In this document: in pieces, positions 1 through 64,000 of the stretch
How the letters are laid out: the number at the start of each line of letters is the position of its first letter
Position numbering within the stretch: the first letter of the stretch is position 1
Assembly (NCBI GenBank): GCA_025060325.1
Contig: JANXBW010000012.1
Location: forward strand, 1-64,000
DNA: 64,000 nucleotides
Source of the DNA: Thermoguttaceae bacterium
Lineage (GTDB): Bacteria > Planctomycetota > Planctomycetia > Pirellulales > Thermoguttaceae
Direction of reading: 5' to 3'
Program-made: the position numbers and the translations under genes
The notes under the pieces: generated by a model
What the model was told of the DNA's origin: nothing
The model's input: only the letters and a program-made list of their open reading frames with translations
The model's database searches: none

Positions 1-741
1 GTCTTTTCGGGATCTCCTCCAGCCGGGTTAGACCTCCGGTCCTGACGGGCGTTGCGTCCAGCGTCCATCGGCGTCGCCGCATCCAACGGGTCCGGCATTT
101 CGGGCAGCGGCGCAACTTAACTCTGTAGTTAGACATTAACGTCCTGTCGAACTCGGTCCTTCAAAGTCACCGTTTCATCAGCGCAAGCGGGGCCAGAGGA
201 CCCTCCACGTGGGTGAGTTTTCCCTCCTTTGTCCTACCACTTCGGGCCAGCACCGCTCGGCGCCGACGGCTTTAAAAGCTGGCTTGATGGAGCTGCCACC
301 GAATCGCCTCAGTGCTGAGCCCGATACCATCATCCACACGGAGCGCCGTGGCCAGCATTTTGCGAGTCGACCACCAGCGGACCAGCCCGAAATCGAGGGG
401 CGTCTTGTCCACCAGCCAGCCCACCACTCACCCTACCCACACCGGCAAGAGCCAGCACCCTTTGGCCGGCTCCCCTAAGGCTTGTGCCAGGCCCCTTTGA
501 CAATGAGCTTTCTTGACCGGGGAGATGGTGTTGGCACTGACCTGAAGGCACCGGGCTGATCCGCCACCAGTTCCTTCAGTGTTTGCCAGCCGTAATGGCC
601 CCTCAAGTTCCCCCGGTTGCCGCATCTGGGCTCCGGCAAAAGGAGCAGGAAGGCCAGGTGCACCTGGGGATCGCGCCGGAGGACACCAAGACAGATCTTG
701 CGGTCTTCGGGCAAAAGGCGGATGGTGGTGCTGCCTTCCAT
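1..741 (-). pseudogene. Decayed IS630-type transposase, 3' part beyond the window
   Basis: This is a broken transposase read on the minus strand. From 741 downward the peptide has RLLPEDRKICLGVLRRDPQV followed by a hydrophobic helix, as in the N-terminus of IS630-family transposases. After frame changes, 272-424 translates to GWLVDKTPLDFGLV...WWSTRKMLATAL...LSTEAIRWQLHQ, which resembles the family's second helix-turn-helix (DFG..RSRW..., VS.ETVRR.LH). Around 145-190 a third stretch (DETVTLKDRV) sits where the first catalytic Asp region should be, but the expected acidic residues are not preserved. Stops and frameshifts separate the pieces, so it cannot encode an active enzyme. No terminal inverted repeat was found and the left end is cut by the window. 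The family call rests on pattern memory and is moderately sure; pseudogene status is clear if the family is right. Confidence 0.6.
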
Positions 742-1446
742 AGCTCGGCCCCTGAGGTTGAGGGTCTTTTTGCAAACATCTCTGTCCCGACCTTCGGGCA
801 GAGCCTTCTTGCAGAACCTTCTTATTTGGCAAGATCAACTCAAGGTGCTTGCGCTATCCTTCCGGCGTGGAGCTATCTAGTCTTCGAGGTACAACAAGGT
901 ATTTTTCCCACCTGGCCACAAATCCCCCGGAAAATCGGGCTGGTTTTCGCTCCTCCAATACCGCTTACCCTCGCCGGAGGAGCTGCCAACGGGGCAAGAG
1001 GGTGGTGTCAGGTTGCGATGCGGAAGGGCAGAGCCTTACTGGACACTTGGGTTGAGCTAACTGCGCGAACATTTCGCCCGGGCTAGCTCGTATTAGTGCC
1101 ATGACTCAAGTAGGTTGTTCTGCGGCTATTAAGCAGTTGTCTATTTCCTCTAAAGCCCCCATTTTCCCTGATCGATACGCTTTACTAGATAGGTCGTGCC
1201 GTGTGACGTGGGGTTTTGGGTTGGAAACTGGGGCGTTAGACGCGCAGGCAATTTCTTCCAGAGGGGCTGGTGTGGGTGACTGAGGCACGACTCGCCCCGG
1301 CTTAAGCATCCTCGGGCCTTCCCTGAACTTTTTTCCGGAGCTATCCCCTTGACGGACTGATAAGATATATTGGTAGTTTTCCAAACGAAATAAGGATTGC
1401 TGACCTAACGGTTCCTGCGAACGTATTGAGGGGAGGGCGATCTCGG
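742..1446. other. Intergenic, no gene recognised
   Basis: The ORFs here (583..1086, 849..1055, 1106..1384) overlap each other in several frames and have no recognisable domain. A TTGACG at 1349-1354 could be a -35 box for the BON-domain gene, but the region 16-18 bases downstream (GGTAGT) is a poor -10. Confidence 0.5.
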
Positions 1447-1800
1447 ATGAATTCGGCGACGGTTGGTAACTTAGCTAGCTCGGCGTTGCTGGCAGATTCC
1501 GTGGATTCAGTGGCGCACAGGCATTGGAGCCAGGAATCTCAAGCGACCACCACTGTGATTGTGCCAGAAGCCGCTGGGGACGGCTCTAACGGGACGAGCG
1601 ATTTAGAAAAGCGGATTGCGCGGGCACTTTTCCGGAATCCGTACCTGCCGAAGCACCACTTGCGGTTCGAAACTCATGCCGGCCGAGTGATCCTCCGCGG
1701 CGTGGTTCGCTCGTACTTCCAGAAACAGATGGCTCAGGAAGCCGTTCGCAAGGTTGAGGGCGTTCAGGAAATCTGCAACGAGCTTGAAGTGGTCGGGTAG
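1447..1800 (+). CDS. BON-domain protein
   Basis: The last ~65 residues form a BON domain: a helix (DLEKRIARALFRNPYL), then a strand-turn-strand (GRVILRGVVRSYFQKQ), a second helix and a closing strand ending VEGVQEICNELEVV. BON domains are small alpha/beta modules thought to bind phospholipid or osmotically sensitive surfaces and are common in periplasmic proteins. The first ~50 residues are low-complexity and show no clear signal peptide, so location is uncertain. The ATG at 1447 is preferred over the upstream TTG at 1426 because GGGGAGGG lies 9 bases before it; this gives 117 residues. It stands alone, followed by a good intrinsic terminator, so it is probably monocistronic. The domain call is firm, the cellular role is not known. 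Confidence 0.85.
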   Translation: MNSATVGNLASSALLADSVDSVAHRHWSQESQATTTVIVPEAAGDGSNGTSDLEKRIARALFRNPYLPKHHLRFETHAGRVILRGVVRSYFQKQMAQEAVRKVEGVQEICNELEVVG

Positions 1801-2208
1801 TCTCGGCAATTCGCATTCGCTTCTTTCTCGCTGGTAATTTCTCGGTTTTTTGGAGCTTTGAGGCCGGCTAAAACCAGCCGGCTTTCTTTTTGCGCGCGGG
1901 AGTCTCTTATTCTCCCCCCAGGCCTGGTAGCGTTGAGGGCAAATCCGCGCCTACCGGAACGATCGGGTTCTTAATCCCTGGGTTATGGCGGGCTGTTTCC
2001 CACCTCCGGCAGAGTTGCGCGTCGCACCGAACCTTCCGCTTAAGGTTTGGGCGCTTCTGAGTAGACCGGGCCTACTAAATTCCGCAGGCTAACAAAAAAG
2101 ATGTCGCTCCGTATCTCCCGCCACACTCACTGCCGGGGTAAGAGCTAGTTGCTAACCGGCCGGGGTACAGCGCGAAGTCCTTCGGCACCTAAAAAACGCG
2201 CTTGCGAG
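1801..2208. other. Convergent spacer
   Basis: Apart from the terminator at 1863-1891 nothing is recognised. The two ~77-residue ORFs at 2145-2382 lie largely over the 3' end of the minus-strand gene and look like shadows. Confidence 0.5.
1863..1891 (+). terminator. Rho-independent terminator after the BON gene
   Basis: GCCGGCT, a 6-base loop and AGCCGGC form a perfect 7-bp stem followed by TTTCTTTTT. It lies 62 bases after the stop codon of the BON-domain gene. Confidence 0.85.
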
Positions 2209-3189
2209 TCAAACCTGGCAAGCCAAGATGGCCTGGGCCAGAACGCCGTAAAAGGTGTACTCGACATCAGTATCTTGATCTCTCGGGCTTGCGCCGTATC
2301 CGCCCTCGGGCTTTTCGCACATTGCCACAAATTTGCCGGCCCGCCAGCGTTGCTCCCAAGAAAGCATGCCTCGATCATGTAGGACTAGAAGGGCTACCGC
2401 TGTAGACAATAGATCTGGCACGGGACTCGTCGGGGCGGCAAGAAACCCGCCGTTTTCCTGCTGCATGGATGTAAGGAACTTACACGCTTTTTTGACAGCC
2501 AGATCGGGGCCGCTCTCCAAGAGGCGAAAAGTTGCCAAGGCCGCGGCGGTTGCCGGGGTCCCCCCGCACGGCACAAAGGGTGCCTCGGCAAATCCCCCGT
2601 CAGCCCGCTGCCGGCTTAGCAAAAAGTCAACAATCACCTCGCTTGCTTTGCCTTTTTCGGCTAAACTCCCTGCCGACCCCGGCGAGGGTAGGTCAACAGC
2701 AAGTAGAGAGCACGATTCGGCAACGAGGTAAGTTCCGTAGACACTGCCAAAACCATGTGCAGGAGTCAGTGCAAAACCTCCGTCCGGCCGAGCTAAGGAC
2801 GCAAATTGGTGGGTAACGTCCCAATCGGCAAGAAAATGCTCGCCCAAAATGGGAGCCGAAAAGATGGCAGCGAAAAGATCAGCTGGCGGCAAATCCCGGG
2901 GCTTAAGTTCGGCAAGAAACCGGCGACACCTGCGGCAAAGATCTTCATCGACAGCTCCAAGGAGAAAAAGTCCCCGAAGGCCGAAGCTGGTGTAGTAAGC
3001 AGAGGCTGGCCCCTGCCGGCCGGCGAATCCTCCGTCGGGAAGACAACTCCGAGTTAAGAACTGGCTGTGTCGGAGTCTCCAGTCTTTGGGGAGTCCTTCC
3101 ACAACCGCCCGAAGCTTCTCAAGCCACCCATGCAAAAACCCGTTGCCTCTCATTCGAGTCGTCCATACTGCGGGAGGTGCATTGTCCAT
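2209..3189 (-). CDS. Prenyltransferase/terpene-cyclase repeat protein
   Basis: The 326-residue protein is a chain of alpha-alpha-barrel repeats like those in protein prenyltransferase beta subunits and squalene cyclases. Each repeat carries a DGGF/NGGF-type turn: PDGGFAGRQG (~52), PDGGFALTP (~135), ADGGFAEAP (~196), NGGFLAAP (~247) and EGGYGASPRD (~297), the last followed by DVEYTFYGVLA as in prenyltransferase beta subunits. No signal peptide is visible, so it is probably cytoplasmic. Bacterial members are widespread in planctomycetes and mostly uncharacterised; neither a squalene-cyclase DXDD motif nor a complete zinc site is evident, so catalysis should not be assumed. The ATG at 3189 lacks a Shine-Dalgarno, but a perfect TATAAT ends 12 bases upstream, suggesting a leaderless or nearly leaderless transcript. 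Confidence 0.85.
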   Translation of the reverse strand: MDNAPPAVWTTRMRGNGFLHGWLEKLRAVVEGLPKDWRLRHSQFLTRSCLPDGGFAGRQGPASAYYTSFGLRGLFLLGAVDEDLCRRCRRFLAELKPRDLPPADLFAAIFSAPILGEHFLADWDVTHQFASLARPDGGFALTPAHGFGSVYGTYLVAESCSLLAVDLPSPGSAGSLAEKGKASEVIVDFLLSRQRADGGFAEAPFVPCGGTPATAAALATFRLLESGPDLAVKKACKFLTSMQQENGGFLAAPTSPVPDLLSTAVALLVLHDRGMLSWEQRWRAGKFVAMCEKPEGGYGASPRDQDTDVEYTFYGVLAQAILACQV

Positions 3190-3565
3190 TATTTGACCGC
3201 ATTATAGCGGGCCAAAACCGCACGAATGGACTGTGAATCGGCTCCCAGGAAAGGAATCGCGTTCGGAGAAGGTGCGCGTGGCGCAAAAAGGGGAAGATAT
3301 GAGAGTTAGCGTCGGCGTCGCGGGTGATTTCGTTAACGCGATTGGTCTTGGGAGGGTTTGTTGCCGGCTGTGACAGACAAGCAGGGGGACTCCGCGCAGC
3401 GACGGGCATCCGCTAAGAGGGCCGGCGCGCCCGGCCGCAAAGGCCATGCCGCTCCTTCGCGCCCGTCGCAAGCTCGCTGCTTGATTAACAGTGGAGAAAA
3501 TCAACGGGGCCTACTTCGGTGGGCTTAAAGCGTGGGCTTTCTTAGCGGCGCCGATCTTACCACGC
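3190..3565. other. Intergenic, no gene recognised
   Basis: The two minus-strand ORFs here (3119..3409 and 3202..3504) overlap each other in different frames, are rich in Arg and Pro, and match nothing. Only the -10 box at 3201-3206 stands out. Confidence 0.5.
3201..3206 (-). promoter_or_regulatory. Perfect -10 box for the prenyltransferase-repeat gene
   Basis: The minus strand reads CGCTATAATGCGG. Initiation about seven bases downstream would fall near 3194, only ~5 bases before the ATG at 3189. No TTGACA-like -35 element is seen at 16-18 bases, so this is an inference from the -10 box alone. Confidence 0.4.
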
Positions 3566-3919
3566 TTAGCCGGTCAATGCGACACCGCGGAACATAAAGA
3601 AGGCGGCGACCACTAGGCACACGGCAGCTGCCACGTAATCCCAGCTGATATTTTGCCGCATGTACACCGTACTAAAGATCGCAAACACCGCCATCGTGAT
3701 AATTTCCTGCATCACCTTCAGTTGGGGAAGCGTGTAGTACTGCGCCCCGATTCGGTTAGCAGGCACTTGCAAGCAGTATTCAAAGAGCGCCACAAACCAA
3801 CTGGAGAGAATGGCCACCATAAGCGGGGCATGCTTTAAATCCCGCAGGTGTCCGTACCAAGCGTAAGTCATAAACACATTCGAACCAAGCAACAAAAGAA
3901 TGGGAATGAGCCTTTCCAT
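3566..3919 (-). CDS. DUF486 (DMT-like) small membrane protein
   Basis: The 117-residue protein has four hydrophobic helices: IPILLLLGSNVFMTYAWYGH at the start, APLMVAILSSWFVALFEYCL, KVMQEIITMAVFAIFSTVYM and YVAAAVCLVVAAFFMFRGV. The invariant-looking core FEYCLQVPANRIG is the signature of the DUF486/COG3169 family, distant relatives of the EamA and small multidrug resistance transporters. The length is usual for the family. Substrate is unknown, and such proteins may dimerise. It lies upstream of the prenyltransferase-repeat gene on the same strand, but the 376-base gap makes a shared transcript unlikely. A weak AAGG lies immediately before the ATG. Family assignment is firm, function open. 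Confidence 0.9.
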   Translation of the reverse strand: MERLIPILLLLGSNVFMTYAWYGHLRDLKHAPLMVAILSSWFVALFEYCLQVPANRIGAQYYTLPQLKVMQEIITMAVFAIFSTVYMRQNISWDYVAAAVCLVVAAFFMFRGVALTG

Positions 3920-4794
3920 TGCCTTATGCTTGCCCCAAGAAGCGCGACACCCCTAAGCTGCTAACTTCGTGGACTTATCGAACTTGCCCTTGCACGTTCA
4001 CACACCTGGCATCCGAGTCAGTCAAGTCTGCGGTGGCAAGCCTCACCTTCTTGCCTACATTGCCAAAGACACGCAAATAACCGCTAGCGTGTCGCAAAGC
4101 GGCAACAAAGGGACCGGGAAATTCCACCGCCAAGCCTATGCACAAGAGACGAGCCGCCGTCGGATCCATTTTAGAAGGAGCGGTTCCATCCTTGGTCGAA
4201 TAGAAACAGGCCTCTCGGGTCGAAAGAGGCATCGAGTTAGTTGACGGAATTCTACTCAAACATGCCGGGCGTCCGCAAGGTTTGTCCTCAGGGGCCCCGG
4301 CGAGATCTGACTAGCCGCGGGTGAGAGGCCCCGCCTCAGCGCGGGGGTTAGCCCTTGGGACAAACAGAAGAGCTATCTTGCGGGACAAGCCCGCACCATC
4401 TAAGCCCGGATCAACCCGGCTAGGACGCCACAGGTTAGGCTCGGCAACCAAGCTGTGGCGTTTTTGCCCACCATTTGACCGGGGGAAAGCCGAGACCTTA
4501 CCCAGGGCTGGCCGTTTACTCCCAGCTAGAGGGGATCGTCGGTCCCCTTGGCCGGTGCTTGCCTTGGCCTTAGACAGCTCGAGCGACACCTTGCTTGGGG
4601 TGTGGCCTGAGTCGCAAAGTTCGGCAGCTAAAGAGTGCTGCCCGCTTCTTGCGCGAGGCCAAGTGGGATCCGCGTCGCCGGGGCCTTCCCCGGTTTTCCG
4701 TGCGGGCGGTTACTGCAAGCTCTTGTAGGGAGATCCGGCCGACTGGGGCTGCGCCCGTTACCGGGAGCGCCCTTCCGTCGCGGGCAGCACCTGT
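3920..4794. other. Intergenic, no gene recognised
   Basis: ORFs occur on both strands (3969..4244 and 3975..4259 on opposite strands, 4321..4728 and 4311..4589 likewise). None has a domain, signal peptide or convincing ribosome binding site. Confidence 0.5.
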
Positions 4795-6114
4795 TTAAAG
4801 TTGTTTACGGTAGTCGAAAACACCGGGCATGCGGACAGGGTAGATGCCGTTTTGGTCGGGCCGAACCGGCGGTTCCGTGTTAAAGTCCGCTTCCTCAGGG
4901 CCGTGACGGAACTTGGTTGTCAACACCTCCTCCCAAGTGACTTGTCTCCCCGAATATGCCGCCAATTGACCCATGAGCGCTAGCCGGGTGCTGAGGATCA
5001 TGTAATGGCCGTTGTTGACGGGATTGCCGGAGCGAATGGCCCCGAATAGGGCTTGGTGTTCGGCCACGTACATGTTGGATTTCGGCCCCTTATATTCCCA
5101 TTTGATTTTTCCGTCGATGCGATGCCGGAGGAGGTCGCATTTGCCTTCGGTGCCATAGAAGATATCGCTTACCTCGTTGTAACAGTTGTTAATGGCTCGG
5201 CCGATAGCATACATGCGAACACCGTTGGGGTATTCGAACACGATCGAAAAATGATCAAAACAGTCGCCGTACACGCGGCCTACGCTAGCAGCCCGACCAC
5301 CCACACCGTAGGCCCACAGCGGCGGAATATCGCCGAGCGCCCACGATCCCTTGTCCATGCTGTGGATGAGTGACTGCGCGATGTCGTCGCCGGAGAGCCA
5401 GACGAAGTGGTACCAGTTGCGGTATTGATATGCGATTTCGGAAAGCCCCTCTTCAAACTCGATAAGGCGGTAAGGTGAGCGCATGTAGGTTTCCTGGATG
5501 GCTACGATCTGGCCGATAGCCCCGTCGTGAACCCGCTTCATGGTTTCGCGGACACCCTCATGATAGCGCCAGCACAGCCCCGAGACCACGCTGAGGCCTT
5601 TCTCCTTTGCCTCGTTGCAGGCCTTTTCCACTAAAGCTAAATCGGGAAGTTCCGTGGCATGGGGTTTTTCGACAAATACGTGTTTTCCTGCTGCGATTGC
5701 TGCCGCCATATATTTGGGGTGAAATTTGCTTGCACAAGCAATGAGCACAACATCCACGCCGCTTTCGATTACCTGGCGGTAGCCATTAAAGCCCACAAAA
5801 CAGCGCTCATTGTCAACAAGTACCCGATCGGGATATTTGTCCTTAAGGAGCTTTCGGGCAGTTTGGAGGCGATCTTCGAACACATCGGTCATTGCCACCA
5901 GGACGGTTCCGGGGTCAGCTTCGAAGGCATCGCTGACGGCTCCGGCACCCCGTCCGCCACAACCAATGAGCCCAAGACGGAGCGTTTCACTTCCGGCGGC
6001 GTGGGCAGCCCGGGCCACCGTCAGCCCGCCAAGCCCGACACCGCTAATCAACATCGAGTCACGAAGGAAGTCCCGCCGCGTTTTGCCCGAAGATGTTTGT
6101 GTCGCTTTGTTCAT
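4795..6114 (-). CDS. Tat-exported Gfo/Idh/MocA family oxidoreductase
   Basis: This is a 439-residue NAD(P)-dependent sugar or polyol oxidoreductase-like protein. The N-terminus has a twin-arginine signal (TRRDFLRDSMLISGVGLGG, AHAAG), so it should be exported folded with its cofactor. A Rossmann fold follows, with GLIGCGGRG as the dinucleotide loop and the family motif VFVEKPHATE near residue 160. The C-terminal half is the family's alpha/beta substrate domain (FDHFSIVFEYPNGVRMYA). The start MNKATQ was chosen over the longer ORF because it places the RR motif near residue 13. Planctomycetes carry many such secreted paralogs, generally linked to carbohydrate breakdown; the substrate cannot be read from the sequence. 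It is followed on the same strand, counting from right to left, by no close partner. Confidence 0.9.
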   Translation of the reverse strand: MNKATQTSSGKTRRDFLRDSMLISGVGLGGLTVARAAHAAGSETLRLGLIGCGGRGAGAVSDAFEADPGTVLVAMTDVFEDRLQTARKLLKDKYPDRVLVDNERCFVGFNGYRQVIESGVDVVLIACASKFHPKYMAAAIAAGKHVFVEKPHATELPDLALVEKACNEAKEKGLSVVSGLCWRYHEGVRETMKRVHDGAIGQIVAIQETYMRSPYRLIEFEEGLSEIAYQYRNWYHFVWLSGDDIAQSLIHSMDKGSWALGDIPPLWAYGVGGRAASVGRVYGDCFDHFSIVFEYPNGVRMYAIGRAINNCYNEVSDIFYGTEGKCDLLRHRIDGKIKWEYKGPKSNMYVAEHQALFGAIRSGNPVNNGHYMILSTRLALMGQLAAYSGRQVTWEEVLTTKFRHGPEEADFNTEPPVRPDQNGIYPVRMPGVFDYRKQL

Positions 6115-6390
6115 CGGCTTGCTTCTCCATGTCGACATACCCGGGGCGGACAACACAGATGCTAAAGTTCACATGAAACGTCATTTGAGCGGGTACACCA
6201 ACCAGGGCACCTACGGATCGGCCATATTTCCCATCGGCTTCCGCACCTCATAAAGCAAAAGTTTACGGCCAAGCTAACTCAGAGGAAAGGTTCGAACTCT
6301 CTTGCAAAGCAATGGAATCCTTGCCCATGTTGCCTTTTTAGGAAAACTGCCACACGCAAAGCTCGCTCGCGATGGTTACTCCCCGGCTCC

Positions 6391-7836
6391 CTACTGCCAC
6401 AGGGACTTGAGGGCCGCGACCGACCGATCGACGAGGATCTGACCTCCTTCCGGACCAACTGGCGTACTTTGGGGGACGGCCCCGTAGCCACCGCCGCGGA
6501 CAGCCCTTTCGGTGGGCAAGTAGCCGCCGCTGCCCGTCAAGGTGACCACTAATGTTTGCACTGCGGGACTGCGGGCCTTGATCTGAATCCCATAGTCCGT
6601 GTAAAGTTCGAAGGGATTGGTCACAAGGCCGACATCCTCCAAGCGAATAGCATGGAGCTCGAAGACAAACATTTCGTTCGCGCCAGCTTGCTGCCGCTCG
6701 AATCTTTCCACTACCCGCTGGTGCCAAAGGTAGTTCCACCTTTCAGCGGGATTGTTTGCGAATTTAGCCGCTTCGGCCGCTGCCTGGGCAGCTTCCTCTT
6801 TGGTGATCCGCCGGTAAGGGAGGCCGACCTCCTGAACCAGGTGCCGAAAAACCACGTCGTTCCGCTTGTCTTTTTCCGCCACCTCCAAAGCTTCCTCCAC
6901 AGCGCGGACCAACCGCCGCGCGATTTCGCCAAGCCGGTCAAGGCCGCGAAGCTTCCGCGCCCGCTCATCGGCTGCATGCCCGTACATGAGATGCGGCGTC
7001 ACATCTCCACCTGCTCCCGTTAAAGCAACAACAGCAAGTTCGGCACCGTATTTTTCCCGTAATCTTTCCCGGACCGGGTGCCAAAAATCAGCATGAATGA
7101 CACTCAAACCTTCCACCTCCTGGGCAGGACAGGCGATGTTGATAGCCACAGCCTTAAGCCGGTCTTCATTGTCCCAAAAGAAAAGCACGTCCACGTCATG
7201 ATCTTCCATACTTTCGAGCCCCCGGAATTCCGGTACATCGGTCCTGCCGTACATCTGGGCCGAACCGTCGGCATAAACGGCGCGGCGATTGCGGGCAATG
7301 ACCGCTTGACCTTGACCCCAGCCTACCCGGGTAGGTCTGCGAGCCTTCCAAGCCTGTGCAACAGCCTCGGCCATGCGACCCGTCAGCCACTCGGCATATT
7401 CCTGCGGCTGCATTACGTCATCGCCCGGGATCGTATACCGCCCCTCTTGGGTTACAGGCGCTGTGTGGGTGTGTGTGGCGCAGAGGATGATCTTGTTGAC
7501 GTCTAGGTCCGGCGTTAGGGTCTGGACCTTCTTCCTAACGGCCTCCAGAATTCCATCGCGAATGGTCACAATATCGCACGAGACAATGACCGCTTGCTCT
7601 GTGGGCTTGCCTTGCCGCTGTCCCTCAAGGGCAAGAGCAGTCGCCGTGATGGGGGTGGCCGCTTGCCGAGCAATCCGCACATGGCGCTGTCCGTCTAACG
7701 CAACCGGGCGGCTGGGGGTGATATCAACAATGGCCGTGCCAACCCACAACTCATCCGCCCACAGATGGGCTTGACCCGCGAAAAAGAGCCCAAGCAAAAA
7801 GGCTCCGATATGCCGTTTCACAAACATTACTCTCAT
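6391..7836 (-). CDS. Secreted neutral/alkaline ceramidase-like protein
   Basis: The protein is 481 residues from the chosen ATG at 7836, which has AAGGAA upstream and opens a signal peptide (RHIGAFLLGLFFAGQAHLWA). The body matches the N-terminal domain of neutral/non-lysosomal ceramidases: VGTAIVDITPSRPVAL at the mature start, the zinc motif CATHTHTAPV, IHADFWHPV, and ALTGAGGDVTPH. True ceramidases are longer and have a C-terminal immunoglobulin-like domain; this has only the catalytic-type domain, as do the many planctomycete paralogs of unknown substrate. It probably acts outside the cytoplasm as a metal-dependent amidase or esterase. The ORF-track start would add 74 residues that include no signal peptide. 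The next gene downstream on the strand is the oxidoreductase, 276 bases away. Confidence 0.88.
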   Translation of the reverse strand: MRVMFVKRHIGAFLLGLFFAGQAHLWADELWVGTAIVDITPSRPVALDGQRHVRIARQAATPITATALALEGQRQGKPTEQAVIVSCDIVTIRDGILEAVRKKVQTLTPDLDVNKIILCATHTHTAPVTQEGRYTIPGDDVMQPQEYAEWLTGRMAEAVAQAWKARRPTRVGWGQGQAVIARNRRAVYADGSAQMYGRTDVPEFRGLESMEDHDVDVLFFWDNEDRLKAVAINIACPAQEVEGLSVIHADFWHPVRERLREKYGAELAVVALTGAGGDVTPHLMYGHAADERARKLRGLDRLGEIARRLVRAVEEALEVAEKDKRNDVVFRHLVQEVGLPYRRITKEEAAQAAAEAAKFANNPAERWNYLWHQRVVERFERQQAGANEMFVFELHAIRLEDVGLVTNPFELYTDYGIQIKARSPAVQTLVVTLTGSGGYLPTERAVRGGGYGAVPQSTPVGPEGGQILVDRSVAALKSLWQ

Positions 7837-8370
7837 TACGTGCAAATTCCTTAAGCCGAAAGGCGACGGCATTGCGTAATCCCACATCGGGCTGGAAGCT
7901 TTTTGGCCGGCAGGTTCAAGTGTCGGCCTTTTACTCCGCCTAACCCGGAAAGCCATCGTGTTTTCCCCAATTTGTCCTCTCGGGAAAGCTTTCACCATAA
8001 GCCAGGGACACGGGCAAGGCAAACCCCTTAGCGGGGCGGTGCTCAGTGCGGCCGGCATCCTCTCTGCGGATCGATTGGGCTTTTCAGTTTTGGCCCCGCT
8101 TGAGCAAACAATAGGGGGACCGACCGGATCCCATTCGGCCCCAGCGAGCCGCGAGGACCAACCCGCTCCCTTGATGTTCGAGGGCCCTCCCCGAGAACGG
8201 AGATGGGATTTCCGCGTTGGCCAAACAAGCTTGGCGCCGCTTCGGCGGCACTTGCCTGACGATCCACATGGGCTGTTTAATGAATGGGGTGGGTTTCAAT
8301 CGCTTCCGGACCGGCTACAGTCGCGCCGAGACAGTGCTGAGCTCAGGGCGAATTATTGCAGGAAGGCGGT
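7837..8370. other. Divergent spacer
   Basis: This separates the ceramidase-like gene (minus) from the lipoprotein gene (plus) and must hold promoters for both, but no clear -35/-10 pair is seen. ORF 7958..8497 overlaps the lipoprotein gene in another frame and has no domain. Confidence 0.45.
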
Positions 8371-8793
8371 ATGCGCACGGGTGAAAAAGGCTGGCCGAGT
8401 TTACTTGCGGCAGGCCTGGCTTTGGCTCTGCTGGGACCAGCGGGGTGCAAACGGGGCGATCCGAATTTTGCCACCGTTTACGGGGAGATTCGCTTAGACG
8501 GACAGCCCCTGGCCGGCGCATTGGTCGAGTTTGATCCGGAAAACGGTTCGCCTTCCTATGGGATTACCGATCCTTACGGCCGATACACGCTGCGATTTAA
8601 TCATCAACAGGCTGGGGCGCTCATTGGCCGACACACGGTACGTATCACAACGCGGCGAACGACTGTGGACAATAACGGCAGGACGATCATCCTACCGGAA
8701 AAAATCCCCCCGCAATATAACTGGCGTTCGACCTTGTCGGCGGAAGTGCGGCCTGGCTCAAACCGCTACGATTTTGACCTAAAAACTCGTTAA
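8371..8793 (+). CDS. Lipoprotein with transthyretin/carboxypeptidase-regulatory-like fold
   Basis: The 140-residue protein starts with a lipoprotein signal peptide, a basic start followed by LLAAGLALALL and the lipobox LGPAGC, so it should be lipidated at Cys and membrane anchored. The mature part resembles the beta-sandwich family common in planctomycetes: VYGEIRLDGQPLAGALVEF, then YGITDPYGRYTLRF, HTVRITT and a final DFDLK strand. Such proteins are usually encoded alone or next to DUF1559 genes; their role is unknown. The ATG at 8371 has AGGAAGG seven bases upstream and is preferred over the TTG at 8356. No neighbour shares its strand closely. Confidence 0.88.
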   Translation: MRTGEKGWPSLLAAGLALALLGPAGCKRGDPNFATVYGEIRLDGQPLAGALVEFDPENGSPSYGITDPYGRYTLRFNHQQAGALIGRHTVRITTRRTTVDNNGRTIILPEKIPPQYNWRSTLSAEVRPGSNRYDFDLKTR

Positions 8794-9068
8794 ACCGGGA
8801 ATTCCTACCTGAAATGGTGCGGGGTGCTCGCGCGGCAAACGCATAGGGGCCTCTCGCGGATGTTTCTCCGGACTGCCCTCTCCCTGGGATTTCGGCGTGT
8901 GTATGCTTCCCCGCCCATACCAGGAGCTTCTTTGTTCAAGTGGCTTTCTGCCTAAGCCATTGAAGGCGCCAGTTAAACAATTTCGCGAGCCACTAGGAGG
9001 TTTGATCGTCGCTAAGCCATTGCCGGGGGATTTGCCAAGGGAATCCTTCCTCCCGCGATTCTGGCACG

Positions 9069-10124
9069 TTACCGCTCGGCAAAGTACACAAATTGAGGCT
9101 CAAGAAGCCGCTCTTCGCCCGGAGATCGCAGGGCCACCTGAAAGCCTGGCCGAAGAGCAGCCGCTCCCCACGCGCCGGTGGCACTTAGGACAATGATTGC
9201 CGCCTGTTTATTTTCCAGGTTGGAAAAGCTACCGACTATTCGCCGAATTACTTCCGCGGCCGCTTCCTCAGCCGTCGCTCCCCGGCGAAGACATTCCACA
9301 GCCAAAAAGGTGCCGCAAACGCCCATCATCAGTTCGCCATTTCCGGTGGCTACAGCCGCTCCGACGTGCGGATCGACATAGAGTCCGTGGCCCACGATGG
9401 GGGAATCACCCACTCGGCCGGGCAGCTTAAACGCAAGTCCACTTGTGGAACACCCGGCCGCTATCTGACCACTTGAATCTCGTGCTAGTACGCCGATTGT
9501 GTCATGGGGTAAAGCAGCTTGGTGGCCACCAGAGGTTGTTGATAAAGAATCAGCCGGGAGGGCGTCCTCGGTGGGCCCAAGCTCGTCTGTGGGTTGGGGT
9601 TGCCCTTTCGAACCCATGGTCGCGGGAGGGACAAGAGCAGAATGCTCTTTAGAGAGAAAGCTGGCCGGACCGGTCGAAGCCCTCCCGCCCTCCGATTGGT
9701 GTTGTTCTGCGAGCCAGCGGCGCCAAGCAGCCAGTCCACGCGGTGTCCGGAGGTCTTGCTCCTTACATCCAAACTGTCGGGCGAATCGCTCAGCGCCTTC
9801 CCCCACTAAGAGCTTATGCCAGGAGTGTTCCAGCACGAGCCGGGCAAGTTGAATGGGATGGGCAAATTGGCGAACAAAGGCCACCCCGGCGCTTTTCTCC
9901 GGCGAAAGCATCACCGCCGCATCGAGGGAGACCTGGCCGATCGCATCTGGCAGCCCCCCGTAGCCCACGCTAGTGACTTCCGGGTCAGCTTCTACTGCTT
10001 GACAACCAGCGACCACGGCATCAAGGGCGGAGCCCCCTTCTTCCACCAACACCTTCCACGCAGCAGCCGTGGCCTTAGCCCCAAATTTCCAGGTGCCCAG
10101 CACAATCGGTTCCCAGATCCCCAT
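9069..10124 (-). CDS. Glycosylasparaginase-type N-terminal nucleophile hydrolase
   Basis: The 351-residue protein belongs to the asparaginase 2 / N4-(beta-N-acetylglucosaminyl)-L-asparaginase family, made as a precursor that cuts itself before a catalytic Thr. Visible signatures are GGSALDAVVAGCQAVEADP near residue 30, HDTIGVLARD with the predicted nucleophile Thr209, GRVGDSPIVG near 236, and ATGNGELMM near 259. Between about residues 143 and 203 is a Ser/Pro/Gly-rich stretch, probably the flexible linker lost after autocleavage; it is long for the family. No signal peptide is seen. It would hydrolyse the amide of asparagine-linked sugars or a related beta-aspartyl amide. It is last of a minus-strand series after the glycosyltransferase gene, 257 bases away. 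Confidence 0.9.
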   Translation of the reverse strand: MGIWEPIVLGTWKFGAKATAAAWKVLVEEGGSALDAVVAGCQAVEADPEVTSVGYGGLPDAIGQVSLDAAVMLSPEKSAGVAFVRQFAHPIQLARLVLEHSWHKLLVGEGAERFARQFGCKEQDLRTPRGLAAWRRWLAEQHQSEGGRASTGPASFLSKEHSALVPPATMGSKGQPQPTDELGPTEDALPADSLSTTSGGHQAALPHDTIGVLARDSSGQIAAGCSTSGLAFKLPGRVGDSPIVGHGLYVDPHVGAAVATGNGELMMGVCGTFLAVECLRRGATAEEAAAEVIRRIVGSFSNLENKQAAIIVLSATGAWGAAALRPGFQVALRSPGEERLLEPQFVYFAER

Positions 10125-10381
10125 TCGCGAAACCTCTCGTCCACAAGGGCCTGCCGCCCAGAAAAGTCAGCGTCTATCTTTCCGATCCCCTATTTGCTTC
10201 CCAAACAATCTAGAAACAACAGCGCGAAAGTCGATTTGGCGATTCCCCCCGGAAGGCAAAGTCCGGCTTCCAACCTGAGTATATTTTTCCAGGCTTATCC
10301 GCCCCGGTAGGCAGGGGGGCTTCTCAATTAACACCGGCAAGTATCGCACCCATCGTAAGCAAGCTACCGCGGTAGTGTCTG

Positions 10382-11437
10382 CTAGTCCCAGCGCCAGTAC
10401 CGCAGGATGCACCAAACAGCATGTACCGCGTCGCGAAAACGAATTTTTTTGCCTTCGGCGTACGTTCTGCCGAAGTAGCTAATTCCCACTTCGTAAATGC
10501 GGTAACGACGCCGGGCTACTTTGGCGGTCACTTCGATTTCGAAGCCGAAGCCTTCCTCGCGAAGTGTCGGCGCAATTGCCCGGATCACATCCCCCCGAAA
10601 GGCTTTGTAGCAGGTTTCCACATCAGTGAGGTTTAGGTCTGTAAACATGTTGGACAAAGTCGTAATGATCCAATTGGCCACCGCATGCCAAAAGTAGAGC
10701 ACCCGGTGAGGGCCAGCCGGCAGAAAACGAGATCCGTACACCACGTCGGCCACGCCACTAACAATCGGGTGGATAAGTTCCGGGTAATGGACCGGGTCAT
10801 ACTCGAGGTCAGCATCCTGGATGAGCACGACGTCCCCTTTGGCTGCGGTAAGCCCGGTGCGAATGGCCGCCCCTTTGCCCCGATTGTGTTCATGAAACAA
10901 TACGCGAAACCCTGGCCGGGATTGCCAGTGGCTCACAATTTCCCGCGTGCCATCTGTGCTGGCATCATCCACGATAATGATTTCTTTGGGGATCGGCACA
11001 GCCTCTACACGCCGGACAACCTCCTCAATGGTTGCCCGCTCGTTGTAGACCGGAATCACCACGGAAAGCAAAAATCCGGGGGGAAGTTCAACAAGGCCAA
11101 TCATCGGCCCAAAGCGCCGGAGGAAAACTCCCAGTGCCGGAGGGCGATCTCCGGGCCGGAGGGGGGCACCACAAAGCGGACAAGAAAACCCCGGCGCCTT
11201 TTCGCCGCCTTCCACGACTTCCTGGTTCAATCCTGTTGACGTAGACGAAGAAGATCGGTGGTCTGACGAAAAGCTGCAGTTTGTCCCGACGGTGTCCGGG
11301 CTGGAGCTTGACGCAGGACGCCCGGCCGGACCGCCAGGCTCATCCGGAGGCAACTTGCCAGTGTCTTCAGGATCCTCTGAAAGCTCAAAAGCTTTCATGG
11401 CAAGAGAAATCGACAATTCTCCCAAAACTAAATCCAA
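10382..11437 (-). CDS. Family 2 glycosyltransferase with N-terminal zinc-ribbon-like segment
   Basis: From about residue 122 this is a GT-A family 2 transferase of the polyprenyl-phosphate mannose/glucose synthase type: [43 protein letters not shown], the metal-binding DADLEYDP, and [11 protein letters not shown]. No C-terminal transmembrane pair is present, so it is likely soluble or peripheral and would charge a lipid phosphate with a sugar. The first ~120 residues are unusual: an acidic, Ser-rich region and a single knuckle [12 protein letters not shown] with no second Cys pair. The start is uncertain; the TTG at 11437 and the ATG at 11398 (14 residues later) are both possible and neither has a good Shine-Dalgarno. 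It sits between coaD and the asparaginase on one strand. Confidence 0.88.
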
Positions 11438-11689
11438 CCTCGTAGGTGCACCCAGCCTAAGCCTTTAGGATTGCCGACCAGTGACCCTGCCGCGGCGATT
11501 TCGCGTAAATCCGCTGGCTCAACTTGTCCCGCCTCTTACCCTGGGAAAAGTCAACGGCGATTGTTTTGTAGACACCTCGCTACGTGTGCCCCCAAAAGGG
11601 TAAGAGTGATCATTTGGCTTGCAAGATTGCCCCTGGGAGAAACAGCTCACCTGAATGCGAGTTGTTGACCTCAAAAGGGGCAATCCGCC

Positions 11690-12307
11690 TTACCGTGCCT
11701 GGGCGCTTAGCTCGACGGCTTGCGGAAAAAGTTCGCGGGTCTTGGCGGTAATTTCCCAGGGGAACGGCTTACCGGCGAACTTGGCCAACACGGCAGTTAC
11801 TACCTCCGGCGGCAGGAAGCGTGCTAACTCGCGTTCGCCGGCGACCGAGGCAATCTGCTTAATTAGCGAGCTTGACACATGAGCCAACTCACCGTCGGCT
11901 ACCATGAATAGGGTTTCCACCTCCGGGGCAAGCCGGCGATTAGCCATCATCATCGTCAGCTCAGCCTGGATATCCGTAATCGGCCGAACGCCGCGGATCA
12001 TAATCTGTGCCCCGCACCGCTTAACGAATTCCACCGCCAACCCGGTGAAGGTCCGGATTTCAATGTTGGGCAGATGCCGGGTGGAAACGCGGATTAATTC
12101 CACCCGTTCCTCCGGCGTAAACATCGGTGTTTTTTCAATGTTGACACCAACACCGACGATCAACTTCTCAAAGAGCCGGCTGGCACGTTCCATCACGTTT
12201 AAATGCCCGAGGGTAATCGGGTCAAATGATCCCGGATAGACGGCCAGCCCCGCTTTAGCGGGAATGATCCGCTCCGCATCGCAGTGCTTTAGGTCATGAT
12301 CTGCCAT
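11690..12307 (-). CDS. coaD: Pantetheine-phosphate adenylyltransferase
   Basis: CoaD transfers AMP from ATP to 4'-phosphopantetheine, the fourth step of coenzyme A synthesis, in the cytoplasm. The nucleotidyltransferase motif GSFDPITLGHLNVMERA lies near residue 26, RGVRPITDIQAELTMMMANR in the middle matches the pantetheine-binding part, and HVSSSLIKQIA is the C-terminal ATP-binding motif. At 205 residues from the ATG at 12307 (MADHD) it is ~40 residues longer than typical CoaD because of a short N-terminal extension and a C-terminal tail after the SSSLIK helix. The longer ORF start at 12349 adds 14 residues with no family similarity. It follows the aminotransferase gene on the minus strand after 210 bases. 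Confidence 0.95.
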   Translation of the reverse strand: MADHDLKHCDAERIIPAKAGLAVYPGSFDPITLGHLNVMERASRLFEKLIVGVGVNIEKTPMFTPEERVELIRVSTRHLPNIEIRTFTGLAVEFVKRCGAQIMIRGVRPITDIQAELTMMMANRRLAPEVETLFMVADGELAHVSSSLIKQIASVAGERELARFLPPEVVTAVLAKFAGKPFPWEITAKTRELFPQAVELSAQAR

Positions 12308-12517
12308 TGGTGTCAATCCGTTGCTGCCTTGGTGCAAATAGAAAGCCACCGATTTGCCGCCGAAAACAACCTGTTAGTTTTTCGTCCTCCTTTGTGGGAT
12401 AGAAAGAAAATAAACGTTCTTGGTATCTTGCCATTCTTTGATTGCCGCTGATCGGCTCGCTTCTTGAAGTGCGGGATCCTTGGCGACAATCATCACTCGG
12501 AATTCTCTCTTACCCTT

Positions 12518-13669
12518 TCAACCAGCAAGGGAACTTTTGATCACTTCGCACAGCCGATCCAGATCTTCCTCGTTATTGTATGCGTGCGGACTGATTCTTA
12601 GCCGGCCTGCTCGCACGCTTACGACAACACCAGCTTGGCGACATCGCTCCTTCAGCATGACCGGGTCAACGCCAGGAACTTCAAAAGCCACGATGCCACT
12701 CTTGGCCTTGGCGGAACGGTCCGACACGATGGAGGCTCCCAGCGACTTCAAGCGTTCGCAAGCGATGTCGGTCAGATGGAGGACCCGCTCGGCGACCCTG
12801 GCGACGCCGTATTCAAGAAGGAGGCGAAGGCTTTCCCCTAGGCCGATGAAACCTACCGCATTATGGGAGCCGCCCTCAAACCGGGCCGCCGAAGGTTTTA
12901 GCTCCAGCGCAATCCGAGAAAAGTCCTGGGCATGAACGACGCTGTGCCAGCCTACCCCGATGGGCCGCAAGCGGTCCAAGTGTTCTCGCCGGACATAAAA
13001 GACCCCGGCCCCTTCCGGCCCAAGGAGCCATTTATGACCATCGGCGGCAAGGAAATCGACCGGTTCATGCTCAACATTTAAGGGGAAAACCCCCAGGCCT
13101 TGGATTGCATCCACGCATAAAAGTGCCCCAACTTCCCGAGCAATCTGACACGCCTCTGCCAGATCAATCCGGTAGCCGTCGGAATACTGGACCCAGCTAA
13201 TGGCTACTAAGCGGGTCTTGCGGTCGCAGGCCTCCCGAAGGAGCTCAAGCAGGGATTTGCCCGGCTGGGGCAGAATCCGCCGTACCTCCACGCCTTGGGC
13301 CGCCAGGGTCATCCACGGGTATTGATTGGTGGGAAACTCGTGTCCCGGAAAGACCACGTTGTCTCCCGGGCGCCAATCCAGTCCAAGTGCTACTATGTTG
13401 ATTCCGTAAGTGGTGTTGGGGACGAGGGCTACCTCCTCCCCATGGCAGCCGATCAGCTGGGCAGCTCTTTGGCGGCACTGCCGAAGCGCTTCGTACCATT
13501 GCGGGCAGGAAAGCTCACCCTCTTCGGCCGCCTGAGTGGCCCAGCGCTGCACGGCCTGGGCGGCCGAACCTGGGATCGGAGCCACAGCGGCGTGGTCCAG
13601 GTAAGCCCAACGCTGGGCCACAGGCATCTGCCGCCGAAATTTTTCCCACCAAGCTTCAGTGACCGTCAC
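12518..13669 (-). CDS. Class V PLP aminotransferase, cysteine-desulfurase-like without the catalytic Cys
   Basis: The 383-residue protein has the fold-type I layout of SufS/isopenicillin-N-epimerase relatives: WAYLDHAAVAPIP at the N-terminus, NTTYGINIVALGL, FPGHEFPTN, a cofactor Asp in LLCVDAIQGLG, and the Schiff-base Lys213 in ADGHKWLLGPEG. The C-terminal region (SVRAGRLRISPHAYNNEEDLDRL) has the phosphate-binding Arg but no Cys in the loop that carries the active-site Cys of SufS, so sulfur transfer from cysteine is unlikely. A C-S lyase, epimerase or selenocysteine-lyase-like reaction is possible, substrate unknown. No signal peptide. It is first of the minus-strand group that continues with coaD. 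Confidence 0.88.
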   Translation of the reverse strand: MTVTEAWWEKFRRQMPVAQRWAYLDHAAVAPIPGSAAQAVQRWATQAAEEGELSCPQWYEALRQCRQRAAQLIGCHGEEVALVPNTTYGINIVALGLDWRPGDNVVFPGHEFPTNQYPWMTLAAQGVEVRRILPQPGKSLLELLREACDRKTRLVAISWVQYSDGYRIDLAEACQIAREVGALLCVDAIQGLGVFPLNVEHEPVDFLAADGHKWLLGPEGAGVFYVRREHLDRLRPIGVGWHSVVHAQDFSRIALELKPSAARFEGGSHNAVGFIGLGESLRLLLEYGVARVAERVLHLTDIACERLKSLGASIVSDRSAKAKSGIVAFEVPGVDPVMLKERCRQAGVVVSVRAGRLRISPHAYNNEEDLDRLCEVIKSSLAG

Positions 13670-14151
13670 GAGCTACCCAAGGTATCCAAAGACTCTCGGC
13701 TTGCCTGGAGCATCCACTGCCCGGCACGTGCGGCAAAAAAGAAACAAGCTAAGTAGGCGCTATGGGATCGCATGGGCATGCGACCAAAGCAGGCTCTCTA
13801 AAGCCCCAGGGCGGTTTCGGTCGCTCTTCCTCCGCGGTTTGGGCGAAATCAGCAACCATCCGCTCGCTGATTGCCTAGCCACCCTGTGCCAGATGGCGGC
13901 CGCTAGGATCTAAAAATTGCCGAATTATACTTTCGAAAGCAGATCCCAGAGACCGGATAGGCCCTGCTCAGGCGATTGAACCGGAAAAAGGGCCGGACAG
14001 TGGGGGCTCTGATTTTGCCGCCCACTACACTCGTGAGTTGTTCGGTCACACTCGGGTTCTTGGCTGAAAATTGTGCGGGGTTTTCCATCCGAGTTACGCA
14101 AGCACCGTGCGATTCCTTCACTGGTAAGGCCAACTATCGACCTGGGAGACC
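13670..14151. other. Divergent spacer
   Basis: This lies between the aminotransferase gene (minus) and a small membrane protein gene (plus). The only notable signal is the promoter-like site at 13924-13939; the ORFs in it are overlapping shadows. Confidence 0.5.
13924..13939. promoter_or_regulatory. TATAAT box next to a 10-bp palindrome
   Basis: On the minus strand TATAAT (13924-13929) is immediately preceded by the perfect palindrome CTTTCGAAAG (13930-13939). On the plus strand the same bases give TATACT. It lies in a divergent spacer, so either gene could use it, but no -35 hexamer is convincing. Confidence 0.3.
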
Positions 14152-14352
14152 ATGGCTGTCGGGATTGCATCTATGGGGAAGGGCCTCTGCATCTTCGGTC
14201 TGGTGACCGCTGTGCTTCTACTGGTCTTGTTCGGGCTCGATATTGCTACGGGACTCTTCCGAATCGGCAATATCGTTGTGGACATCATGTTCATCATCTG
14301 CGCTGCCATAGTGGGCTATTTAAGTTGGTCGGCGTTGCGCGAGCAGTGGTAG
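14152..14352 (+). CDS. Small two-helix membrane protein, function unknown
   Basis: The 66-residue ORF has two hydrophobic helices, LCIFGLVTAVLLLVLFGLDI and VVDIMFIICAAIVGYLSWSAL, separated by a short polar loop (TGLFRIGN), and ends in a basic/aromatic tail. Its ATG is preceded by GGGAG at a normal distance, and composition is membrane-protein-like, unlike the Arg/Pro-rich shadow ORFs around it. I do not recognise the family. It stands alone, divergent from the aminotransferase gene. Reality as a gene is likely; function cannot be inferred. Confidence 0.6.
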   Translation: MAVGIASMGKGLCIFGLVTAVLLLVLFGLDIATGLFRIGNIVVDIMFIICAAIVGYLSWSALREQW

Positions 14353-14485
14353 GTTTTCGGGAATCGGCGGGCGGCAGACCGAGAACAAAACTTCTCTTTG
14401 GAATCGAAAGGGCAAAATTTCCCGGGACCTAGCAGACTGTGACCCGTCGCCAACCTACAGATCAGACCCGCATAAATCTCAACTG

Positions 14486-14899
14486 TCACCCGGGACAACA
14501 AGCCGCCACGCAAGGTGCATCGACTGCTCGGACTGGATTCGGGATAAGACACAAAAACCGAAGAACCCCGGCCCCTTCGTTGCGGAATTGGTGGATGACG
14601 CCGGCAGGAACAAACACGACACTACCCGGTCGCAAGGGATAACGGCAGTCACCGATTTGGACGGTACCCTCTCCCTCCAAAATGTACACCTCGTGTTCGT
14701 AGCCATGAGAATGAAGCGGTGTATGACCGCCGGCGGCCACTTCGAACTGTCGCATCGTGAAGTTGGGCGCGCCGTCTTCTTGCCCCACTAAAACCCGCAG
14801 TTGACAACCCACTGCCCCTTCCATGTCCACCGGCCGAAGGGGCACGTCCTCAAAGTGAACCACTTTCACGCCTGTCGTACCTCTTTGGAAAACGGGCAA
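14486..14899 (-). CDS. Single-domain cupin
   Basis: The 137-residue protein is one small beta-barrel cupin. Motif 1 is GGHTPLHSHGYEHEVYILEGEG, giving two His and one Glu as metal ligands, and motif 2 is RPGSVVFVPAGVIHQFRNEG with the fourth His. Such proteins bind Fe, Mn, Zn or Ni and act as dioxygenases, isomerases or sensors; the reaction cannot be told from the sequence. The tail ends in an odd Cys-rich ACCPG. It begins 49 bases after the cytochrome b/c stop on the same strand and may be co-transcribed with the respiratory genes, although a direct link is not obvious. The start could also be a GTG 10 residues later. Confidence 0.88.
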   Translation of the reverse strand: MPVFQRGTTGVKVVHFEDVPLRPVDMEGAVGCQLRVLVGQEDGAPNFTMRQFEVAAGGHTPLHSHGYEHEVYILEGEGTVQIGDCRYPLRPGSVVFVPAGVIHQFRNEGAGVLRFLCLIPNPVRAVDAPCVAACCPG

Positions 14900-14948
14900 T
14901 GATTGCGACGAACGTCTCTAGCACAGCTTGGCCGGCTTTTGCCGCCCC

Positions 14949-17678
14949 TTATTGAGCGGAGGTAGCTGACTTCTTTACCGACCGCCGGAGCCAGTCCACA
15001 AGAACGTCCAGCTCTTCTTCCGTCAACAGGTTTTTGGCGCTATCCTCAGGAAAGGCCCGATAGGAAGGCATCCCGTCATTTCGGGTACCGTAGAATCGTT
15101 CATGCGCCGGGTTGGCCAAGATTGCCTTCGTCCACTGACGGGAAGCGTATCCGGTCAAATCTGGTCCGGTCCCGCCGCCCTTCCCGTAGAAAGAATGGCA
15201 ATCGGTGCACGTGAAATCCTCAAAAAGCTGGAGGATTTCTTCGTCGATCTGGTCTTTGGCTAAGGGGGCATCCCGGGCTGCCTCAGCCGCCAAAGCATCG
15301 ATGAGCTTGTCGAAACTTTCTTTGCCAACCTCGACGATTAGCTCCGGCAAAGAGGTGCGGACAAACTTCACCATCGAACCGGAGGCAAAAGCCGTCGCCC
15401 CGAAGTACCGCGGTGTGGCCACTAACTTCCGGTCGAACCAACCGGCGATCCACTCCCGTGTTCCGTAGTTGCCGAGGTCGGCTCCGGCCGGCTTAAAAGC
15501 CACGATGTCCGCCTCACCTGCCACGCCCGTCATGCTGTGGCATAGGGCGCAAAGCTCCTTTTGATAGAGCCATCGGGCCCGACCGGCCGGAGAATCTCCC
15601 GGGGGAACCTCTGCAGGTCGCTTCCCCTCCCATAGACCGGCCACAAAAAGGAATGGCTCGCGAACCGGCGGCGCTTGTCCCCGCTCAACCCATTCCCCAA
15701 GCAGGAATCGCGACAAGACCGCAACGTCATCCCCTTGTAAACGATTTTCGCCCGGGTCAGTGGCACTTAGCCAATAGCTGGGCATCCGGTCGTTGCGGGG
15801 ACCATAGAATAGCCCATTGGTCGGATCCGCGATGATCCCGATAAGCCACGCGTACGAGCCGTAGCCATCCAACGTTGGCGTGAATCCTACCGGTCCTACC
15901 CCTTCGTATTGGTGGCACTGAGTGCAATGCTCCCGAATTAGCTGCCGCCCTTTGGCAACAACTTCGTTTCCGGGGCCGGTAGCAAAAGATCTGCCCTTTG
16001 CCTCAGCTGCTAACGCCTCGATGATAGCCTGCTTTTCCTCTTGAGGTAGCTTGCTCCAGCGTCCCTCGACATACCGGACCATGGCGCTAGCGGCAAAGCG
16101 AGTGTTGCCGAAGTATTCTGGCCCGGCGACTCGCTTGGGATCAAAAAGCCCCTCAAGCCAATTCTTGCTCGCCACACCATAAAGCTGCGGAGCCGAGGGC
16201 TGTTCCGCCCGAATCGCCAACTCCTGTGGACCGGGATAATCGTGGCAGATGGCACAATGTGTCTGGAAGAGTTTCTTGCCCCGAGTCTTAGGATCGCGAT
16301 AAAGGAGGCTTAATGCTCCTTCCGGGGGAATCCCCCCGCCGGCCAGCGCAAGGATCTTCGCCCGGGAGGCCATCTCGTTTGCTTCGGCCACCGCCTCCTG
16401 AAAGTGTTTATTCGTAGCATCATGCCAGTACGAAGCTGCCGATAGCCCCACTAGCGCCACCGTCACCAGTGACACCAGCACAATGTTCACGAGGTGGCCG
16501 CCGCGGACCAGGGCGATAAACGGCATCGCCAGGAAGAACAACCCAGCCAAACCCGGTAGCACGAAAATGGGAACAATCTTCCAGGAAACCCCCAGACCAA
16601 AGATCGACCCACCGGGAAACATATTGGCCAGTTGATAAAGTCCGCGGAAGCTCCATTCCGGCCGGGCCGCAGAATAAAACGCAGCAGGATCTGGATCCGC
16701 CGGGGCAAGAAGTCGTGCGCCGTAATCGCCCCACTGTCCGCCGACGCCGCCCTCGGGCTTTTTCCACGGATGAAAGACGAGAACCAAAATAATCGCCATT
16801 AACACCAACCACACGAGCGCATTGCGCCAAAACTGACCGGGCCAATAAGGTTCGTCCGCGTAAATGACAGATCGGTCGGCCGGTGATGGGCCTACAAGCC
16901 TGCCGGTTTTCCAAAAACCGCGCAGGTAAGCACACACTGCACACTGCGGCAGGGGGCTGGAGCTAATCCTCTCGGCCCGGCGCAAAAGCAGAAGATGACA
17001 AATCAGCACCAGGAGAAGGCCGCCGGCCATCGCCCCCACATGGAGGGTGAAAAACCGCGTCAGCGTATGATGTCCAAAACTTGGTCCACCAGCCGCCAAC
17101 CGAAAGAGATCGTCACCGATGCCCGGAATGAGTGTCAAAAACCCCACGCGGACCTGAGTGGCGGAAAAACCGTTGATGTCCCAACTCAATAGGTCGCCAG
17201 TCAAGCATCCTCCAAGCCCAAGAACCAGAAGAAGGAGCGCCGTCCACCACACCCATTCCCGCGGAGGTCGGTAGCCCCCGGAAAACACCAAATGGAGGAG
17301 GTAAAGGCCGGCCACGGCCACCAGAAGCTGGGCCGAGTAATGATGGATACCCCGCACTAACCACCCGCCGGGGAGTTGATACTGGATGTAAAAAACACTC
17401 TCCCAGGCCGTTTGCGCACTGGGGCTATAGTGCATCCACAAGATGGCGCCGGTTACCACTTGGAGGATCGCCAAAAACAAAAGAGCGCTTGGCCAAACAC
17501 GACACCAACTTACACCCCCTGGCAGGAGTCGCCCGCTGGCCCGGCCGACGCAGCTTACCAGACCGGTGCGATCTTCCAGCCAATTACCCACACCCGTAAG
17601 AATCTGGCTCACTCGGCATTGACTTAGCTGACGTTCACTAGCCGAGGTATTCTCGGGAACAGCGGATTCCATCGACAT
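14949..17678 (-). CDS. Cytochrome b fused to a tetraheme cytochrome c region
   Basis: This 909-residue protein joins the membrane core of a Rieske/cytochrome b complex to a c-type cytochrome tail. Residues ~62-235 are the four-helix cytochrome b part: GIHHYSAQLL in helix B and TLHVGAMAGG...ICHLLL in helix D. Further transmembrane helices at ~285-302, 368-390 and 396-415 correspond to the subunit IV part. After these come four heme-attachment sites: CAICH (475), CTQCH (585), CALCH (710) and CTDCH (824), arranged as two similar halves each with GP.YFG...F/GTRNDGMPSY repeats. It would oxidise quinol and pass electrons to periplasmic acceptors. In helix B the usual second heme-b His position is Tyr126, with His129 three residues later. 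The gene follows the Rieske gene and precedes the cupin. Confidence 0.93.
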   Translation of the reverse strand: MSMESAVPENTSASERQLSQCRVSQILTGVGNWLEDRTGLVSCVGRASGRLLPGGVSWCRVWPSALLFLAILQVVTGAILWMHYSPSAQTAWESVFYIQYQLPGGWLVRGIHHYSAQLLVAVAGLYLLHLVFSGGYRPPREWVWWTALLLLVLGLGGCLTGDLLSWDINGFSATQVRVGFLTLIPGIGDDLFRLAAGGPSFGHHTLTRFFTLHVGAMAGGLLLVLICHLLLLRRAERISSSPLPQCAVCAYLRGFWKTGRLVGPSPADRSVIYADEPYWPGQFWRNALVWLVLMAIILVLVFHPWKKPEGGVGGQWGDYGARLLAPADPDPAAFYSAARPEWSFRGLYQLANMFPGGSIFGLGVSWKIVPIFVLPGLAGLFFLAMPFIALVRGGHLVNIVLVSLVTVALVGLSAASYWHDATNKHFQEAVAEANEMASRAKILALAGGGIPPEGALSLLYRDPKTRGKKLFQTHCAICHDYPGPQELAIRAEQPSAPQLYGVASKNWLEGLFDPKRVAGPEYFGNTRFAASAMVRYVEGRWSKLPQEEKQAIIEALAAEAKGRSFATGPGNEVVAKGRQLIREHCTQCHQYEGVGPVGFTPTLDGYGSYAWLIGIIADPTNGLFYGPRNDRMPSYWLSATDPGENRLQGDDVAVLSRFLLGEWVERGQAPPVREPFLFVAGLWEGKRPAEVPPGDSPAGRARWLYQKELCALCHSMTGVAGEADIVAFKPAGADLGNYGTREWIAGWFDRKLVATPRYFGATAFASGSMVKFVRTSLPELIVEVGKESFDKLIDALAAEAARDAPLAKDQIDEEILQLFEDFTCTDCHSFYGKGGGTGPDLTGYASRQWTKAILANPAHERFYGTRNDGMPSYRAFPEDSAKNLLTEEELDVLVDWLRRSVKKSATSAQ

Positions 17679-17870
17679 TGACCCTAACTGCCCAAGTTCA
17701 TCACAAAGCGGCGCGCGTTACCTTCCGAAAAAACCCATTGACAAAACGGATAACGAAGCCTTCGGAACCTTTCCGGCTTAGAAAAATCGGTTTCCGTTGA
17801 CGGACTCGATATAGATAAAAGCGGCTGACACCCCATCCTCTTCGGCTAATCCCAGTCGTTACCCCGGTGA

Positions 17871-18485
17871 TCACTCTGGTACCTTTTCCGGGGTTCCGGT
17901 GCGGAAGTGAGTAAACTGTACCCAAATCTCATTGCCGTTTCGCACTTCCGCCGGCAACGTGTCCAGATCGCGCGGACTGGGGGAGTTGGCATCAAGCCGG
18001 CGACCATCCAGGTCGAAGCTTGCTTCATGACAGGGGCAAAAGAGTTTTTGGTTACTCTTATCGTAAACGATACTGCAGCCGGCATGAGGACAACGGACGT
18101 TAATGGCCTGAATACTTCCGTCGGAACCCCGCCGCAGAAAGACCGCACCAATCGCTTGCACGGGGAAGCGTGTCCAGCCGTCAACGCGATCGGCGAGGAT
18201 CGGGAAACTGATGGGAGAACCGTCGGCAGGTAGCTGATCAAGTAGCGCCACTCGGCGAAATTGGCCGCCTTGGGCTTGTCCACTACCAGCCGCCGCCAGA
18301 AACGCCCGCAACGCGGCACCTATTGGTGCCAGGTAGGCCAGGATGGCAGCACCCCAACCAATAAGAAACCCAAAAAGCCCGCGCCGCTCGACGAGAGTAC
18401 TACCAGGGCCGCAGGAAGTAGGGCTTTCCTGGGTTTCCGCGCCGCCCGAACAACAACCTGCTAAACGTTCCTGACTAGCCGTCAT
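17871..18485 (-). CDS. Rieske iron-sulfur subunit of the cytochrome bc-type complex
   Basis: The 204-residue protein carries the [2Fe-2S] ligands in CPHAGC (132-137) and CPCHEASF (150-157), typical of the Rieske subunit that takes one electron from quinol at the outer face. A single membrane anchor, GLFGFLIGWGAAILAYLAPIG (37-57), follows a Cys-rich N-terminus (CCSGG, TSCGPG); the RR before the helix suggests Tat insertion. The redox-lowering or -raising residues around the cluster cannot be judged here. The ATG at 18485 has AGAGG seven bases upstream. It is first of the minus-strand respiratory group, 192 bases before the cytochrome b/c gene, and the two proteins surely belong to one complex. 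Confidence 0.93.
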   Translation of the reverse strand: MTASQERLAGCCSGGAETQESPTSCGPGSTLVERRGLFGFLIGWGAAILAYLAPIGAALRAFLAAAGSGQAQGGQFRRVALLDQLPADGSPISFPILADRVDGWTRFPVQAIGAVFLRRGSDGSIQAINVRCPHAGCSIVYDKSNQKLFCPCHEASFDLDGRRLDANSPSPRDLDTLPAEVRNGNEIWVQFTHFRTGTPEKVPE

Positions 18486-18632
18486 CGAACAAGGACCTCT
18501 TATCTGTCAACAAGCTCGGTGGGCAATCTCTTTGTTTTGGAAAAAAACGAACTTGCACCCCTCCAGTCGCCGGTGATCCAGCAAATACCGACAGAACCAG
18601 TTGTGACAATTCTGCCAAACAATGCGACAAAA

Positions 18633-19730
18633 TTATGCCATCGCCCGACGGATAGCGTCAAGAATCACGCCCCGCAGCCACCGGCGAGGTTCTTCCTCGG
18701 GCGGAACCGAGATGGGCCATGGGTGGGTAAAAAAGATCCCCGCCGCGTTGCGATGGCCCCCACCCCCGAATGCAGAGGCAATGGCCGCGCAATTCAGGTT
18801 GTTGCGGCTTCGCAAGCTGATTTTCATCGCCCGGGTGGGTTGCTCGATGAATAGCACAGCCACTTCCACCCCCTCTACGGCCAGCATCAGGTTGATGATG
18901 TCCTCACTGTCGCTGGGAAGTGCCCCGGTGTGCTCGAAATCTTCGCGATCAAGCCAGCTGTAGATCAATCGCCCGTTGCCATCCACCTGGGCACGCCCCA
19001 AGGCTTGGCCGATGAGACGGATTCGGCCCAAAGTTTCGGTCTCGTAAAGCTGCCGGTAGACCTCGGCGGCACTGACGCCGTAGGTCACAAGCTCTGCTGC
19101 CAGTTGATACGTGGCCGCGCTTACCGACGCAAATCGGAACCAACCGGTGTCTGTGGCTAGCGCCAGGAAGATGTACCAGGCAAATTCCGCGTCAACGGGC
19201 ATTCCCACATGTTTAGCGAGGGCATAGACCAATCGCCCCGTTGCTTCCGCCCCGGGATCGCAAAACCGTTCGGCACCCATATCGTCGGCCGTCACATGAT
19301 GGTCAACAACCACCTTTCGGACGGTGCTTCGGCGGACCACCTCGGCCATTTCCCCTAACTGGGCCCACGCAGAGGTGTCCAGGATGATGACAAGATCAGC
19401 CTTGGGGATAAACTGCTGGCAATCGGCCTCCTCCAACCGCCGCAATTCTCCCCGCCGGTCGACGAAACGCAGATGCCGCGGGATATCAAAGGCGTTGACC
19501 GCTAGTGCCTCCTTCCCTAGGAAGCGAAGAAGGCGACTCATTGCCAGTTGGCTCCCCAAGGCGTCACAATCGGGGCGAATGTGTGTGGTCAATACCACCC
19601 GCGAGGCATCCCGCACAATTTGGGCGAGCCTGTCGACATCAAACGTATTTGTCACTGGCAATTTGCCGGGAACAGCATCGCCGACGAGAGCCTGTGGGGA
19701 GGAGTGACCGCAAGGCTCGCCGCCCGCCAC
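18633..19730 (-). CDS. nrnA: DHH-family oligoribonuclease/pAp phosphatase
   Basis: NrnA-type enzymes degrade 2-5 nt RNA fragments and dephosphorylate pAp in the cytoplasm. Domain one (DHH) shows THIRPDCDALGSQLA, LVIILDTS, and KVVVDHHVTADDMG; ATDTGWFRF completes the metal site. Domain two (DHHA1) ends with the substrate motif FGGGGHRNAAG. The start was set at a GTG (19730) because AAGGAGG lies seven bases upstream; this gives 365 residues, with ~25 residues before the family core. The ORF-track TTG at 19781 lacks such support. It is upstream of the Rieske gene by 147 bases on the same strand, but a functional connection is not apparent. Confidence 0.92.
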   Translation of the reverse strand: MAGGEPCGHSSPQALVGDAVPGKLPVTNTFDVDRLAQIVRDASRVVLTTHIRPDCDALGSQLAMSRLLRFLGKEALAVNAFDIPRHLRFVDRRGELRRLEEADCQQFIPKADLVIILDTSAWAQLGEMAEVVRRSTVRKVVVDHHVTADDMGAERFCDPGAEATGRLVYALAKHVGMPVDAEFAWYIFLALATDTGWFRFASVSAATYQLAAELVTYGVSAAEVYRQLYETETLGRIRLIGQALGRAQVDGNGRLIYSWLDREDFEHTGALPSDSEDIINLMLAVEGVEVAVLFIEQPTRAMKISLRSRNNLNCAAIASAFGGGGHRNAAGIFFTHPWPISVPPEEEPRRWLRGVILDAIRRAMA

Positions 19731-20025
19731 GGGGTGCCTCCTTTCCAGGTAGGAATAGCTACGCCTTGAACTTTCCAACAACGCTGTGCGATCTTAGGCC
19801 GGATACGGCCTCACCACCCGGGCCATCGAGTTAATACGACCGCCGCCAACGCGTATGGTTACGCGCGGACAAACTTGCTGGGACGTAAGGTTCCGATTCA
19901 TCAGCCCGCGTGAATGCGGTCGATCCTCGCGCCTGCCGCGAGACTGTTCTATCCCCAGCTGCCAGATTGTCAAGCTTCGCATCACGTGCAAACGTAAACT
20001 TAGACGCGTTTTCTGCTGCCTGAAT
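19731..20025. other. Spacer between ribF and nrnA
   Basis: Just under 300 bases on a minus-strand run. It contains the AAGGAGG of nrnA at its left end and otherwise shadow ORFs; no terminator is visible. Confidence 0.4.
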
Positions 20026-20973
20026 TTACCGGCCCACCGGTTCACGAATTTCGACAATCTGCCGAACCGCCTCCACGTCGCGCGCCATTTGATCTAGCAA
20101 AGCATTCACAGACGTAAAGTGCCGAACTTCCCGTAAACGCTCGAGGAACTCAATCTCCACTTCCTGACCGTACAGGTCCCCCGCGAAGTCAAGCAGATAC
20201 GCTTCGAACTTGAGCTGATGTTCGGAAAAGGTGGGATTTGGGCCAAGGCTAATGGCGGCTGGATAAACCCCACTCCGTTCGTAAACATAAGCGCGTCCGG
20301 CGTAAATCCCTTCGGCGGGAAGCAGCATGGGAATATCCACGAGGTTGGCCGTCGGATATCCCAATGTCCGCCCGCGCCGGGCACCCTCCACCACCCGCCC
20401 CCGAACGCGATAAGGCTCCAAAAGCAGTTTGTTGGCTTCTCCCACCTGCCCTGCCCGGAGGAGTTGCCGAACCTCCGAGCTGGAAACCGCCCGACCGTCA
20501 ACTTCCACGCTTGGCACAATTTCCACGTGAACCTGCCGCACCTGGGCCCAGCTTTGAAGTAATCCGACATGTCCCTCGCGTCCGTGACCGAAGCGAAAAT
20601 CCGGCCCCTCAACCACCGCCCGGACACGAAGCTTCCGCCACAGGATATCCTCTAGGAACGCATGCCAGGAGAGACTCAAAAGTTGCCGATCGGTCGGATA
20701 AACAAGCACAAAATCCACGCCCAGCCGGCCCAGAAGTTCTACTTTCCGAATCCGGTCCGTTAACGGAACGGGGGCTTTATCCGGCTGAAGGACGGCGGCG
20801 GGATGAGGATCGAAAGTAAACACTACGCTCGCCAATCCCAGCTGCCGGCCAAGCTCGCAGGCCCGTCTAATGAGCCGCGCATGGCCGACATGCACACCGT
20901 CAAAATTGCCCACCGTCACCACGGTGCCAGGGACTGATGACGGTAGATCTTCCGGTCGCTCAAGCGTAGTCAC
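20026..20973 (-). CDS. ribF: Bifunctional riboflavin kinase/FMN adenylyltransferase
   Basis: RibF makes FMN and then FAD from riboflavin and ATP. The N-terminal adenylyltransferase half has GNFDGVHVGHARLI (22-35), FTFDPHPA and the C-terminal motif VSSSEVRQLL. The C-terminal kinase half begins near residue 190 with VRGRVVEGARRGRTLGYPTANL and ends with VEIEFLERLREVRHF. Length (315) is standard. The start codon is GTG; no Shine-Dalgarno is obvious and no FMN riboswitch was seen in the short upstream spacer. In many bacteria ribF lies near truB/rpsO, but here its neighbours are nrnA and a UVR-motif protein gene on the same strand. Confidence 0.95.
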   Translation of the reverse strand: MTTLERPEDLPSSVPGTVVTVGNFDGVHVGHARLIRRACELGRQLGLASVVFTFDPHPAAVLQPDKAPVPLTDRIRKVELLGRLGVDFVLVYPTDRQLLSLSWHAFLEDILWRKLRVRAVVEGPDFRFGHGREGHVGLLQSWAQVRQVHVEIVPSVEVDGRAVSSSEVRQLLRAGQVGEANKLLLEPYRVRGRVVEGARRGRTLGYPTANLVDIPMLLPAEGIYAGRAYVYERSGVYPAAISLGPNPTFSEHQLKFEAYLLDFAGDLYGQEVEIEFLERLREVRHFTSVNALLDQMARDVEAVRQIVEIREPVGR

Positions 20974-21059
20974 AGGTCACGCTAGGCTTTCTCGTTACTC
21001 CGGTTTACCAAGGGAAAAACTTCGGGCTGTCCAATCTGTCACATCTTAAAGGGCAGGGC

Positions 21060-21854
21060 CTAGCCGGATTCCGTTCCCGTATTGCAATCTTCTTTTTGAA
21101 GGCGACGAATCTCGTCGCGCAAAAGGGCAGCCTCCTCAAAAGCCTCGGCAGCGACGGCCTCTTGCAACCGCCGCTGAAGAATGGCAATCCGTGCCGCCAC
21201 TGGCGACATCTCCCGGGACGGCTGTTCCTGAAGAATTTCCTCGCGCCACTCCTGGAGATTTTTCAATTCCATCCACTGGTCCGCCTGATCTTGGAGGTCG
21301 TATTGCTCCAAGAAATGGCGGATGGCCTCGATGGCCGTGTCGATCGTCCGCAAAGCTTCCTCGCGCTTGCCGGCCTCCAAAAGGGGCGTGGCGACGGCGC
21401 GGGCGTTCATCATCAGCACATATGGGCGAAATTGATCAAACTGCCAGATTTGCCGCTCGTCCGAAACTGTTCGACGGATGAATGCAAACAGCCGCAAGTT
21501 GCGGGCGGTATCCCGAGCACAAAGGTCGTATCGCTTGAGATACCAAAGGCTTAAGTATCGGTGGTAATACTGAATCCCTTCCTGCCACAGGCGAGCAACG
21601 GCTTTGTCGTCAAGCTCGAAAGGCTCGCCGGCGGCCCGGGCGCGGCGTTCTTCGGCCTCGTAATAGTCCAGCCACGAGGTGTAGCCCATGGGCCGTTGAC
21701 CGTCCGGCCGGCCATCGATTTCCATCTGAAGGAGCCCAAGGTCCAGCCGGAGTTGGATCTTCTCCTTGCCATCGTCGCCCACAATGACGCGGACCACGAC
21801 CTCCTCCGGATCGTAGTCCCACCCTTCAAGAATCTTCGAAATGTCTTTACTCAT
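21060..21854 (-). CDS. UVR-motif protein, function unknown
   Basis: The 264-residue protein ends in a UvrB/UvrC-type helical hairpin, LQRRLQEAVAAEAFEEAALL followed by RDEIRRLQKE, a protein-protein interaction motif also found in ClpC- and McsA-like proteins. The rest is mostly helical with a strand-rich start (VVVRVIVGDDGKEKIQLRLDLG, LLQMEIDGRPDGQRP), and I recognise it as a planctomycete conserved protein only. No nuclease or helicase motif is present, so it is not UvrB or UvrC. The ATG at 21854 has GGGAG ten bases upstream and begins MSKDISK. It is 86 bases upstream of ribF on the same strand and could be co-transcribed. Confidence 0.8.
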   Translation of the reverse strand: MSKDISKILEGWDYDPEEVVVRVIVGDDGKEKIQLRLDLGLLQMEIDGRPDGQRPMGYTSWLDYYEAEERRARAAGEPFELDDKAVARLWQEGIQYYHRYLSLWYLKRYDLCARDTARNLRLFAFIRRTVSDERQIWQFDQFRPYVLMMNARAVATPLLEAGKREEALRTIDTAIEAIRHFLEQYDLQDQADQWMELKNLQEWREEILQEQPSREMSPVAARIAILQRRLQEAVAAEAFEEAALLRDEIRRLQKEDCNTGTESG

Positions 21855-23069
21855 GGCGTTGCTCCCGCCAAAGCCGGAGCCCCAAAGCCCACATCCAGCG
21901 CTCGTCACAGCTGCATACGTCCCCTCCCAGTGGGGAGAAATGGATCCCCGGGTGACTACCTCCGTTGCCCACCTGGCGCGGGGCTTCCGCGCGAATCAGC
22001 CTGCCTATAAATCCCGTAACCCCCTTGATGACCCTCTCCCAAGGATAGCGCGGCGAGTTGAGGGCTGCCCGACCGGTTACGCACACCATGTGCCGTGGAG
22101 ACTTCGGCAATTATACCTTTTGTGAGATTTCTGCGGACCGAGGCCGAGGCTAGGCCACGAGGTCCCACTGGGCGTGAGAAGTCCTGGCCCCCGTCGGAAT
22201 TTGGGTAAAATCCGGAAACTCCGCAGCCAGGCCGGGGCGCCCAAGGGGAGGCTCTACCGAACCTCACCCGGGCCGCCGGTGTAAAACGGGAGCCAGTAAA
22301 AGTAACCACGAGGCTCGCCTCCTTGAGTACCTCGCCTTTTACTTTCAATCGCCCATTTGCTCCCCCAGAAAGTCAATTTCGGGTATCGGGCCTGATGGCA
22401 GATTTAAGCGAATCTAGGACTTATCCAACTGAAGCTTAGGTCCCTTGTTAACTCGGCATGCATGGGGCGGCCAAAACGTGGAGCCCGGACGTGCTTTGGG
22501 GAGCTTACCTAGATTGTGGCCGAAAAGGCCTAGCGGCGGGGTGCTCAGATACGCGAAGGGAAAAACCAGGGCTTTTTGGATTGGCTTGAGTCAATTCGGG
22601 GAGCTCACGGTAGGTAAATGCAGCCCATCATCGGGCCGCCTAGCACGAAAAGGCAAAAGCATGCGGGGACCGTCGGAGTGACTGACCGGAAGGCTCAGGT
22701 GCAATCAGCGTGCACTCTCTCCAAGAGATCAAGCCGCTAGCCCTACGAGGTCCGCATCGAAACTTTCTCATCGTTCTTCGTTAGGCCTGGCAGGCTGCTG
22801 GCCCAGGGAGGAGCCTTCCCCGCAGCGGCCCCACCTTGTGGTCGTCCGGATCCGGGTAAAAAGCCTTGAAAGAGCCACTCGCCGGAGAAGACCTTTACCG
22901 CCCTGGCCATAAGCCGACCCCGCCGCGATCTTTCTCGCTTCGGAACATACTTGATGGCATCGGCACCGCGTTTCCGAGATGAGGTCTTTACGTTCTTCGG
23001 GCGAATAATCATTAAGCCGATGAGCTTTAGCAAGAATCGAAAGGGGGCATAGAAGCTGGCAACTTTCTG
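21855..23069. other. 1.2-kb region without a recognised gene
   Basis: Several ORFs of 80-130 residues overlap on both strands (21956..22348, 22743..23033, 22768..23166) but they lack domains and good ribosome binding sites. A TATAAT box on the minus strand at 22110-22115 has no matching -35; it lies 256 bases before the UVR-motif gene. Confidence 0.45.
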
Positions 23070-23861
23070 TCAAGAAAGCCGGGTGGGTTGAGCAAGAGTT
23101 TCGCTCCGGCTTAATCCATCGCCTGGTTCCGTCACGGGAACACCCTGACCGGACCTCGAGGGGCACTCGTTTGAGGGAGCGCCGCCTGGTTCCCCTTTAT
23201 TTGAGACCTTGCCAGTGCTGGGGGCGCTACTTGGCAGGTGGCCGTTCAAACTTGCCCAGCTTAGCCGGGGAATCAAGCATCCAGTCTGAGTCTGATAAGT
23301 TCGGTAATCTTCTCCGAATCTTTCAAGCAGCAACTTTTCCTCGCGAGGGATCCTGCCACTCATAATGACCGACCAGCCTCCGACCATTAGAAAGAGGCTG
23401 ATCGCATTGCCGGTCATCCATCCCAAGCCCAGGAAGAAAAGAAGTGCTCCCAGGTAAATCGGGTGCCGGACAAACCGATACGGACCTTCCCGCACAAGCC
23501 GCTGACCCGCCCTCACCTCTACGGTAAAGCTGATATTTTCGCCCAGCGTGACATCCCCCCACCAAAGAAGCACAGAAGCTACCCCGGCAAGCCCGATTCC
23601 TGGGAGCCTCATCCACGTGGGGAGCGGGAGACGAGCAAACTCAACCCAGTCGTACCAAACGATGTAGGCCAAGACCCCTACAAGGATTAGGTTGCCACCC
23701 AAAACGAGCTGGATCAAATCCCAGCGGTTGCGCCGAAGGGCCACCAGTGACTCCGGTCGAGCTAGGTTCCGGTTCCACCACATCCGCGCAAGAGGCATAA
23801 GAAGCAGACAAGCTGCCAGGAGAAGACGAAAGTGCCATTCGCGAGCTAACAGTTCAGCCAT
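23070..23861 (-). CDS. Isoprenylcysteine carboxyl methyltransferase-like membrane protein
   Basis: The 263-residue integral membrane protein has about five hydrophobic helices followed by the conserved C-terminal S-adenosylmethionine pocket of the ICMT/PEMT (methyltransf 4/6) family: LVREGPYRFVRHPIYLGALL near residue 120 and EEKLLLERFGEDYRTYQ near 175. Bacterial members methylate unknown lipids or small molecules; a true isoprenylcysteine substrate is not expected. After residue ~200 there is a ~60-residue Ser/Pro/Gly-rich tail that is not part of the family and may be read-through of formerly non-coding sequence. No neighbour within 650 bases. Confidence 0.85.
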   Translation of the reverse strand: MAELLAREWHFRLLLAACLLLMPLARMWWNRNLARPESLVALRRNRWDLIQLVLGGNLILVGVLAYIVWYDWVEFARLPLPTWMRLPGIGLAGVASVLLWWGDVTLGENISFTVEVRAGQRLVREGPYRFVRHPIYLGALLFFLGLGWMTGNAISLFLMVGGWSVIMSGRIPREEKLLLERFGEDYRTYQTQTGCLIPRLSWASLNGHLPSSAPSTGKVSNKGEPGGAPSNECPSRSGQGVPVTEPGDGLSRSETLAQPTRLS

Positions 23862-24514
23862 TCGTGTCTAACTGTCCGCGTAGCCGAGATTGTCCTCACC
23901 GCTTTGCTCTAGAGCAGAAATACAGGACTACAAAACTTTCGTAACTTCGCGGCCCCCGCCGCAATTATGGCTCCCCGATCCCAAAAACCAAGTAAGGGAT
24001 TCGTTAAGACGGTCTTTTTCGAGTCAGAGGGCATCCCTTACCCCACCAAGCCGCTTTGGCCGGTGTAATGTGACCTTGCGGATCCACCTTCAGCCGGCAA
24101 ATGCTCCGCCAGGGCTTTCTCCTCTGGCAGGTGGCTTGGGCGCGGACAAGCTGCACTTGCTGCCATCGGGACAAGATGTGCCACTGCCTAGCGGTTTTTC
24201 TTTCGAACGTGGATGTCTTGTGGACGGTATGATTGCGGGAAAATAGCGCTAAGACCCACTTCCCAGGTGGCACCCGCTCTAGTAGATGCTAATGCCGGCG
24301 GCAGGCAACGCTCGTCCCCTTGCGTCTGCCCACGCCCGCAGAGGTGCCCTCTTTGCGGTAAGGCAAAATCCGCCAGGATCAGATTCGCCTTCGTTTATCA
24401 AAACTCCCCGCCATGCCTTTAAACGCGACCTTCGGGGTAATACCCGCCGGTTTTCGGCCTTTTGTCAACTAGTCAAATCCATAGTCGCAACACAGAAGCA
24501 CTTTTCCCAGGGAA
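23862..24514. other. Intergenic, no gene recognised
   Basis: Between two minus-strand genes. ORFs 23890..24246 and 24004..24273 lie on opposite strands of the same DNA and neither looks like a protein. Confidence 0.5.
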
Positions 24515-25606
24515 TTACGGCACCTCAGGTGTTTCTCTGCCGGCACGCGTTATCAATGATGCCAGCACGAAAGGCGAAGTGGTTTCGCTTAAAAACCGGG
24601 CAGAGCCGTCGGCCAAAAGGAAATAACAGCCGCCCGGGTGGAATGAGTGAAAGGAGCCCATCCGAAGATTCGAGCAATTGATGGCGCACGGTCCGCCCCC
24701 ATTGGGCACGTTCGGGTCGGGACCGTCGAACAACACGCCCTGGATCCAGTGCTCGCCGTTTAAGATGTCACCCCAGCCGCCCCCATTAAGCCCGCCTAAG
24801 TTGGCGTAAAGGGGTGTGGTCAAAGGCAAATAGCGACGGTAGATCGTCCCCCCGCCGGTTCGCTCTCCTAGGAGGAACGTGTTGGAGGCCCCGTCCACTA
24901 TGTCAGCAAAAGAGGTGGATCCTCTAAACGGCCGCAGTAGCATCGGGTGGAAACCCACAAACTGCAGGGCCCCGTCCCTCTGGGAGCCTGTACCCGACGG
25001 TGCACCTGAGTAAGCAATCGAAGCAAACGGATCGGTAACGCCGGTAGTCACACAATAGTCGCTAGGTGCCGCTCGATAAGTTGCCGTAAATTGACCAAAA
25101 GCTTGTGCACTTAGGCGACCTTGATAAATGCGGGCCTCACCAGCTCCCGGCACCGATGGACAAATAAAGGTTGGGATCACCGTTCGGATGACCGCAAGAT
25201 TTCGTTGCACCGCTTGCGGATTGAAGCCTAGTCCGGCCGCCTGATCAAACGTCGGAATTCGAAAATCATACTGCTGGGCTAAGGCAGCCTGCTCAATAAA
25301 CGGAAGGATAAGCACGCCCCACGCCTGAAAATTAATGCCGTTGAAAGTGGGCGGATTAGGCAGATCGAGCATCCACGCAAAGGGGAAGGCCTTGTGACTA
25401 TCGTGATAGTTGTGGACAGCTAGCCCGAGCTGTTTGAGATTGTTGGCACACTGGGTCCGACGGGCTGCCTCTCTTGCTGCCTGAACGGCCGGCAAAAGGA
25501 GCGCAATAAGGATGCCGATGATCGCGATCACCACGAGTAGCTCAACCAGTGTGAAGGCGCGGCGGTTTACTGCCTCCCCCCTGCGGACCTTTGTGGACGT
25601 AGCCAT
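24515..25606 (-). CDS. DUF1559 prepilin-like protein (H-X9-DG type)
   Basis: The 363-residue protein begins with a type III prepilin leader and helix: [20 protein letters not shown], cut by a prepilin peptidase before Phe, followed by [16 protein letters not shown] and the DUF1559 signature [15 protein letters not shown]. The C-terminal H-X9-DG motif is [17 protein letters not shown]. This family is massively expanded in planctomycetes and is presumed to form or decorate pseudopilin-type surface structures; function is unproven. The ATG at 25606 (MATSTKV) has GAGGAGA upstream, while the ORF-track start adds 45 residues before the prepilin leader. A strong promoter-like site lies ~175 bases upstream. 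Confidence 0.93.
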
Positions 25607-26113
25607 CACAGGCAATTCTCCTCGTAAATTGGCAGCCTCAAGAAGGTGACACACTTCCCGATCGTGGCAAAGCCTAACGCGGGCACGAAGCAAAACTGTA
25701 ACGAGCATCCGGCGGGTTCTTGCGACCAGAGACCGGTACAAAAGCAGGAGGGAAAGAGCACGCCTCGGTTTACTTTTTCCCGATTGTACCCCTTAAGGGG
25801 AAAAAGTCAATAGCCGCCAGATGGGTTAAGGTTGCGTTACTCCCTCCCGGGACGGTGGTGTGAAAACCGTTGCGCATGCGTCGACCTTTGGCATTTTAGC
25901 CGGACGACAAGCTGTTTGAATCTCACCGGCCACCGCTATAAAAAAACTGACGGTGGATGAGCAAGCCGGAGAGAAAGGGCGGAAGAACAGTGCTAGAAAA
26001 AACTGGCTGCGAGCTGGCCGTCAACTTTCGTTATGCTGGGACTGGCAGGGCCGGTTTGAATGCTGGTGTTGGAATTCGGGCCAGCGGCTATCTTGCTTGG
26101 GAGGATGTAAACA
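25607..26113. other. Divergent spacer
   Basis: It separates the DUF1559 gene (minus) and the oxidoreductase gene (plus). The minus promoter is at 25783-25810. For the plus gene a weak candidate is TTTGAA (25915-25920), 16 bases, TATAAA (25937-25942). Confidence 0.5.
25783..25810 (-). promoter_or_regulatory. Sigma-70-type promoter with palindromic spacer
   Basis: On the minus strand TTGACT (25805-25810), a 16-base spacer and TACAAT (25783-25788) make a good vegetative promoter for the DUF1559 gene. Twelve of the spacer bases form the perfect palindrome CCCCTTAAGGGG (25789-25800), which could be an operator that blocks polymerase when bound. Confidence 0.6.
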
Positions 26114-27427
26114 ATGAAGCAGAAAAATTCCCGTCGGGCGTTTCTGCGCCATGCCGGCTACGCAAGTGTGGCGATCTGGGCTTTCCGCAATCGGGCAGCA
26201 TGGCCTCAGGCAGCCTCCCCCAACGAGCGGCTCAATATCGCTGGGATTGGGGTGGGTGGCCGCGGCTTCGACAATATTGCCGCCTGCGGTTCGGAGAATA
26301 TTGTGGCCCTTTGCGATGTTGACGAAAAGCGAGCTGCACCAGCCTTTGAGCGATTTGCTGCCGCTAAACGCTTCCGCGATTTTCGGAAGATGTTTGACGA
26401 AATGGCCAATCAAATCGATGCCGTGGTGGTCAGCACCCCGGATCATACCCACGCCCCGGCCGCGGCGATCGCCATGGCACTCGGCAAGCACTGCTACTGC
26501 GAGAAGCCCCTTACTCACTCTGTTTATGAATCTCGGTATCTTACTGAGCTGGCGGCCAAGAAGAAGGTCGCTACCCAGCTTGGTACCCAGATCCACGCTG
26601 GCGATAACTATCGCCGGGTGGTAGAGCTTGTCCAAAGCGGGGCAATTGGGCCGGTGGCAGAAGTCCACGTGTGGTTTAGCGGCGGTATTGGTGGGCAAGA
26701 GCGGCCGAGCGACACACCCCCAGTTCCTCCGGGATTGGATTGGGATCTTTGGCTTGGGCCGGCACCTGAACGGCCGTATCACCCAGCCTATGTCCCAGCC
26801 GGATGGCGGGCTTGGTGGGACTTCGGCAACGGAACTTTAGGCGATTTTGGCTGCCATTACATGGACCTTCCCTTCTGGGCGCTTGAGCTAAGCCATCCGA
26901 CCCGCGTGGCCGCTTCGTCCCCGCTTAAGCCCCACCCGGAGAGCACACCGCCGGTACTAACCGTTGTGTACGAATTTCCCGCCCGGGGTGACCGGCCACC
27001 GGTCAAGCTCACCTGGTATCACGGCGGCAGCAACAGGCCAGAAGTGCCGGAACTAAAGGAGCCTGGCAACTGGCCAAATGCGGTCCTGTTTGTCGGCACT
27101 AAGGGCAAATTGATTGTTGACTACGGGAAGCATCTTTTGCTTCCGGAAGAGGCTTTTGCGGACTTTAAGCGCCCCGAACCTTTCATCCCGCCTTCCGTTG
27201 GCCACCACCGGGAGTGGATCGAAGCGTGCAAGACGGGCAAGAAAACTACGTGCGACTTCAGCTACTCCGGCCCGTTAACGGAGGCGGTCCTTTTAGGCAA
27301 CGTCTCCTTCCGGGCACAAAGCGAGCTTCAGTGGGATTGTAAAGCACTGAAGGCCACCAATTGTCCGGCCGCAGACCAGTTTATCCGCCGGCCATATCGA
27401 AAGGGATGGACCCTCGAGGTGGCCTAG
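26114..27427 (+). CDS. Tat-exported Gfo/Idh/MocA family oxidoreductase
   Basis: The 437-residue protein starts with a twin-arginine signal (SRRAFLRHAGYASVAIWAF) and a Rossmann loop GIGVGGRGFDN. The family motif is CYCEKPLTH near 137, preceded by VVVSTPDHTHAPAA. The C-terminal substrate domain includes WWDFGNGTLGDFGCHYMDLP, typical of the large planctomycete subfamily often annotated as oxidoreductase acting on sugars, inositol or hexuronates. It should act outside the cytoplasm with a tightly bound NAD(P). The ATG at 26114 is preceded by GGGAGG. It shares only modest similarity with the other copy at 4795..6114, so they are old paralogs rather than a recent duplication. Confidence 0.9.
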   Translation: MKQKNSRRAFLRHAGYASVAIWAFRNRAAWPQAASPNERLNIAGIGVGGRGFDNIAACGSENIVALCDVDEKRAAPAFERFAAAKRFRDFRKMFDEMANQIDAVVVSTPDHTHAPAAAIAMALGKHCYCEKPLTHSVYESRYLTELAAKKKVATQLGTQIHAGDNYRRVVELVQSGAIGPVAEVHVWFSGGIGGQERPSDTPPVPPGLDWDLWLGPAPERPYHPAYVPAGWRAWWDFGNGTLGDFGCHYMDLPFWALELSHPTRVAASSPLKPHPESTPPVLTVVYEFPARGDRPPVKLTWYHGGSNRPEVPELKEPGNWPNAVLFVGTKGKLIVDYGKHLLLPEEAFADFKRPEPFIPPSVGHHREWIEACKTGKKTTCDFSYSGPLTEAVLLGNVSFRAQSELQWDCKALKATNCPAADQFIRRPYRKGWTLEVA

Positions 27428-27528
27428 GCCAACTCCTGTTGATAAGACGCGGGACGGGTCAAGAGAAGGCGACCGAGTCCAAGCTGCGGCTTGGCGGCCG
27501 GGAAAAGTTTATGCCGTTTACAATAGAA

Positions 27529-27543
27529 GCCCGCCGGACGGGC
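27529..27543 (-). terminator. Weak hairpin in a convergent gap
   Basis: GCCCG, five bases and CGGGC form a short stem just after the stop codon of the exonuclease gene on the minus strand. It is followed by TTCTATTGT, a poor U-tract, so termination is only possible. Confidence 0.3.
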
Positions 27544-27551
27544 ATGCCTGC

Positions 27552-28406
27552 TTACTCCGCCGGGGAACTTGCCTCCTGAGTCGGCTGGCCTTGTTCCCAC
27601 GGATTGGGCCAGGTACCCCAATGTTCTAAGTATTTCCGGTAGGCGGGTACTTGGTCCATCCGTGACTCAAGAAAGCTGCGGGCCTCACGGACAAGCTTCT
27701 GTTCCTCCTCCAGCGGTAATTCCCCGATTAACACCCGGGTCCGCAAGAAAACAAAGTAGGTATCCAGCACATCACAGCGGCAATAGTCGACGATGGTCTG
27801 AAGTTCCCCCGCCCAGTAGAGGTCCTGCACCATTGAGCCTTCGATGCCCATCTTGCCGGGTTTACCGAGCAAATTGGCCGCAAGGTTTAGTCCCCCATAG
27901 AATCGTGCCGAGCCAAAATTAGTCAACAGCTCGCACAGATCGAGGTGGGCCTGCATGTTGTAGCGACTCCGCGGCTGATCTTGTGGCCGACCAGCTGTTT
28001 CGAACCAACCGGGAATGCTTATCCCATAGCGAAAGGCAGCCAATTCAAGGAGCGGAAGGTCGAAGCTTCGTCCGTTGAAGCTCACCAACGTCGGTTGGCG
28101 ATAAGCCTGCCAGCCCCGCCAGAAAAGTTGAGTCATCACGTGAGGTCGGTAGTGCGGCTCATCCAGGGCTACTACATCGACAAGGCGGAAGTCGGCCGTT
28201 ACCTTGGCCACCACGAGCGCCACAGGTATCTGAAACGAATAAGGTATGAAATCGGTGTCATACTTGGCCATCAGCTCTGCGCGGTACCGGCGGACGGCTT
28301 CTTCTGGTGCAATATCTTGGCCCGGGTAGCGGAGACGGGCGACAAGCTGCGGATCAGCCACGCTTTCCACATCGAAGACCATGTATCGGATTGGCTGTGT
28401 ACTCAT
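27552..28406 (-). CDS. Predicted 3'-5' exonuclease of the PolB-exo-like family
   Basis: The 284-residue protein is a DEDD-type ribonuclease-H-fold exonuclease. The acidic motifs are VFDVESVAD (Asp and Glu, motif I) near residue 10, SFNGRSFDLPLL (motif II) in the middle and YCRCDVLDTYFVFL (motif III) at ~215. This matches the 'predicted 3'-5' exonuclease related to the exonuclease domain of PolB' family (DNA_pol_B_exo2), which lacks a polymerase domain. It presumably trims single-stranded DNA or RNA in the cytoplasm. The ATG at 28406 (MSTQPIR) is preferred on family grounds. It has no Shine-Dalgarno, but a TTGACA lies 31 bases upstream, so the transcript may be leaderless. Confidence 0.88.
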   Translation of the reverse strand: MSTQPIRYMVFDVESVADPQLVARLRYPGQDIAPEEAVRRYRAELMAKYDTDFIPYSFQIPVALVVAKVTADFRLVDVVALDEPHYRPHVMTQLFWRGWQAYRQPTLVSFNGRSFDLPLLELAAFRYGISIPGWFETAGRPQDQPRSRYNMQAHLDLCELLTNFGSARFYGGLNLAANLLGKPGKMGIEGSMVQDLYWAGELQTIVDYCRCDVLDTYFVFLRTRVLIGELPLEEEQKLVREARSFLESRMDQVPAYRKYLEHWGTWPNPWEQGQPTQEASSPAE

Positions 28407-29159
28407 GACCGAATAGTCATTGGCTGCGCTAGTACATGTCAACTAGTGGTGGCAAAAAACTTGTCGGCTTAGCCGCCTGCGGCACTCCGAGGGCGGCCCT
28501 GTTCCGCGGCCGAAGCGCAAACCGCAAGTCTTGCCCCACCTCACCTCCCGATTTGCCCTCGCCGATAGGTTGAGACCCGCAACCAGGAAAGCAAAACCCT
28601 TGCGAAAGACCTAGGCCTTGACCCCATTCAAGTAATGATCAGAGCTGCCGAGCGGTGAAAGTTTAAGGGCCCAAAGGCCAACGCCCGAATGAAGGCGAAC
28701 ATGCCCCCCTCTTAATTAGACCGGAGATCGCCGGCCACTGCCAGGGCGCAGGAGTCTCGTCTTTCAGCGGGGAGCTGGCTTGCTCGGAGGTGTACCCTTT
28801 TTCGGAGAGTTTCCCCCGGGGGAAACCGGCCTCAAGGAGCTCAATCACAAGACATGGTGGCTAGTCTCGTCCGAGGAAGTTCGCCAAGTTAAGTGGCTTA
28901 GTTCCCGGAAATCAGAGAAAGCACCGAGGAGTCGCTTCGCCCGACAACGTCGTGTCTGGATGCCCGGGAGTTCCCTGGTGACCTCCTTAGCAGTATGATC
29001 AACCTCGGGTATAGGGGAGCCTTTGGTCTAGTTAAGCGGCGGTGACGGGTACGATCTTACGGGCTGTACCGCAAAAGCGACGCCGGTAGTTGAACGAAGC
29101 GGTGGAATTCAAGTGCCGATGTGTACCCCATGTGGACCATAACGCGGGAGGGAGCGACC
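28407..29159. other. Divergent spacer
   Basis: Between the exonuclease gene (minus) and the glycoside hydrolase gene (plus). Apart from the minus promoter candidate near 28413-28442 nothing is recognised; the two short ORFs (28663..28848, 28780..28998) lie on opposite strands. Confidence 0.45.
28413..28442 (-). promoter_or_regulatory. Promoter-like site for the exonuclease gene
   Basis: The minus strand has a perfect TTGACA (28437-28442), 18 bases, and GACTAT (28413-28418, three matches to TATAAT). Initiation would fall at or next to the ATG at 28406, giving a leaderless mRNA. Confidence 0.3.
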
Positions 29160-30644
29160 ATGAGAACGATTAAAATCCTCGGAGGATTGTCGGCCCTAGT
29201 TTTGGCAATCCATGTAGAACTTGCTGCCGCGGAGAAACTTGAGCGGCTTAAGGTTTCGGAATGTGGACGATTCTTGGTGACGGAATCGGGGGAGCCGTTC
29301 TTTTGGCTTGCCGATACCTGCTGGCACATGTTCGGCAAGTCAGTGATGGAAGAAGCAGAGAACCAGCCGCCGGTAACAAGTTACTTTGCCAACCGAGCAA
29401 GGAAAGGTTTTAACGTCATCCAATCGGTCCTGGTTCGCGCCCCGATTGGAGGGAGCCTGGCCAACGCCTATGGACATCTGCCTTTTGAAGACGGCGATTT
29501 TTCGCGTCCACGTCTAGGTCCGGGGCCGAATGATGATTACTGGGATCATGTTGACAGGGTCATTGCTGCGGCAAAAACGTATAAGCTGTATGTCGCCGCG
29601 CTTCCGGTGTGGCTAGAGGATATTCCCCCGGAAGCCCCGATGGAACGTGATCCGGAAATTGCTTACCGCTATGGCCACTTCCTTGGAACCCGCTACCGCG
29701 ATGAGCCACATCTCATTTGGGTGCTGGGCGGGGATGCATACACTAAAGGTCGCAACGTGGATGTTCCCTCCCGGCTTGTAATGGTGCGGGCGATGGCCGA
29801 GGGAATTGCCGATGGGATTGCCGGCGTAGACAAATACGATGGCCAGGCCGACTGGTCCGTCTGCTTGATGACATTTCATCCGCCTGGAGGAGGTCGCTCA
29901 TCAAGCGAGTGGCTTCACAACGAGCCTTGGCTTGATTTCAACATGATTCAAACCACCACACGGTTTCGCTTTGCCAACTGGAAGACCGTGATGCGCGATT
30001 ACGCCCTGACGCCGCCTAAACCGGTGTTGGACGGGGAGGTAGCCTACGAGGGGTCGCTTTCGCTGCGAAAGGATGAGCCACAGGATCTCCGGATTCGTCC
30101 GCAAGACGTGCGCCGAGCTGCTTACTGGGCCGTTTTTGCCGGGGCCTGTGGACATACTTACGGCCACCGAAGTTTTATTGGCTGGATTCGCAAAGGGGAG
30201 ACCTACCGCTACGGTGCGTACATCCCGTGGTACGAGGTGCTTGATACCCCTGGGGCATTTCAGGTGGGGTATCTCCGGCAATTGATTGAGTCTCGTCCCT
30301 TCTTTACGCGAATTCCCGATCAATCTGTTCTCGTTGAGGATTATGGGGACACCGATGCGCACTTGCAGGCTACCCGCTGCAAAGAGGGTGGGTACCTGAT
30401 GGTCTACTCACCGCGTGGTCAACCGATCCGGGTCAAAACAGAAAAACTCAAAGGCCCGAGGTTCCGAGCGTGGTGGTTCGATCCTCGCCTCGGCCGTGCG
30501 GAGCGAATTGGCGGAGAGAATAAGGAGTTTGAGGGCGAAGTCCTGGAGTTCCGCTGTCCTTCAAGCGGCGATGGCAACGATTGGGTTCTTGTGCTTGATA
30601 GCACGGAATACAATTTTGCCGCTCCCGGTAGGAAGCGGGAGTAG
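29160..30644 (+). CDS. Secreted DUF4038 glycoside hydrolase (GH140/apiosidase-like)
   Basis: The 494-residue protein has a signal peptide (MRTIKILGGLSALVLAIHVELAAAE) and the DUF4038 opening CGRFLVTESGEPFFWLADTCWHMF, followed by a TIM-barrel with KGFNVIQSVLV, LIWVLGGDAY, DFNMIQT and KPVLDGEVAYEG. The C-terminal ~90 residues look like the small beta domain (putative collagen-binding domain) that normally follows DUF4038: YLMVYSPRGQPIRV and RAWWFDPRLGRAERIG. In Bacteroides the family cleaves apiose from rhamnogalacturonan-II; the substrate here is unknown. It would act on plant or algal polysaccharide outside the cell. GGGAGG precedes the ATG at 29160. Confidence 0.9.
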   Translation: MRTIKILGGLSALVLAIHVELAAAEKLERLKVSECGRFLVTESGEPFFWLADTCWHMFGKSVMEEAENQPPVTSYFANRARKGFNVIQSVLVRAPIGGSLANAYGHLPFEDGDFSRPRLGPGPNDDYWDHVDRVIAAAKTYKLYVAALPVWLEDIPPEAPMERDPEIAYRYGHFLGTRYRDEPHLIWVLGGDAYTKGRNVDVPSRLVMVRAMAEGIADGIAGVDKYDGQADWSVCLMTFHPPGGGRSSSEWLHNEPWLDFNMIQTTTRFRFANWKTVMRDYALTPPKPVLDGEVAYEGSLSLRKDEPQDLRIRPQDVRRAAYWAVFAGACGHTYGHRSFIGWIRKGETYRYGAYIPWYEVLDTPGAFQVGYLRQLIESRPFFTRIPDQSVLVEDYGDTDAHLQATRCKEGGYLMVYSPRGQPIRVKTEKLKGPRFRAWWFDPRLGRAERIGGENKEFEGEVLEFRCPSSGDGNDWVLVLDSTEYNFAAPGRKRE

Positions 30645-30679
30645 TGGAGTCTGTGGTAAATATTCGGGCAGGTGGTTTC

Positions 30680-32764
30680 CTAGGAGTTTCCGAAAATCCG
30701 CAGGAAATCCATGCCGGTGGCCCAAATCATCAGGGTGAGTAGAAAAACAAGGCCGGCAAATGTCAGCGCCGCCACAACCGATTCACTTGGCGGCTTTCCG
30801 CGGATGGCCTCGTAAGTCAAAAAGAGCATATGCCCGCCGTCCAAAATGGGGATGGGGATGAAATTGAGGACGGCCAAATTGGCGCTTAATAAACAAAGAA
30901 AGATTAAGAAGGCGGCCAGGCCCTCCGACGCGTAATAGTACGCAATGTGGGCAATACCGATCGGGCCGGCCAGTCCCCGCGGCGATACTTGCCCCATCCC
31001 AAGTTTTTGCAGCGTTCGGATAATGAAGGTTAAAGCGCTCCATGTCTCTTCTGCCCCAAGCTGGACTGCCGAAATTAGGCTTGAGGCCTTAAGCACAAAC
31101 GAGGCCGTGGCAAACACAAGGCCCCGATCCGGGAGAAACCAATCCTCGGCCGGCACCGGTTCCAATAGGTGGGCGGATCCATCGGTTAACACAAGTTCGA
31201 CCTTCGCGCCTCGAGGTAAGTCCTGAAGTAGGAAGTGGACAAATGTCCAGTCACCTTGAGACCCACTAAGGTCGACAATGGCCAGTCTGTGGGAGCGAGC
31301 GTCTCCGCCGCTGTTGGCCGCTTGCGGGTCCGCGTGGATCCGTACCTCTCGGATCACCGCCCCTGGCCGAATTCCCGCCTTGGCCGCTGGACTGTCGGGG
31401 ATGACTTCGGCCACCTCCGGCAGCACTTGAAAGGCGAGGCCCCACATCGGGATGCTGGTGGGATTGCCCGGCACAAGCGCCCGGTCAAACCACTCCGGTT
31501 GGCGAAGGGGTAAGGTTTTTGTCTGCTTCCTGCCGTTTGCATTCTCCCAGCTTAAGTCAACAGAGTCCCGCGATTGAGCAAGCTTTCGCAAAAGTTCTGG
31601 AAGGCGAATCGGATCGCCAATCGGCTGGCCATCAACGGCCACAAGGCGATCGCCAGGCGCTATTCCAGCCTCCCTAGCGGGCGATCCTTCCTGAACTGCC
31701 ACTACCGGCCCCAATTTCATCACTAGCCCCAAATGGCGGACCTTCCGCGGCTGGAGGACAACTTCCACCGTCTGCCGGCCCGCGCTAGCGGTGAGTCGTT
31801 CCACGGTCAAGCGTAACGGTCGATCCGGATCCTGGGCAAAAAGCTTGTGGATATGGCCGAACTCATTTACTTCTTGTCCTTCGATCGCGACGATTCGGTC
31901 GCCAGGCAAAAGAGGCGGCTCCGACTCCGCGGTCGGCACATCGGGGAGAAAAGCCCACCGCGGATCAAGTTGCGTGGAAAAGCCATTGGTGACACCGATC
32001 GTTGGAGTGGCGCGGATGCGATCGGGATGGACCATCAGCTCAAGACGGACTGGCTCCCCACCGAGCACCGGTCGCCGGATCGTCAACTTAACCCCGTCGG
32101 CAACATCGCCTACTGATATTGCCCGCTGCAAGTCGGTGAAGCGACTGATGGGACGATTGCCCACTTTCTCGATATTATCGCCGGGGCGAATACCGGCTCG
32201 CCACGCGGCCTCTCCAGGGAAAACCGCCCCCACCGTCGGTGCTTGTTGTTCCACTCCGAGCGAAAAGGCGATCACTGCCGCAGCAAAAGCGAAGACGACA
32301 TTCATCAACACCCCGGCGGAAATGATCGCCATTCGCCGCGGCACGCTTTGGGCGAGAAAGCTCCGCGGGTCGAAGAGCGATTCTTCCCTATCGCCCTTTA
32401 ACGCGAAAGCCTCGCCCCCGGGCGGACGGCTCCTCTTGGCCCTTTCGATTTCTTCGCGAAGCCGAGCGGGGTTATCCTCCTGCCCAAGCATTTTGACATA
32501 GCCACCTAGGGGTAAAACCCCCAAACCGTACTCAGTCTCGCCTAAGCGAAAGCGGAAAAACCGCAGACCAAAGATGTCAAACCATACATAAAACTTTTCG
32601 CATTTGACGTTAAACCACTTGGCGACAAGAAAATGTCCCAGTTCGTGGACAAGAATTACTAGGTTAAGCCCCAGGAGCACAAGGGCGACATTCCACCAAA
32701 AAGTTAACAAGCTGCTGTCGGCCAAGGCCGCCAGGGGCTGGGTTAAGCTCCCAAACCAATCCAA
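30680..32764 (-). CDS. rseP: Site-2-type intramembrane metalloprotease with four PDZ domains
   Basis: RseP cleaves membrane-bound anti-sigma factors and leftover signal peptides inside the membrane. The zinc site is VILVHELGHFLVAKW (His40, Glu41, His44) in the first helix, and the third ligand is Asp in NFIPIPILDGGHMLF near the C-terminus. Between them are a transmembrane helix (AIISAGVLMNVVFAFAAAVIAF) and about four PDZ domains, shown by GEAAWRAGIRPGDNIEKVG, LPGDRIVAIEGQEVNEF, GSPAREAGIAPGDRLVAVDG and SPAAKAGIRPGAVIREV. At 694 residues it is well over the ~450 of E. coli RseP, which has two PDZ domains. It overlaps dxr by 22 bases on the same strand, so the two are translationally coupled. 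Confidence 0.93.
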   Translation of the reverse strand: MDWFGSLTQPLAALADSSLLTFWWNVALVLLGLNLVILVHELGHFLVAKWFNVKCEKFYVWFDIFGLRFFRFRLGETEYGLGVLPLGGYVKMLGQEDNPARLREEIERAKRSRPPGGEAFALKGDREESLFDPRSFLAQSVPRRMAIISAGVLMNVVFAFAAAVIAFSLGVEQQAPTVGAVFPGEAAWRAGIRPGDNIEKVGNRPISRFTDLQRAISVGDVADGVKLTIRRPVLGGEPVRLELMVHPDRIRATPTIGVTNGFSTQLDPRWAFLPDVPTAESEPPLLPGDRIVAIEGQEVNEFGHIHKLFAQDPDRPLRLTVERLTASAGRQTVEVVLQPRKVRHLGLVMKLGPVVAVQEGSPAREAGIAPGDRLVAVDGQPIGDPIRLPELLRKLAQSRDSVDLSWENANGRKQTKTLPLRQPEWFDRALVPGNPTSIPMWGLAFQVLPEVAEVIPDSPAAKAGIRPGAVIREVRIHADPQAANSGGDARSHRLAIVDLSGSQGDWTFVHFLLQDLPRGAKVELVLTDGSAHLLEPVPAEDWFLPDRGLVFATASFVLKASSLISAVQLGAEETWSALTFIIRTLQKLGMGQVSPRGLAGPIGIAHIAYYYASEGLAAFLIFLCLLSANLAVLNFIPIPILDGGHMLFLTYEAIRGKPPSESVVAALTFAGLVFLLTLMIWATGMDFLRIFGNS

Positions 32765-33960
32765 CGGGTTACCTCCTCACGAGTCCAACGATCAAGTTCG
32801 AGCAATCGTTCCAGGGTAGGTGCAGCTTCAAAGGGATGGGCTTCTAGGGCCCGGCGGCACAGCGGCACAATCCGGGAAAACGGTAGTCTTCCTTTGAGGA
32901 ATGCCTCTACAGCAACTTCGTTGGCTGCGTTGAGCACAGCGCCGGCCGTACCCCCAACCCGAGCCACCTCCAAGCCTAACTGCAGAGCGGGGAATCGCTC
33001 CCAATCCGGAGGCTCAAATTCCAGTCGGATCGCCGTCGACCAGTCAAGCTTCCGAGCGATCGACGGTTGTCGCTCGGGCCAAGTTAGGGCAAGTTGAATG
33101 GGAAGCCGCATGTCCGGCTGGCTCAGCTGAGCCAACACGGATCCGTCCACGAATTCTACCAGCGCATGGACCACAGACTGGGGGTGAATGAGCACGCCAA
33201 TTTGTTCAGGCTGCAAGTCGAAAAGCCACCGGGCCTCGATGATCTCTAGGGCCTTGTTCATTAAGGTGGCCGAATCGATCGTAATCTTCTTTCCCATTCG
33301 CCAAGTGGGATGGGAAAGGGCCTCCTCGACCGTCACGGAGGCCAATTGCTCCGGCGAGTGATTCCGAAATGGCCCTCCACTTGCTGTTAGGATCACCTTT
33401 CTGAGGTGTTTCTTCCCCCCTGACTGGAGAATCTGGAAGACGGCACTATGCTCGCTATCGACCGGGATGATGGTTGCGCCAGTCCTGTGGGCAAGATCGG
33501 TGACGAGCGGCCCTCCAAGGACAAGAGTTTCTTTGTTGGCTAAGGCCACGATCTTCCCGGCCGACAACGCCGCCCAGGTCCCTTCCAAACCGGCCCGGCC
33601 CACGATTGCCGACAGCACCACGTCTACTTCGGGGGCGGAGACAACCCGCGGAATATGCTCCGGCCCTACAAGCACATCCACCTCTGGGGGGAAGGTACCC
33701 GGCCCCGTTGTTTGCCCGGCCTCCCTGTCGGCTATCACGACCCACTTTGGACGAAGGAGGCGGGCCTGCTCGGCCAGCCCGGCCACGTCGCGATGAGCCA
33801 CGAGCGCCACAGCCTGCAGACTGTCCGCTGAAGCGGCGATGACCTCCACCGCGCTTCGGCCGATACTCCCGGTTGACCCCAAAATGGCCACACGACGCAC
33901 TTTTCGTTCCGGAGGATCCGGCTGCCAACAACGACCCGGGCGTCTATCTGCGTGACTCAC
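32743..33960 (-). CDS. dxr: 1-deoxy-D-xylulose 5-phosphate reductoisomerase
   Basis: Dxr makes 2-C-methyl-D-erythritol 4-phosphate with NADPH, the committed step of the non-mevalonate isoprenoid pathway. The NADPH loop is VAILGSTGSIGRSAVEVI near residue 24, followed by ALANKETLVLGG, PVDSEHSAVFQ (metal and substrate ligands), ILTASGGPFRN, and THPTWRMGKKITIDSATLMNK-type core (SHPTWRMGKKITIDS here). The C-terminal helical domain ends with LELDRWTREEVTRW. Length 405 is normal. It overlaps the start of rseP, an order common in bacteria, where uppS/cdsA usually precede dxr; those are not present here. Confidence 0.96.
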   Translation of the reverse strand: MSHADRRPGRCWQPDPPERKVRRVAILGSTGSIGRSAVEVIAASADSLQAVALVAHRDVAGLAEQARLLRPKWVVIADREAGQTTGPGTFPPEVDVLVGPEHIPRVVSAPEVDVVLSAIVGRAGLEGTWAALSAGKIVALANKETLVLGGPLVTDLAHRTGATIIPVDSEHSAVFQILQSGGKKHLRKVILTASGGPFRNHSPEQLASVTVEEALSHPTWRMGKKITIDSATLMNKALEIIEARWLFDLQPEQIGVLIHPQSVVHALVEFVDGSVLAQLSQPDMRLPIQLALTWPERQPSIARKLDWSTAIRLEFEPPDWERFPALQLGLEVARVGGTAGAVLNAANEVAVEAFLKGRLPFSRIVPLCRRALEAHPFEAAPTLERLLELDRWTREEVTRWIGLGA

Positions 33961-35292
33961 CCGCGACGGGAAGTCACCATTTACCTTTTACCTTCCCAGC
34001 TGGGCTTACCCTAGAGCTTATGAGCCAATGAGTTCCTGCACCACCTCCCGCGCTCAAAGACCAATCGTTTTTAGGAAGATTGGGAATTTTGCGTAGAATG
34101 GGTTGCCTAACGGCAATCGGTAATTCGGAAAGAGTTAGCTCTGGAAACTTGTTGCTTGGGTGAAGTAATCCGCCATTTTCTTAAGCTTACCGCGCCCCGC
34201 ACCCGCCTCCCCCAAAGAGACCATCCCCGTGAAAGGGGGACCTTACCAACCAATCGCAAGGCCCGTTGGCATCACCAACCTGTACCACCAGGGCGCCAGC
34301 TAGCGGGGCATAACCCGCGGTTCCAGCTTACCGATTGCTTGCGCTTCGTAACGGAGGTCCATCACCTCTGCCCTACGACGCCGGTGAGCCTCCAAGGCGG
34401 CCTTCCTCCAGCGAAAACTGGAAACCGGGCCGCGGAGCTTCCTCCCAACCGTCCAGCACCTACCACCGGCCAAAAAAGGCTCCGTTTTTCAAGTCTGCCC
34501 AGAAATGTCACTAAATTGGGTAGTATCACGAAGATATCGGCCGTGCCGCCCAAAATCGGTTTTGGCGCGTCATTATTCGGAGTCGCAGAAGGCTGCTTAA
34601 AGCTACCGCCGCTGCCCCGCCGGTGCCAAGCTTCCCGATTCGAACCTCTGGCACGGGGTCTCCGAAGGGGTAAGTTCCTCGGGGTGTGAGCCCCTCCCAA
34701 TACGCCAACCCTACCGCCGGGTCATTTTGATTCCCTGGGTAAGCCCGCATCAGATTTGACCTAGGCTTATCTGAAAAGTCCGATGCTTCTCAGAGTCCAA
34801 GGAGTGCTATTTCGTCCGGGCTCGTCCAAGCCGGTGATCTTGCTGCCGCCGAGATGGCCTATCGGTATTTCGCTCGGCGAAACAAAGCGAGTGCAATTCC
34901 AGAGTTGGTTCACAAAGCACCGGACGGCCCCTGGCCCACAAGCTTTTTAGGGCAAAGCCCCAGGGCAATAATGATCATAATAGGGAGAGAAACAGGATAG
35001 CACCTGGGCAAGTAGCTGCGGGTGGATGGCGGGAGGGGTTTTTCCGGGCGGCTTAGGCAGAACCCAGGACGGGAAGGTCCTGGCCTTTAAGCCCGGCTTG
35101 TGCTGCGCAATGGTGCGACCCGATGAGGCCGGGCGGGTATGCCCGGCCGGCATACCTTTCACTTGAGGCAAAAACCTGCAATTTGTGTGTAGGATGCCCT
35201 TTCCTCAAGTTTGGCACATGGCGAACTTTTCGCACTGGATTGACTGGGTAAAGGAGCTGCTTAGGCTCCGCGAGCTTGGCCGCCAGTCGACT
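33961..35292. other. 1.3-kb divergent spacer between dxr and ftsH
   Basis: ORFs 34156..34689 (plus) and 34362..34700 (minus) cover the same DNA and are Pro/Arg/Leu-rich without domains. A short AT-rich stretch near 34969-34985 includes ATGATCAT. TTGAGG at 35163-35168 could be a -35 element for ftsH but the -10 position (TGTGTA) is poor. Confidence 0.45.
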
Positions 35293-37416
35293 ATGTCCGA
35301 CGGCGCGGAACCTCCCAAGGACCAGCAAGGGCAGGCGGGCAAGCCGTCGGGGCCGGAAGCTCAGGGGCGCCGGCCGCAGGGTTCATCTAGATCGTTGTGG
35401 ATCGGGTTGGCCTTGGCCGGCGCGGTACTGCTTCTCTTTACGCTCAGCGGCCAGGTTAGCCGAGTGGAAATCCCGTACTCCGAGCTTGTCGCCCTCATCG
35501 AAAAAGGATCCCCGGATCGGAACCCCAATGCGTTCATCGAGCTAAAAGAGCGCTTTGGCACCCAGATCCGTACGGTGCGCTACTCGGAGCTGTCCGATTT
35601 GGTAGTGGGAAGCTACCAGATTACCGGCCGAGTGACCCGGCAAGTGGTAGCACCTCGCCAGGAAGCCCCTCAGCGGCGTGTGCCCTTCCGTACCGCCCGG
35701 TTAGGGTTCGAAAACGATAACAACTATCTCTTTTCTCTTCTCAAACAAAACGGTTTTACCAACGTCCGGGCGGAGGATCCCCCAGGAGCCTGGCAATACT
35801 TCTTATCTTTCATACTTCCGCTTGTCGTGCTGATGGTGGTTTTTGTTTTTCTTTTGCGGCGATTTGGTGGCCCCGGGGGCGCGATCGCTTTCGGCCGGAG
35901 CCGGGCCAAATTCTTCATGCGGGAACAAGTCGGCGTGACTTTCGCCGATGTGGCCGGGATCGACGAGGCTGTGGAGGAAGTAAAGGAAATTGTGGAATTT
36001 CTGAAGAACCCGGAGAAGTTCCGGGCCCTTGGCGGCCGAATTCCCAGGGGTGTGCTGCTAGTGGGTCCACCGGGCACAGGGAAGACTCTCCTTGCCAAAG
36101 CCATTGCTGGAGAGGCCGGTGTACCTTTTTTCAGCATTTCCGGCTCGGACTTTGTCGAGATGTTTGTGGGCGTGGGAGCTGCCCGGGTCCGGGATATGTT
36201 CCAGCAAGCCCAGGCCAATAGCCCGTGCATCGTCTTTATTGACGAACTTGATGCCCTGGGCAAAACCCGGGGAATGAGCGTCCTGAGCAGTCACGACGAG
36301 CGGGAGCAAACGCTGAACGCTCTTCTCGTGGAAATGGACGGCTTTAGCAGCACTAGTGGGGTCATTGTCCTCGGGGCGACCAACCGGCCGGAGATCCTCG
36401 ACCCGGCGCTTCTTCGGCCTGGGCGTTTCGACCGGCACATTCTTGTGGACCGGCCCGACCTCCGCGGCCGGGAAGCAATCCTTAAAGTCCACGTCCGCAA
36501 TGTTAAACTCGACCCGTCGGTCGACCTTGCCCAAATTGCCGCCATGACGCCGGGGTTCGTGGGGGCGGATCTAGCCAACTTGGTCAACGAGGCGGCGCTC
36601 TTGGCGGCTCGCAAGGGTAAGAATGCCGTCACTATGGAGGAATTCGTCGAGGGCGTGGAACGGGTCACAGCTGGCCTTGAGAAAAAGCAGCGGATCATTA
36701 GCCCCGAGGAACGACGCCGGGTCGCCTACCACGAAAGCGGACACGCACTAGTAGCGTACTGTTTGCCTAACACAGATCCGGTGCAAAAGGTGTCGATTAT
36801 CCCACGGGGTCTGGCTGCGCTTGGTTACACGCTCCAGCGTCCTGAGGGAGACCGCTATCTTTTAACGCAAAGTGAACTGGAGGCCCGGATTCAGGTGGCC
36901 TTGGCCGGCAGCGTGGCGGAGGAAATGATTTTCCACGATTTATCAACAGGGGCTCAGAATGACATCCAGCGGGCCACTGAGATTGCCCGCGCTATGGTTA
37001 TGGACTTCGGTATGAGTCGGCTGGGGCGAATCGCCTTCCGCGAGAACCGGCAAAGCGTTTTTCTTGCCCGGGGGCTGGAGATGCCCGAGGAGCACCTCTT
37101 TAGCGAGCAGACGGCCCGGGAAATCGACATGGAGATCCGCCGGATCATCGATGAGGCCTTGGCCAAGACCCGGCACATTTTGGAGGTGCATCGCGACGCC
37201 CTGGAAGCTTTAGCCGAGCGGCTTATTCAGAAAGAGGTTCTGGACACAGCCGAGCTTCGCGAAGTAATCGAGGCCTATTTACCCTCAAGGAAAGCCCAGC
37301 CAGCGGAGACAAGCGCGGAAAAGGTAGCGAAAGATGGCGGCGATGGGCCCCAGCCGGCACCACTCGCGGAAACAGACTCCGACCAAAAGCCCCCGGTGCC
37401 AGTCCCGGCCGCGTAG
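35293..37416 (+). CDS. ftsH: ATP-dependent membrane metalloprotease FtsH
   Basis: FtsH is a hexameric AAA+ protease that extracts and degrades membrane and some soluble proteins. From MSDGAEPP (35293) it has 707 residues: a first TM helix ([17 protein letters not shown]), a periplasmic domain, a second TM ([19 protein letters not shown]), the AAA+ module with Walker A GPPGTGKT, pore-loop FVGVGAARV, Walker [13 protein letters not shown] and the second region of homology [20 protein letters not shown], and the zinc protease site HESGH. The periplasmic domain is larger than in E. coli. The C-terminal tail (~60 residues) is acidic and Pro-rich. GTG at 35185 and ATG at 35218 are alternative starts; none has a strong Shine-Dalgarno. 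It is monocistronic and divergent from dxr. Confidence 0.96.
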
Positions 37417-37809
37417 GGGCTTTTGCCGATTGGGCTCCGGAGGCCTGATGACGGCATAAGCACACTGGCGCTCCCGAACAAAGAAGTCGGCTTTAAAAGC
37501 CGCGGACACCGAAAACCGAGTGCCACCTCGTTTCCAGGTTTTTGACTGCGTTTGCATTGCCAGGTAGCATCATAAGGACCTAGTTTGGCAGCGTAAACGG
37601 TTTCCCGGAATCGACCTGGGCCTGAGTGCCCCCCAAGGTTGCGGGTCCCGGTTGCTTGGGGGTATTAACGGCGGATACTTTCTTAAGGCCCCTAGCTTGC
37701 TGTTTGGCGCTCGCGAAAAAGGCCTTGGGTTTATCCGCTGCGATATTGCCGGTCGTTTGAAGGTGTTCCGAAGATCTTCTCCGATTGGGATAGTCGCTGA
37801 GGCCAAATC
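37417..37809. other. Spacer between ftsH and the ExbB/ExbD gene cluster
   Basis: It contains a promoter-like site at 37542-37570 and otherwise shadow ORFs; no terminator for ftsH is visible. Confidence 0.5.
37542..37570 (+). promoter_or_regulatory. Sigma-70-type promoter before the ExbB/ExbD cluster
   Basis: TTGACT (37542-37547), a 17-base spacer and TAGCAT (37565-37570) match the vegetative consensus at 5/6 and 4/6 positions. It lies ~240 bases before the first gene of the cluster. Confidence 0.5.
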
Positions 37810-39477
37810 ATGCACAGCCGTCCTCGGCTTCATCGACAGCTTCGTCCGCTGGGGCAAGCGACCAGGCTCGGGGTGGTGGCGCTGACCGTTGCCGTCGCAA
37901 CACTGTGCCTCCCCGCCCGCGCTAATCGCTACAGCCCGGAAAGTCCTGAGGTGCAGGCGATGGTGGACCGGGCGCTTGCTTTCCTGGAAAAGCAAGGGCT
38001 CGAAGATCCGCGTCTTGGCGCCGAGGCGCTGGCGGGGCTGGCTTTTTTGAAGGCAAGGAACGATCCTTCCCACCCAGTGGTCCAGGGGGCGGTTGAACAA
38101 ATAAGAAAGAGACTTCCCCTGGGGCCTGATGATCTGAACCAGTCGGAGATGGTCTACAGTCTAAGTGCGGCCATCATTTTTCTGTGCGAGCTAGATCCGG
38201 CGGCTTATCGGCGGGAAATCCAAGAGCTTTTTGCTGGCCTGAGGACGTTACAAAAACCGATTGGCGGCTGGGGTTATCCGGCCGGCCACCTACACGAAAG
38301 GACGGGCGACACTTCGATGAGCCAGTTTGCCGTGCTGGCGATGTGGGAGGCCGCCCGGGCGGGCTTCCCAGTTCCAGCCGCGATGATTAACGGTGTGACC
38401 ATTTGGTTTTTGCGTACACAGGACCCTTCCGGTGGTTGGGGTTACCAGGGGCAAATTGCGCCCGGGTGGGAGCTTGTCCGGCAGACTGACGTGAGACATA
38501 GCCTGTCAACAGCTGCGCTGGCGAGTTTATATGCTATTTGCGACCTGGCGGGCATTCGGCAAAAAGGCAAGGATAGGTCAACAGAGGAATCCGGCCTTCC
38601 TGAGGTCATCCGCGAGGTTAAACGCGGCTCCGGCGACGTTGGCGATACACAGCTCCGCGTGGACCCCAAGTTGATTCAGATGGCTATCGGCCGAGCCAAA
38701 GCATGGCAACAAGCTAACTATACGATCGATCCGCCCCGCTACAAGTATTACTATCTGTATGCCCTCGAGCGGATGTGGACTTTTCGCGAGTATGTCGAAG
38801 GACCGGCTCCCGATGCTCCTCCCTGGTACGATCAGGGGGTGGAATTGTTGATGCGGACCCAGGCGCCCAACGGGAGCTGGCACCACGAATGTGGGGTGGT
38901 CCCGGATACCGCTTTTGGAGTGCTTTTTCTGGTCCGCTCCATGAAAAAAAGCGTGGAAAAGGTGCGCAGTTTTGGCGAGGGGACATTGATCGGTGGACGG
39001 GGCCTGCCGAGAAACACAAGCGACGTGGCAGTCGTGGGCGGCCAAGTTGTAGCCAAGATGGAACTGGCGAACCTCGAAAAACTGATGGCTGCTTTGGATG
39101 AGGAAAACCCGCAAGAACTGGATGAGTGGTTAGAGGCCTTGGGCTACCTCCCGCCGGAGGAAACCGGCCGGTTACTTAGTAAACACAGCCGAAAGCTCCA
39201 GGCTCTTGCTGGCTCCTCATCGCGACAGGCTCGGATTGCAGCTATTCGTGCACTAGGCCGAGCGGGCGACATGGAGGCTGTTCCTACGCTGATTTTTGCG
39301 TTGGGAGACTCCGACCCGGAGGTGGTTCAGGCGGCTCGGCAGGCGCTTCGGCGAATAGCCCGATTGCCCGAAGACTTCGGCCCACCTGATAAATTCACAC
39401 CGCAGCAACAGCAGGAGGCCATCCAGGCGTGGAAAAAATGGTTTTTGAGCATTCGGCCTGATGCCCAATTTGATTAG
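37810..39477 (+). CDS. Secreted terpene-cyclase-fold protein with C-terminal HEAT repeats
   Basis: The 555-residue protein starts with a basic leader and a probable signal peptide (RLGVVALTVAVATLCLPARA). The main body (~45-370) is an alpha-alpha barrel of the prenyltransferase/squalene-oxidase repeat type, with turns IGGWGYPAG, PSGGWGYQG and PNGSWHHEC. The C-terminal ~120 residues contain HEAT-like helices (ARIAAIRALGRAGDMEAVPTLIFALGD). There is no DXDD motif of squalene-hopene cyclases, so it probably binds or scaffolds something rather than cyclising terpenes. It opens a run of eight genes on the same strand that includes ExbB and two ExbD proteins. Start is uncertain; no Shine-Dalgarno is seen before the ATG. 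Confidence 0.85.
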   Translation: MHSRPRLHRQLRPLGQATRLGVVALTVAVATLCLPARANRYSPESPEVQAMVDRALAFLEKQGLEDPRLGAEALAGLAFLKARNDPSHPVVQGAVEQIRKRLPLGPDDLNQSEMVYSLSAAIIFLCELDPAAYRREIQELFAGLRTLQKPIGGWGYPAGHLHERTGDTSMSQFAVLAMWEAARAGFPVPAAMINGVTIWFLRTQDPSGGWGYQGQIAPGWELVRQTDVRHSLSTAALASLYAICDLAGIRQKGKDRSTEESGLPEVIREVKRGSGDVGDTQLRVDPKLIQMAIGRAKAWQQANYTIDPPRYKYYYLYALERMWTFREYVEGPAPDAPPWYDQGVELLMRTQAPNGSWHHECGVVPDTAFGVLFLVRSMKKSVEKVRSFGEGTLIGGRGLPRNTSDVAVVGGQVVAKMELANLEKLMAALDEENPQELDEWLEALGYLPPEETGRLLSKHSRKLQALAGSSSRQARIAAIRALGRAGDMEAVPTLIFALGDSDPEVVQAARQALRRIARLPEDFGPPDKFTPQQQQEAIQAWKKWFLSIRPDAQFD

Positions 39478-39655
39478 CAGACATCGGAGCACCAAAGGGT
39501 GTCTCCCAGCCGTCTTGACCCAAAAGGCATGTTTCCTGGGAGAGGGTCTTAGCAGCAGGTATTCCGTTGCTCGGGAAGGTTCAGTGCATAACCGGCATTG
39601 GCGTGCAAATCGTTTACCTTTCGTAATTGATAGTGATTGAATACACGTCCGGCCT

Positions 39656-40540
39656 ATGAAAGCAGCTACCAGGCCCGCACAAACTTACTTGTCAGAGCGC
39701 CAGGCGGGGTACGAGCTTCGGGTATCGGCGTACGAGCGGGTAACCAGCTGGATTGTTAGTTTACTGATTCTTGTCGGCACATGCGTTTTTGTCCTTTTCG
39801 TGCTGTGGATTAGCAGCCGAATCTTTGCCACCCAGGTAGCCGTCCCCGTAATCATGCAGGAAGTGGGCACGGGCGAGGGGGGACTAGCGGGGGGAATGGA
39901 ACTGGAGGAGCCACCCGCGGAACAACTCGGTCAGGAGAGCGACATCGAGGAACCGCTGCTAGAGAAGACTCTGGCGATCGTGGCGGAGGCCGTGGCCGAG
40001 AGGTTGGCGCAGTTGGAAGACCCGCTTGCGACGGAAGACCCTGTGGCCGGTAAGGGCGGTTCTACTGGTCGCGGCGATGCCACGGGGGTGGGCATTGGCG
40101 CCGGAGGCGGACGCCGTCGCCACTGGGAGGTCCGCTTTCCGGAGGGTAACACCATCGACACTTATGCCCGGGCACTTGATTTCTTTAAAATCGAACTTGG
40201 GGTCCTTTTGCCGGACAATCGTGTCCTCTATGTTTACAACTTAAGCAAGCCCCGCCCCGATACTCGAATCGGGCCGGCCGATCAGGAAAGGCGGTATTAC
40301 CTCACCTGGCGGCGGGGAACGCTAATGGAGGCCGACCGAGAACTTCTCCGCCGTGCGGGCGTTGATCCGGGCGATCGGTTGATTCTTAAATTCATTCCGC
40401 CGGAGCTGGAGGCCCAACTAGCGGAAATGGAGCGGGCCAGAGCAGGGCCGCGACATGACCGGGTGCGGACTACATATTTCGCGGTGGTGCCTCAGGGCAA
40501 CGGTTTTCGGTTTATTGTGGTTGATCAAGTGCTCCGGTAA
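39656..40540 (+). CDS. One-TM protein with TonB/TolA-like layout, family unknown
   Basis: I do not recognise a named family. The 294-residue protein has an N-terminal cytoplasmic segment of ~30 residues, one membrane helix (WIVSLLILVGTCVFVLFVLWI), then an acidic stretch (ELEEPPAEQLGQESDIEEP), an Ala/Gly-rich linker (GKGGSTGRGDATGVGIGAGGG) and a folded C-terminal domain from ~160 (HWEVRFPEGNTIDTYARALDF ... VVPQGNGFRFIVVDQVL). This arrangement, together with its place directly before exbB and exbD, recalls TonB or TolA, which pair with ExbB/D-type motors. No TonB C-terminal signature (YP) is visible. It may be the force-transmitting subunit of the local motor; this is inference from layout and context. 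Confidence 0.75.
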   Translation: MKAATRPAQTYLSERQAGYELRVSAYERVTSWIVSLLILVGTCVFVLFVLWISSRIFATQVAVPVIMQEVGTGEGGLAGGMELEEPPAEQLGQESDIEEPLLEKTLAIVAEAVAERLAQLEDPLATEDPVAGKGGSTGRGDATGVGIGAGGGRRRHWEVRFPEGNTIDTYARALDFFKIELGVLLPDNRVLYVYNLSKPRPDTRIGPADQERRYYLTWRRGTLMEADRELLRRAGVDPGDRLILKFIPPELEAQLAEMERARAGPRHDRVRTTYFAVVPQGNGFRFIVVDQVLR

Positions 40541-40655
40541 ATCGCTCACTTAAATTCCCCGGGCGGAGTAACAATGTGCCTCCATGGAGTGGAAGACGGT
40601 ATTTCCCTTCCGGGACAATTGCTCAATTTCCTAGTGGCGTACCTCAAGGAGGGGC

Positions 40656-40862
40656 ATGTTAGACGCAGTTGCACCCGAGGTCCAAAGCGTTTCGTTGTCG
40701 AAAACCTGGTCGATTGACTTGGGTTGGCAGGCATATGGACATTACAGCCATTACTTATGTCGCTGGCATCGTGGACTATTGTGCCCTTGCCTTGGTGGCG
40801 CTGTGGGGCGCCTTTTGCGTGGTCATGGTGTGGCGGCGGGTGGGCCGAGTCCGCTTCCGTAG
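40656..40862 (+). other. Short ORF with strong Shine-Dalgarno overlapping exbB start
   Basis: An ATG at 40656 sits four bases after AAGGAGGGGC, the best ribosome binding site in the cluster, yet it is one frame away from exbB. Its first ~25 codons (LDAVAPEVQSVSLSKTWS...) look like a normal protein start while the remainder is the exbB sequence read out of frame. It could be a leader peptide, a true N-terminus cut off by a frameshift, or chance. Confidence 0.35.
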
Positions 40863-41385
40863 CGAGCGTGACCAGGACGCTTTCCTAAACCAGTTGGACG
40901 AGCTCATCTCGCAAGGGGCCATGGACCAGGCGCGGGCAATGTGCGAAGGGGATCCGCGGGCCTTGCCTCAGCTTGTGCTCCTTGCTCTGAATAACCTCGA
41001 TCTTGGTTATTCCCGTTTAAGAGCGCTCCTTGTGGATCGGTTCCAGCGGGACGTGCTGGCGGACTTCGAGTACCGCCTCAGCTGGATCGCCACGGTCATT
41101 AAGGCTGCCCCAATGTTAGGTCTGTTCGGTACGGTCGTGGGCATGATGGGGGCATTTAGCAAGCTGGCCGTCCAGCGCAATGTCGAGCCTAACCTGCTGG
41201 CCAATGATATAAGCTTGGCTTTGATCACCACGGCCATCGGCCTTGCGATCGCCATTCCTCTGGTGCTTGCGACCGCAAGTATCAACGTGCGAATTCGTAA
41301 ACTGGAAGACCTAGTAAGCTTTGGACTAAACCGCTTCTTAGAAACATTGCGGCAGGCGGCCCGTGAACCGGCCTGGCAGCGGTAG
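40735..41385 (+). CDS. exbB: MotA/TolQ/ExbB proton-channel protein
   Basis: ExbB forms the pentameric inner-membrane channel that with ExbD turns proton flow into mechanical work. From the ATG at 40735 (MDITAITY) it has 216 residues: TM1 (VAGIVDYCALALVALWGAFCVVMVW), a cytoplasmic region (LNQLDELISQGAMDQARAMCEGDP), TM2 with APMLGLFGTVVGMMGAF, and TM3 ALITTAIGLAIAIPLVLATASI, the family's most conserved segment. A strong AAGGAGG lies at 40646-40652 but the ATG that follows it (40656) opens another frame of 68 codons (MLDAVAPEVQSVSLSKTWSI); translation may couple from that ORF or a frameshift may separate the true N-terminus. It lies between the TonB/TolA-like gene and exbD. Confidence 0.92.
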   Translation: MDITAITYVAGIVDYCALALVALWGAFCVVMVWRRVGRVRFRSERDQDAFLNQLDELISQGAMDQARAMCEGDPRALPQLVLLALNNLDLGYSRLRALLVDRFQRDVLADFEYRLSWIATVIKAAPMLGLFGTVVGMMGAFSKLAVQRNVEPNLLANDISLALITTAIGLAIAIPLVLATASINVRIRKLEDLVSFGLNRFLETLRQAAREPAWQR

Positions 41386-41577
41386 GTTAGCTCCCGTTTT
41401 CGCGGCCAAAGGTTGGGACCATCTTTGTGGAAAGGGGGCACCAGGACTTGATCGGTCGGTCGTAAGTAAGAAGGTCCCGATTTATGCCAGCGGGGGCAAA
41501 TGCTCCAGCCGGGCAAGCTCGCTAATCGCGGCCGGTAATGACTAAAACGACCTGCAGAAAGACGGTGGTGAAGTGAC

Positions 41578-42081
41578 ATGTCGGAAGGGTTGAGTGTGCC
41601 AAGTTTGGCGGACATGCCCTCACCGGCCGTAGAGGAACGGGTGACTTTTCGTCCCCCGCCCCGAGAAACCCCCGAGATGGACATTACTCCCCTAATCGAT
41701 ATGACTTTTTTGCTTTTGATATTCTTTTTAGTCTGTACCACGGCGGCATTGGAAGGAGCGGTGGAATTGCCGCCGGCTCGCTATGGCACGGCGGTCGGAC
41801 CCGCGGACGCTGTGGTTATCACCGTGGCGGACCGACCAGGGGCGAAGTTGCCGGCTGTGTACTTGGCCGACGGAAAGAAGGGCGATCCTCTACCGGATAA
41901 TCTCGACACGCAAGAGCAAGCAATCGTCAAGGCGGTTGAAGCCGGGGTAGCACGCGGCAAGTCGATTGTGCTTATCAAAGCGGAACGCACAGTCAAAGAA
42001 GGGGAAGTCGTGCGAATCGCTATGGCGGCAGGTCAAGTTCCTGGGGTGAGGCTGCATATCGCCGTCATGGAGGTTGAGTAA
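41578..42081 (+). CDS. exbD: ExbD/TolR-family motor protein
   Basis: The 167-residue protein has a ~35-residue cytoplasmic start, one transmembrane helix with the essential Asp in MDITPLIDMTFLLLIFFLV, and a ~110-residue periplasmic ExbD domain ending RIAMAAGQVPGVRLHIAVMEV. The ATG is preceded by GGTGG-type purines (gacggtggtgaagtgac) at normal distance. ExbD sits inside the ExbB pentamer and carries protons via the Asp. It lies 192 bases after exbB and 32 bases before a second exbD-like gene, with which it could form a heterodimer. Confidence 0.92.
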   Translation: MSEGLSVPSLADMPSPAVEERVTFRPPPRETPEMDITPLIDMTFLLLIFFLVCTTAALEGAVELPPARYGTAVGPADAVVITVADRPGAKLPAVYLADGKKGDPLPDNLDTQEQAIVKAVEAGVARGKSIVLIKAERTVKEGEVVRIAMAAGQVPGVRLHIAVMEVE

Positions 42082-42113
42082 AAGTACTCCGCTGGCCCAT
42101 AGGATAGGCAACG

Positions 42114-42875
42114 ATGTCGGAGCGGATTCGCTTCGAATGCAGTGGATGTGGTCGGCTGCTCAGTGTAGCAGCAGTTTACGCCGGCCGCACGTTTCGCTGC
42201 CCCACCTGTGGAGTTGTTGACCGCGTTCCGGGTCAGCGGGTGACCCCTGAGTTGCCAAAAGCCGCTACGCCAAAGGAAAAGTACTCTCAGGCCCCAGTCG
42301 TTGCCGAAACTTCGCCCACCGTTTCCCCCGGTACGCCTATTGCTGCAGTTGCGGCTCCTACGCAGCCGATCCCAGCTCCTCCCCAAGTGATCGGTCCCCC
42401 TGGGCCCGAGGAACAATTTCAGCCCGTTAGGCTTCGTCGCACGGCGAGGATTGAAGCCGAAATGGACATGACCCCAATGGTCGATGTGACCTTCCTTCTC
42501 CTGATTTTCTTCATGGTGACAGCCGCTTATAGCCTGCAAAAGTCGCTGGAAATGCCCAGCCCCGACCGACAGGAGGAAGCCGCCGAGGCTCGGACCATTG
42601 AGGAGCTAGAAACAGACAGCGACTACATCATCGTCCGCATTGCCCGCGATAACACTGTTTGGGTTAACGACGTGGAAGCACCAAGTCAACAGGAGGTTTT
42701 GGCCCGATTACGCGAGGCTCGCAATGCCACCCCCGGTTCCCGGGGGCCCAGCAACCTGCTTGTCCTGGCGGACCCGGAGGCAAAGCATGAAACGGTGGTC
42801 ATGGTCTTGGATGCCGGCAATGCGGTGGGCATGGAAAATATCCGCCTCGCCTGCGTCGAGGAGGATGCACTCTAA
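42114..42875 (+). CDS. ExbD-family protein with N-terminal zinc ribbon
   Basis: The 253-residue protein has an unusual extension before its ExbD part. Residues 1-40 form a zinc-ribbon-like knuckle pair, FECSGCGRLLSVAAVYAGRT then FRCPTCGVV, followed by a Pro/Ala-rich linker of ~70 residues. The motor helix is EMDMTPMVDVTFLLLIFFMV with the proton-carrying Asp, and the periplasmic domain ends LVLADPEAKHETVVMVLDAG. The cytoplasmic zinc ribbon with AGRTF is common in planctomycete proteins, often as an N-terminal tag. It follows the first exbD by 32 bases. Two different ExbD proteins next to one ExbB suggest a 5:2 motor with an asymmetric core. Confidence 0.92.
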   Translation: MSERIRFECSGCGRLLSVAAVYAGRTFRCPTCGVVDRVPGQRVTPELPKAATPKEKYSQAPVVAETSPTVSPGTPIAAVAAPTQPIPAPPQVIGPPGPEEQFQPVRLRRTARIEAEMDMTPMVDVTFLLLIFFMVTAAYSLQKSLEMPSPDRQEEAAEARTIEELETDSDYIIVRIARDNTVWVNDVEAPSQQEVLARLREARNATPGSRGPSNLLVLADPEAKHETVVMVLDAGNAVGMENIRLACVEEDAL

Positions 42876-42974
42876 CGGGCTATCCACAGTAGCGGGCATC
42901 AACTACCGGCTTTGAAGGAAACAACAAACAAGAGTTGGTGCCAAGTTCTCCGGAATGAAAACTGTATCTGACCG

Positions 42975-45900
42975 ATGAGCACAGCCCGCGAACCATCTGC
43001 ACGGGAATTCCTCGAGCTCCTTCGGCGGCGAGATCTACTGCCGCCCGACATCCTCGCGCGCTGGGAGCAAGAAATCGCCCGAGCCAAAAAGCCGCTCACT
43101 GCCCGCTGGTTGGCCGACCGACTCATTGAACTGGATTATCTGACCAACATTCTGGCCGACAAGCTTCTCCGTGAATTATCTCAGCGGCCTTCGGCAGAGG
43201 AGTATCCGGTTGCTCCGTCAACTGCGGCCCCGGCTTCGCGGGAGGCACTGCCGCTTGAAAGCGACGAGCTCGAGCTTGCTCCAATTGACGAATTGCCAAC
43301 ACCCTCCCGGCGAAGTGGGCCAGTGCCGGCAGTGACTCCGCCAGCGGCTCCGAGTCGGCCTCCCGTAACCGAGCGGCCGCCTTCCCCCCCACCGGCTAAG
43401 CCGGCGATGCCCCGTCGACCAGCCGTTGACCAATCGGACCTTTGGGCGGAAATTGAGGCCCCAGCGCCAGCGCCGGTGGAGGAAGCACTTGGGCCTGAGG
43501 AGCCGGCCGTCATTTTCCGCCGCCGACGGCGTAACGTCTGGGAATCGCCTCTTTTTCTCATCGGCGGCGGGGCGCTAATCCTTCTTGTCATCACCATGCT
43601 CTTTCTCCTGTGGGCTGTTCGCCGCCAAAGCGCCGATCAACTTTTTGCCTTAGCTGAGGAAGACTATCGCTCCGGATCCTACACCCAGGCCATTGCCAAG
43701 TTTACGGAGTTTTTGGACAAGTTCCCCCAGCATCCGCGGGCTGGGATCGCTCGGGTACACAGGGGACTTGCCCTAATGCGACAGGCTGTGGAGGGGAGCA
43801 CCGATTGGGTGGCAACACTTTCTGTCACAAAACAAGTGCTTGAAGAAATCAGCGCGGAGGAAACTTTCAAGGAAGAGGCCCGCGGCGAGCTGATCGCCCT
43901 CCTGCCGCGAATCGCCCAGGAGCTTGCCAAGCGAGCCTTGCAAAAGCTCGACCCCGATCTTGTGGAAAAATCCCAGGAGGCACTTGGGCTTGTTAGCCAG
44001 TACGTGGCTCCGTCGGATCGTCCGGCGGCGCTTATTTCCGATATCGAGGCCATGCTGGCAATCGCTCAGCACCGCCTAACTGCGGGTGATCGTCTCAGGC
44101 AGACTTTAGAGGAAATCGACCAGGCAATCGCCAACCGCGACTGCACCAGTGCCCATCAACTTCGTCGACAATTACTCCGCGATTATCCACAGCTTGCTCA
44201 AGATCCGTCGGTGGAGGAGGCTGGCCGCCGGATTGTGGCGCTGGAGCGTGAATTAGTATCCGTCCTCCCGGCCGAGGGAAAGGTTTCCGCCTCCGACTGG
44301 CCTGCCGCTGCTGAACACCTGCTCCTTGCCTGCCGCAGCGAAACAAAGTCCGCTTCTGTCCCAGCCGGTCAAGTAGTCTGCGCTTTATGCCAGGGCGTAG
44401 CTTTCGGGCTTGATGCTCAAAGCGGAAAGGTCCTGTGGCGGCGAGTAGTGGGCGAACATCTGACGGCAAACCGCCTCCCGGCTGTGCCCATCCCCCTTGA
44501 AGAAGCCGGACGAAGTGACTTTTTGCTTGTGGATGTACTCCACCAAGCGCTCCTTCGCTTGGATGGGGCGACAGGTCAGCTTCGCTGGCGCGCGGAACTG
44601 GATGAGGCACCGGCAGCGCAACCCACGGTTGCCCTTGGGGGCATTTGGCTTGTCTTTCAGTCCGGCAAACTTGTGGAAATTGATCCATCAACGGGCCAAG
44701 TGGTAAGAGGCATTCACTTTCCCCAGGCCTTGCGCGTGCCTCCGGCTTTGGATGATCAGGGCCGATTTCTCTTTCAGCCGGGGGAACATTCGACACTTTT
44801 CGTGTTGCGGCGGAGCGACGGCTCATGTATCCAGACGGTATACATCGGCCACGACCCAGGGGCAGTGCTCTTTCCGGCAGTGACGTTAGGGAGCTATGTC
44901 CTTTTGCCGGTCAACTCGGGGGTGAAGCAAACTGATATCCACATCTTTCATATAAAGGGGGACCAAGCAGAGCCACTCCAACCTGTGCGCACCTTACGTT
45001 TGCCGGCCCGGCTTGCCCTCCCGCCACTTGTGTCGGGCAATCGCATATTTGTGGCAAGTCAGGAAGGTCCGGCGTGGGTTTACGAACTAGCGGCGGCCCA
45101 ATCGGACGATCCCTTACAAGAGATCGTCCGCGGCGATTTAGGATCGGCTGAGCGGGAGGTGGGACCGGCAGAAAAGATCGTCTTTTCCCGATTCGGCCTA
45201 TTTGAAACGGCGCAGGTGTGGATCGCCGATTATCAGCTCACCTGTTACGACGTGCTTCCGCTGAAAGGAGCACTCCAGCCCAAGGCTATCCGCAATGAGG
45301 CAAGTGTCGCTATTCAGCCCCTGGTAGCCATGGGACAATCCCTTTTCCATTTTCGTAAGGTTTGGGGCCTACCAGATCTAGTGGTCAGTGCTTTCCGCGT
45401 GGACGATGCCCAACTCCTTTGGGAGACCCGACTGAGCGTCCCCCTTGCCGCCGAGCCTTTCATCGATACTCCGCGCAATATGTGTATTTGTGTGACAAAG
45501 TCGGGCTCTTTATTCCGTCTGCCGATCGATAAGCTGCCTGACCTTTCTATTGTGGACGAGCCGTATGTCACGCTCAAGTTAGCTGAGCTTAAACGGCCCG
45601 TTCAGTCGGCGGTTGCTACCCCTGAAGGCATAGTCGTCATCGTCTTGCCGGAAGGAAGCGAGCGATTGCCTGTGTACGATCCGGCCGAACCAGTCGCCCG
45701 ATTCCGCTGGGTCCTTTTGCCTTCACCCCTTGGCGGCCCGGTGGCCTCATTCCGCCAGGGAATTGTCTTGGCCACTCAAGCCGGGCAGCTTCTGTGGATT
45801 TATCCCCGCGACGGAAAATTACTTGCAGAACCGTTTCCTTTCCCCTTGCCGGCGGGAGTTGCGCACCAATGGACAGCTCCGCAACCGGTGGGAGAGGACG

Positions 45901-46445
45901 AGCTTGTGGTGGGTGAACAATCGGGCAAGCTATATCGGCTAAAACTTGTTTCGGAACCGAAACCCCACTTCCGCCTGGTGGCCGAGCGCGGCTGGAAGAA
46001 TCGCTTGGCCGGGCCGTTAACCTTTGCACGCAACACTTTGTGGACAGTAGACGGCGAGGGGACGCTCGTCGGGTTTTCCCTGCCTGAACTTGAGATCAAA
46101 GCGGAGTTAAAACTGGGCGAGACGGCGGCTTGGGGACCCTTTGCAGTGGGCCAACTAATCTTGATCGCCACTGGCAGCGAACTTTTGTGCGTAAACGAAG
46201 CAGGCCAGGTTACTTGGCGGTTAAAAACAGAAAGGGGAATCCCCGTAGGCCAACCTTGGGCCGACCAGGCAAGCGCGATCTTAAGTACCCGGGATGGTTG
46301 GCTCGTGCAAATCGCCCTGGCTTCTGGCGAAATTGTCAACGCCAAGCGGCTTGATGCCCCTCTGGCCACAGGCCCCATTCCTCTGGGAGATCGGTGGATT
46401 GTTGGCGGTAGCGACGGGTGCCTTTATCGGGCGCAGTTGCCGTAA
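42975..46445 (+). CDS. Membrane-anchored TPR and beta-propeller protein, planctomycete type
   Basis: This 1156-residue protein begins with a helical domain (ADRLIELDYLTNILADKLL) like the one found at the N-terminus of planctomycete Ser/Thr kinases, which end LTRFQAEQLL. A Pro-rich linker (~75-170) leads to one transmembrane helix (LFLIGGGALILLVITMLFLLW, ~195-215). Outside the membrane come TPR-like helices (LFALAEEDYRSGSYTQAIAK ... FLDKFPQHPRAGIAR) and then ~700 residues of repeating strands resembling a PQQ-type beta-propeller: QSGKVLWRRVVGEH, DGATGQLRWRAELDE, LVEIDPSTGQVVRG, DGKLLAEPFPF, NEAGQVTWRLKTE. No kinase domain is present. It could sense or scaffold envelope proteins. It lies 100 bases after the zinc-ribbon ExbD gene. 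Confidence 0.85.
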   Translation: MSTAREPSAREFLELLRRRDLLPPDILARWEQEIARAKKPLTARWLADRLIELDYLTNILADKLLRELSQRPSAEEYPVAPSTAAPASREALPLESDELELAPIDELPTPSRRSGPVPAVTPPAAPSRPPVTERPPSPPPAKPAMPRRPAVDQSDLWAEIEAPAPAPVEEALGPEEPAVIFRRRRRNVWESPLFLIGGGALILLVITMLFLLWAVRRQSADQLFALAEEDYRSGSYTQAIAKFTEFLDKFPQHPRAGIARVHRGLALMRQAVEGSTDWVATLSVTKQVLEEISAEETFKEEARGELIALLPRIAQELAKRALQKLDPDLVEKSQEALGLVSQYVAPSDRPAALISDIEAMLAIAQHRLTAGDRLRQTLEEIDQAIANRDCTSAHQLRRQLLRDYPQLAQDPSVEEAGRRIVALERELVSVLPAEGKVSASDWPAAAEHLLLACRSETKSASVPAGQVVCALCQGVAFGLDAQSGKVLWRRVVGEHLTANRLPAVPIPLEEAGRSDFLLVDVLHQALLRLDGATGQLRWRAELDEAPAAQPTVALGGIWLVFQSGKLVEIDPSTGQVVRGIHFPQALRVPPALDDQGRFLFQPGEHSTLFVLRRSDGSCIQTVYIGHDPGAVLFPAVTLGSYVLLPVNSGVKQTDIHIFHIKGDQAEPLQPVRTLRLPARLALPPLVSGNRIFVASQEGPAWVYELAAAQSDDPLQEIVRGDLGSAEREVGPAEKIVFSRFGLFETAQVWIADYQLTCYDVLPLKGALQPKAIRNEASVAIQPLVAMGQSLFHFRKVWGLPDLVVSAFRVDDAQLLWETRLSVPLAAEPFIDTPRNMCICVTKSGSLFRLPIDKLPDLSIVDEPYVTLKLAELKRPVQSAVATPEGIVVIVLPEGSERLPVYDPAEPVARFRWVLLPSPLGGPVASFRQGIVLATQAGQLLWIYPRDGKLLAEPFPFPLPAGVAHQWTAPQPVGEDELVVGEQSGKLYRLKLVSEPKPHFRLVAERGWKNRLAGPLTFARNTLWTVDGEGTLVGFSLPELEIKAELKLGETAAWGPFAVGQLILIATGSELLCVNEAGQVTWRLKTERGIPVGQPWADQASAILSTRDGWLVQIALASGEIVNAKRLDAPLATGPIPLGDRWIVGGSDGCLYRAQLP

Positions 46446-46580
46446 TTGGTTGGCAGGGATTTAGGCTAGAGAACCCAGTAGAGGCTGTGTCGCCCAACCG
46501 AATGTCTGACCGATGTACTTTGGTAAGGAAAATTCGGTAACAGAATTTCAAGATCCCGTGGCTGCGAACCTCGGCAAACG

Positions 46581-49058
46581 ATGGGCCTCCTAAGCGCACA
46601 ATTTGGCCAAGGTTTTGGTCACCAGGATTTGCCCGCAAGCAAGCGGCAGTTAACTTTCTGTGCGCTTTTGGCGGTGGCGGCCGCCCTGTTGGTTTCGCCT
46701 TGGGGGAACGTTTACTCACAGGAGCCGCTCCCCCTCTATGAACAGGAGGCGTACGACCAGATCACGTTGACCCCGGACGCCGGCGGGAAAGTCCTGAAAG
46801 TATTGCCTTTGCCCTTTCCCAACCGCCGGGTGCCTCAGCCGTTGCCTCGAACGGGTAACCTGCAGTTTCGCCTTGTTGACGAGCCAGACGTTCTTTACGA
46901 AATTCCCTGGGCGGCCATTGCCCAAATTGATCTCTTTCACGATCTTGTCCTCGCTAAGGCCCGGGAGCTGGTAAGTGAGGGCAAGTTTGAAGAGGCCTTC
47001 GATTACTTTGATTACTTGCACGAGAATGACCCGCAACTTCCGGGCCTGCAGCAGGCCTATAACGACTTTCTCTTTCGGGAAGCCACGTGGCATCAGGCCG
47101 AAGGCCGCCACGACCGGGCTCTTGCGCTTTTAAGCACCCTATATCGTCGCCAAGCCGATTACCCAGGACTTTCCGACGCACTGGGCCAGAGCGTTGACCA
47201 TCTGTTTCGAAAGTATGTTGACTCCGAGAACTATTCGGCAGCTCGCCAGCTAGTGCGGACCCTGGAGGGCCTATTCCCCCGCCATCCTGTCGCAGATAAA
47301 GGTCGACAGGAGCTTATCCGCATGGCCACCGCCCAGCTTGAAGAGGCGCGGCGGCATGACGACGAGGGCCGCTTTTCACTTGCCCATCGCAGCGTGCGCC
47401 AAGCGCTAGGGATTTGGCCTGCGCTAGCGGAGGCGACGCAACTGGCAAGCGAACTTCAAGCGAAGTATCCCCGCGTGGTCGTGGCTGTAAGCGAACCTTT
47501 CCCTGTAAACGAACCGGAACCGTTTTCCGACTGGGCCTCCCGCCGGATAACTCGCTTGGTAGCCCGCAGATTACTTGAATTTGCCGGCCCTAGCCTGGAG
47601 GGTGGCCGGTACGCTTGTCCTGTGGGCGAAGTCCAGTGGGATCGGAACACTTTGCGATTGACCCTGCGCCTCCGTCCCGGGATCAAGGTGGGCCCGATGC
47701 AGGAAGAATTAACGGCCCCTCGGATAGTCAGCGAGCTTTACCGAAGCGCGGTTCCCCAACCGGGTACCGGTGCTAAGGCGGAGTGGGCAAGACTCATCAA
47801 GCAAGCCTCTTGCATCGATTTGTACACAGCCGAGTTTGAGTTAGCGCAAGCTTTCCTTCGGCCGGAAGCTTTGCTCACCCTTCCCATCGAACTTACGCCC
47901 CTGACCGTCGTAGCTCAAGGCGAGACGCCCTTGGCATTGGCCGAAGGCCTAATTCCTCACCAAGGCGGTAATGCCGATGGCTCCAACGGTTCCCGAGAAG
48001 CTTTGCCTCCGTGGACAAAGCGAGTGTGGCTTGGACCTTATCGCCTGACTGACCTTGCCAATAAAGAAGCCGTTTTTGCTCAAGAACGCAGCTACTTTGG
48101 CTCTGCGGACAACCAGCCGCGGGAAATTGTCGAGGTACACTATCCTTCGGCGATTGCCGCTTTTCGGGCCTTTCAGGCGGGTGAGGTGGACCTTGTCGAC
48201 CGCATTCCCCCGTGGATGATCGCGGATTATTCCGCTTTGCCGGGTGTGCTCGTGGAGCCTTACGCCCTACCTCTTGTCCACTGCTTGATCCCCAATACAG
48301 CAAAGCCCCTCCTTCGCCGCTCGATCTTCCGCCGGGCATTGCTTTACGGCTTAGACCGACAGGCTATCCTGAGCCGGTTAATGGGTACCCTCAAAAGCGA
48401 CGCCTGTCGCGTCATCAGTGGTCCGTTCCCGGCGACCAGTGGCCACAGTGACCCACTTGACTACGCCTACGATTCGGGCATTGAACCGAAGCCCTACGAC
48501 CCTCAGCTGGCGATGGCTTTGGCGCAGGTAGCATTCACCGAGTGGCAAGCCGAATTGCCGGAAAAAGATCGACCGACACGTATTCCCCCGTTGACATTAG
48601 GTTATGTGCCCGGACCAATTGCCCAACAGGCTTGCGAAGCCATTGCCGAATCGTGGCGCCGGCTAGGCTTCACGGTGCGGCTCCAGCCGATTGAGACCAC
48701 TCCTGTCCGGGAAATGCCCGCTGATGTTGACCTCCTCTATGCCGAACTGGCCGTTTGGGAGCCATTGGTCGATGCGGAGAGGCTTTTCGGCCCCAACGGT
48801 TTGGTCCAATTTCCTAGCCCGCACCTGGCTCAAGCCGTCTATCGCCTCAATTTGCTTCGAGACTGGAACGAAGCGGCCGCTCAGCTTCGCCGTATCCACC
48901 GGCTTGCTGATTTGCAAACGCCCATTGTGCCTCTTTGGCAACTAGTTGACTATTTCGCCTATCCCGTAGGATTTGAAGGAATCGGTAAGCGGCCGATAAC
49001 ACTTTATCAAAATGTGGAGAAGTGGCGACCGGTCTTCCGACCAATCCAGCTTGAATAA
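46581..49058 (+). CDS. Secreted TPR protein fused to a family-5 solute-binding domain
   Basis: The 825-residue protein has an N-terminal signal sequence (LTFCALLAVAAALLVSPWGNVYSQ) preceded by ~20 polar residues, so the true start may be further downstream. Residues ~120-300 are TPR-like helices (ELVSEGKFEEAFDYFDYLHE, RHDRALALLSTLYRRQ, HDDEGRFSLAHRSVRQAL). From ~310 it resembles oligopeptide-binding proteins (SBP_bac_5): ASRRITRLVARRLLEF, LTLRLRPGIKVGPMQ, FRAFQAGEVDLVDRIPPWM, RRSIFRRALLYGLDRQAIL and DVDLLYAELAVWEP. No ABC permease or ATPase gene is nearby. It may bind peptides or glycopeptides for the local Exb-type machine rather than an ABC transporter; this is inference. Confidence 0.85.
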   Translation: MGLLSAQFGQGFGHQDLPASKRQLTFCALLAVAAALLVSPWGNVYSQEPLPLYEQEAYDQITLTPDAGGKVLKVLPLPFPNRRVPQPLPRTGNLQFRLVDEPDVLYEIPWAAIAQIDLFHDLVLAKARELVSEGKFEEAFDYFDYLHENDPQLPGLQQAYNDFLFREATWHQAEGRHDRALALLSTLYRRQADYPGLSDALGQSVDHLFRKYVDSENYSAARQLVRTLEGLFPRHPVADKGRQELIRMATAQLEEARRHDDEGRFSLAHRSVRQALGIWPALAEATQLASELQAKYPRVVVAVSEPFPVNEPEPFSDWASRRITRLVARRLLEFAGPSLEGGRYACPVGEVQWDRNTLRLTLRLRPGIKVGPMQEELTAPRIVSELYRSAVPQPGTGAKAEWARLIKQASCIDLYTAEFELAQAFLRPEALLTLPIELTPLTVVAQGETPLALAEGLIPHQGGNADGSNGSREALPPWTKRVWLGPYRLTDLANKEAVFAQERSYFGSADNQPREIVEVHYPSAIAAFRAFQAGEVDLVDRIPPWMIADYSALPGVLVEPYALPLVHCLIPNTAKPLLRRSIFRRALLYGLDRQAILSRLMGTLKSDACRVISGPFPATSGHSDPLDYAYDSGIEPKPYDPQLAMALAQVAFTEWQAELPEKDRPTRIPPLTLGYVPGPIAQQACEAIAESWRRLGFTVRLQPIETTPVREMPADVDLLYAELAVWEPLVDAERLFGPNGLVQFPSPHLAQAVYRLNLLRDWNEAAAQLRRIHRLADLQTPIVPLWQLVDYFAYPVGFEGIGKRPITLYQNVEKWRPVFRPIQLE

Positions 49059-49086
49059 AAGCTTCCTTGCATAGGAGAACAGCGTT

Positions 49087-50550
49087 TTGGTATTGAGCGC
49101 GGTTGTTTATAAACCAAAAATTGTGGCGGTTAACTTCCTGGCCTGCGGGCTTGGGTTGGGACCGCTGGCCGCCCTGGCAACCGCTGTATATCTAACTGGT
49201 GCTCTTACTGCGCCGGTTGCCATCGCCCAAACTGTTTGGGAACTTCAGCCCTATCGGGTCGAAATTTGGCTCGGCGTAGATGCCACGTTGAATCAAAGAC
49301 CTAAGCTGCACGAGGAGCTTGTCCGCGGTATTGGCGAAGACCTTGCGCGGTATGTGGGGAGCATTTGGGAGTGGGACATTCGCCCGGTTGAACCTCCCCT
49401 GGTGCGGCGGTTTGTTGTCGAAGGGGAATGGCCAAAGGACTTGTGGCCCCAACATTGGGTGGGCCTTGAACATCCCGACAAGGCAATCGTTCTTGCTGTC
49501 ACAAGATCCGAGGACGGCTTTCACCGGATATTTGCCCGCGAGCTTGACCTCCGCAGCCAAAGCTGGGGCCCCAGGGTTAAAACAGGAGCGGCCACTACGG
49601 AAGAAATCCTTCGCGCGGCATTCCCGCTTATCTGGGAGGCTTTTTGCCCCGTTGCTCGGCTAAGCAGCCTTGACCTTGAACGGCGGGAAGGGCAACTGCG
49701 GATCCGCGCTGGCGGGTTATTTGTCCGCGATCCGTCTCTCTCCCTTGCCCACACGGGCCAGATCTTTCGGATCTACGTGCGATACAACGACCGGACTGGC
49801 CGAGCCGTACGCATTGTCGAGGTACCTTTTTCCTACATGTACGTCAACAGTTTGCAAGAAACCGGGCTGCTGGCCCAGCTCGTCAGTGGTCTGCGTAGTC
49901 CACTAAGTGCCCGCCGCCGGGGGAGAACGGAGCAACTCTTTGTCGCCACAAAGCCCTACATGTCGCAGACGCGTTTACTTTTGCGCGACCGCCGCCAACC
50001 GGAGCGGCCATTGGTCGCCTATAGTGTTTTTGCCCAAGACCCGTCTGGCGGACGGCTCCAATACCTTGGCCAAACTGATGCGGAGGGAGCGATTGTCATA
50101 CCGTGGCAGTCTCAGTCACTGAAAGTTCTCTGGGTTAGAAACGGGCAGGTTCCGATCGCGCGCTTGCCAGTCGCACTGGGAGCCGTCCCCAAGGTGGTGG
50201 CGGAAATCCCAAGCGACGACGAACGCTTGGAGGCCGAAGGCATCTTGCTTGGTGTGCAGCAAGAACTTCTTGAAGTGGTTACCCGACGGCAATTGCTGAT
50301 AGCGCGGATTCGCCGGTTGCTTCAGCTGGGTCAGCCCGAGCGGGCCCGGCAGGTCTTCGAGCAATTGCAGTCACTCCGCTCTCGCGACGATCTTCGCCGG
50401 TACCTCCTCACCCAGCGGAAGCGCCTCGTAGCCCGCGAGCCAGCTACTCAAAAACGCATCGACCAGATGTTTACAAAGACTGAAGAGTTGCTCAACGTGT
50501 ACTTAGACCCAGCCCCAATAAACGAACTCGCCGCCAAGCTCCGAAAGTAG
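49087..50550 (+). CDS. Secreted protein of unknown family, last of the cluster
   Basis: I do not recognise the family. The 487-residue protein starts at a TTG with AGGAGA nine bases upstream and has a long N-terminal hydrophobic region (FLACGLGLGPLAALATAVYL, then ALTAPVAIAQ), probably a signal peptide. The middle contains beta-rich segments (LQPYRVEIWLGVDATLNQRP, IFRIYVRYNDRTGRAVRIVEV) and a carboxypeptidase-regulatory-like piece (LGQTDAEGAIVIPW). The C-terminal ~110 residues are helical and charged (LLIARIRRLLQLGQPERARQVFEQ), coiled-coil-like. It lies only 28 bases after the solute-binding gene, so it is co-transcribed and likely shares its task in the envelope. Confidence 0.8.
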   Translation: MVLSAVVYKPKIVAVNFLACGLGLGPLAALATAVYLTGALTAPVAIAQTVWELQPYRVEIWLGVDATLNQRPKLHEELVRGIGEDLARYVGSIWEWDIRPVEPPLVRRFVVEGEWPKDLWPQHWVGLEHPDKAIVLAVTRSEDGFHRIFARELDLRSQSWGPRVKTGAATTEEILRAAFPLIWEAFCPVARLSSLDLERREGQLRIRAGGLFVRDPSLSLAHTGQIFRIYVRYNDRTGRAVRIVEVPFSYMYVNSLQETGLLAQLVSGLRSPLSARRRGRTEQLFVATKPYMSQTRLLLRDRRQPERPLVAYSVFAQDPSGGRLQYLGQTDAEGAIVIPWQSQSLKVLWVRNGQVPIARLPVALGAVPKVVAEIPSDDERLEAEGILLGVQQELLEVVTRRQLLIARIRRLLQLGQPERARQVFEQLQSLRSRDDLRRYLLTQRKRLVAREPATQKRIDQMFTKTEELLNVYLDPAPINELAAKLRK

Positions 50551-50730
50551 GGGGACTCGTGCCCGAAGCCGGTCCGGGCCGCCACGCTGGATGCGCTTAG
50601 CAATTGCGTTAAGCCGGCAGGGAGGCACAATGGTAAACGCCGGGGGACCTTGCCGCTGGCCTACCCTAACGTTGATCCGCCCAGACGAAGGTGTGGATAA
50701 GTTCCGCCGGTCACCAGCTGCCCCGTCCAT

Positions 50731-52452
50731 TTACGGGGCCCCCAAGCGCTCGCGAAGTTCGGCGACGCAGTCCTCCTTTTTGACTCGCCACTGGCGCAAG
50801 CTATCGCGATCGCGGATTGTTACTGTCCCATCCTGAAGCGTCTGGCCATCTACAGTAATGCAGAACGGTGTGCCCACCTCATCCTGTCGACGATAGCGCC
50901 GACCAATCGCGCCTTTCTCATCGTAAAAGACATTAAAGTGCCGTTTCAATTCGCCGTAAATCTCGCGGGCAATCTCCGGCATGCCGTCCTTTTTTACAAG
51001 CGGAAAGACGGCCGCCTTGATGGGCGCAAGTCGTGGATGAAACCGCAGGACTGTCCGCTTGGTGGGCTGGCCCTTTTCGTCGGGGACTTCATCTTCCGCG
51101 AAAGCTTCGCACAAAAATGCCAGTGCTGCCCGATCTGCCCCCGCAGAAGGTTCGATCACATGCGGAATGTAGCGTTCCTGGGTAATGTCGTCGTAATAGG
51201 TAAGATCCTTCCCGCTGCCCCGGTACTTTGGCTCTCCGTTTTCATTGAGTTCGACAACAAAGCACCCATCCTTGCGGACTAGTTTGCCCTCCATGTGGCT
51301 TCGCAAGTCAAAGTCGCCGCGATGGGCCACCCCCTCAAGCTCGCCAAATTGGCCCGGCGGGAGGAATGGAAAAGCATACTCGATGTCGGCAGTGCCGCAG
51401 GAATAATGACTTAGTTCCTCCGGGGAATGGTCCCGCAACCGCAGCCTCTCGCTAGCCAGCCCCAGCTGGACATACCATTGGTACCGCCGGTCACGCCAGT
51501 ACCGATACCACTCGGCCGAAGTCTTCGGATGGCAGAAGAACTCGATCTCCATCTGTTCAAATTCGCGGGAGCGGAACGTAAAGTACCGGGGGGTGATCTC
51601 GTTGCGGAAGCTTTTGCCGATCTGAGCAATACCGAACGGAATTCGCACCCGAGTGCTATCTAGCACATTCTTGAAGTTGACAAATATGCCCTGAGCAGTT
51701 TCCGGCCGCAGGAACGTCTTATTCTGCTCGTCCCGGACTGCCCCCACATACGTCTCAAACATCAGATTGAATTCCCTCGGCTCGGTCAAATCCCCCCCGC
51801 ACTCAGGGCAAGGGACCCTCTTAGCCACACCTTGTTGACTGTCCGCGCCTAGCTCCGCAAGAAGCTCCCAAGGACTCCAGGACTGACTGGTGATCTTGGC
51901 CAGGTGGTCAACCCCGGGATTACCACCCGAATCGAGCTCGCGAAGGAGCGAAAGCCCCGGGGCTAATTTCTTGCCCTTTCCCCGAAGCCACCGCAAGAGC
52001 GCTTCTTCGTTTACGAGCACTTGTCGGTCATCCAACGAAAAGCCCAAAGCCTGCGTCAAGGACTCGACCCATTCTGACTCGCGGAGAAGTTCAGGAACTT
52101 GGTCAGCTCGGAAAAGCTTCTTACATTGCCGGCATGATTGCATCATATCGTGGAATTGGTCGTAATGGCCAGAGCATTTCCACACTTGTGGATGCATAAT
52201 AATCGCAGCGTCGATACCAACCATCTCGTATGGCGAGGGTGCCCCCGGCGGACAAACAAGCTCGTTGTGCGAGGTAACCATATCGTGCCACCAGGCCTCG
52301 CGAATATTCCGCTTTAACTCCACGCCCAAGGGGCCATAGTCCCAAAAGCCGTTGATGCCCCCGTAAATTTCGCTCGACTGAAACAAAAAGCCTCGCCGCT
52401 TGCACAAGGCAACCAGCTGATCCATCTGCATCCGGGGTTTTTCTACACTCAT
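50731..52452 (-). CDS. glyQS: Glycyl-tRNA synthetase, single-chain type
   Basis: The enzyme charges tRNA-Gly with glycine and ATP. At 573 residues it is the alpha2 class-II type found in archaea, eukaryotes and many bacteria, not the E. coli alpha2beta2 form. It starts MDQLVALCKRRGFLFQSSEIYGG, has GFWDYGPLGVELKRNI (motif 1 region), a zinc-binding CXXC set (CRQCKKLFRADQ and CPECGGDLTEPREFNLMF), motif 2 RPETAQGIFVNF, FGIAQIGKSFRNEITPR, and a C-terminal anticodon-binding domain (YRRQDEVGTPFCITVD). Start ATG at 52452 is clear from family alignment. It lies downstream of comB on the same strand, 110 bases apart. Confidence 0.97.
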   Translation of the reverse strand: MSVEKPRMQMDQLVALCKRRGFLFQSSEIYGGINGFWDYGPLGVELKRNIREAWWHDMVTSHNELVCPPGAPSPYEMVGIDAAIIMHPQVWKCSGHYDQFHDMMQSCRQCKKLFRADQVPELLRESEWVESLTQALGFSLDDRQVLVNEEALLRWLRGKGKKLAPGLSLLRELDSGGNPGVDHLAKITSQSWSPWELLAELGADSQQGVAKRVPCPECGGDLTEPREFNLMFETYVGAVRDEQNKTFLRPETAQGIFVNFKNVLDSTRVRIPFGIAQIGKSFRNEITPRYFTFRSREFEQMEIEFFCHPKTSAEWYRYWRDRRYQWYVQLGLASERLRLRDHSPEELSHYSCGTADIEYAFPFLPPGQFGELEGVAHRGDFDLRSHMEGKLVRKDGCFVVELNENGEPKYRGSGKDLTYYDDITQERYIPHVIEPSAGADRAALAFLCEAFAEDEVPDEKGQPTKRTVLRFHPRLAPIKAAVFPLVKKDGMPEIAREIYGELKRHFNVFYDEKGAIGRRYRRQDEVGTPFCITVDGQTLQDGTVTIRDRDSLRQWRVKKEDCVAELRERLGAP

Positions 52453-52562
52453 CGTGCTCTACCTGATCTTCAAAGCCAGTCTGACGGTCGACTTTTTCAG
52501 GTAATTAACTCTTCTGGTTCCTCACCACGCCTCCCGGGATGTTGCCCAGCGACCGGGGCGCC

Positions 52563-53360
52563 CTACGTTTTTGGGGCAATCCGGATGACAAACTCCCTTG
52601 TATCAAGCTCCGGCACAATGTCAAAGCGGTCCACCTCTGCCGCATGATACACGTCTTCTTCGCAGCCGACGGCGATAACATTCTTGCCCCCGGCGGTTTG
52701 GCGGAGGCACTGGGCTAACCGGTCTGCCGGTATAGGCTCCGCACCAAGTGCACACGGCAGAGGGAACGCCTCCCGCCAGTTTTCTCGGGCCGTAATTGCC
52801 TGGGCATTAAGGGAATAGGTCTCGCCGCTTCGCCCGGCCAATTTTTCCACGATCAGCCCCGCCAGAAGAATGTCATCGCGGCTAAATTCCCCTTTGGTCC
52901 CGGCACAGACGATGTGGACGCGGTGCTCGTTCATTAAGCGCTCACATACCGCGGAGACGTTGACGAACCCCGCTAGGTAAACGCGACGAGCCCTTCGGCA
53001 GCGATCCATCGCCCGAGTACCGTTGGTCGTCGTAAAGACCACTGTTTTGCCGGAAACAATTTCCGGCCGATATTGGCCCGGCGAGTTGCCGAGGTCAAAT
53101 CCGTCGATCATAAACCCTTGGCGCTCTCCGCCAAGGAGCACATCTGCCACTCCCAGCCGGGCCGCCCGTTCCAATGCTTCGCTCACTTCCAGACAGGGCA
53201 CGATCTCCTTGGCCCCAGAGGCTAGCGCATAAACAATCGTGGTGCAGGCCCGGAGGACATCCACCACTACTGCCACATCGCCCTCCAGTTCTGCCGGGTC
53301 CACCACATTGGGCAAAGCATACACATTTAGCACACGTTTGCCGGCATCGCGGTCGGTCAT
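52563..53360 (-). CDS. comB: 2-phosphosulfolactate phosphatase family protein
   Basis: ComB removes phosphate from 2-phosphosulfolactate, the second step of the archaeal coenzyme M route; bacterial homologs may serve sulfolactate production or another purpose. The 265-residue protein (from ATG 53360, AAGGG upstream) has VVVDVLRACTTIVYALASGA near residue 32, LLGGERQGFMIDGFDLGNSP, VFTTTNGTRAMDR and AGTKGEFSRDDILLAG, all typical of the family. No comA, comC or comD homolog is in the window. It is the first gene of a minus-strand pair with glycyl-tRNA synthetase. Reaction in this organism is inferred only from homology. Confidence 0.9.
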   Translation of the reverse strand: MTDRDAGKRVLNVYALPNVVDPAELEGDVAVVVDVLRACTTIVYALASGAKEIVPCLEVSEALERAARLGVADVLLGGERQGFMIDGFDLGNSPGQYRPEIVSGKTVVFTTTNGTRAMDRCRRARRVYLAGFVNVSAVCERLMNEHRVHIVCAGTKGEFSRDDILLAGLIVEKLAGRSGETYSLNAQAITARENWREAFPLPCALGAEPIPADRLAQCLRQTAGGKNVIAVGCEEDVYHAAEVDRFDIVPELDTREFVIRIAPKT

Positions 53361-54003
53361 AGGACCCTTCTCCGCCCTGGAAAACCGACAAGAGTTGTTA
53401 ACGCTCCTCCGCCAAGCTTTTCCCCACTCCCCACCACCCAAATCCCCGCCTTGGCCACGCGATCATCCCTTGCCCCTGCGGGAAGTCGTATACCGCCCGG
53501 CAGGATTCGGCCTGTAAACCAATCCTGGCAGCGACCCCACCCCCGTTCGCCTCCGGGCCACCCGAATTGCCCGGCCGGTCGCCCCGGCGCCCCACGACGA
53601 AGGAGGAAATCGGGCTACCCCGAAACAACACCCTGTCGCTGCAAACTCCGGACGCTTTTAGTTGTCCCCGACCGGTAGAGATTAATTGCCAACCGGAAAA
53701 CGGTGCGACCGGGCACTAACGCTTTCAATAAAGTATCAGCTGGCCGGGCGGGGGAAACATAGCACCACAGTCCAGTCAAAAGCCGGCGTTCTCTCTCAAG
53801 CACACGCACAGTCCCGGAATCCACCGGCCGTCGCCTTTTGCCAGCTGAAGCGGTGGTCCCCGGTTCCCCCCTTAGTCGAGCACCGCAAACCACGTGTCCC
53901 ATTGATGCCTAAAGGCCCGGGGCCAGCTTTGGAAACCTGTCGCAAGTCTACTGTCGGCTTCTTTTCCCGCACTGTGGTCCCGATCACGGTGTCCGGAGCA
54001 GCT

Positions 54004-54030
54004 CAATAGGGTTCGTATCCACCCCTATTG
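54004..54030. repeat. Perfect 8-bp inverted repeat
   Basis: CAATAGGG, 11 bases, CCCTATTG. No run of T follows on the plus strand, so it is more likely a binding site or RNA hairpin than a terminator. Confidence 0.45.
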
Positions 54031-54659
54031 GGGGCCTATGGATCGGCCCAACAGACCCTCAGCTTCAAACATTCTAATCTTTGTATTTTTAGTCGCGTTC
54101 CCTTTACTTGTGGTGGCCTGAAACTGATCTGGCGGCGAAGTTACCGTTTTTACCGATTTTGCTGCCCGTTCTGGAGAGGGAATTGCCGGTTTTAAGTCAA
54201 TTTGCAGGTGGCGGACACCGAACCGCTTTGGCGGCACACGTATCGCTTTGGCGACGTGTCCGGTCCTTGCAGGGGTCTTATCCTATGCCCCCCTCAGGAA
54301 GGTGAGGTAAGAAGCTTCGCGCCGGCCAGCGCGGCTTCCCTTCGTGGGCCATGAGTGGGCTTTTATTAGTGCCCTGCGGCTGGGAGGAGTCACGCCGCGC
54401 CGTGCCGCTATCCCGCCCAAGAGGACCCTCCAAGCATCTCACTTGCGGCACCGCCCTTCATAGTGGAATACGCCCTCTTTAGGGGCCACTCTCTCAATAG
54501 GCGAAAATTGGCCGGCTTTCCGGGCTTGCCGCCAGCACCGGCTGCAAAGAAGCTCCTTTTTCGGCGCGAAAGCTGCGGAGCCTAAGCCAGGGCTTACCGG
54601 GGGAAACCTCCGCCCGACGTCTCAAGCCGTCTGATCACCTGCCCGGCAGTCCTTATTTT

Positions 54660-54713
54660 GGATTTTCAAAGTTGGATTACCAAATTTCGGATTTTCAAGG
54701 CTGGATTACCAAA
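54660..54713. repeat. Two-copy tandem repeat with 29-base period
   Basis: GGATTTTCAAAGTTGGATTA continuing CCAAA is repeated 29 bases later with two changes (23 of 25 identical). Its AT-richness contrasts with the surroundings. Confidence 0.7.
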
Positions 54714-55312
54714 AGGTTATCAAACGAGCTGTGCGCCGGCCCGTGATCTTCAAAGGGTCAGAGCAAAGTGGGAGGCCAAACGGGCAAAGCCCTGGCCTCC
54801 GGCCGATCGGAAAAAACCGCGCCAGCTGCTGCGCTTCGGACGAGCGGTTGATGCCAAACGATTTAGGACTTGGCCTGGCCACTCCGCGGTGACCGCGTCA
54901 GCCCTTCCTGAAAGCAGAATCCGGAGGACCTTCTCCCCAATTCCTCCCACTACCTGCAGTGGTTCCCAAAGTGAGGGGCCTCGCGGATACCGCGGGAGGT
55001 CCTTCCAGCGCCCCACCACTCCCTCCCGCTATCTCGCCCCATCATCGCCTTTTGCAGTTGCCTGCGCTTAAAGCCCCGCTGGTTTCTGCTATGCTGGATA
55101 AACCCCGCACCGACTGCCGCGCAAAAAGGCGGTGAATAGCCGGCCGTAAAGCTAGGAAGTGATGCCCCGGACTGCGGCGCCCACAAGCATGAGGCATCAG
55201 TCCCACTGGCTGGACTCCCGGCCTCTGTCGACGCTTCCGGTCAGTCGGAGTGGGCGGTCAGATTCGTAAATAGTCAACGAAATCCCAGCCTTAAAAGACC
55301 AGAGGACAAGCT

Positions 55313-56563
55313 ATGTCTTCGGCGACGGCCACGAAGATTGTCGCCTTGGTTGGCGCACTTGATACCAAAGGAGCGGAATACGCTTTCCTTCGTGAATGCA
55401 TTCGGCGCAGTGGCTTTGGCACCTTTCTTATTGACTTTGGGGTCTTAGGTACCCCGGCAATTTGGCCGGACATTAGCCGTCAACAGGTGGCCGAGGCCGC
55501 CGGGGCCGACATTCGGGTGCTTGCTGCCCAGCGTGACCGCGGAAGCGCGATGGCCGCCATGGCCCGCGGCATGGAAATCCTCCTGCCCAAACTTTATGCC
55601 GAGGGACGGTTTCACGCAGTGATGGCACTCGGTGGCGGTGGAGGCACCTCGGTGGCCGCTGCAGGAATGCGGGCACTTCCTTATGGCGTGCCCAAAGTGA
55701 TCGTCTCTACGGTGGCCGGCGGTGATGTCTCCGGCTATGTTGGCGTCAAAGACATCGTGATGATCCCCAGCATTGTTGACATCGCGGGGCTAAATCGATT
55801 TAGTCGGCGCGTCTTGGCCCAGGCGGCTGGGGCTATTTGCGGGATGTTATCTGCCGAGCTTCCCCCCGGCGACGACAAGCCCCTGATTGCCGCTACCATG
55901 TTTGGCAATACCACTCCGTGCGTCGAGCACGCCCGGCGAATGCTCGAGGAGGCAGGATTCGAGGTGCTTGTCTTTCACGCCACCGGCACTGGCGGCAAAA
56001 CGATGGAAAACCTAATCCGCGATGGGCTGATTACGGCCGTGCTGGATGTTACCACGACCGAATGGGCTGACGAGTTGGTGGGCGGAGTGCTGGCCGCCGG
56101 ACCCCATCGCCTGGAGGCAGCCGCGGAGACCGGCATCCCCGCGGTGATCGCCCCAGGTTGCCTCGACATGGTCAACTTTTGGGCGCCGGAAACAATCCCG
56201 CCCCAATTTCGCGGCCGGCGGTTTTATCAACACAACCCCAATATCACCCTCATGCGCACCACCCCAGAAGAGTGCGCCCGATTGGGCGAAATTGTGGCAG
56301 AAAAGCTAAACCGCAGCAAAGGACCCGTATCAGTGCTCATCCCGCTAAGAGGTTGGAGCATGATAGACGCCCCGGGGGGACCGTTCTGGTGGCCCGAAGC
56401 CGACGAAGCCTTCCGCCGCTCGCTCCGGGAGCACCTCCGGCCGGATATCCCCGTGATCGAACTAGACGCCAATATCAACGACCCTGTGTTCGCCGAAGCA
56501 TGCGCTCGACAGCTGCTTCATCTCCTTGCCCAAAAGACGGCTGCAAAAGAGGGAACGGTCTAG
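55313..56563 (+). CDS. Tm-1-like ATP-binding domain protein (UPF0261)
   Basis: The 416-residue protein belongs to UPF0261, whose plant member is the N-terminal domain of tomato Tm-1, an inhibitor of tobamovirus replication; ATP binding is known for that domain. Typical segments are VALVGALDTKGAEYAFLREC at the start, VMALGGGGGTSVAAAGMRAL in the first Rossmann-like lobe, KVIVSTVAGGDVSGYVGVKD, and APGCLDMVNFWAPETIP in the second lobe. The bacterial function is unknown. The ATG at 55313 has AGAGG upstream. It is followed after 102 bases by the PEP-hydrolase-like gene, which corresponds to the C-terminal half of plant Tm-1, so the two products probably act together. Confidence 0.93.
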   Translation: MSSATATKIVALVGALDTKGAEYAFLRECIRRSGFGTFLIDFGVLGTPAIWPDISRQQVAEAAGADIRVLAAQRDRGSAMAAMARGMEILLPKLYAEGRFHAVMALGGGGGTSVAAAGMRALPYGVPKVIVSTVAGGDVSGYVGVKDIVMIPSIVDIAGLNRFSRRVLAQAAGAICGMLSAELPPGDDKPLIAATMFGNTTPCVEHARRMLEEAGFEVLVFHATGTGGKTMENLIRDGLITAVLDVTTTEWADELVGGVLAAGPHRLEAAAETGIPAVIAPGCLDMVNFWAPETIPPQFRGRRFYQHNPNITLMRTTPEECARLGEIVAEKLNRSKGPVSVLIPLRGWSMIDAPGGPFWWPEADEAFRRSLREHLRPDIPVIELDANINDPVFAEACARQLLHLLAQKTAAKEGTV

Positions 56564-56665
56564 CCGCTTGAAGCTGTCTTGAAACCTTCTTCTCACTGTG
56601 TACGGTATGCCCCGCAAATTCTAGTAAACAGAAGTAGCCGGTCGTTCACAAAGGGAGGTAGTTTT

Positions 56666-57502
56666 ATGCCAATGACTCGGCAGGCCATTCTTGAAAGACT
56701 CCGCCAGAAAGTTGCCCGCGGGGAACCGATCATCGGTGGCGGTGCGGGCACCGGTATTAGCGCCAAATTCGAGGAGGCAGGCGGTATCGACTTGATTATC
56801 ATTTACAACTCCGGCCGATTTCGCATGGCCGGGCATGGCTCCCTTGCCGGACTGCTACCGTTCGGTGATGCTAACGCCATCGTGCTGGAGATGGCCCGCG
56901 AGGTCCTGCCCGTTGTTAAATCAACGCCGGTATTGGCGGGAGTATGTGGCACAGATCCGATGCGGCTAATGGGTCCCTTCTTGCGACAGCTTAAAGATTT
57001 GGGCTTTGCCGGTGTGCAAAACTTCCCCACTGTGGGTTTGATTGACGGCCTATTTCGCGTCAACTTGGAAGAGACCGGCTTCGGGTATGATCGGGAGGTG
57101 GAGCTCATTCGCCTGGCCCACGAGATGGATTTTCTCACCACCCCTTACGTCTTCGACGAAGACCAAGCACGTCGGATGACCCAGGCGGGCGCTGACATCC
57201 TCGTTGCCCACATGGGATTGACGACCAAGGGTTCGATCGGAGCAAAGACGGCTAAGACGCTTGACGAGTGTGTTGATTTATTGACGCGGATCGCTCGCGC
57301 GGCCCGAGAAATTCGGCCGGAGGTACTCGTGCTTTGCCACGGCGGACCAATCGCCGAACCGGAGGATGTGGCCTACATCTTCGATCGCTGCCCCGAGGTT
57401 GACGGTTTCTACGGGGCTAGTTCGATGGAAAGACTTCCAACCGAACGAGCGATCCGCGAGCAAACAGAACGCTTTACGAGGCTGAGCTTGCGGCGAAAGT
57501 AG
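56666..57502 (+). CDS. Phosphoenolpyruvate hydrolase-like TIM-barrel protein
   Basis: The 278-residue protein (ATG 56666, GGGAGG upstream) is a TIM barrel of the PEP_hydrolase/PF09370 type: [20 protein letters not shown] at the start, [50 protein letters not shown] and [16 protein letters not shown], with a final [20 protein letters not shown]. Fungal and plant relatives are fused to a Tm-1-like domain, here encoded by the preceding gene. The reaction is unproven; carbon-carbon or carbon-oxygen lyase chemistry like PEP mutase relatives is plausible. Start 29 residues after the ORF-track start is chosen on family length and Shine-Dalgarno. Confidence 0.92.
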
Positions 57503-57646
57503 GGGCCTTCCGGCCGCGTACAGGAAAAAGGATAGACTTCAGCACGAGGTCCACAGCCACTCTGTTTACGAAGATCCATCTGGATAAGATTGCCAGCCGG
57601 CCGGACAATGCGAACGCCGGCAACGGCTGTGCCCGGAGGTAGCGGT

Positions 57647-58936
57647 GTGCGATCCACTTTGTTTTACATTCCCCACGAATTTCTCGGGATGCCGGTTTTT
57701 GGGTTCGGATGGGTGCTGGCTATCTGGGCCGTGGTGGCAATCGCGCTTCTGGCTCAGTCTGTCCGCCGCTACGGGTGGACGCGGGATTTGCTTTCCCAAA
57801 TAGTCGTGGCGCTACTCGTGGGGGCATTTATCGCGTTTCTTCTGCCACAACTTGCGGAGAAGGAAGGGTTACCCATTCGCGGTTATGGGACGATGCTCCT
57901 TTTGGCTACAATAGCCGCAGTGGGCCTTGCCTTATGGCGGGCACCTGAGCGTGGACTAAATGCCGACCTTGTTTTTTCCTTGACCCTCTGGGTTTTCCTT
58001 GTGGGAATTGCCGGCGCCCGTCTCTTTTATGTCATCGAGTATTGGGACCGAATCCGCGTTGTGGACGGTTCCGGGAATCTCCTTTGGTTTCGCACTTTTG
58101 TTAATGCCATCAACCTGACGCAAGGAGGACTGGTTGTTTACGGGTCGATTTTCGGCGGGATTGTCGCGATCATTGTTTTTGCCCGCCGAACAGGTCTTCC
58201 CCTCCTTGGGTTGATGGACTTTGTTGCCCCCAGTTTCATGCTGGGGCTGGCCCTGGGGCGGTTGGGCTGTTTTCTTAACGGGTGCTGCTTTGGTGCGGTA
58301 TGTGACCTCCCCTGGGCCGTCCGTTTCCCAGCAGGAAGTCTCCCCCATGTGCACCAGGTGGAAAAGGGCATCGCTTTTATCCACGGTGTTAAATTAGCGC
58401 CCGAGGATCCGCCGCGGATCGCGGCCGTCGAACCCGCGTCAGCGGCCGAAAGTTCCGGCATCCGTCCCGGCGATCGAATCCTTGCTGTTGACGAGATCCC
58501 CACAGCCACCAGAAGCGCAGCGCAAGGGGCCCTAATGGCTGCACACACCAAAGGATCTCAGCTTTGCCTGGCCATTGCCGGCCGCACCCAGCCTGTGTGT
58601 TTTGCCATCAGTCCCCCAACAAGCCTCCCGGTCCATCCTACGCAAATCTATAGCGCGATCAACGCATTCCTGATCTGCCTTTTCCTGCTTGCCTTCGAGC
58701 GCTTTCGTCAACATGACGGCCAAGTGGTAGCCATGATGTTCACTGTGTACCCACTTACCCGCTTTTTGCTTGAGATCCTCCGGGACGATGAACCCTGGGT
58801 GATCGCCGGTCAAAACTTGGGACTGACAATTGCCCAGACGATAAGTCTTGTTCTTCTGGCGGGGGCGGTCATCCTTTGGCTTTACATCTTTCGGACAAAG
58901 CCCGGCCGGTGGCAGGCGGCAGCTCCCAGCGCGTAA
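57647..58936 (+). CDS. lgt: Prolipoprotein diacylglyceryl transferase with inserted PDZ-like domain
   Basis: Lgt moves diacylglycerol from phosphatidylglycerol to the lipobox Cys of prolipoproteins. From a GTG at 57647 with GGAGG upstream it has 429 residues, well over the usual ~290. Seven or so transmembrane helices are seen, with ARLFYVIEYWD, QGGLVVYGSIFGG, the signature LGRLGCFLNGCCFG (~204) and VHPTQIYSAINAF (~330). Between the last two, residues ~258-322 form a PDZ-like domain (AAVEPASAAESSGIRPGDRI, LAVDEIPTATRSAAQ) that ordinary Lgt lacks. E. coli His103 aligns with Tyr here, as I recall in several other phyla. The window's lipoprotein at 8371 would be a substrate. Confidence 0.93.
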   Translation: MRSTLFYIPHEFLGMPVFGFGWVLAIWAVVAIALLAQSVRRYGWTRDLLSQIVVALLVGAFIAFLLPQLAEKEGLPIRGYGTMLLLATIAAVGLALWRAPERGLNADLVFSLTLWVFLVGIAGARLFYVIEYWDRIRVVDGSGNLLWFRTFVNAINLTQGGLVVYGSIFGGIVAIIVFARRTGLPLLGLMDFVAPSFMLGLALGRLGCFLNGCCFGAVCDLPWAVRFPAGSLPHVHQVEKGIAFIHGVKLAPEDPPRIAAVEPASAAESSGIRPGDRILAVDEIPTATRSAAQGALMAAHTKGSQLCLAIAGRTQPVCFAISPPTSLPVHPTQIYSAINAFLICLFLLAFERFRQHDGQVVAMMFTVYPLTRFLLEILRDDEPWVIAGQNLGLTIAQTISLVLLAGAVILWLYIFRTKPGRWQAAAPSA

Positions 58937-59947
58937 GCGAACCGGTGGAGCGGCGAGGTTCCGGTTTGGCACGCCTCGCCCAATTCGAAGGAACCCTTGC
59001 AAGCCGTTCCCCGTCCCCCATCGAAGTTGAACTACACTAATCGCGCCGGCGGCCTTCTTAGGGGCGATTTAGACGCATCCGGGACGGGCCCCCTTTCCCG
59101 GCCACACTTGGCTTCCCCACTGGCTCCCGGCCAACGGTGAACGCTGGATACCCGTTGGCGACTTGCCGCATTCGTTTTCTGCAAATGCGTATTTTTGGGG
59201 AAGTTCGAAAGGCACATTCTTACCGGGGCCCAAGTCAAAAGACTGACGCTTCCGCCAGGAGACTGGAGCATAACTTCTACCCCTGCGAGATGCCGAATAA
59301 GCGCAAGCGGAGTACCCCCGCCCCGCCAAGTCCTCGTGCTTGCGGCTATTTCCGTCTGATTTAGGCAGAAGTCATCCCGCCTCGCTTTAACTTCTAACTG
59401 AGCTTTTTGGCAAAAGTACCCAATTCCTAAGCCTGGGGAAGTCACTAAAGATCATCAAGATTGCGAAATCCGCCTGCAGCCCCTCATGCTGGCTCCCCCA
59501 CACGCCCCCAACGGTTTGGGCCGAAAAGCACCGGGTTTGCCGCAACAATTCGGCAAGCGACGCGTGGCCTAAACCAATGGGCCCCTGTGCGCGTCTTGGG
59601 ATCACGCTCTCACTTTGGTGTTGAAGCCAGTTCGGGTGAAAGGCTCTTCGGCTCGAGGCGGGTAAGCCGAGTCCTTGCTGAGGGCCAAACGGTCTCTTCC
59701 AAACCACCTTGCCGTGGCGGGACGCGTGCTCCAGCAAGCGATTTGCCCCGCGGCCCCTGCCGGGTAATGAATCTCGGGGCCCTCTGGTAATGCGGGTACC
59801 AGGACGCCAGGGTTGAGAGACTCTTTTAGGAAACCTGTGGCGAGGCCTTGAATGTTTTTCGCGCCAGGTTGCAAAATATAATGTGCAGCTCACGGAGGGC
59901 CTCGCATAGGCCGAGGCCATTCAAGGACATTGGCGAGGAGACCCTAT
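58937..59947. other. Intergenic region before tRNA-Asn
   Basis: ORFs 59032..59445, 59387..59920 and others overlap on both strands without domains. The last 100 bases contain a promoter-like site for the tRNA. Confidence 0.45.
59877..59882 (+). promoter_or_regulatory. Perfect -10 box upstream of tRNA-Asn
   Basis: TATAAT lies 65 bases before the tRNA in an AT-rich stretch (GCAAAATATAATGTG). The -35 is unclear; TTGAAT at 59849 is 22 bases away, longer than usual. Confidence 0.45.
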
Positions 59948-60020
59948 TCCCCGGTAGCTCAGTTGGTAGAGCGGGCGGCTGTTAACCGCCAGGTCCCAGG
60001 TTCGATCCCTGGCCGGGGAG
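59948..60020 (+). tRNA. trnN-GUU: tRNA-Asn (anticodon GUU)
   Basis: The 73-base cloverleaf has acceptor arms TCCCCGG and CCGGGGA (7 bp, all paired), a D arm with AGCTCAGTTGGTAGAGC, an anticodon arm GGCGG-CTGTTAA-CCGCC with anticodon GTT, and a T arm CCAGG-TTCGATC-CCTGG. The discriminator is G, as usual for tRNA-Asn; CCA is not encoded. It is the only tRNA in the window and has its own promoter-like box and terminator. Confidence 0.97.
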
Positions 60021-60069
60021 CTTTGTGCTTTTCTAGGGACTTAAGCCTTCAAGTCGGTTGTCCATCTAA

Positions 60070-60104
60070 AAGCCGAGTTTGTGCATCTCGGCTTCTTATC
60101 TTTC
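60070..60104 (+). terminator. Rho-independent terminator after tRNA-Asn
   Basis: AAGCCGAG, a 9-base loop and CTCGGCTT form a perfect 8-bp stem followed by CTTATCTTTCT, 50 bases after the tRNA. Confidence 0.7.
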
Positions 60105-61665
60105 TGGCCACCTCCTAACGGTCTCCGGAGATCGGCTGCCGGCCGAAACTGTCTTCGAACGGGAGGAACGGACTCAGGGCAGTGAAAACGCTTGGGTATG
60201 CTCCGAACGGGATGGGTCGAGTCGAGATCTTGAGACAGCTAAGGTTAATCGGAGGGGCGATCATTTCGGCACAAAGCTAGGTCCAGGCTCGGCATTGGAT
60301 GCAGGGACGCGGTTGCCAAAAGTTTTTCCGTGCGAGTTTATCCCTCTTTGGATCACGGCCCACCAAGGGGCCCACGAGCCTGCGATAATCGTCGTCGCGG
60401 GTTTGCAACGCCCGGTCGTCTTGACCCTCCCTGCGATGGGGACGGCTGTTAGGGCCCAAAGAATCGCGGAAGGTGCGGGCGACATCGCCTTCAGTTTCCC
60501 GGTCAAATCACGGTTGAGGTCCAGGACGACTGTAAACTAGCCCGAATCCTCCTACCGTGGAGGCTAGTGTTAGCTGGACCCGGGGAGCGCAACTTTGCCT
60601 TAGCCACCGCGATGCTTTTACTGGACAACTCCCACACCCCTTTTCGGCAAATCCTTATTTGGGAGCCGTTCCGTCAGCACTCCATACCGCTCACGGCTCG
60701 CGGTGTTCGGCCAGCGCACCACACCTGTTGGAAGACATTCAAAGTCGATTTCGTTCAGCTGGTCCTTGATGAGCTCATCCACTCTTTGAAGTACATCGGC
60801 TACATGTGCGTTTCCTGCGGGCTAGTCAAGTAAACGAGGGATTCCTCTCACCAACAACGCGGGGTGTAACCGTAAAACAGCGGAGAAAAGGGAAGACCTT
60901 CCCTGCCCGTTTAGCCCGGATGGACCGTCACCTATGTACCGGACGAGGACTTTCGCGATGTCGCGCTGCTCGGCGGGCCACAGGGCTTTTATTTTTTGAC
61001 TTCAGTCCTCCCCTTGGAGAAGAACATCACGCCCCGTGCGGAGAGGGTATGCCGGCAGTTGCATCCAGCCGGGTTTTTTGTGCGACGTCGCCCGAGGCTG
61101 GTGCTGGCCCGACGTGATCCGTTCAAGGAAGGAAAGCTGGCCGAGCTATGCCTTGTTCGGAGCTGCCTTTTTCCCAACAGGACGGCGGTCTTCGAGCAGT
61201 AAGTCGAGCTGCATTTGTGCCCGAAAACCGTGGCCTGCTCAATGCGGGGAAGGGGACAGGGGGATGGTAACTCCGGGTTAGGACCAGAAATGTCACATGG
61301 TCGGCCCCTGGGGGTGGCGGGCTGGCCAGCTGATTCAACTCCCCGGGGAACGCCGAGTTGTTTCCGGCCCACATGGAAACGGTAGCGAGCTGCTCGAACG
61401 TTAACGGCCGAGCCACGGGGGCTGCAGCATCGCCCGGTTCCAGAAGTGCGGGACAGGAAAAGCCTACTACCCCCGCATTGGTGGCCGGATCTAGCTCCAC
61501 TTTTTTGCCACGTAGTTACGTAAGCTCAGCGCCCGGGCGCAAAAGTGCTGGCAACTTACTGAGGAGCTCAGTCCCAATTGCCACTCCAGGACTCAGGGTG
61601 CACGATCCGCGCGCCACCAAAAACGGCTAAGGGTCCACGAAATCAAACACACCTGAGCCGCTCGG

Positions 61666-61704
61666 ACTGGTACCAATCGGTCTGACACCAGTTTTTATAT
61701 TTTT
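61666..61704 (+). terminator. Terminator-like hairpin without an assigned gene
   Basis: ACTGGT, 15 bases and ACCAGT (61666-61692) are followed by TTTTATATTTTT. The loop contains the further complementary bases ACC/GGT. It points left to right, away from the tRNA and towards the 3' end of the minus-strand gene. Confidence 0.5.
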
Positions 61705-61806
61705 GGCCGTGGCTTCGCACTCTTCCCGAAGCTTGCCGGCAGATCGGGTTCTTCTGCGAGTTCTACGACCAAGCCGCCTACCGCCACACTTCCACCATGA
61801 AGCTAT

Positions 61807-63870
61807 TTACAAGTCCCGATCGAGGTCAACTCCCATCGTTTTAAATTCGGCCGCAGCGGCTAAGAAATGAGCGGTAATCCACAACACGGTCCAATCCTCG
61901 CTATAACCCCCACGGAACTTTCGCAGATCAGAAAGATCGCCCCGCTGGGCGAATTGAGTCTGCTGAATTTGCTCGCCTTGGCTACCCCACGGATCGATTA
62001 ATTGTCCACAACTGCGGAACATTACTGCCGCTAGCCGCTTCAGTTCCGGCCGGTCAAGGTGATCACCCATCCGCCAGATTGCCGGGGCAATGAGCACACC
62101 AAACACATCCAGATGTTGGTTTTGCGCTGATACAATTGTCCAGCCGCGAGTCTTAAACCCGTGATCCCGCAGACGACCTGGCGGCAGATCAATATCCCAG
62201 AGAACCGTGTACGTTAACACAACATCCATGGCATGAGCTGCCCAGTCTAGGTATTTCCGCTCGCCGGTCACCTCAAAGGCTGCCAGGAAGGCTTGAAAAG
62301 CAGCCCAAGCTCCCTCTTTGTCCTCACACCGGGCGTCGAGTGTTCCGCCCCAATAGGGCTCGGTCATATCGAGGTGGCGCTCCGCATAGTGGTTGGCCGC
62401 CTTGAGCGCAGCCTCGCGGAACGTGTCTTGGCCAAAGAGCTTGTATGCTTTAAGTAAAGGGGACACAAAAAACGCCTCGGCGGTGCTTTCCGGCCGCCAC
62501 TGGGGCTCAAGGATTCGCTGTGAATGGAGTGCGGATGCATTGAAAAGAAATTTTTCCCACGAGCTTCTGTCAACATTGCCGACGGTGCCGGCCGCCATGA
62601 TGGCCCGAGCAAAATTCTCCATGGCTTGGGCCTGCGAGACCGGATCCTGATGCGACCACTGCCGGCTCTCGGCATGGTAGCGAACAAGAAACCCCTGTTC
62701 GTTAAACGGAGCGGTGGCCAAATGATTCATCGCCCGCACAGCAAGTCGGGGTGCCTGTGGATCGTCTAGTTCTTTTGTGAGCAAAAGGAGCGGAGCGGCG
62801 AAAGCCTCCGACTGGCCAGCCCAGCCCATAACGTAGTGTGTCCCCGGTAACTCATCGGGGTATTTCTCGAAACCCGGGTCTTCTTCGCGATCGCGAAACC
62901 GGGAGCGAGCGAAGCGATACTTGGCCTGGATGATTTCGCCCACAGTGGGCAAACCTTGTGTACAGAAAGGGTTATGGAGCTTAAGCGCGGTGCGTAGCGC
63001 GGCCCGAAAACCAGAGCCGCGCGGGACATCGGGGTGGGCTTCCAAAAAGAAAGTCTTCTCCACAATTGCCCCCGGAGGCAGGGTCATCCACGTGTCCGGA
63101 TAGTTCATGAATCCCTTCTGAAGGGCTTTGACCACACTGCGCCGCCCGTTGGCTGCACAAGGCCCCGATAAGGCGACAAGTTCCGTGGCATCTTCTAGGC
63201 CAATAAGCCCCAACGACCACCACTGATCCGCTTGGTTGCCGCCGGGCACGGGGGAAGGGAGTGTGTGCAACGCGGCGCTTTGATACTGGCTGCCTGTTGA
63301 CCATTCGATGCTCACAAAAGGGGCGGCAAACCGGTGTTCTTCGAAGATCGACTCTTCCCCGGGTAGACCGCGATGAATGGCTACAGCTCCGAAGGCTGTG
63401 CGTGCTCCCGATGGATTGCCGTAGTACAAGATGCCTGGCAAAAGCGGCCGAGCTGCCTTGGCCCCGGGAACAAGCCAGCGGACTGAAAGCGTGCACTTCG
63501 TCAACGGCTTAGTGCCATCCCAGCGGAAGCGGCGGAGGCATCGGACGATTCCTCGTTCCGGGCGGTACGCGTCTCGTAAAATCAACCTACCTTCCGGCAG
63601 GCCAAGTCGCCCGTGGACTATCATCCAGTCGTCGAGTTTCTCTACCGTCTCCACCCGGGCATGTTGCCAATTGCTTGGCCAATTGTCTTGCCAATCGGTT
63701 GCGACCGACCAGAGTCCCTCTGGTGGCGAAGAGATCAACAGATCTTTACCCCAGCTAAAGACCACTCTGCCCTCGGGGGCCACGGAGATCTCCACTTGTC
63801 CGGCCACCCCCTCGTCCCGCCGATCTGTCGTAAACAACACGGCACAAAGCACAAGGAGATTCCTAAGCAT
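61807..63870 (-). CDS. Large secreted protein, probable alpha-alpha-barrel enzyme of unknown family
   Basis: The 687-residue protein starts with a signal peptide (MLRNLLVLCAVLFTT, ending near EGVAGQ) and GGGAG precedes the ATG. The first ~300 residues are beta-rich (ISVAPEGRVVFSWGKDLLIS, WMIVHGRLGLPEGRLILRDA). The second half is helical with repeated W/Y-rich turns (PGTHYVMGWAGQSEAFAAPL, EPYWGGTLDARCEDKEGAWA, RKYLDWAAHAMDVVLTYT, GGYSEDWTVLWITAHFLAAA), like the (alpha/alpha)6 barrels of glycoside hydrolases or polysaccharide lyases. Several acidic residues lie in these turns but no catalytic motif is certain. A beta-sandwich plus alpha-alpha-barrel order is typical of enzymes acting on polysaccharide. 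I do not recognise the family. Confidence 0.85.
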   Translation of the reverse strand: MLRNLLVLCAVLFTTDRRDEGVAGQVEISVAPEGRVVFSWGKDLLISSPPEGLWSVATDWQDNWPSNWQHARVETVEKLDDWMIVHGRLGLPEGRLILRDAYRPERGIVRCLRRFRWDGTKPLTKCTLSVRWLVPGAKAARPLLPGILYYGNPSGARTAFGAVAIHRGLPGEESIFEEHRFAAPFVSIEWSTGSQYQSAALHTLPSPVPGGNQADQWWSLGLIGLEDATELVALSGPCAANGRRSVVKALQKGFMNYPDTWMTLPPGAIVEKTFFLEAHPDVPRGSGFRAALRTALKLHNPFCTQGLPTVGEIIQAKYRFARSRFRDREEDPGFEKYPDELPGTHYVMGWAGQSEAFAAPLLLLTKELDDPQAPRLAVRAMNHLATAPFNEQGFLVRYHAESRQWSHQDPVSQAQAMENFARAIMAAGTVGNVDRSSWEKFLFNASALHSQRILEPQWRPESTAEAFFVSPLLKAYKLFGQDTFREAALKAANHYAERHLDMTEPYWGGTLDARCEDKEGAWAAFQAFLAAFEVTGERKYLDWAAHAMDVVLTYTVLWDIDLPPGRLRDHGFKTRGWTIVSAQNQHLDVFGVLIAPAIWRMGDHLDRPELKRLAAVMFRSCGQLIDPWGSQGEQIQQTQFAQRGDLSDLRKFRGGYSEDWTVLWITAHFLAAAAEFKTMGVDLDRDL

Positions 63871-64000
63871 GTCACTTTCTCCCGGTTTAGTGCAAATTTG
63901 TCCATGCGCCTGTCCGTGGGTGAGCCGTTAATGCGATTTTTCCAATCTCCGGCCCGTTATTTTACTTAGGCTCCCGACGAGAAGTTAGGTTCCGCGTAAG

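Follow-up and report, generated by a model that had tools for sequence, protein, structure and literature searches.

Lgt carries out the first, committed step in the maturation of bacterial lipoproteins, and PDZ domains are protein-interaction modules. E. coli Lgt (5azb/5azc, PF01790) consists of a seven-transmembrane body that carries the Lgt signature, the catalytic arginines, E243 and R246, and of a periplasmic head placed between TM4 and TM5. This head is an insertion of about 50 residues, E151-P197 (PMC4728403). Head-domain swaps alter Lgt function, the head has been proposed to contact the linker following the lipobox cysteine, and the authors of that work attribute the protein substrate specificity of the enzyme to arm-2, H103 and the head (PMC13251419). 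PDZ domains of the HtrA/DegQ/DegP, RseP and Ctp type, on the other hand, serve proteases.

The window, a stretch of 64,000 nucleotides from a Thermoguttaceae contig, contains an open reading frame at 57647-58936 that had been read in a first-pass annotation as an Lgt with a PDZ-like insertion. The frame has exactly these limits, and Pfam assigns to its product both LGT and three PDZ families (PDZ_6, PDZ_2 and PDZ), all above their cut-offs. The parts of the gene are the following.

57647-58936, forward strand: lgt, encoding a PDZ-containing prolipoprotein diacylglyceryl transferase of 429 aa; GTG start, stop codon included
57647-57862, forward strand: N-terminal extension, residues 1-72 (AF2 secondary structure)
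57881-58279, forward strand: Lgt body TM1-TM4, residues 79-211 (Pfam LGT, AF2 helices, alignment to 5azb)
58256-58294, forward strand: Lgt signature GRLGCFLNGCCFG, residues 204-216 (alignment with 5azb)
58340-58369, forward strand: ordinary helix of the head that contains QVEKG, about residues 232-241, immediately preceding the insert (common to PDZ-less relatives)
58370-58621, forward strand: PDZ domain in the predicted periplasmic head, about residues 242-325 (Pfam PDZ_6/PDZ_2/PDZ, AF2, Foldseek matches to HtrA/DegQ/Ctp PDZ domains)
58385-58396, forward strand: GLGF-type carboxylate-binding loop and strand beta2, G247-V-K-L250 (conservation in 50 copies)
58511-58552, forward strand: PDZ helix alphaB, residues 289-302, with A292 and L296 on the groove side (AF2, conservation)
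58622-58894, forward strand: resumption of the Lgt body (SLPVHPTQIYS), with TM5-TM7, residues 326-416 (Pfam, 5azb alignment, AF2)

The GTG at 57647 is the likely start codon; aligned relatives share this start position, and a GGAGG lies at 57635-57639, 7 nt upstream. The Lgt profile covers residues 74-413 (1.4e-54, 185.4 bits against a cut-off of 24.9) over profile positions 8-240 of 240. The product scores below the NCBIfam equivalog cut-offs for Lgt; its match is split by the insert. The same split is seen with phmmer against the PDB, where the Lgt match is interrupted between residues 231 and 325 and PDZ matches (GRIP, RseP, DegQ) fall inside the gap. Foldseek gives E. coli Lgt, 5azb, as the best structural match to the predicted model (E 9.7e-11, TM 0.74 on target).

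Alignment to 5azb was used to follow the functional residues. The equivalents of Y26, R143, G154, R239, E243 and R246 are kept as Y80, R205, G216, R372, E376 and R379, each conserved in 47-50 of 50 Pirellulales copies. Four members of the set required in E. coli (Y26, H103, R143, N146, G154 and R239) are thus retained, the two others being replaced (H103 by Y165 and N146 by C208); a further departure is C213 in place of E151. The signature residues R205, C208, G212, C213 and C214 are present in all 50 copies. Its three invariant cysteines, C208, C213 and C214 (58256-58294), include the two that stand in for N146 and E151. Divergent Lgts with such replacements, including those at H103 and N146, have been described, and a disulfide was proposed for a similar cysteine pair in L. 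interrogans Lgt (PMC13251419). A family search finds a single Lgt in this 95.6% complete genome, as in most relatives, together with one LspA and one Lnt. The product of 57647-58936 is therefore strongly predicted, from its sequence and its modelled fold, to be the intact housekeeping Lgt of a Pirellulales planctomycete, its activity likewise being a prediction. Some Pirellulales (seven genomes) have in addition a second, short, PDZ-less Lgt of 245-283 aa, and one genome (G001) contains a broken second copy with several stops.

Two features set the protein apart from E. coli Lgt besides these substitutions: the PDZ domain in the head and two extra N-terminal transmembrane helices. The N-terminal extension comprises an extra strand and two added predicted TM helices (22-42 and 46-69) ahead of the canonical TM1. 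It is common to the Lgts of Pirellulales, Planctomycetales and a few Gemmataceae, and absent from homologues in Brocadiae, Isosphaerales and most Gemmataceae. The motifs FGFGWVL and IRGYGTML in this region (57647-57862) resemble a duplicated strand-TM1 unit.

The first-pass annotation had placed a PDZ insert of about 65 residues between the signature and the C-terminal helices. Its presence and position stand, while its length was underestimated: the insert amounts to about 75-90 residues (89 separate the anchor columns on either side, where PDZ-less relatives have 13), and the loop bearing G247 precedes the stretch quoted there. PDZ_6 matches residues 258-299 (8.6e-8, 32.2 bits against a curated cut-off of 27); PDZ_2 (27.2 bits, cut-off 27) and PDZ (27.0 bits, cut-off 23.2) are likewise above their cut-offs, inside the LGT match. 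The motif SSGIRPGDRILAVDEIP occupies residues 269-285, and residues 245-248 show the GLGF-type pattern hydrophobic-x-G-hydrophobic, in which the glycine is G247.

Structure prediction, on which that annotation had staked the PDZ assignment, gave a confident PDZ fold both within the whole protein and for the insert alone. AlphaFold2, run on an alignment of 46 sequences, modelled the whole protein with a mean pLDDT of 92.6 and a pTM of 0.88, the blocks of the insert lying at 87-98. The elements follow one another in the PDZ order (strands 248-250, 257-261, 277-281, 305-310 and 317-320; helices 266-269 and 289-302). The insert folded by itself, from 16 sequences, yields the same elements with a pLDDT of 87.0. 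Below 5azb, Foldseek matches of the whole model are the PDZ domains of HtrA3, CtpA, HtrA2, CtpB and DegQ, the HtrA/DegQ/Ctp matches having a probability of about 1, and, lower down, those of RseP. For the insert alone, each of the 22 PDB matches under 0.001 is a PDZ domain or a protease that carries one, the isolated PDZ domains 4amh, 2p3w and 2i6v among them. Fold, element order, GLGF-type loop and sequence matches are thus those of the HtrA/DegQ/DegP, RseP and Ctp-type domains; by contrast with these, the host is a lipid transferase and a protease domain is absent. Chance is excluded, since dozens of divergent homologues have this domain in the same position.

The side of the membrane on which the domain lies had also been raised as a question. 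It sits between C213, the equivalent of E151, and the HPTQ motif, that is, within the interval occupied by the E. coli head. The loops expected to be cytoplasmic (about 39-46, 97-104, 180-185, 352-358 and the C-terminus, placed from the sequence and the predicted helices) are rich in arginine and lysine. Because it falls in the periplasmic head interval, with the Arg/Lys-rich loops on the opposite side, the PDZ is predicted to be periplasmic. Two helices having been added ahead of TM1, the orientation of the body should be unchanged.

The spread of the insertion among planctomycetes proved to be wide. Homologues were found in 58 of 60 relatives, and a full reading of the 30 best frames showed the PDZ region in every one. 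A PDZ-Lgt is present in almost every sampled member of Pirellulales, isolates included, and in Gemmataceae-type lineages. Named carriers of the intact or eroded domain include Aeoliella straminimaris, Botrimarina, Rhodopirellula baltica and Planctomycetes bacterium K23_9, and loci from isolates and complete chromosomes (L076, L079, L112, L130) are among those with the architecture, intact or eroded. A search for plasmid copies returned no record covering 80% of the query. Signature-to-HPTQ distances are bimodally distributed: without an insert they span 33-49 residues (61-62 in a few), with one about 90 or more. In the labelled set, whose family names were deduced from named tree neighbours, a PDZ or degenerate PDZ occurs in Pirellulales and four Gemmataceae-type groups (f79-f82). 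It is absent from Planctomycetales (f21), Isosphaerales (f78), Brocadiae (f50) and one family nested within Pirellulales (f8). The PDZ-less enzymes of Planctomycetales, Isosphaerales and Brocadiae share the body and a GCFLNGCC-type signature with the present one, and that of Planctomycetales also has the N-terminal TM pair, but their signature-to-HPTQ gap is too short for a PDZ. The domain is eroded in some Pirellulaceae; four Rhodopirellula-like loci and one of Botrimarina have such degenerate copies. The nested PDZ-less family, represented by 14 loci, shows a long stem branch for its Lgt core (0.5-0.7 changes per column), as though the loss of the PDZ had been followed by a readjustment of the enzyme.

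A 120-row tree was built from the Lgt core after excision of the insert. Every order forms one clade, and the presence of the PDZ requires 5 changes; a tree constrained to unite all PDZ-bearing groups, with their nested losses, is not rejected (p-AU 0.212). Against a model of the Pirellulales inserts, those of Gemmatales reach 19-53 bits, and other PDZ domains of the same genome score up to 55. Since the Gemmatales inserts do no better than these other domains, similarity cannot separate one gain from two, and both one old gain followed by several losses and two separate gains remain compatible with the tree and with domain similarity.

What the domain might do can be approached through these comparisons. 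Its absence from several lineages, close relatives included, indicates that neither catalysis nor lipidation requires it, and it appears, from homologue sequences, to be dispensable for the former. The membrane body would perform the usual reaction, in which the lipobox cysteine receives diacylglyceryl from phosphatidylglycerol. The HtrA/Ctp-type PDZ, lodged in the head that covers this catalytic body, would provide an accessory, non-catalytic binding site. Its groove might hold, by beta-addition, a segment in extended conformation from a prolipoprotein undergoing translocation, or else a partner envelope protein, and such binding could tune which clients are lipidated, or when. That the PDZ is an accessory site of this kind, for prolipoprotein segments or a partner, is the reading favoured here, with middling confidence. 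A narrower version, which I consider tentative and rather doubtful, is that it acts as a client filter, reading a feature of certain prolipoproteins on their exit from the translocon, or else a quality-control partner; lipidation would then be selective or regulated rather than dictated by the lipobox alone.

The suggestion that the PDZ selects substrates had already been made from the sequence. It is plausible insofar as head-domain swaps change Lgt function and the PDZ enlarges the head. The form of it in which the domain would recognize a hydrophobic C-terminus fared less well. The genome encodes predicted lipoproteins whose lipoboxes are normal, and 1.26 Mb of it was scanned for their C-termini, with simple rules and crude gene calling. 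In this small sample, in which a few of the 23 predicted lipoproteins look false, 3/23 had a hydrophobic C-terminal residue, the corresponding share being 23% among other secreted proteins and 31% among the rest. A hydrophobic C-terminal lipoprotein tag as the PDZ ligand is therefore without support.

A possible but less probable explanation is that the PDZ has a purely structural, passive role as an extension of the head (a lid, spacer or stabiliser) and binds no peptide, the head loop simply tolerating inserts. Unrelated, non-PDZ inserts at the same site in Phycisphaerae and in loci L141 and L143 speak for it, and the site seems to be an insertion hot spot. In four Phycisphaerae Lgts these inserts are charged, probably helical and 115-140 residues long. 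The rate of change of the domain, and its erosion or absence in several lineages, point the same way: among 50 intact Pirellulales copies its mean column entropy is 2.5 bits, against 1.36-1.51 for the body and the pre-insert head, which makes it the fastest-evolving part of the protein; no single conserved ligand is therefore evident. Positions that form the groove, however, remain glycine or hydrophobic. The glycine of the GLGF-type loop, G247, is kept in 50/50 intact copies; position 248 is hydrophobic in 50/50 and position 250 in 98%, and on the groove side of alphaB the residue at A292 is hydrophobic in 96% and that at L296 in 100%. Core positions A267, G271, L/I272 and G275 are kept as well, and the domain persists in most sampled Pirellulales families. 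This pattern is suggestive of an intact domain whose groove is usable, if generic, although maintenance of the fold alone might produce the same.

It is improbable, though more than a formality, that the PDZ instead tethers Lgt to another envelope machine (the translocon, RseP/HtrA proteases or outer-membrane assembly), thereby forming a processing complex with no role in substrate selection. PDZ domains being interaction modules, such a role would come naturally; the genome has 25 PDZ_6 matches, and planctomycetes are reported to be rich in PDZ proteins (PMC6411480). Against this, lgt has no adjacent or linked partner gene. At 57 of 80 named loci (upstream flanks of L064-L140) it adjoins panC, often with a folK-type gene further upstream, and a sigma factor gene recurs nearby in some relatives; the neighbourhoods of relatives reveal neither a recurrent neighbour of lipoprotein function nor a conserved linkage with envelope proteases. 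In the window, lgt instead follows UPF0261 and PEP hydrolase-like genes. Downstream, about 2.8 kb (58937-61806) are devoid of a convincing protein gene, a tRNA-Asn(GTT) lying at 59948-60021 on the forward strand. Nor can the other enzymes of the pathway readily serve as partners: by established topology LspA and Lnt have their C-termini in the cytoplasm, out of reach of a periplasmic PDZ, which makes these termini unlikely ligands. A connection with RseP in particular, as the first-pass annotation had suggested, was not supported. The window does encode an RseP/site-2 protease homologue (30680-32764, reverse strand) with four PDZ_6 stretches, where E. coli RseP has two PDZ domains. It lies 25 kb away, is one of many PDZ proteins, and nothing was found that points to it in particular.

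An artefact, either a chimeric assembly or an Lgt-like protein other than the working Lgt, might be suspected from the draft state of the genome (89 contigs) and from the cysteines and tyrosine that replace N146, E151 and H103, changes known from divergent Lgts (PMC13251419), but is extremely unlikely, since named isolates across Pirellulales carry the PDZ region, the architecture, intact or eroded, recurs in many independent genomes including complete chromosomes, and this is the only Lgt found here and in most relatives, with the R143, R239, E243, R246, Y26 and G154 equivalents kept.

No description of a PDZ-Lgt was found in the literature searched, and the main texts of two surveys (PMC13251419, PMC6411480) leave it unmentioned. 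Lgt and PDZ are each known, and a listing of Pfam architectures would probably show the two combined. By family model, predicted fold and most key residues, the protein is a member of the Lgt family, to which an accessory domain of putative function has been added. Its significance lies in the presence of a known peptide-binding module in the head of Lgt throughout most of one order, as well as in part of a related lineage. PDZ-less and PDZ-degenerate relatives serve as natural controls, and PDZ-Lgt allows a direct test of the way in which the head handles protein substrates.
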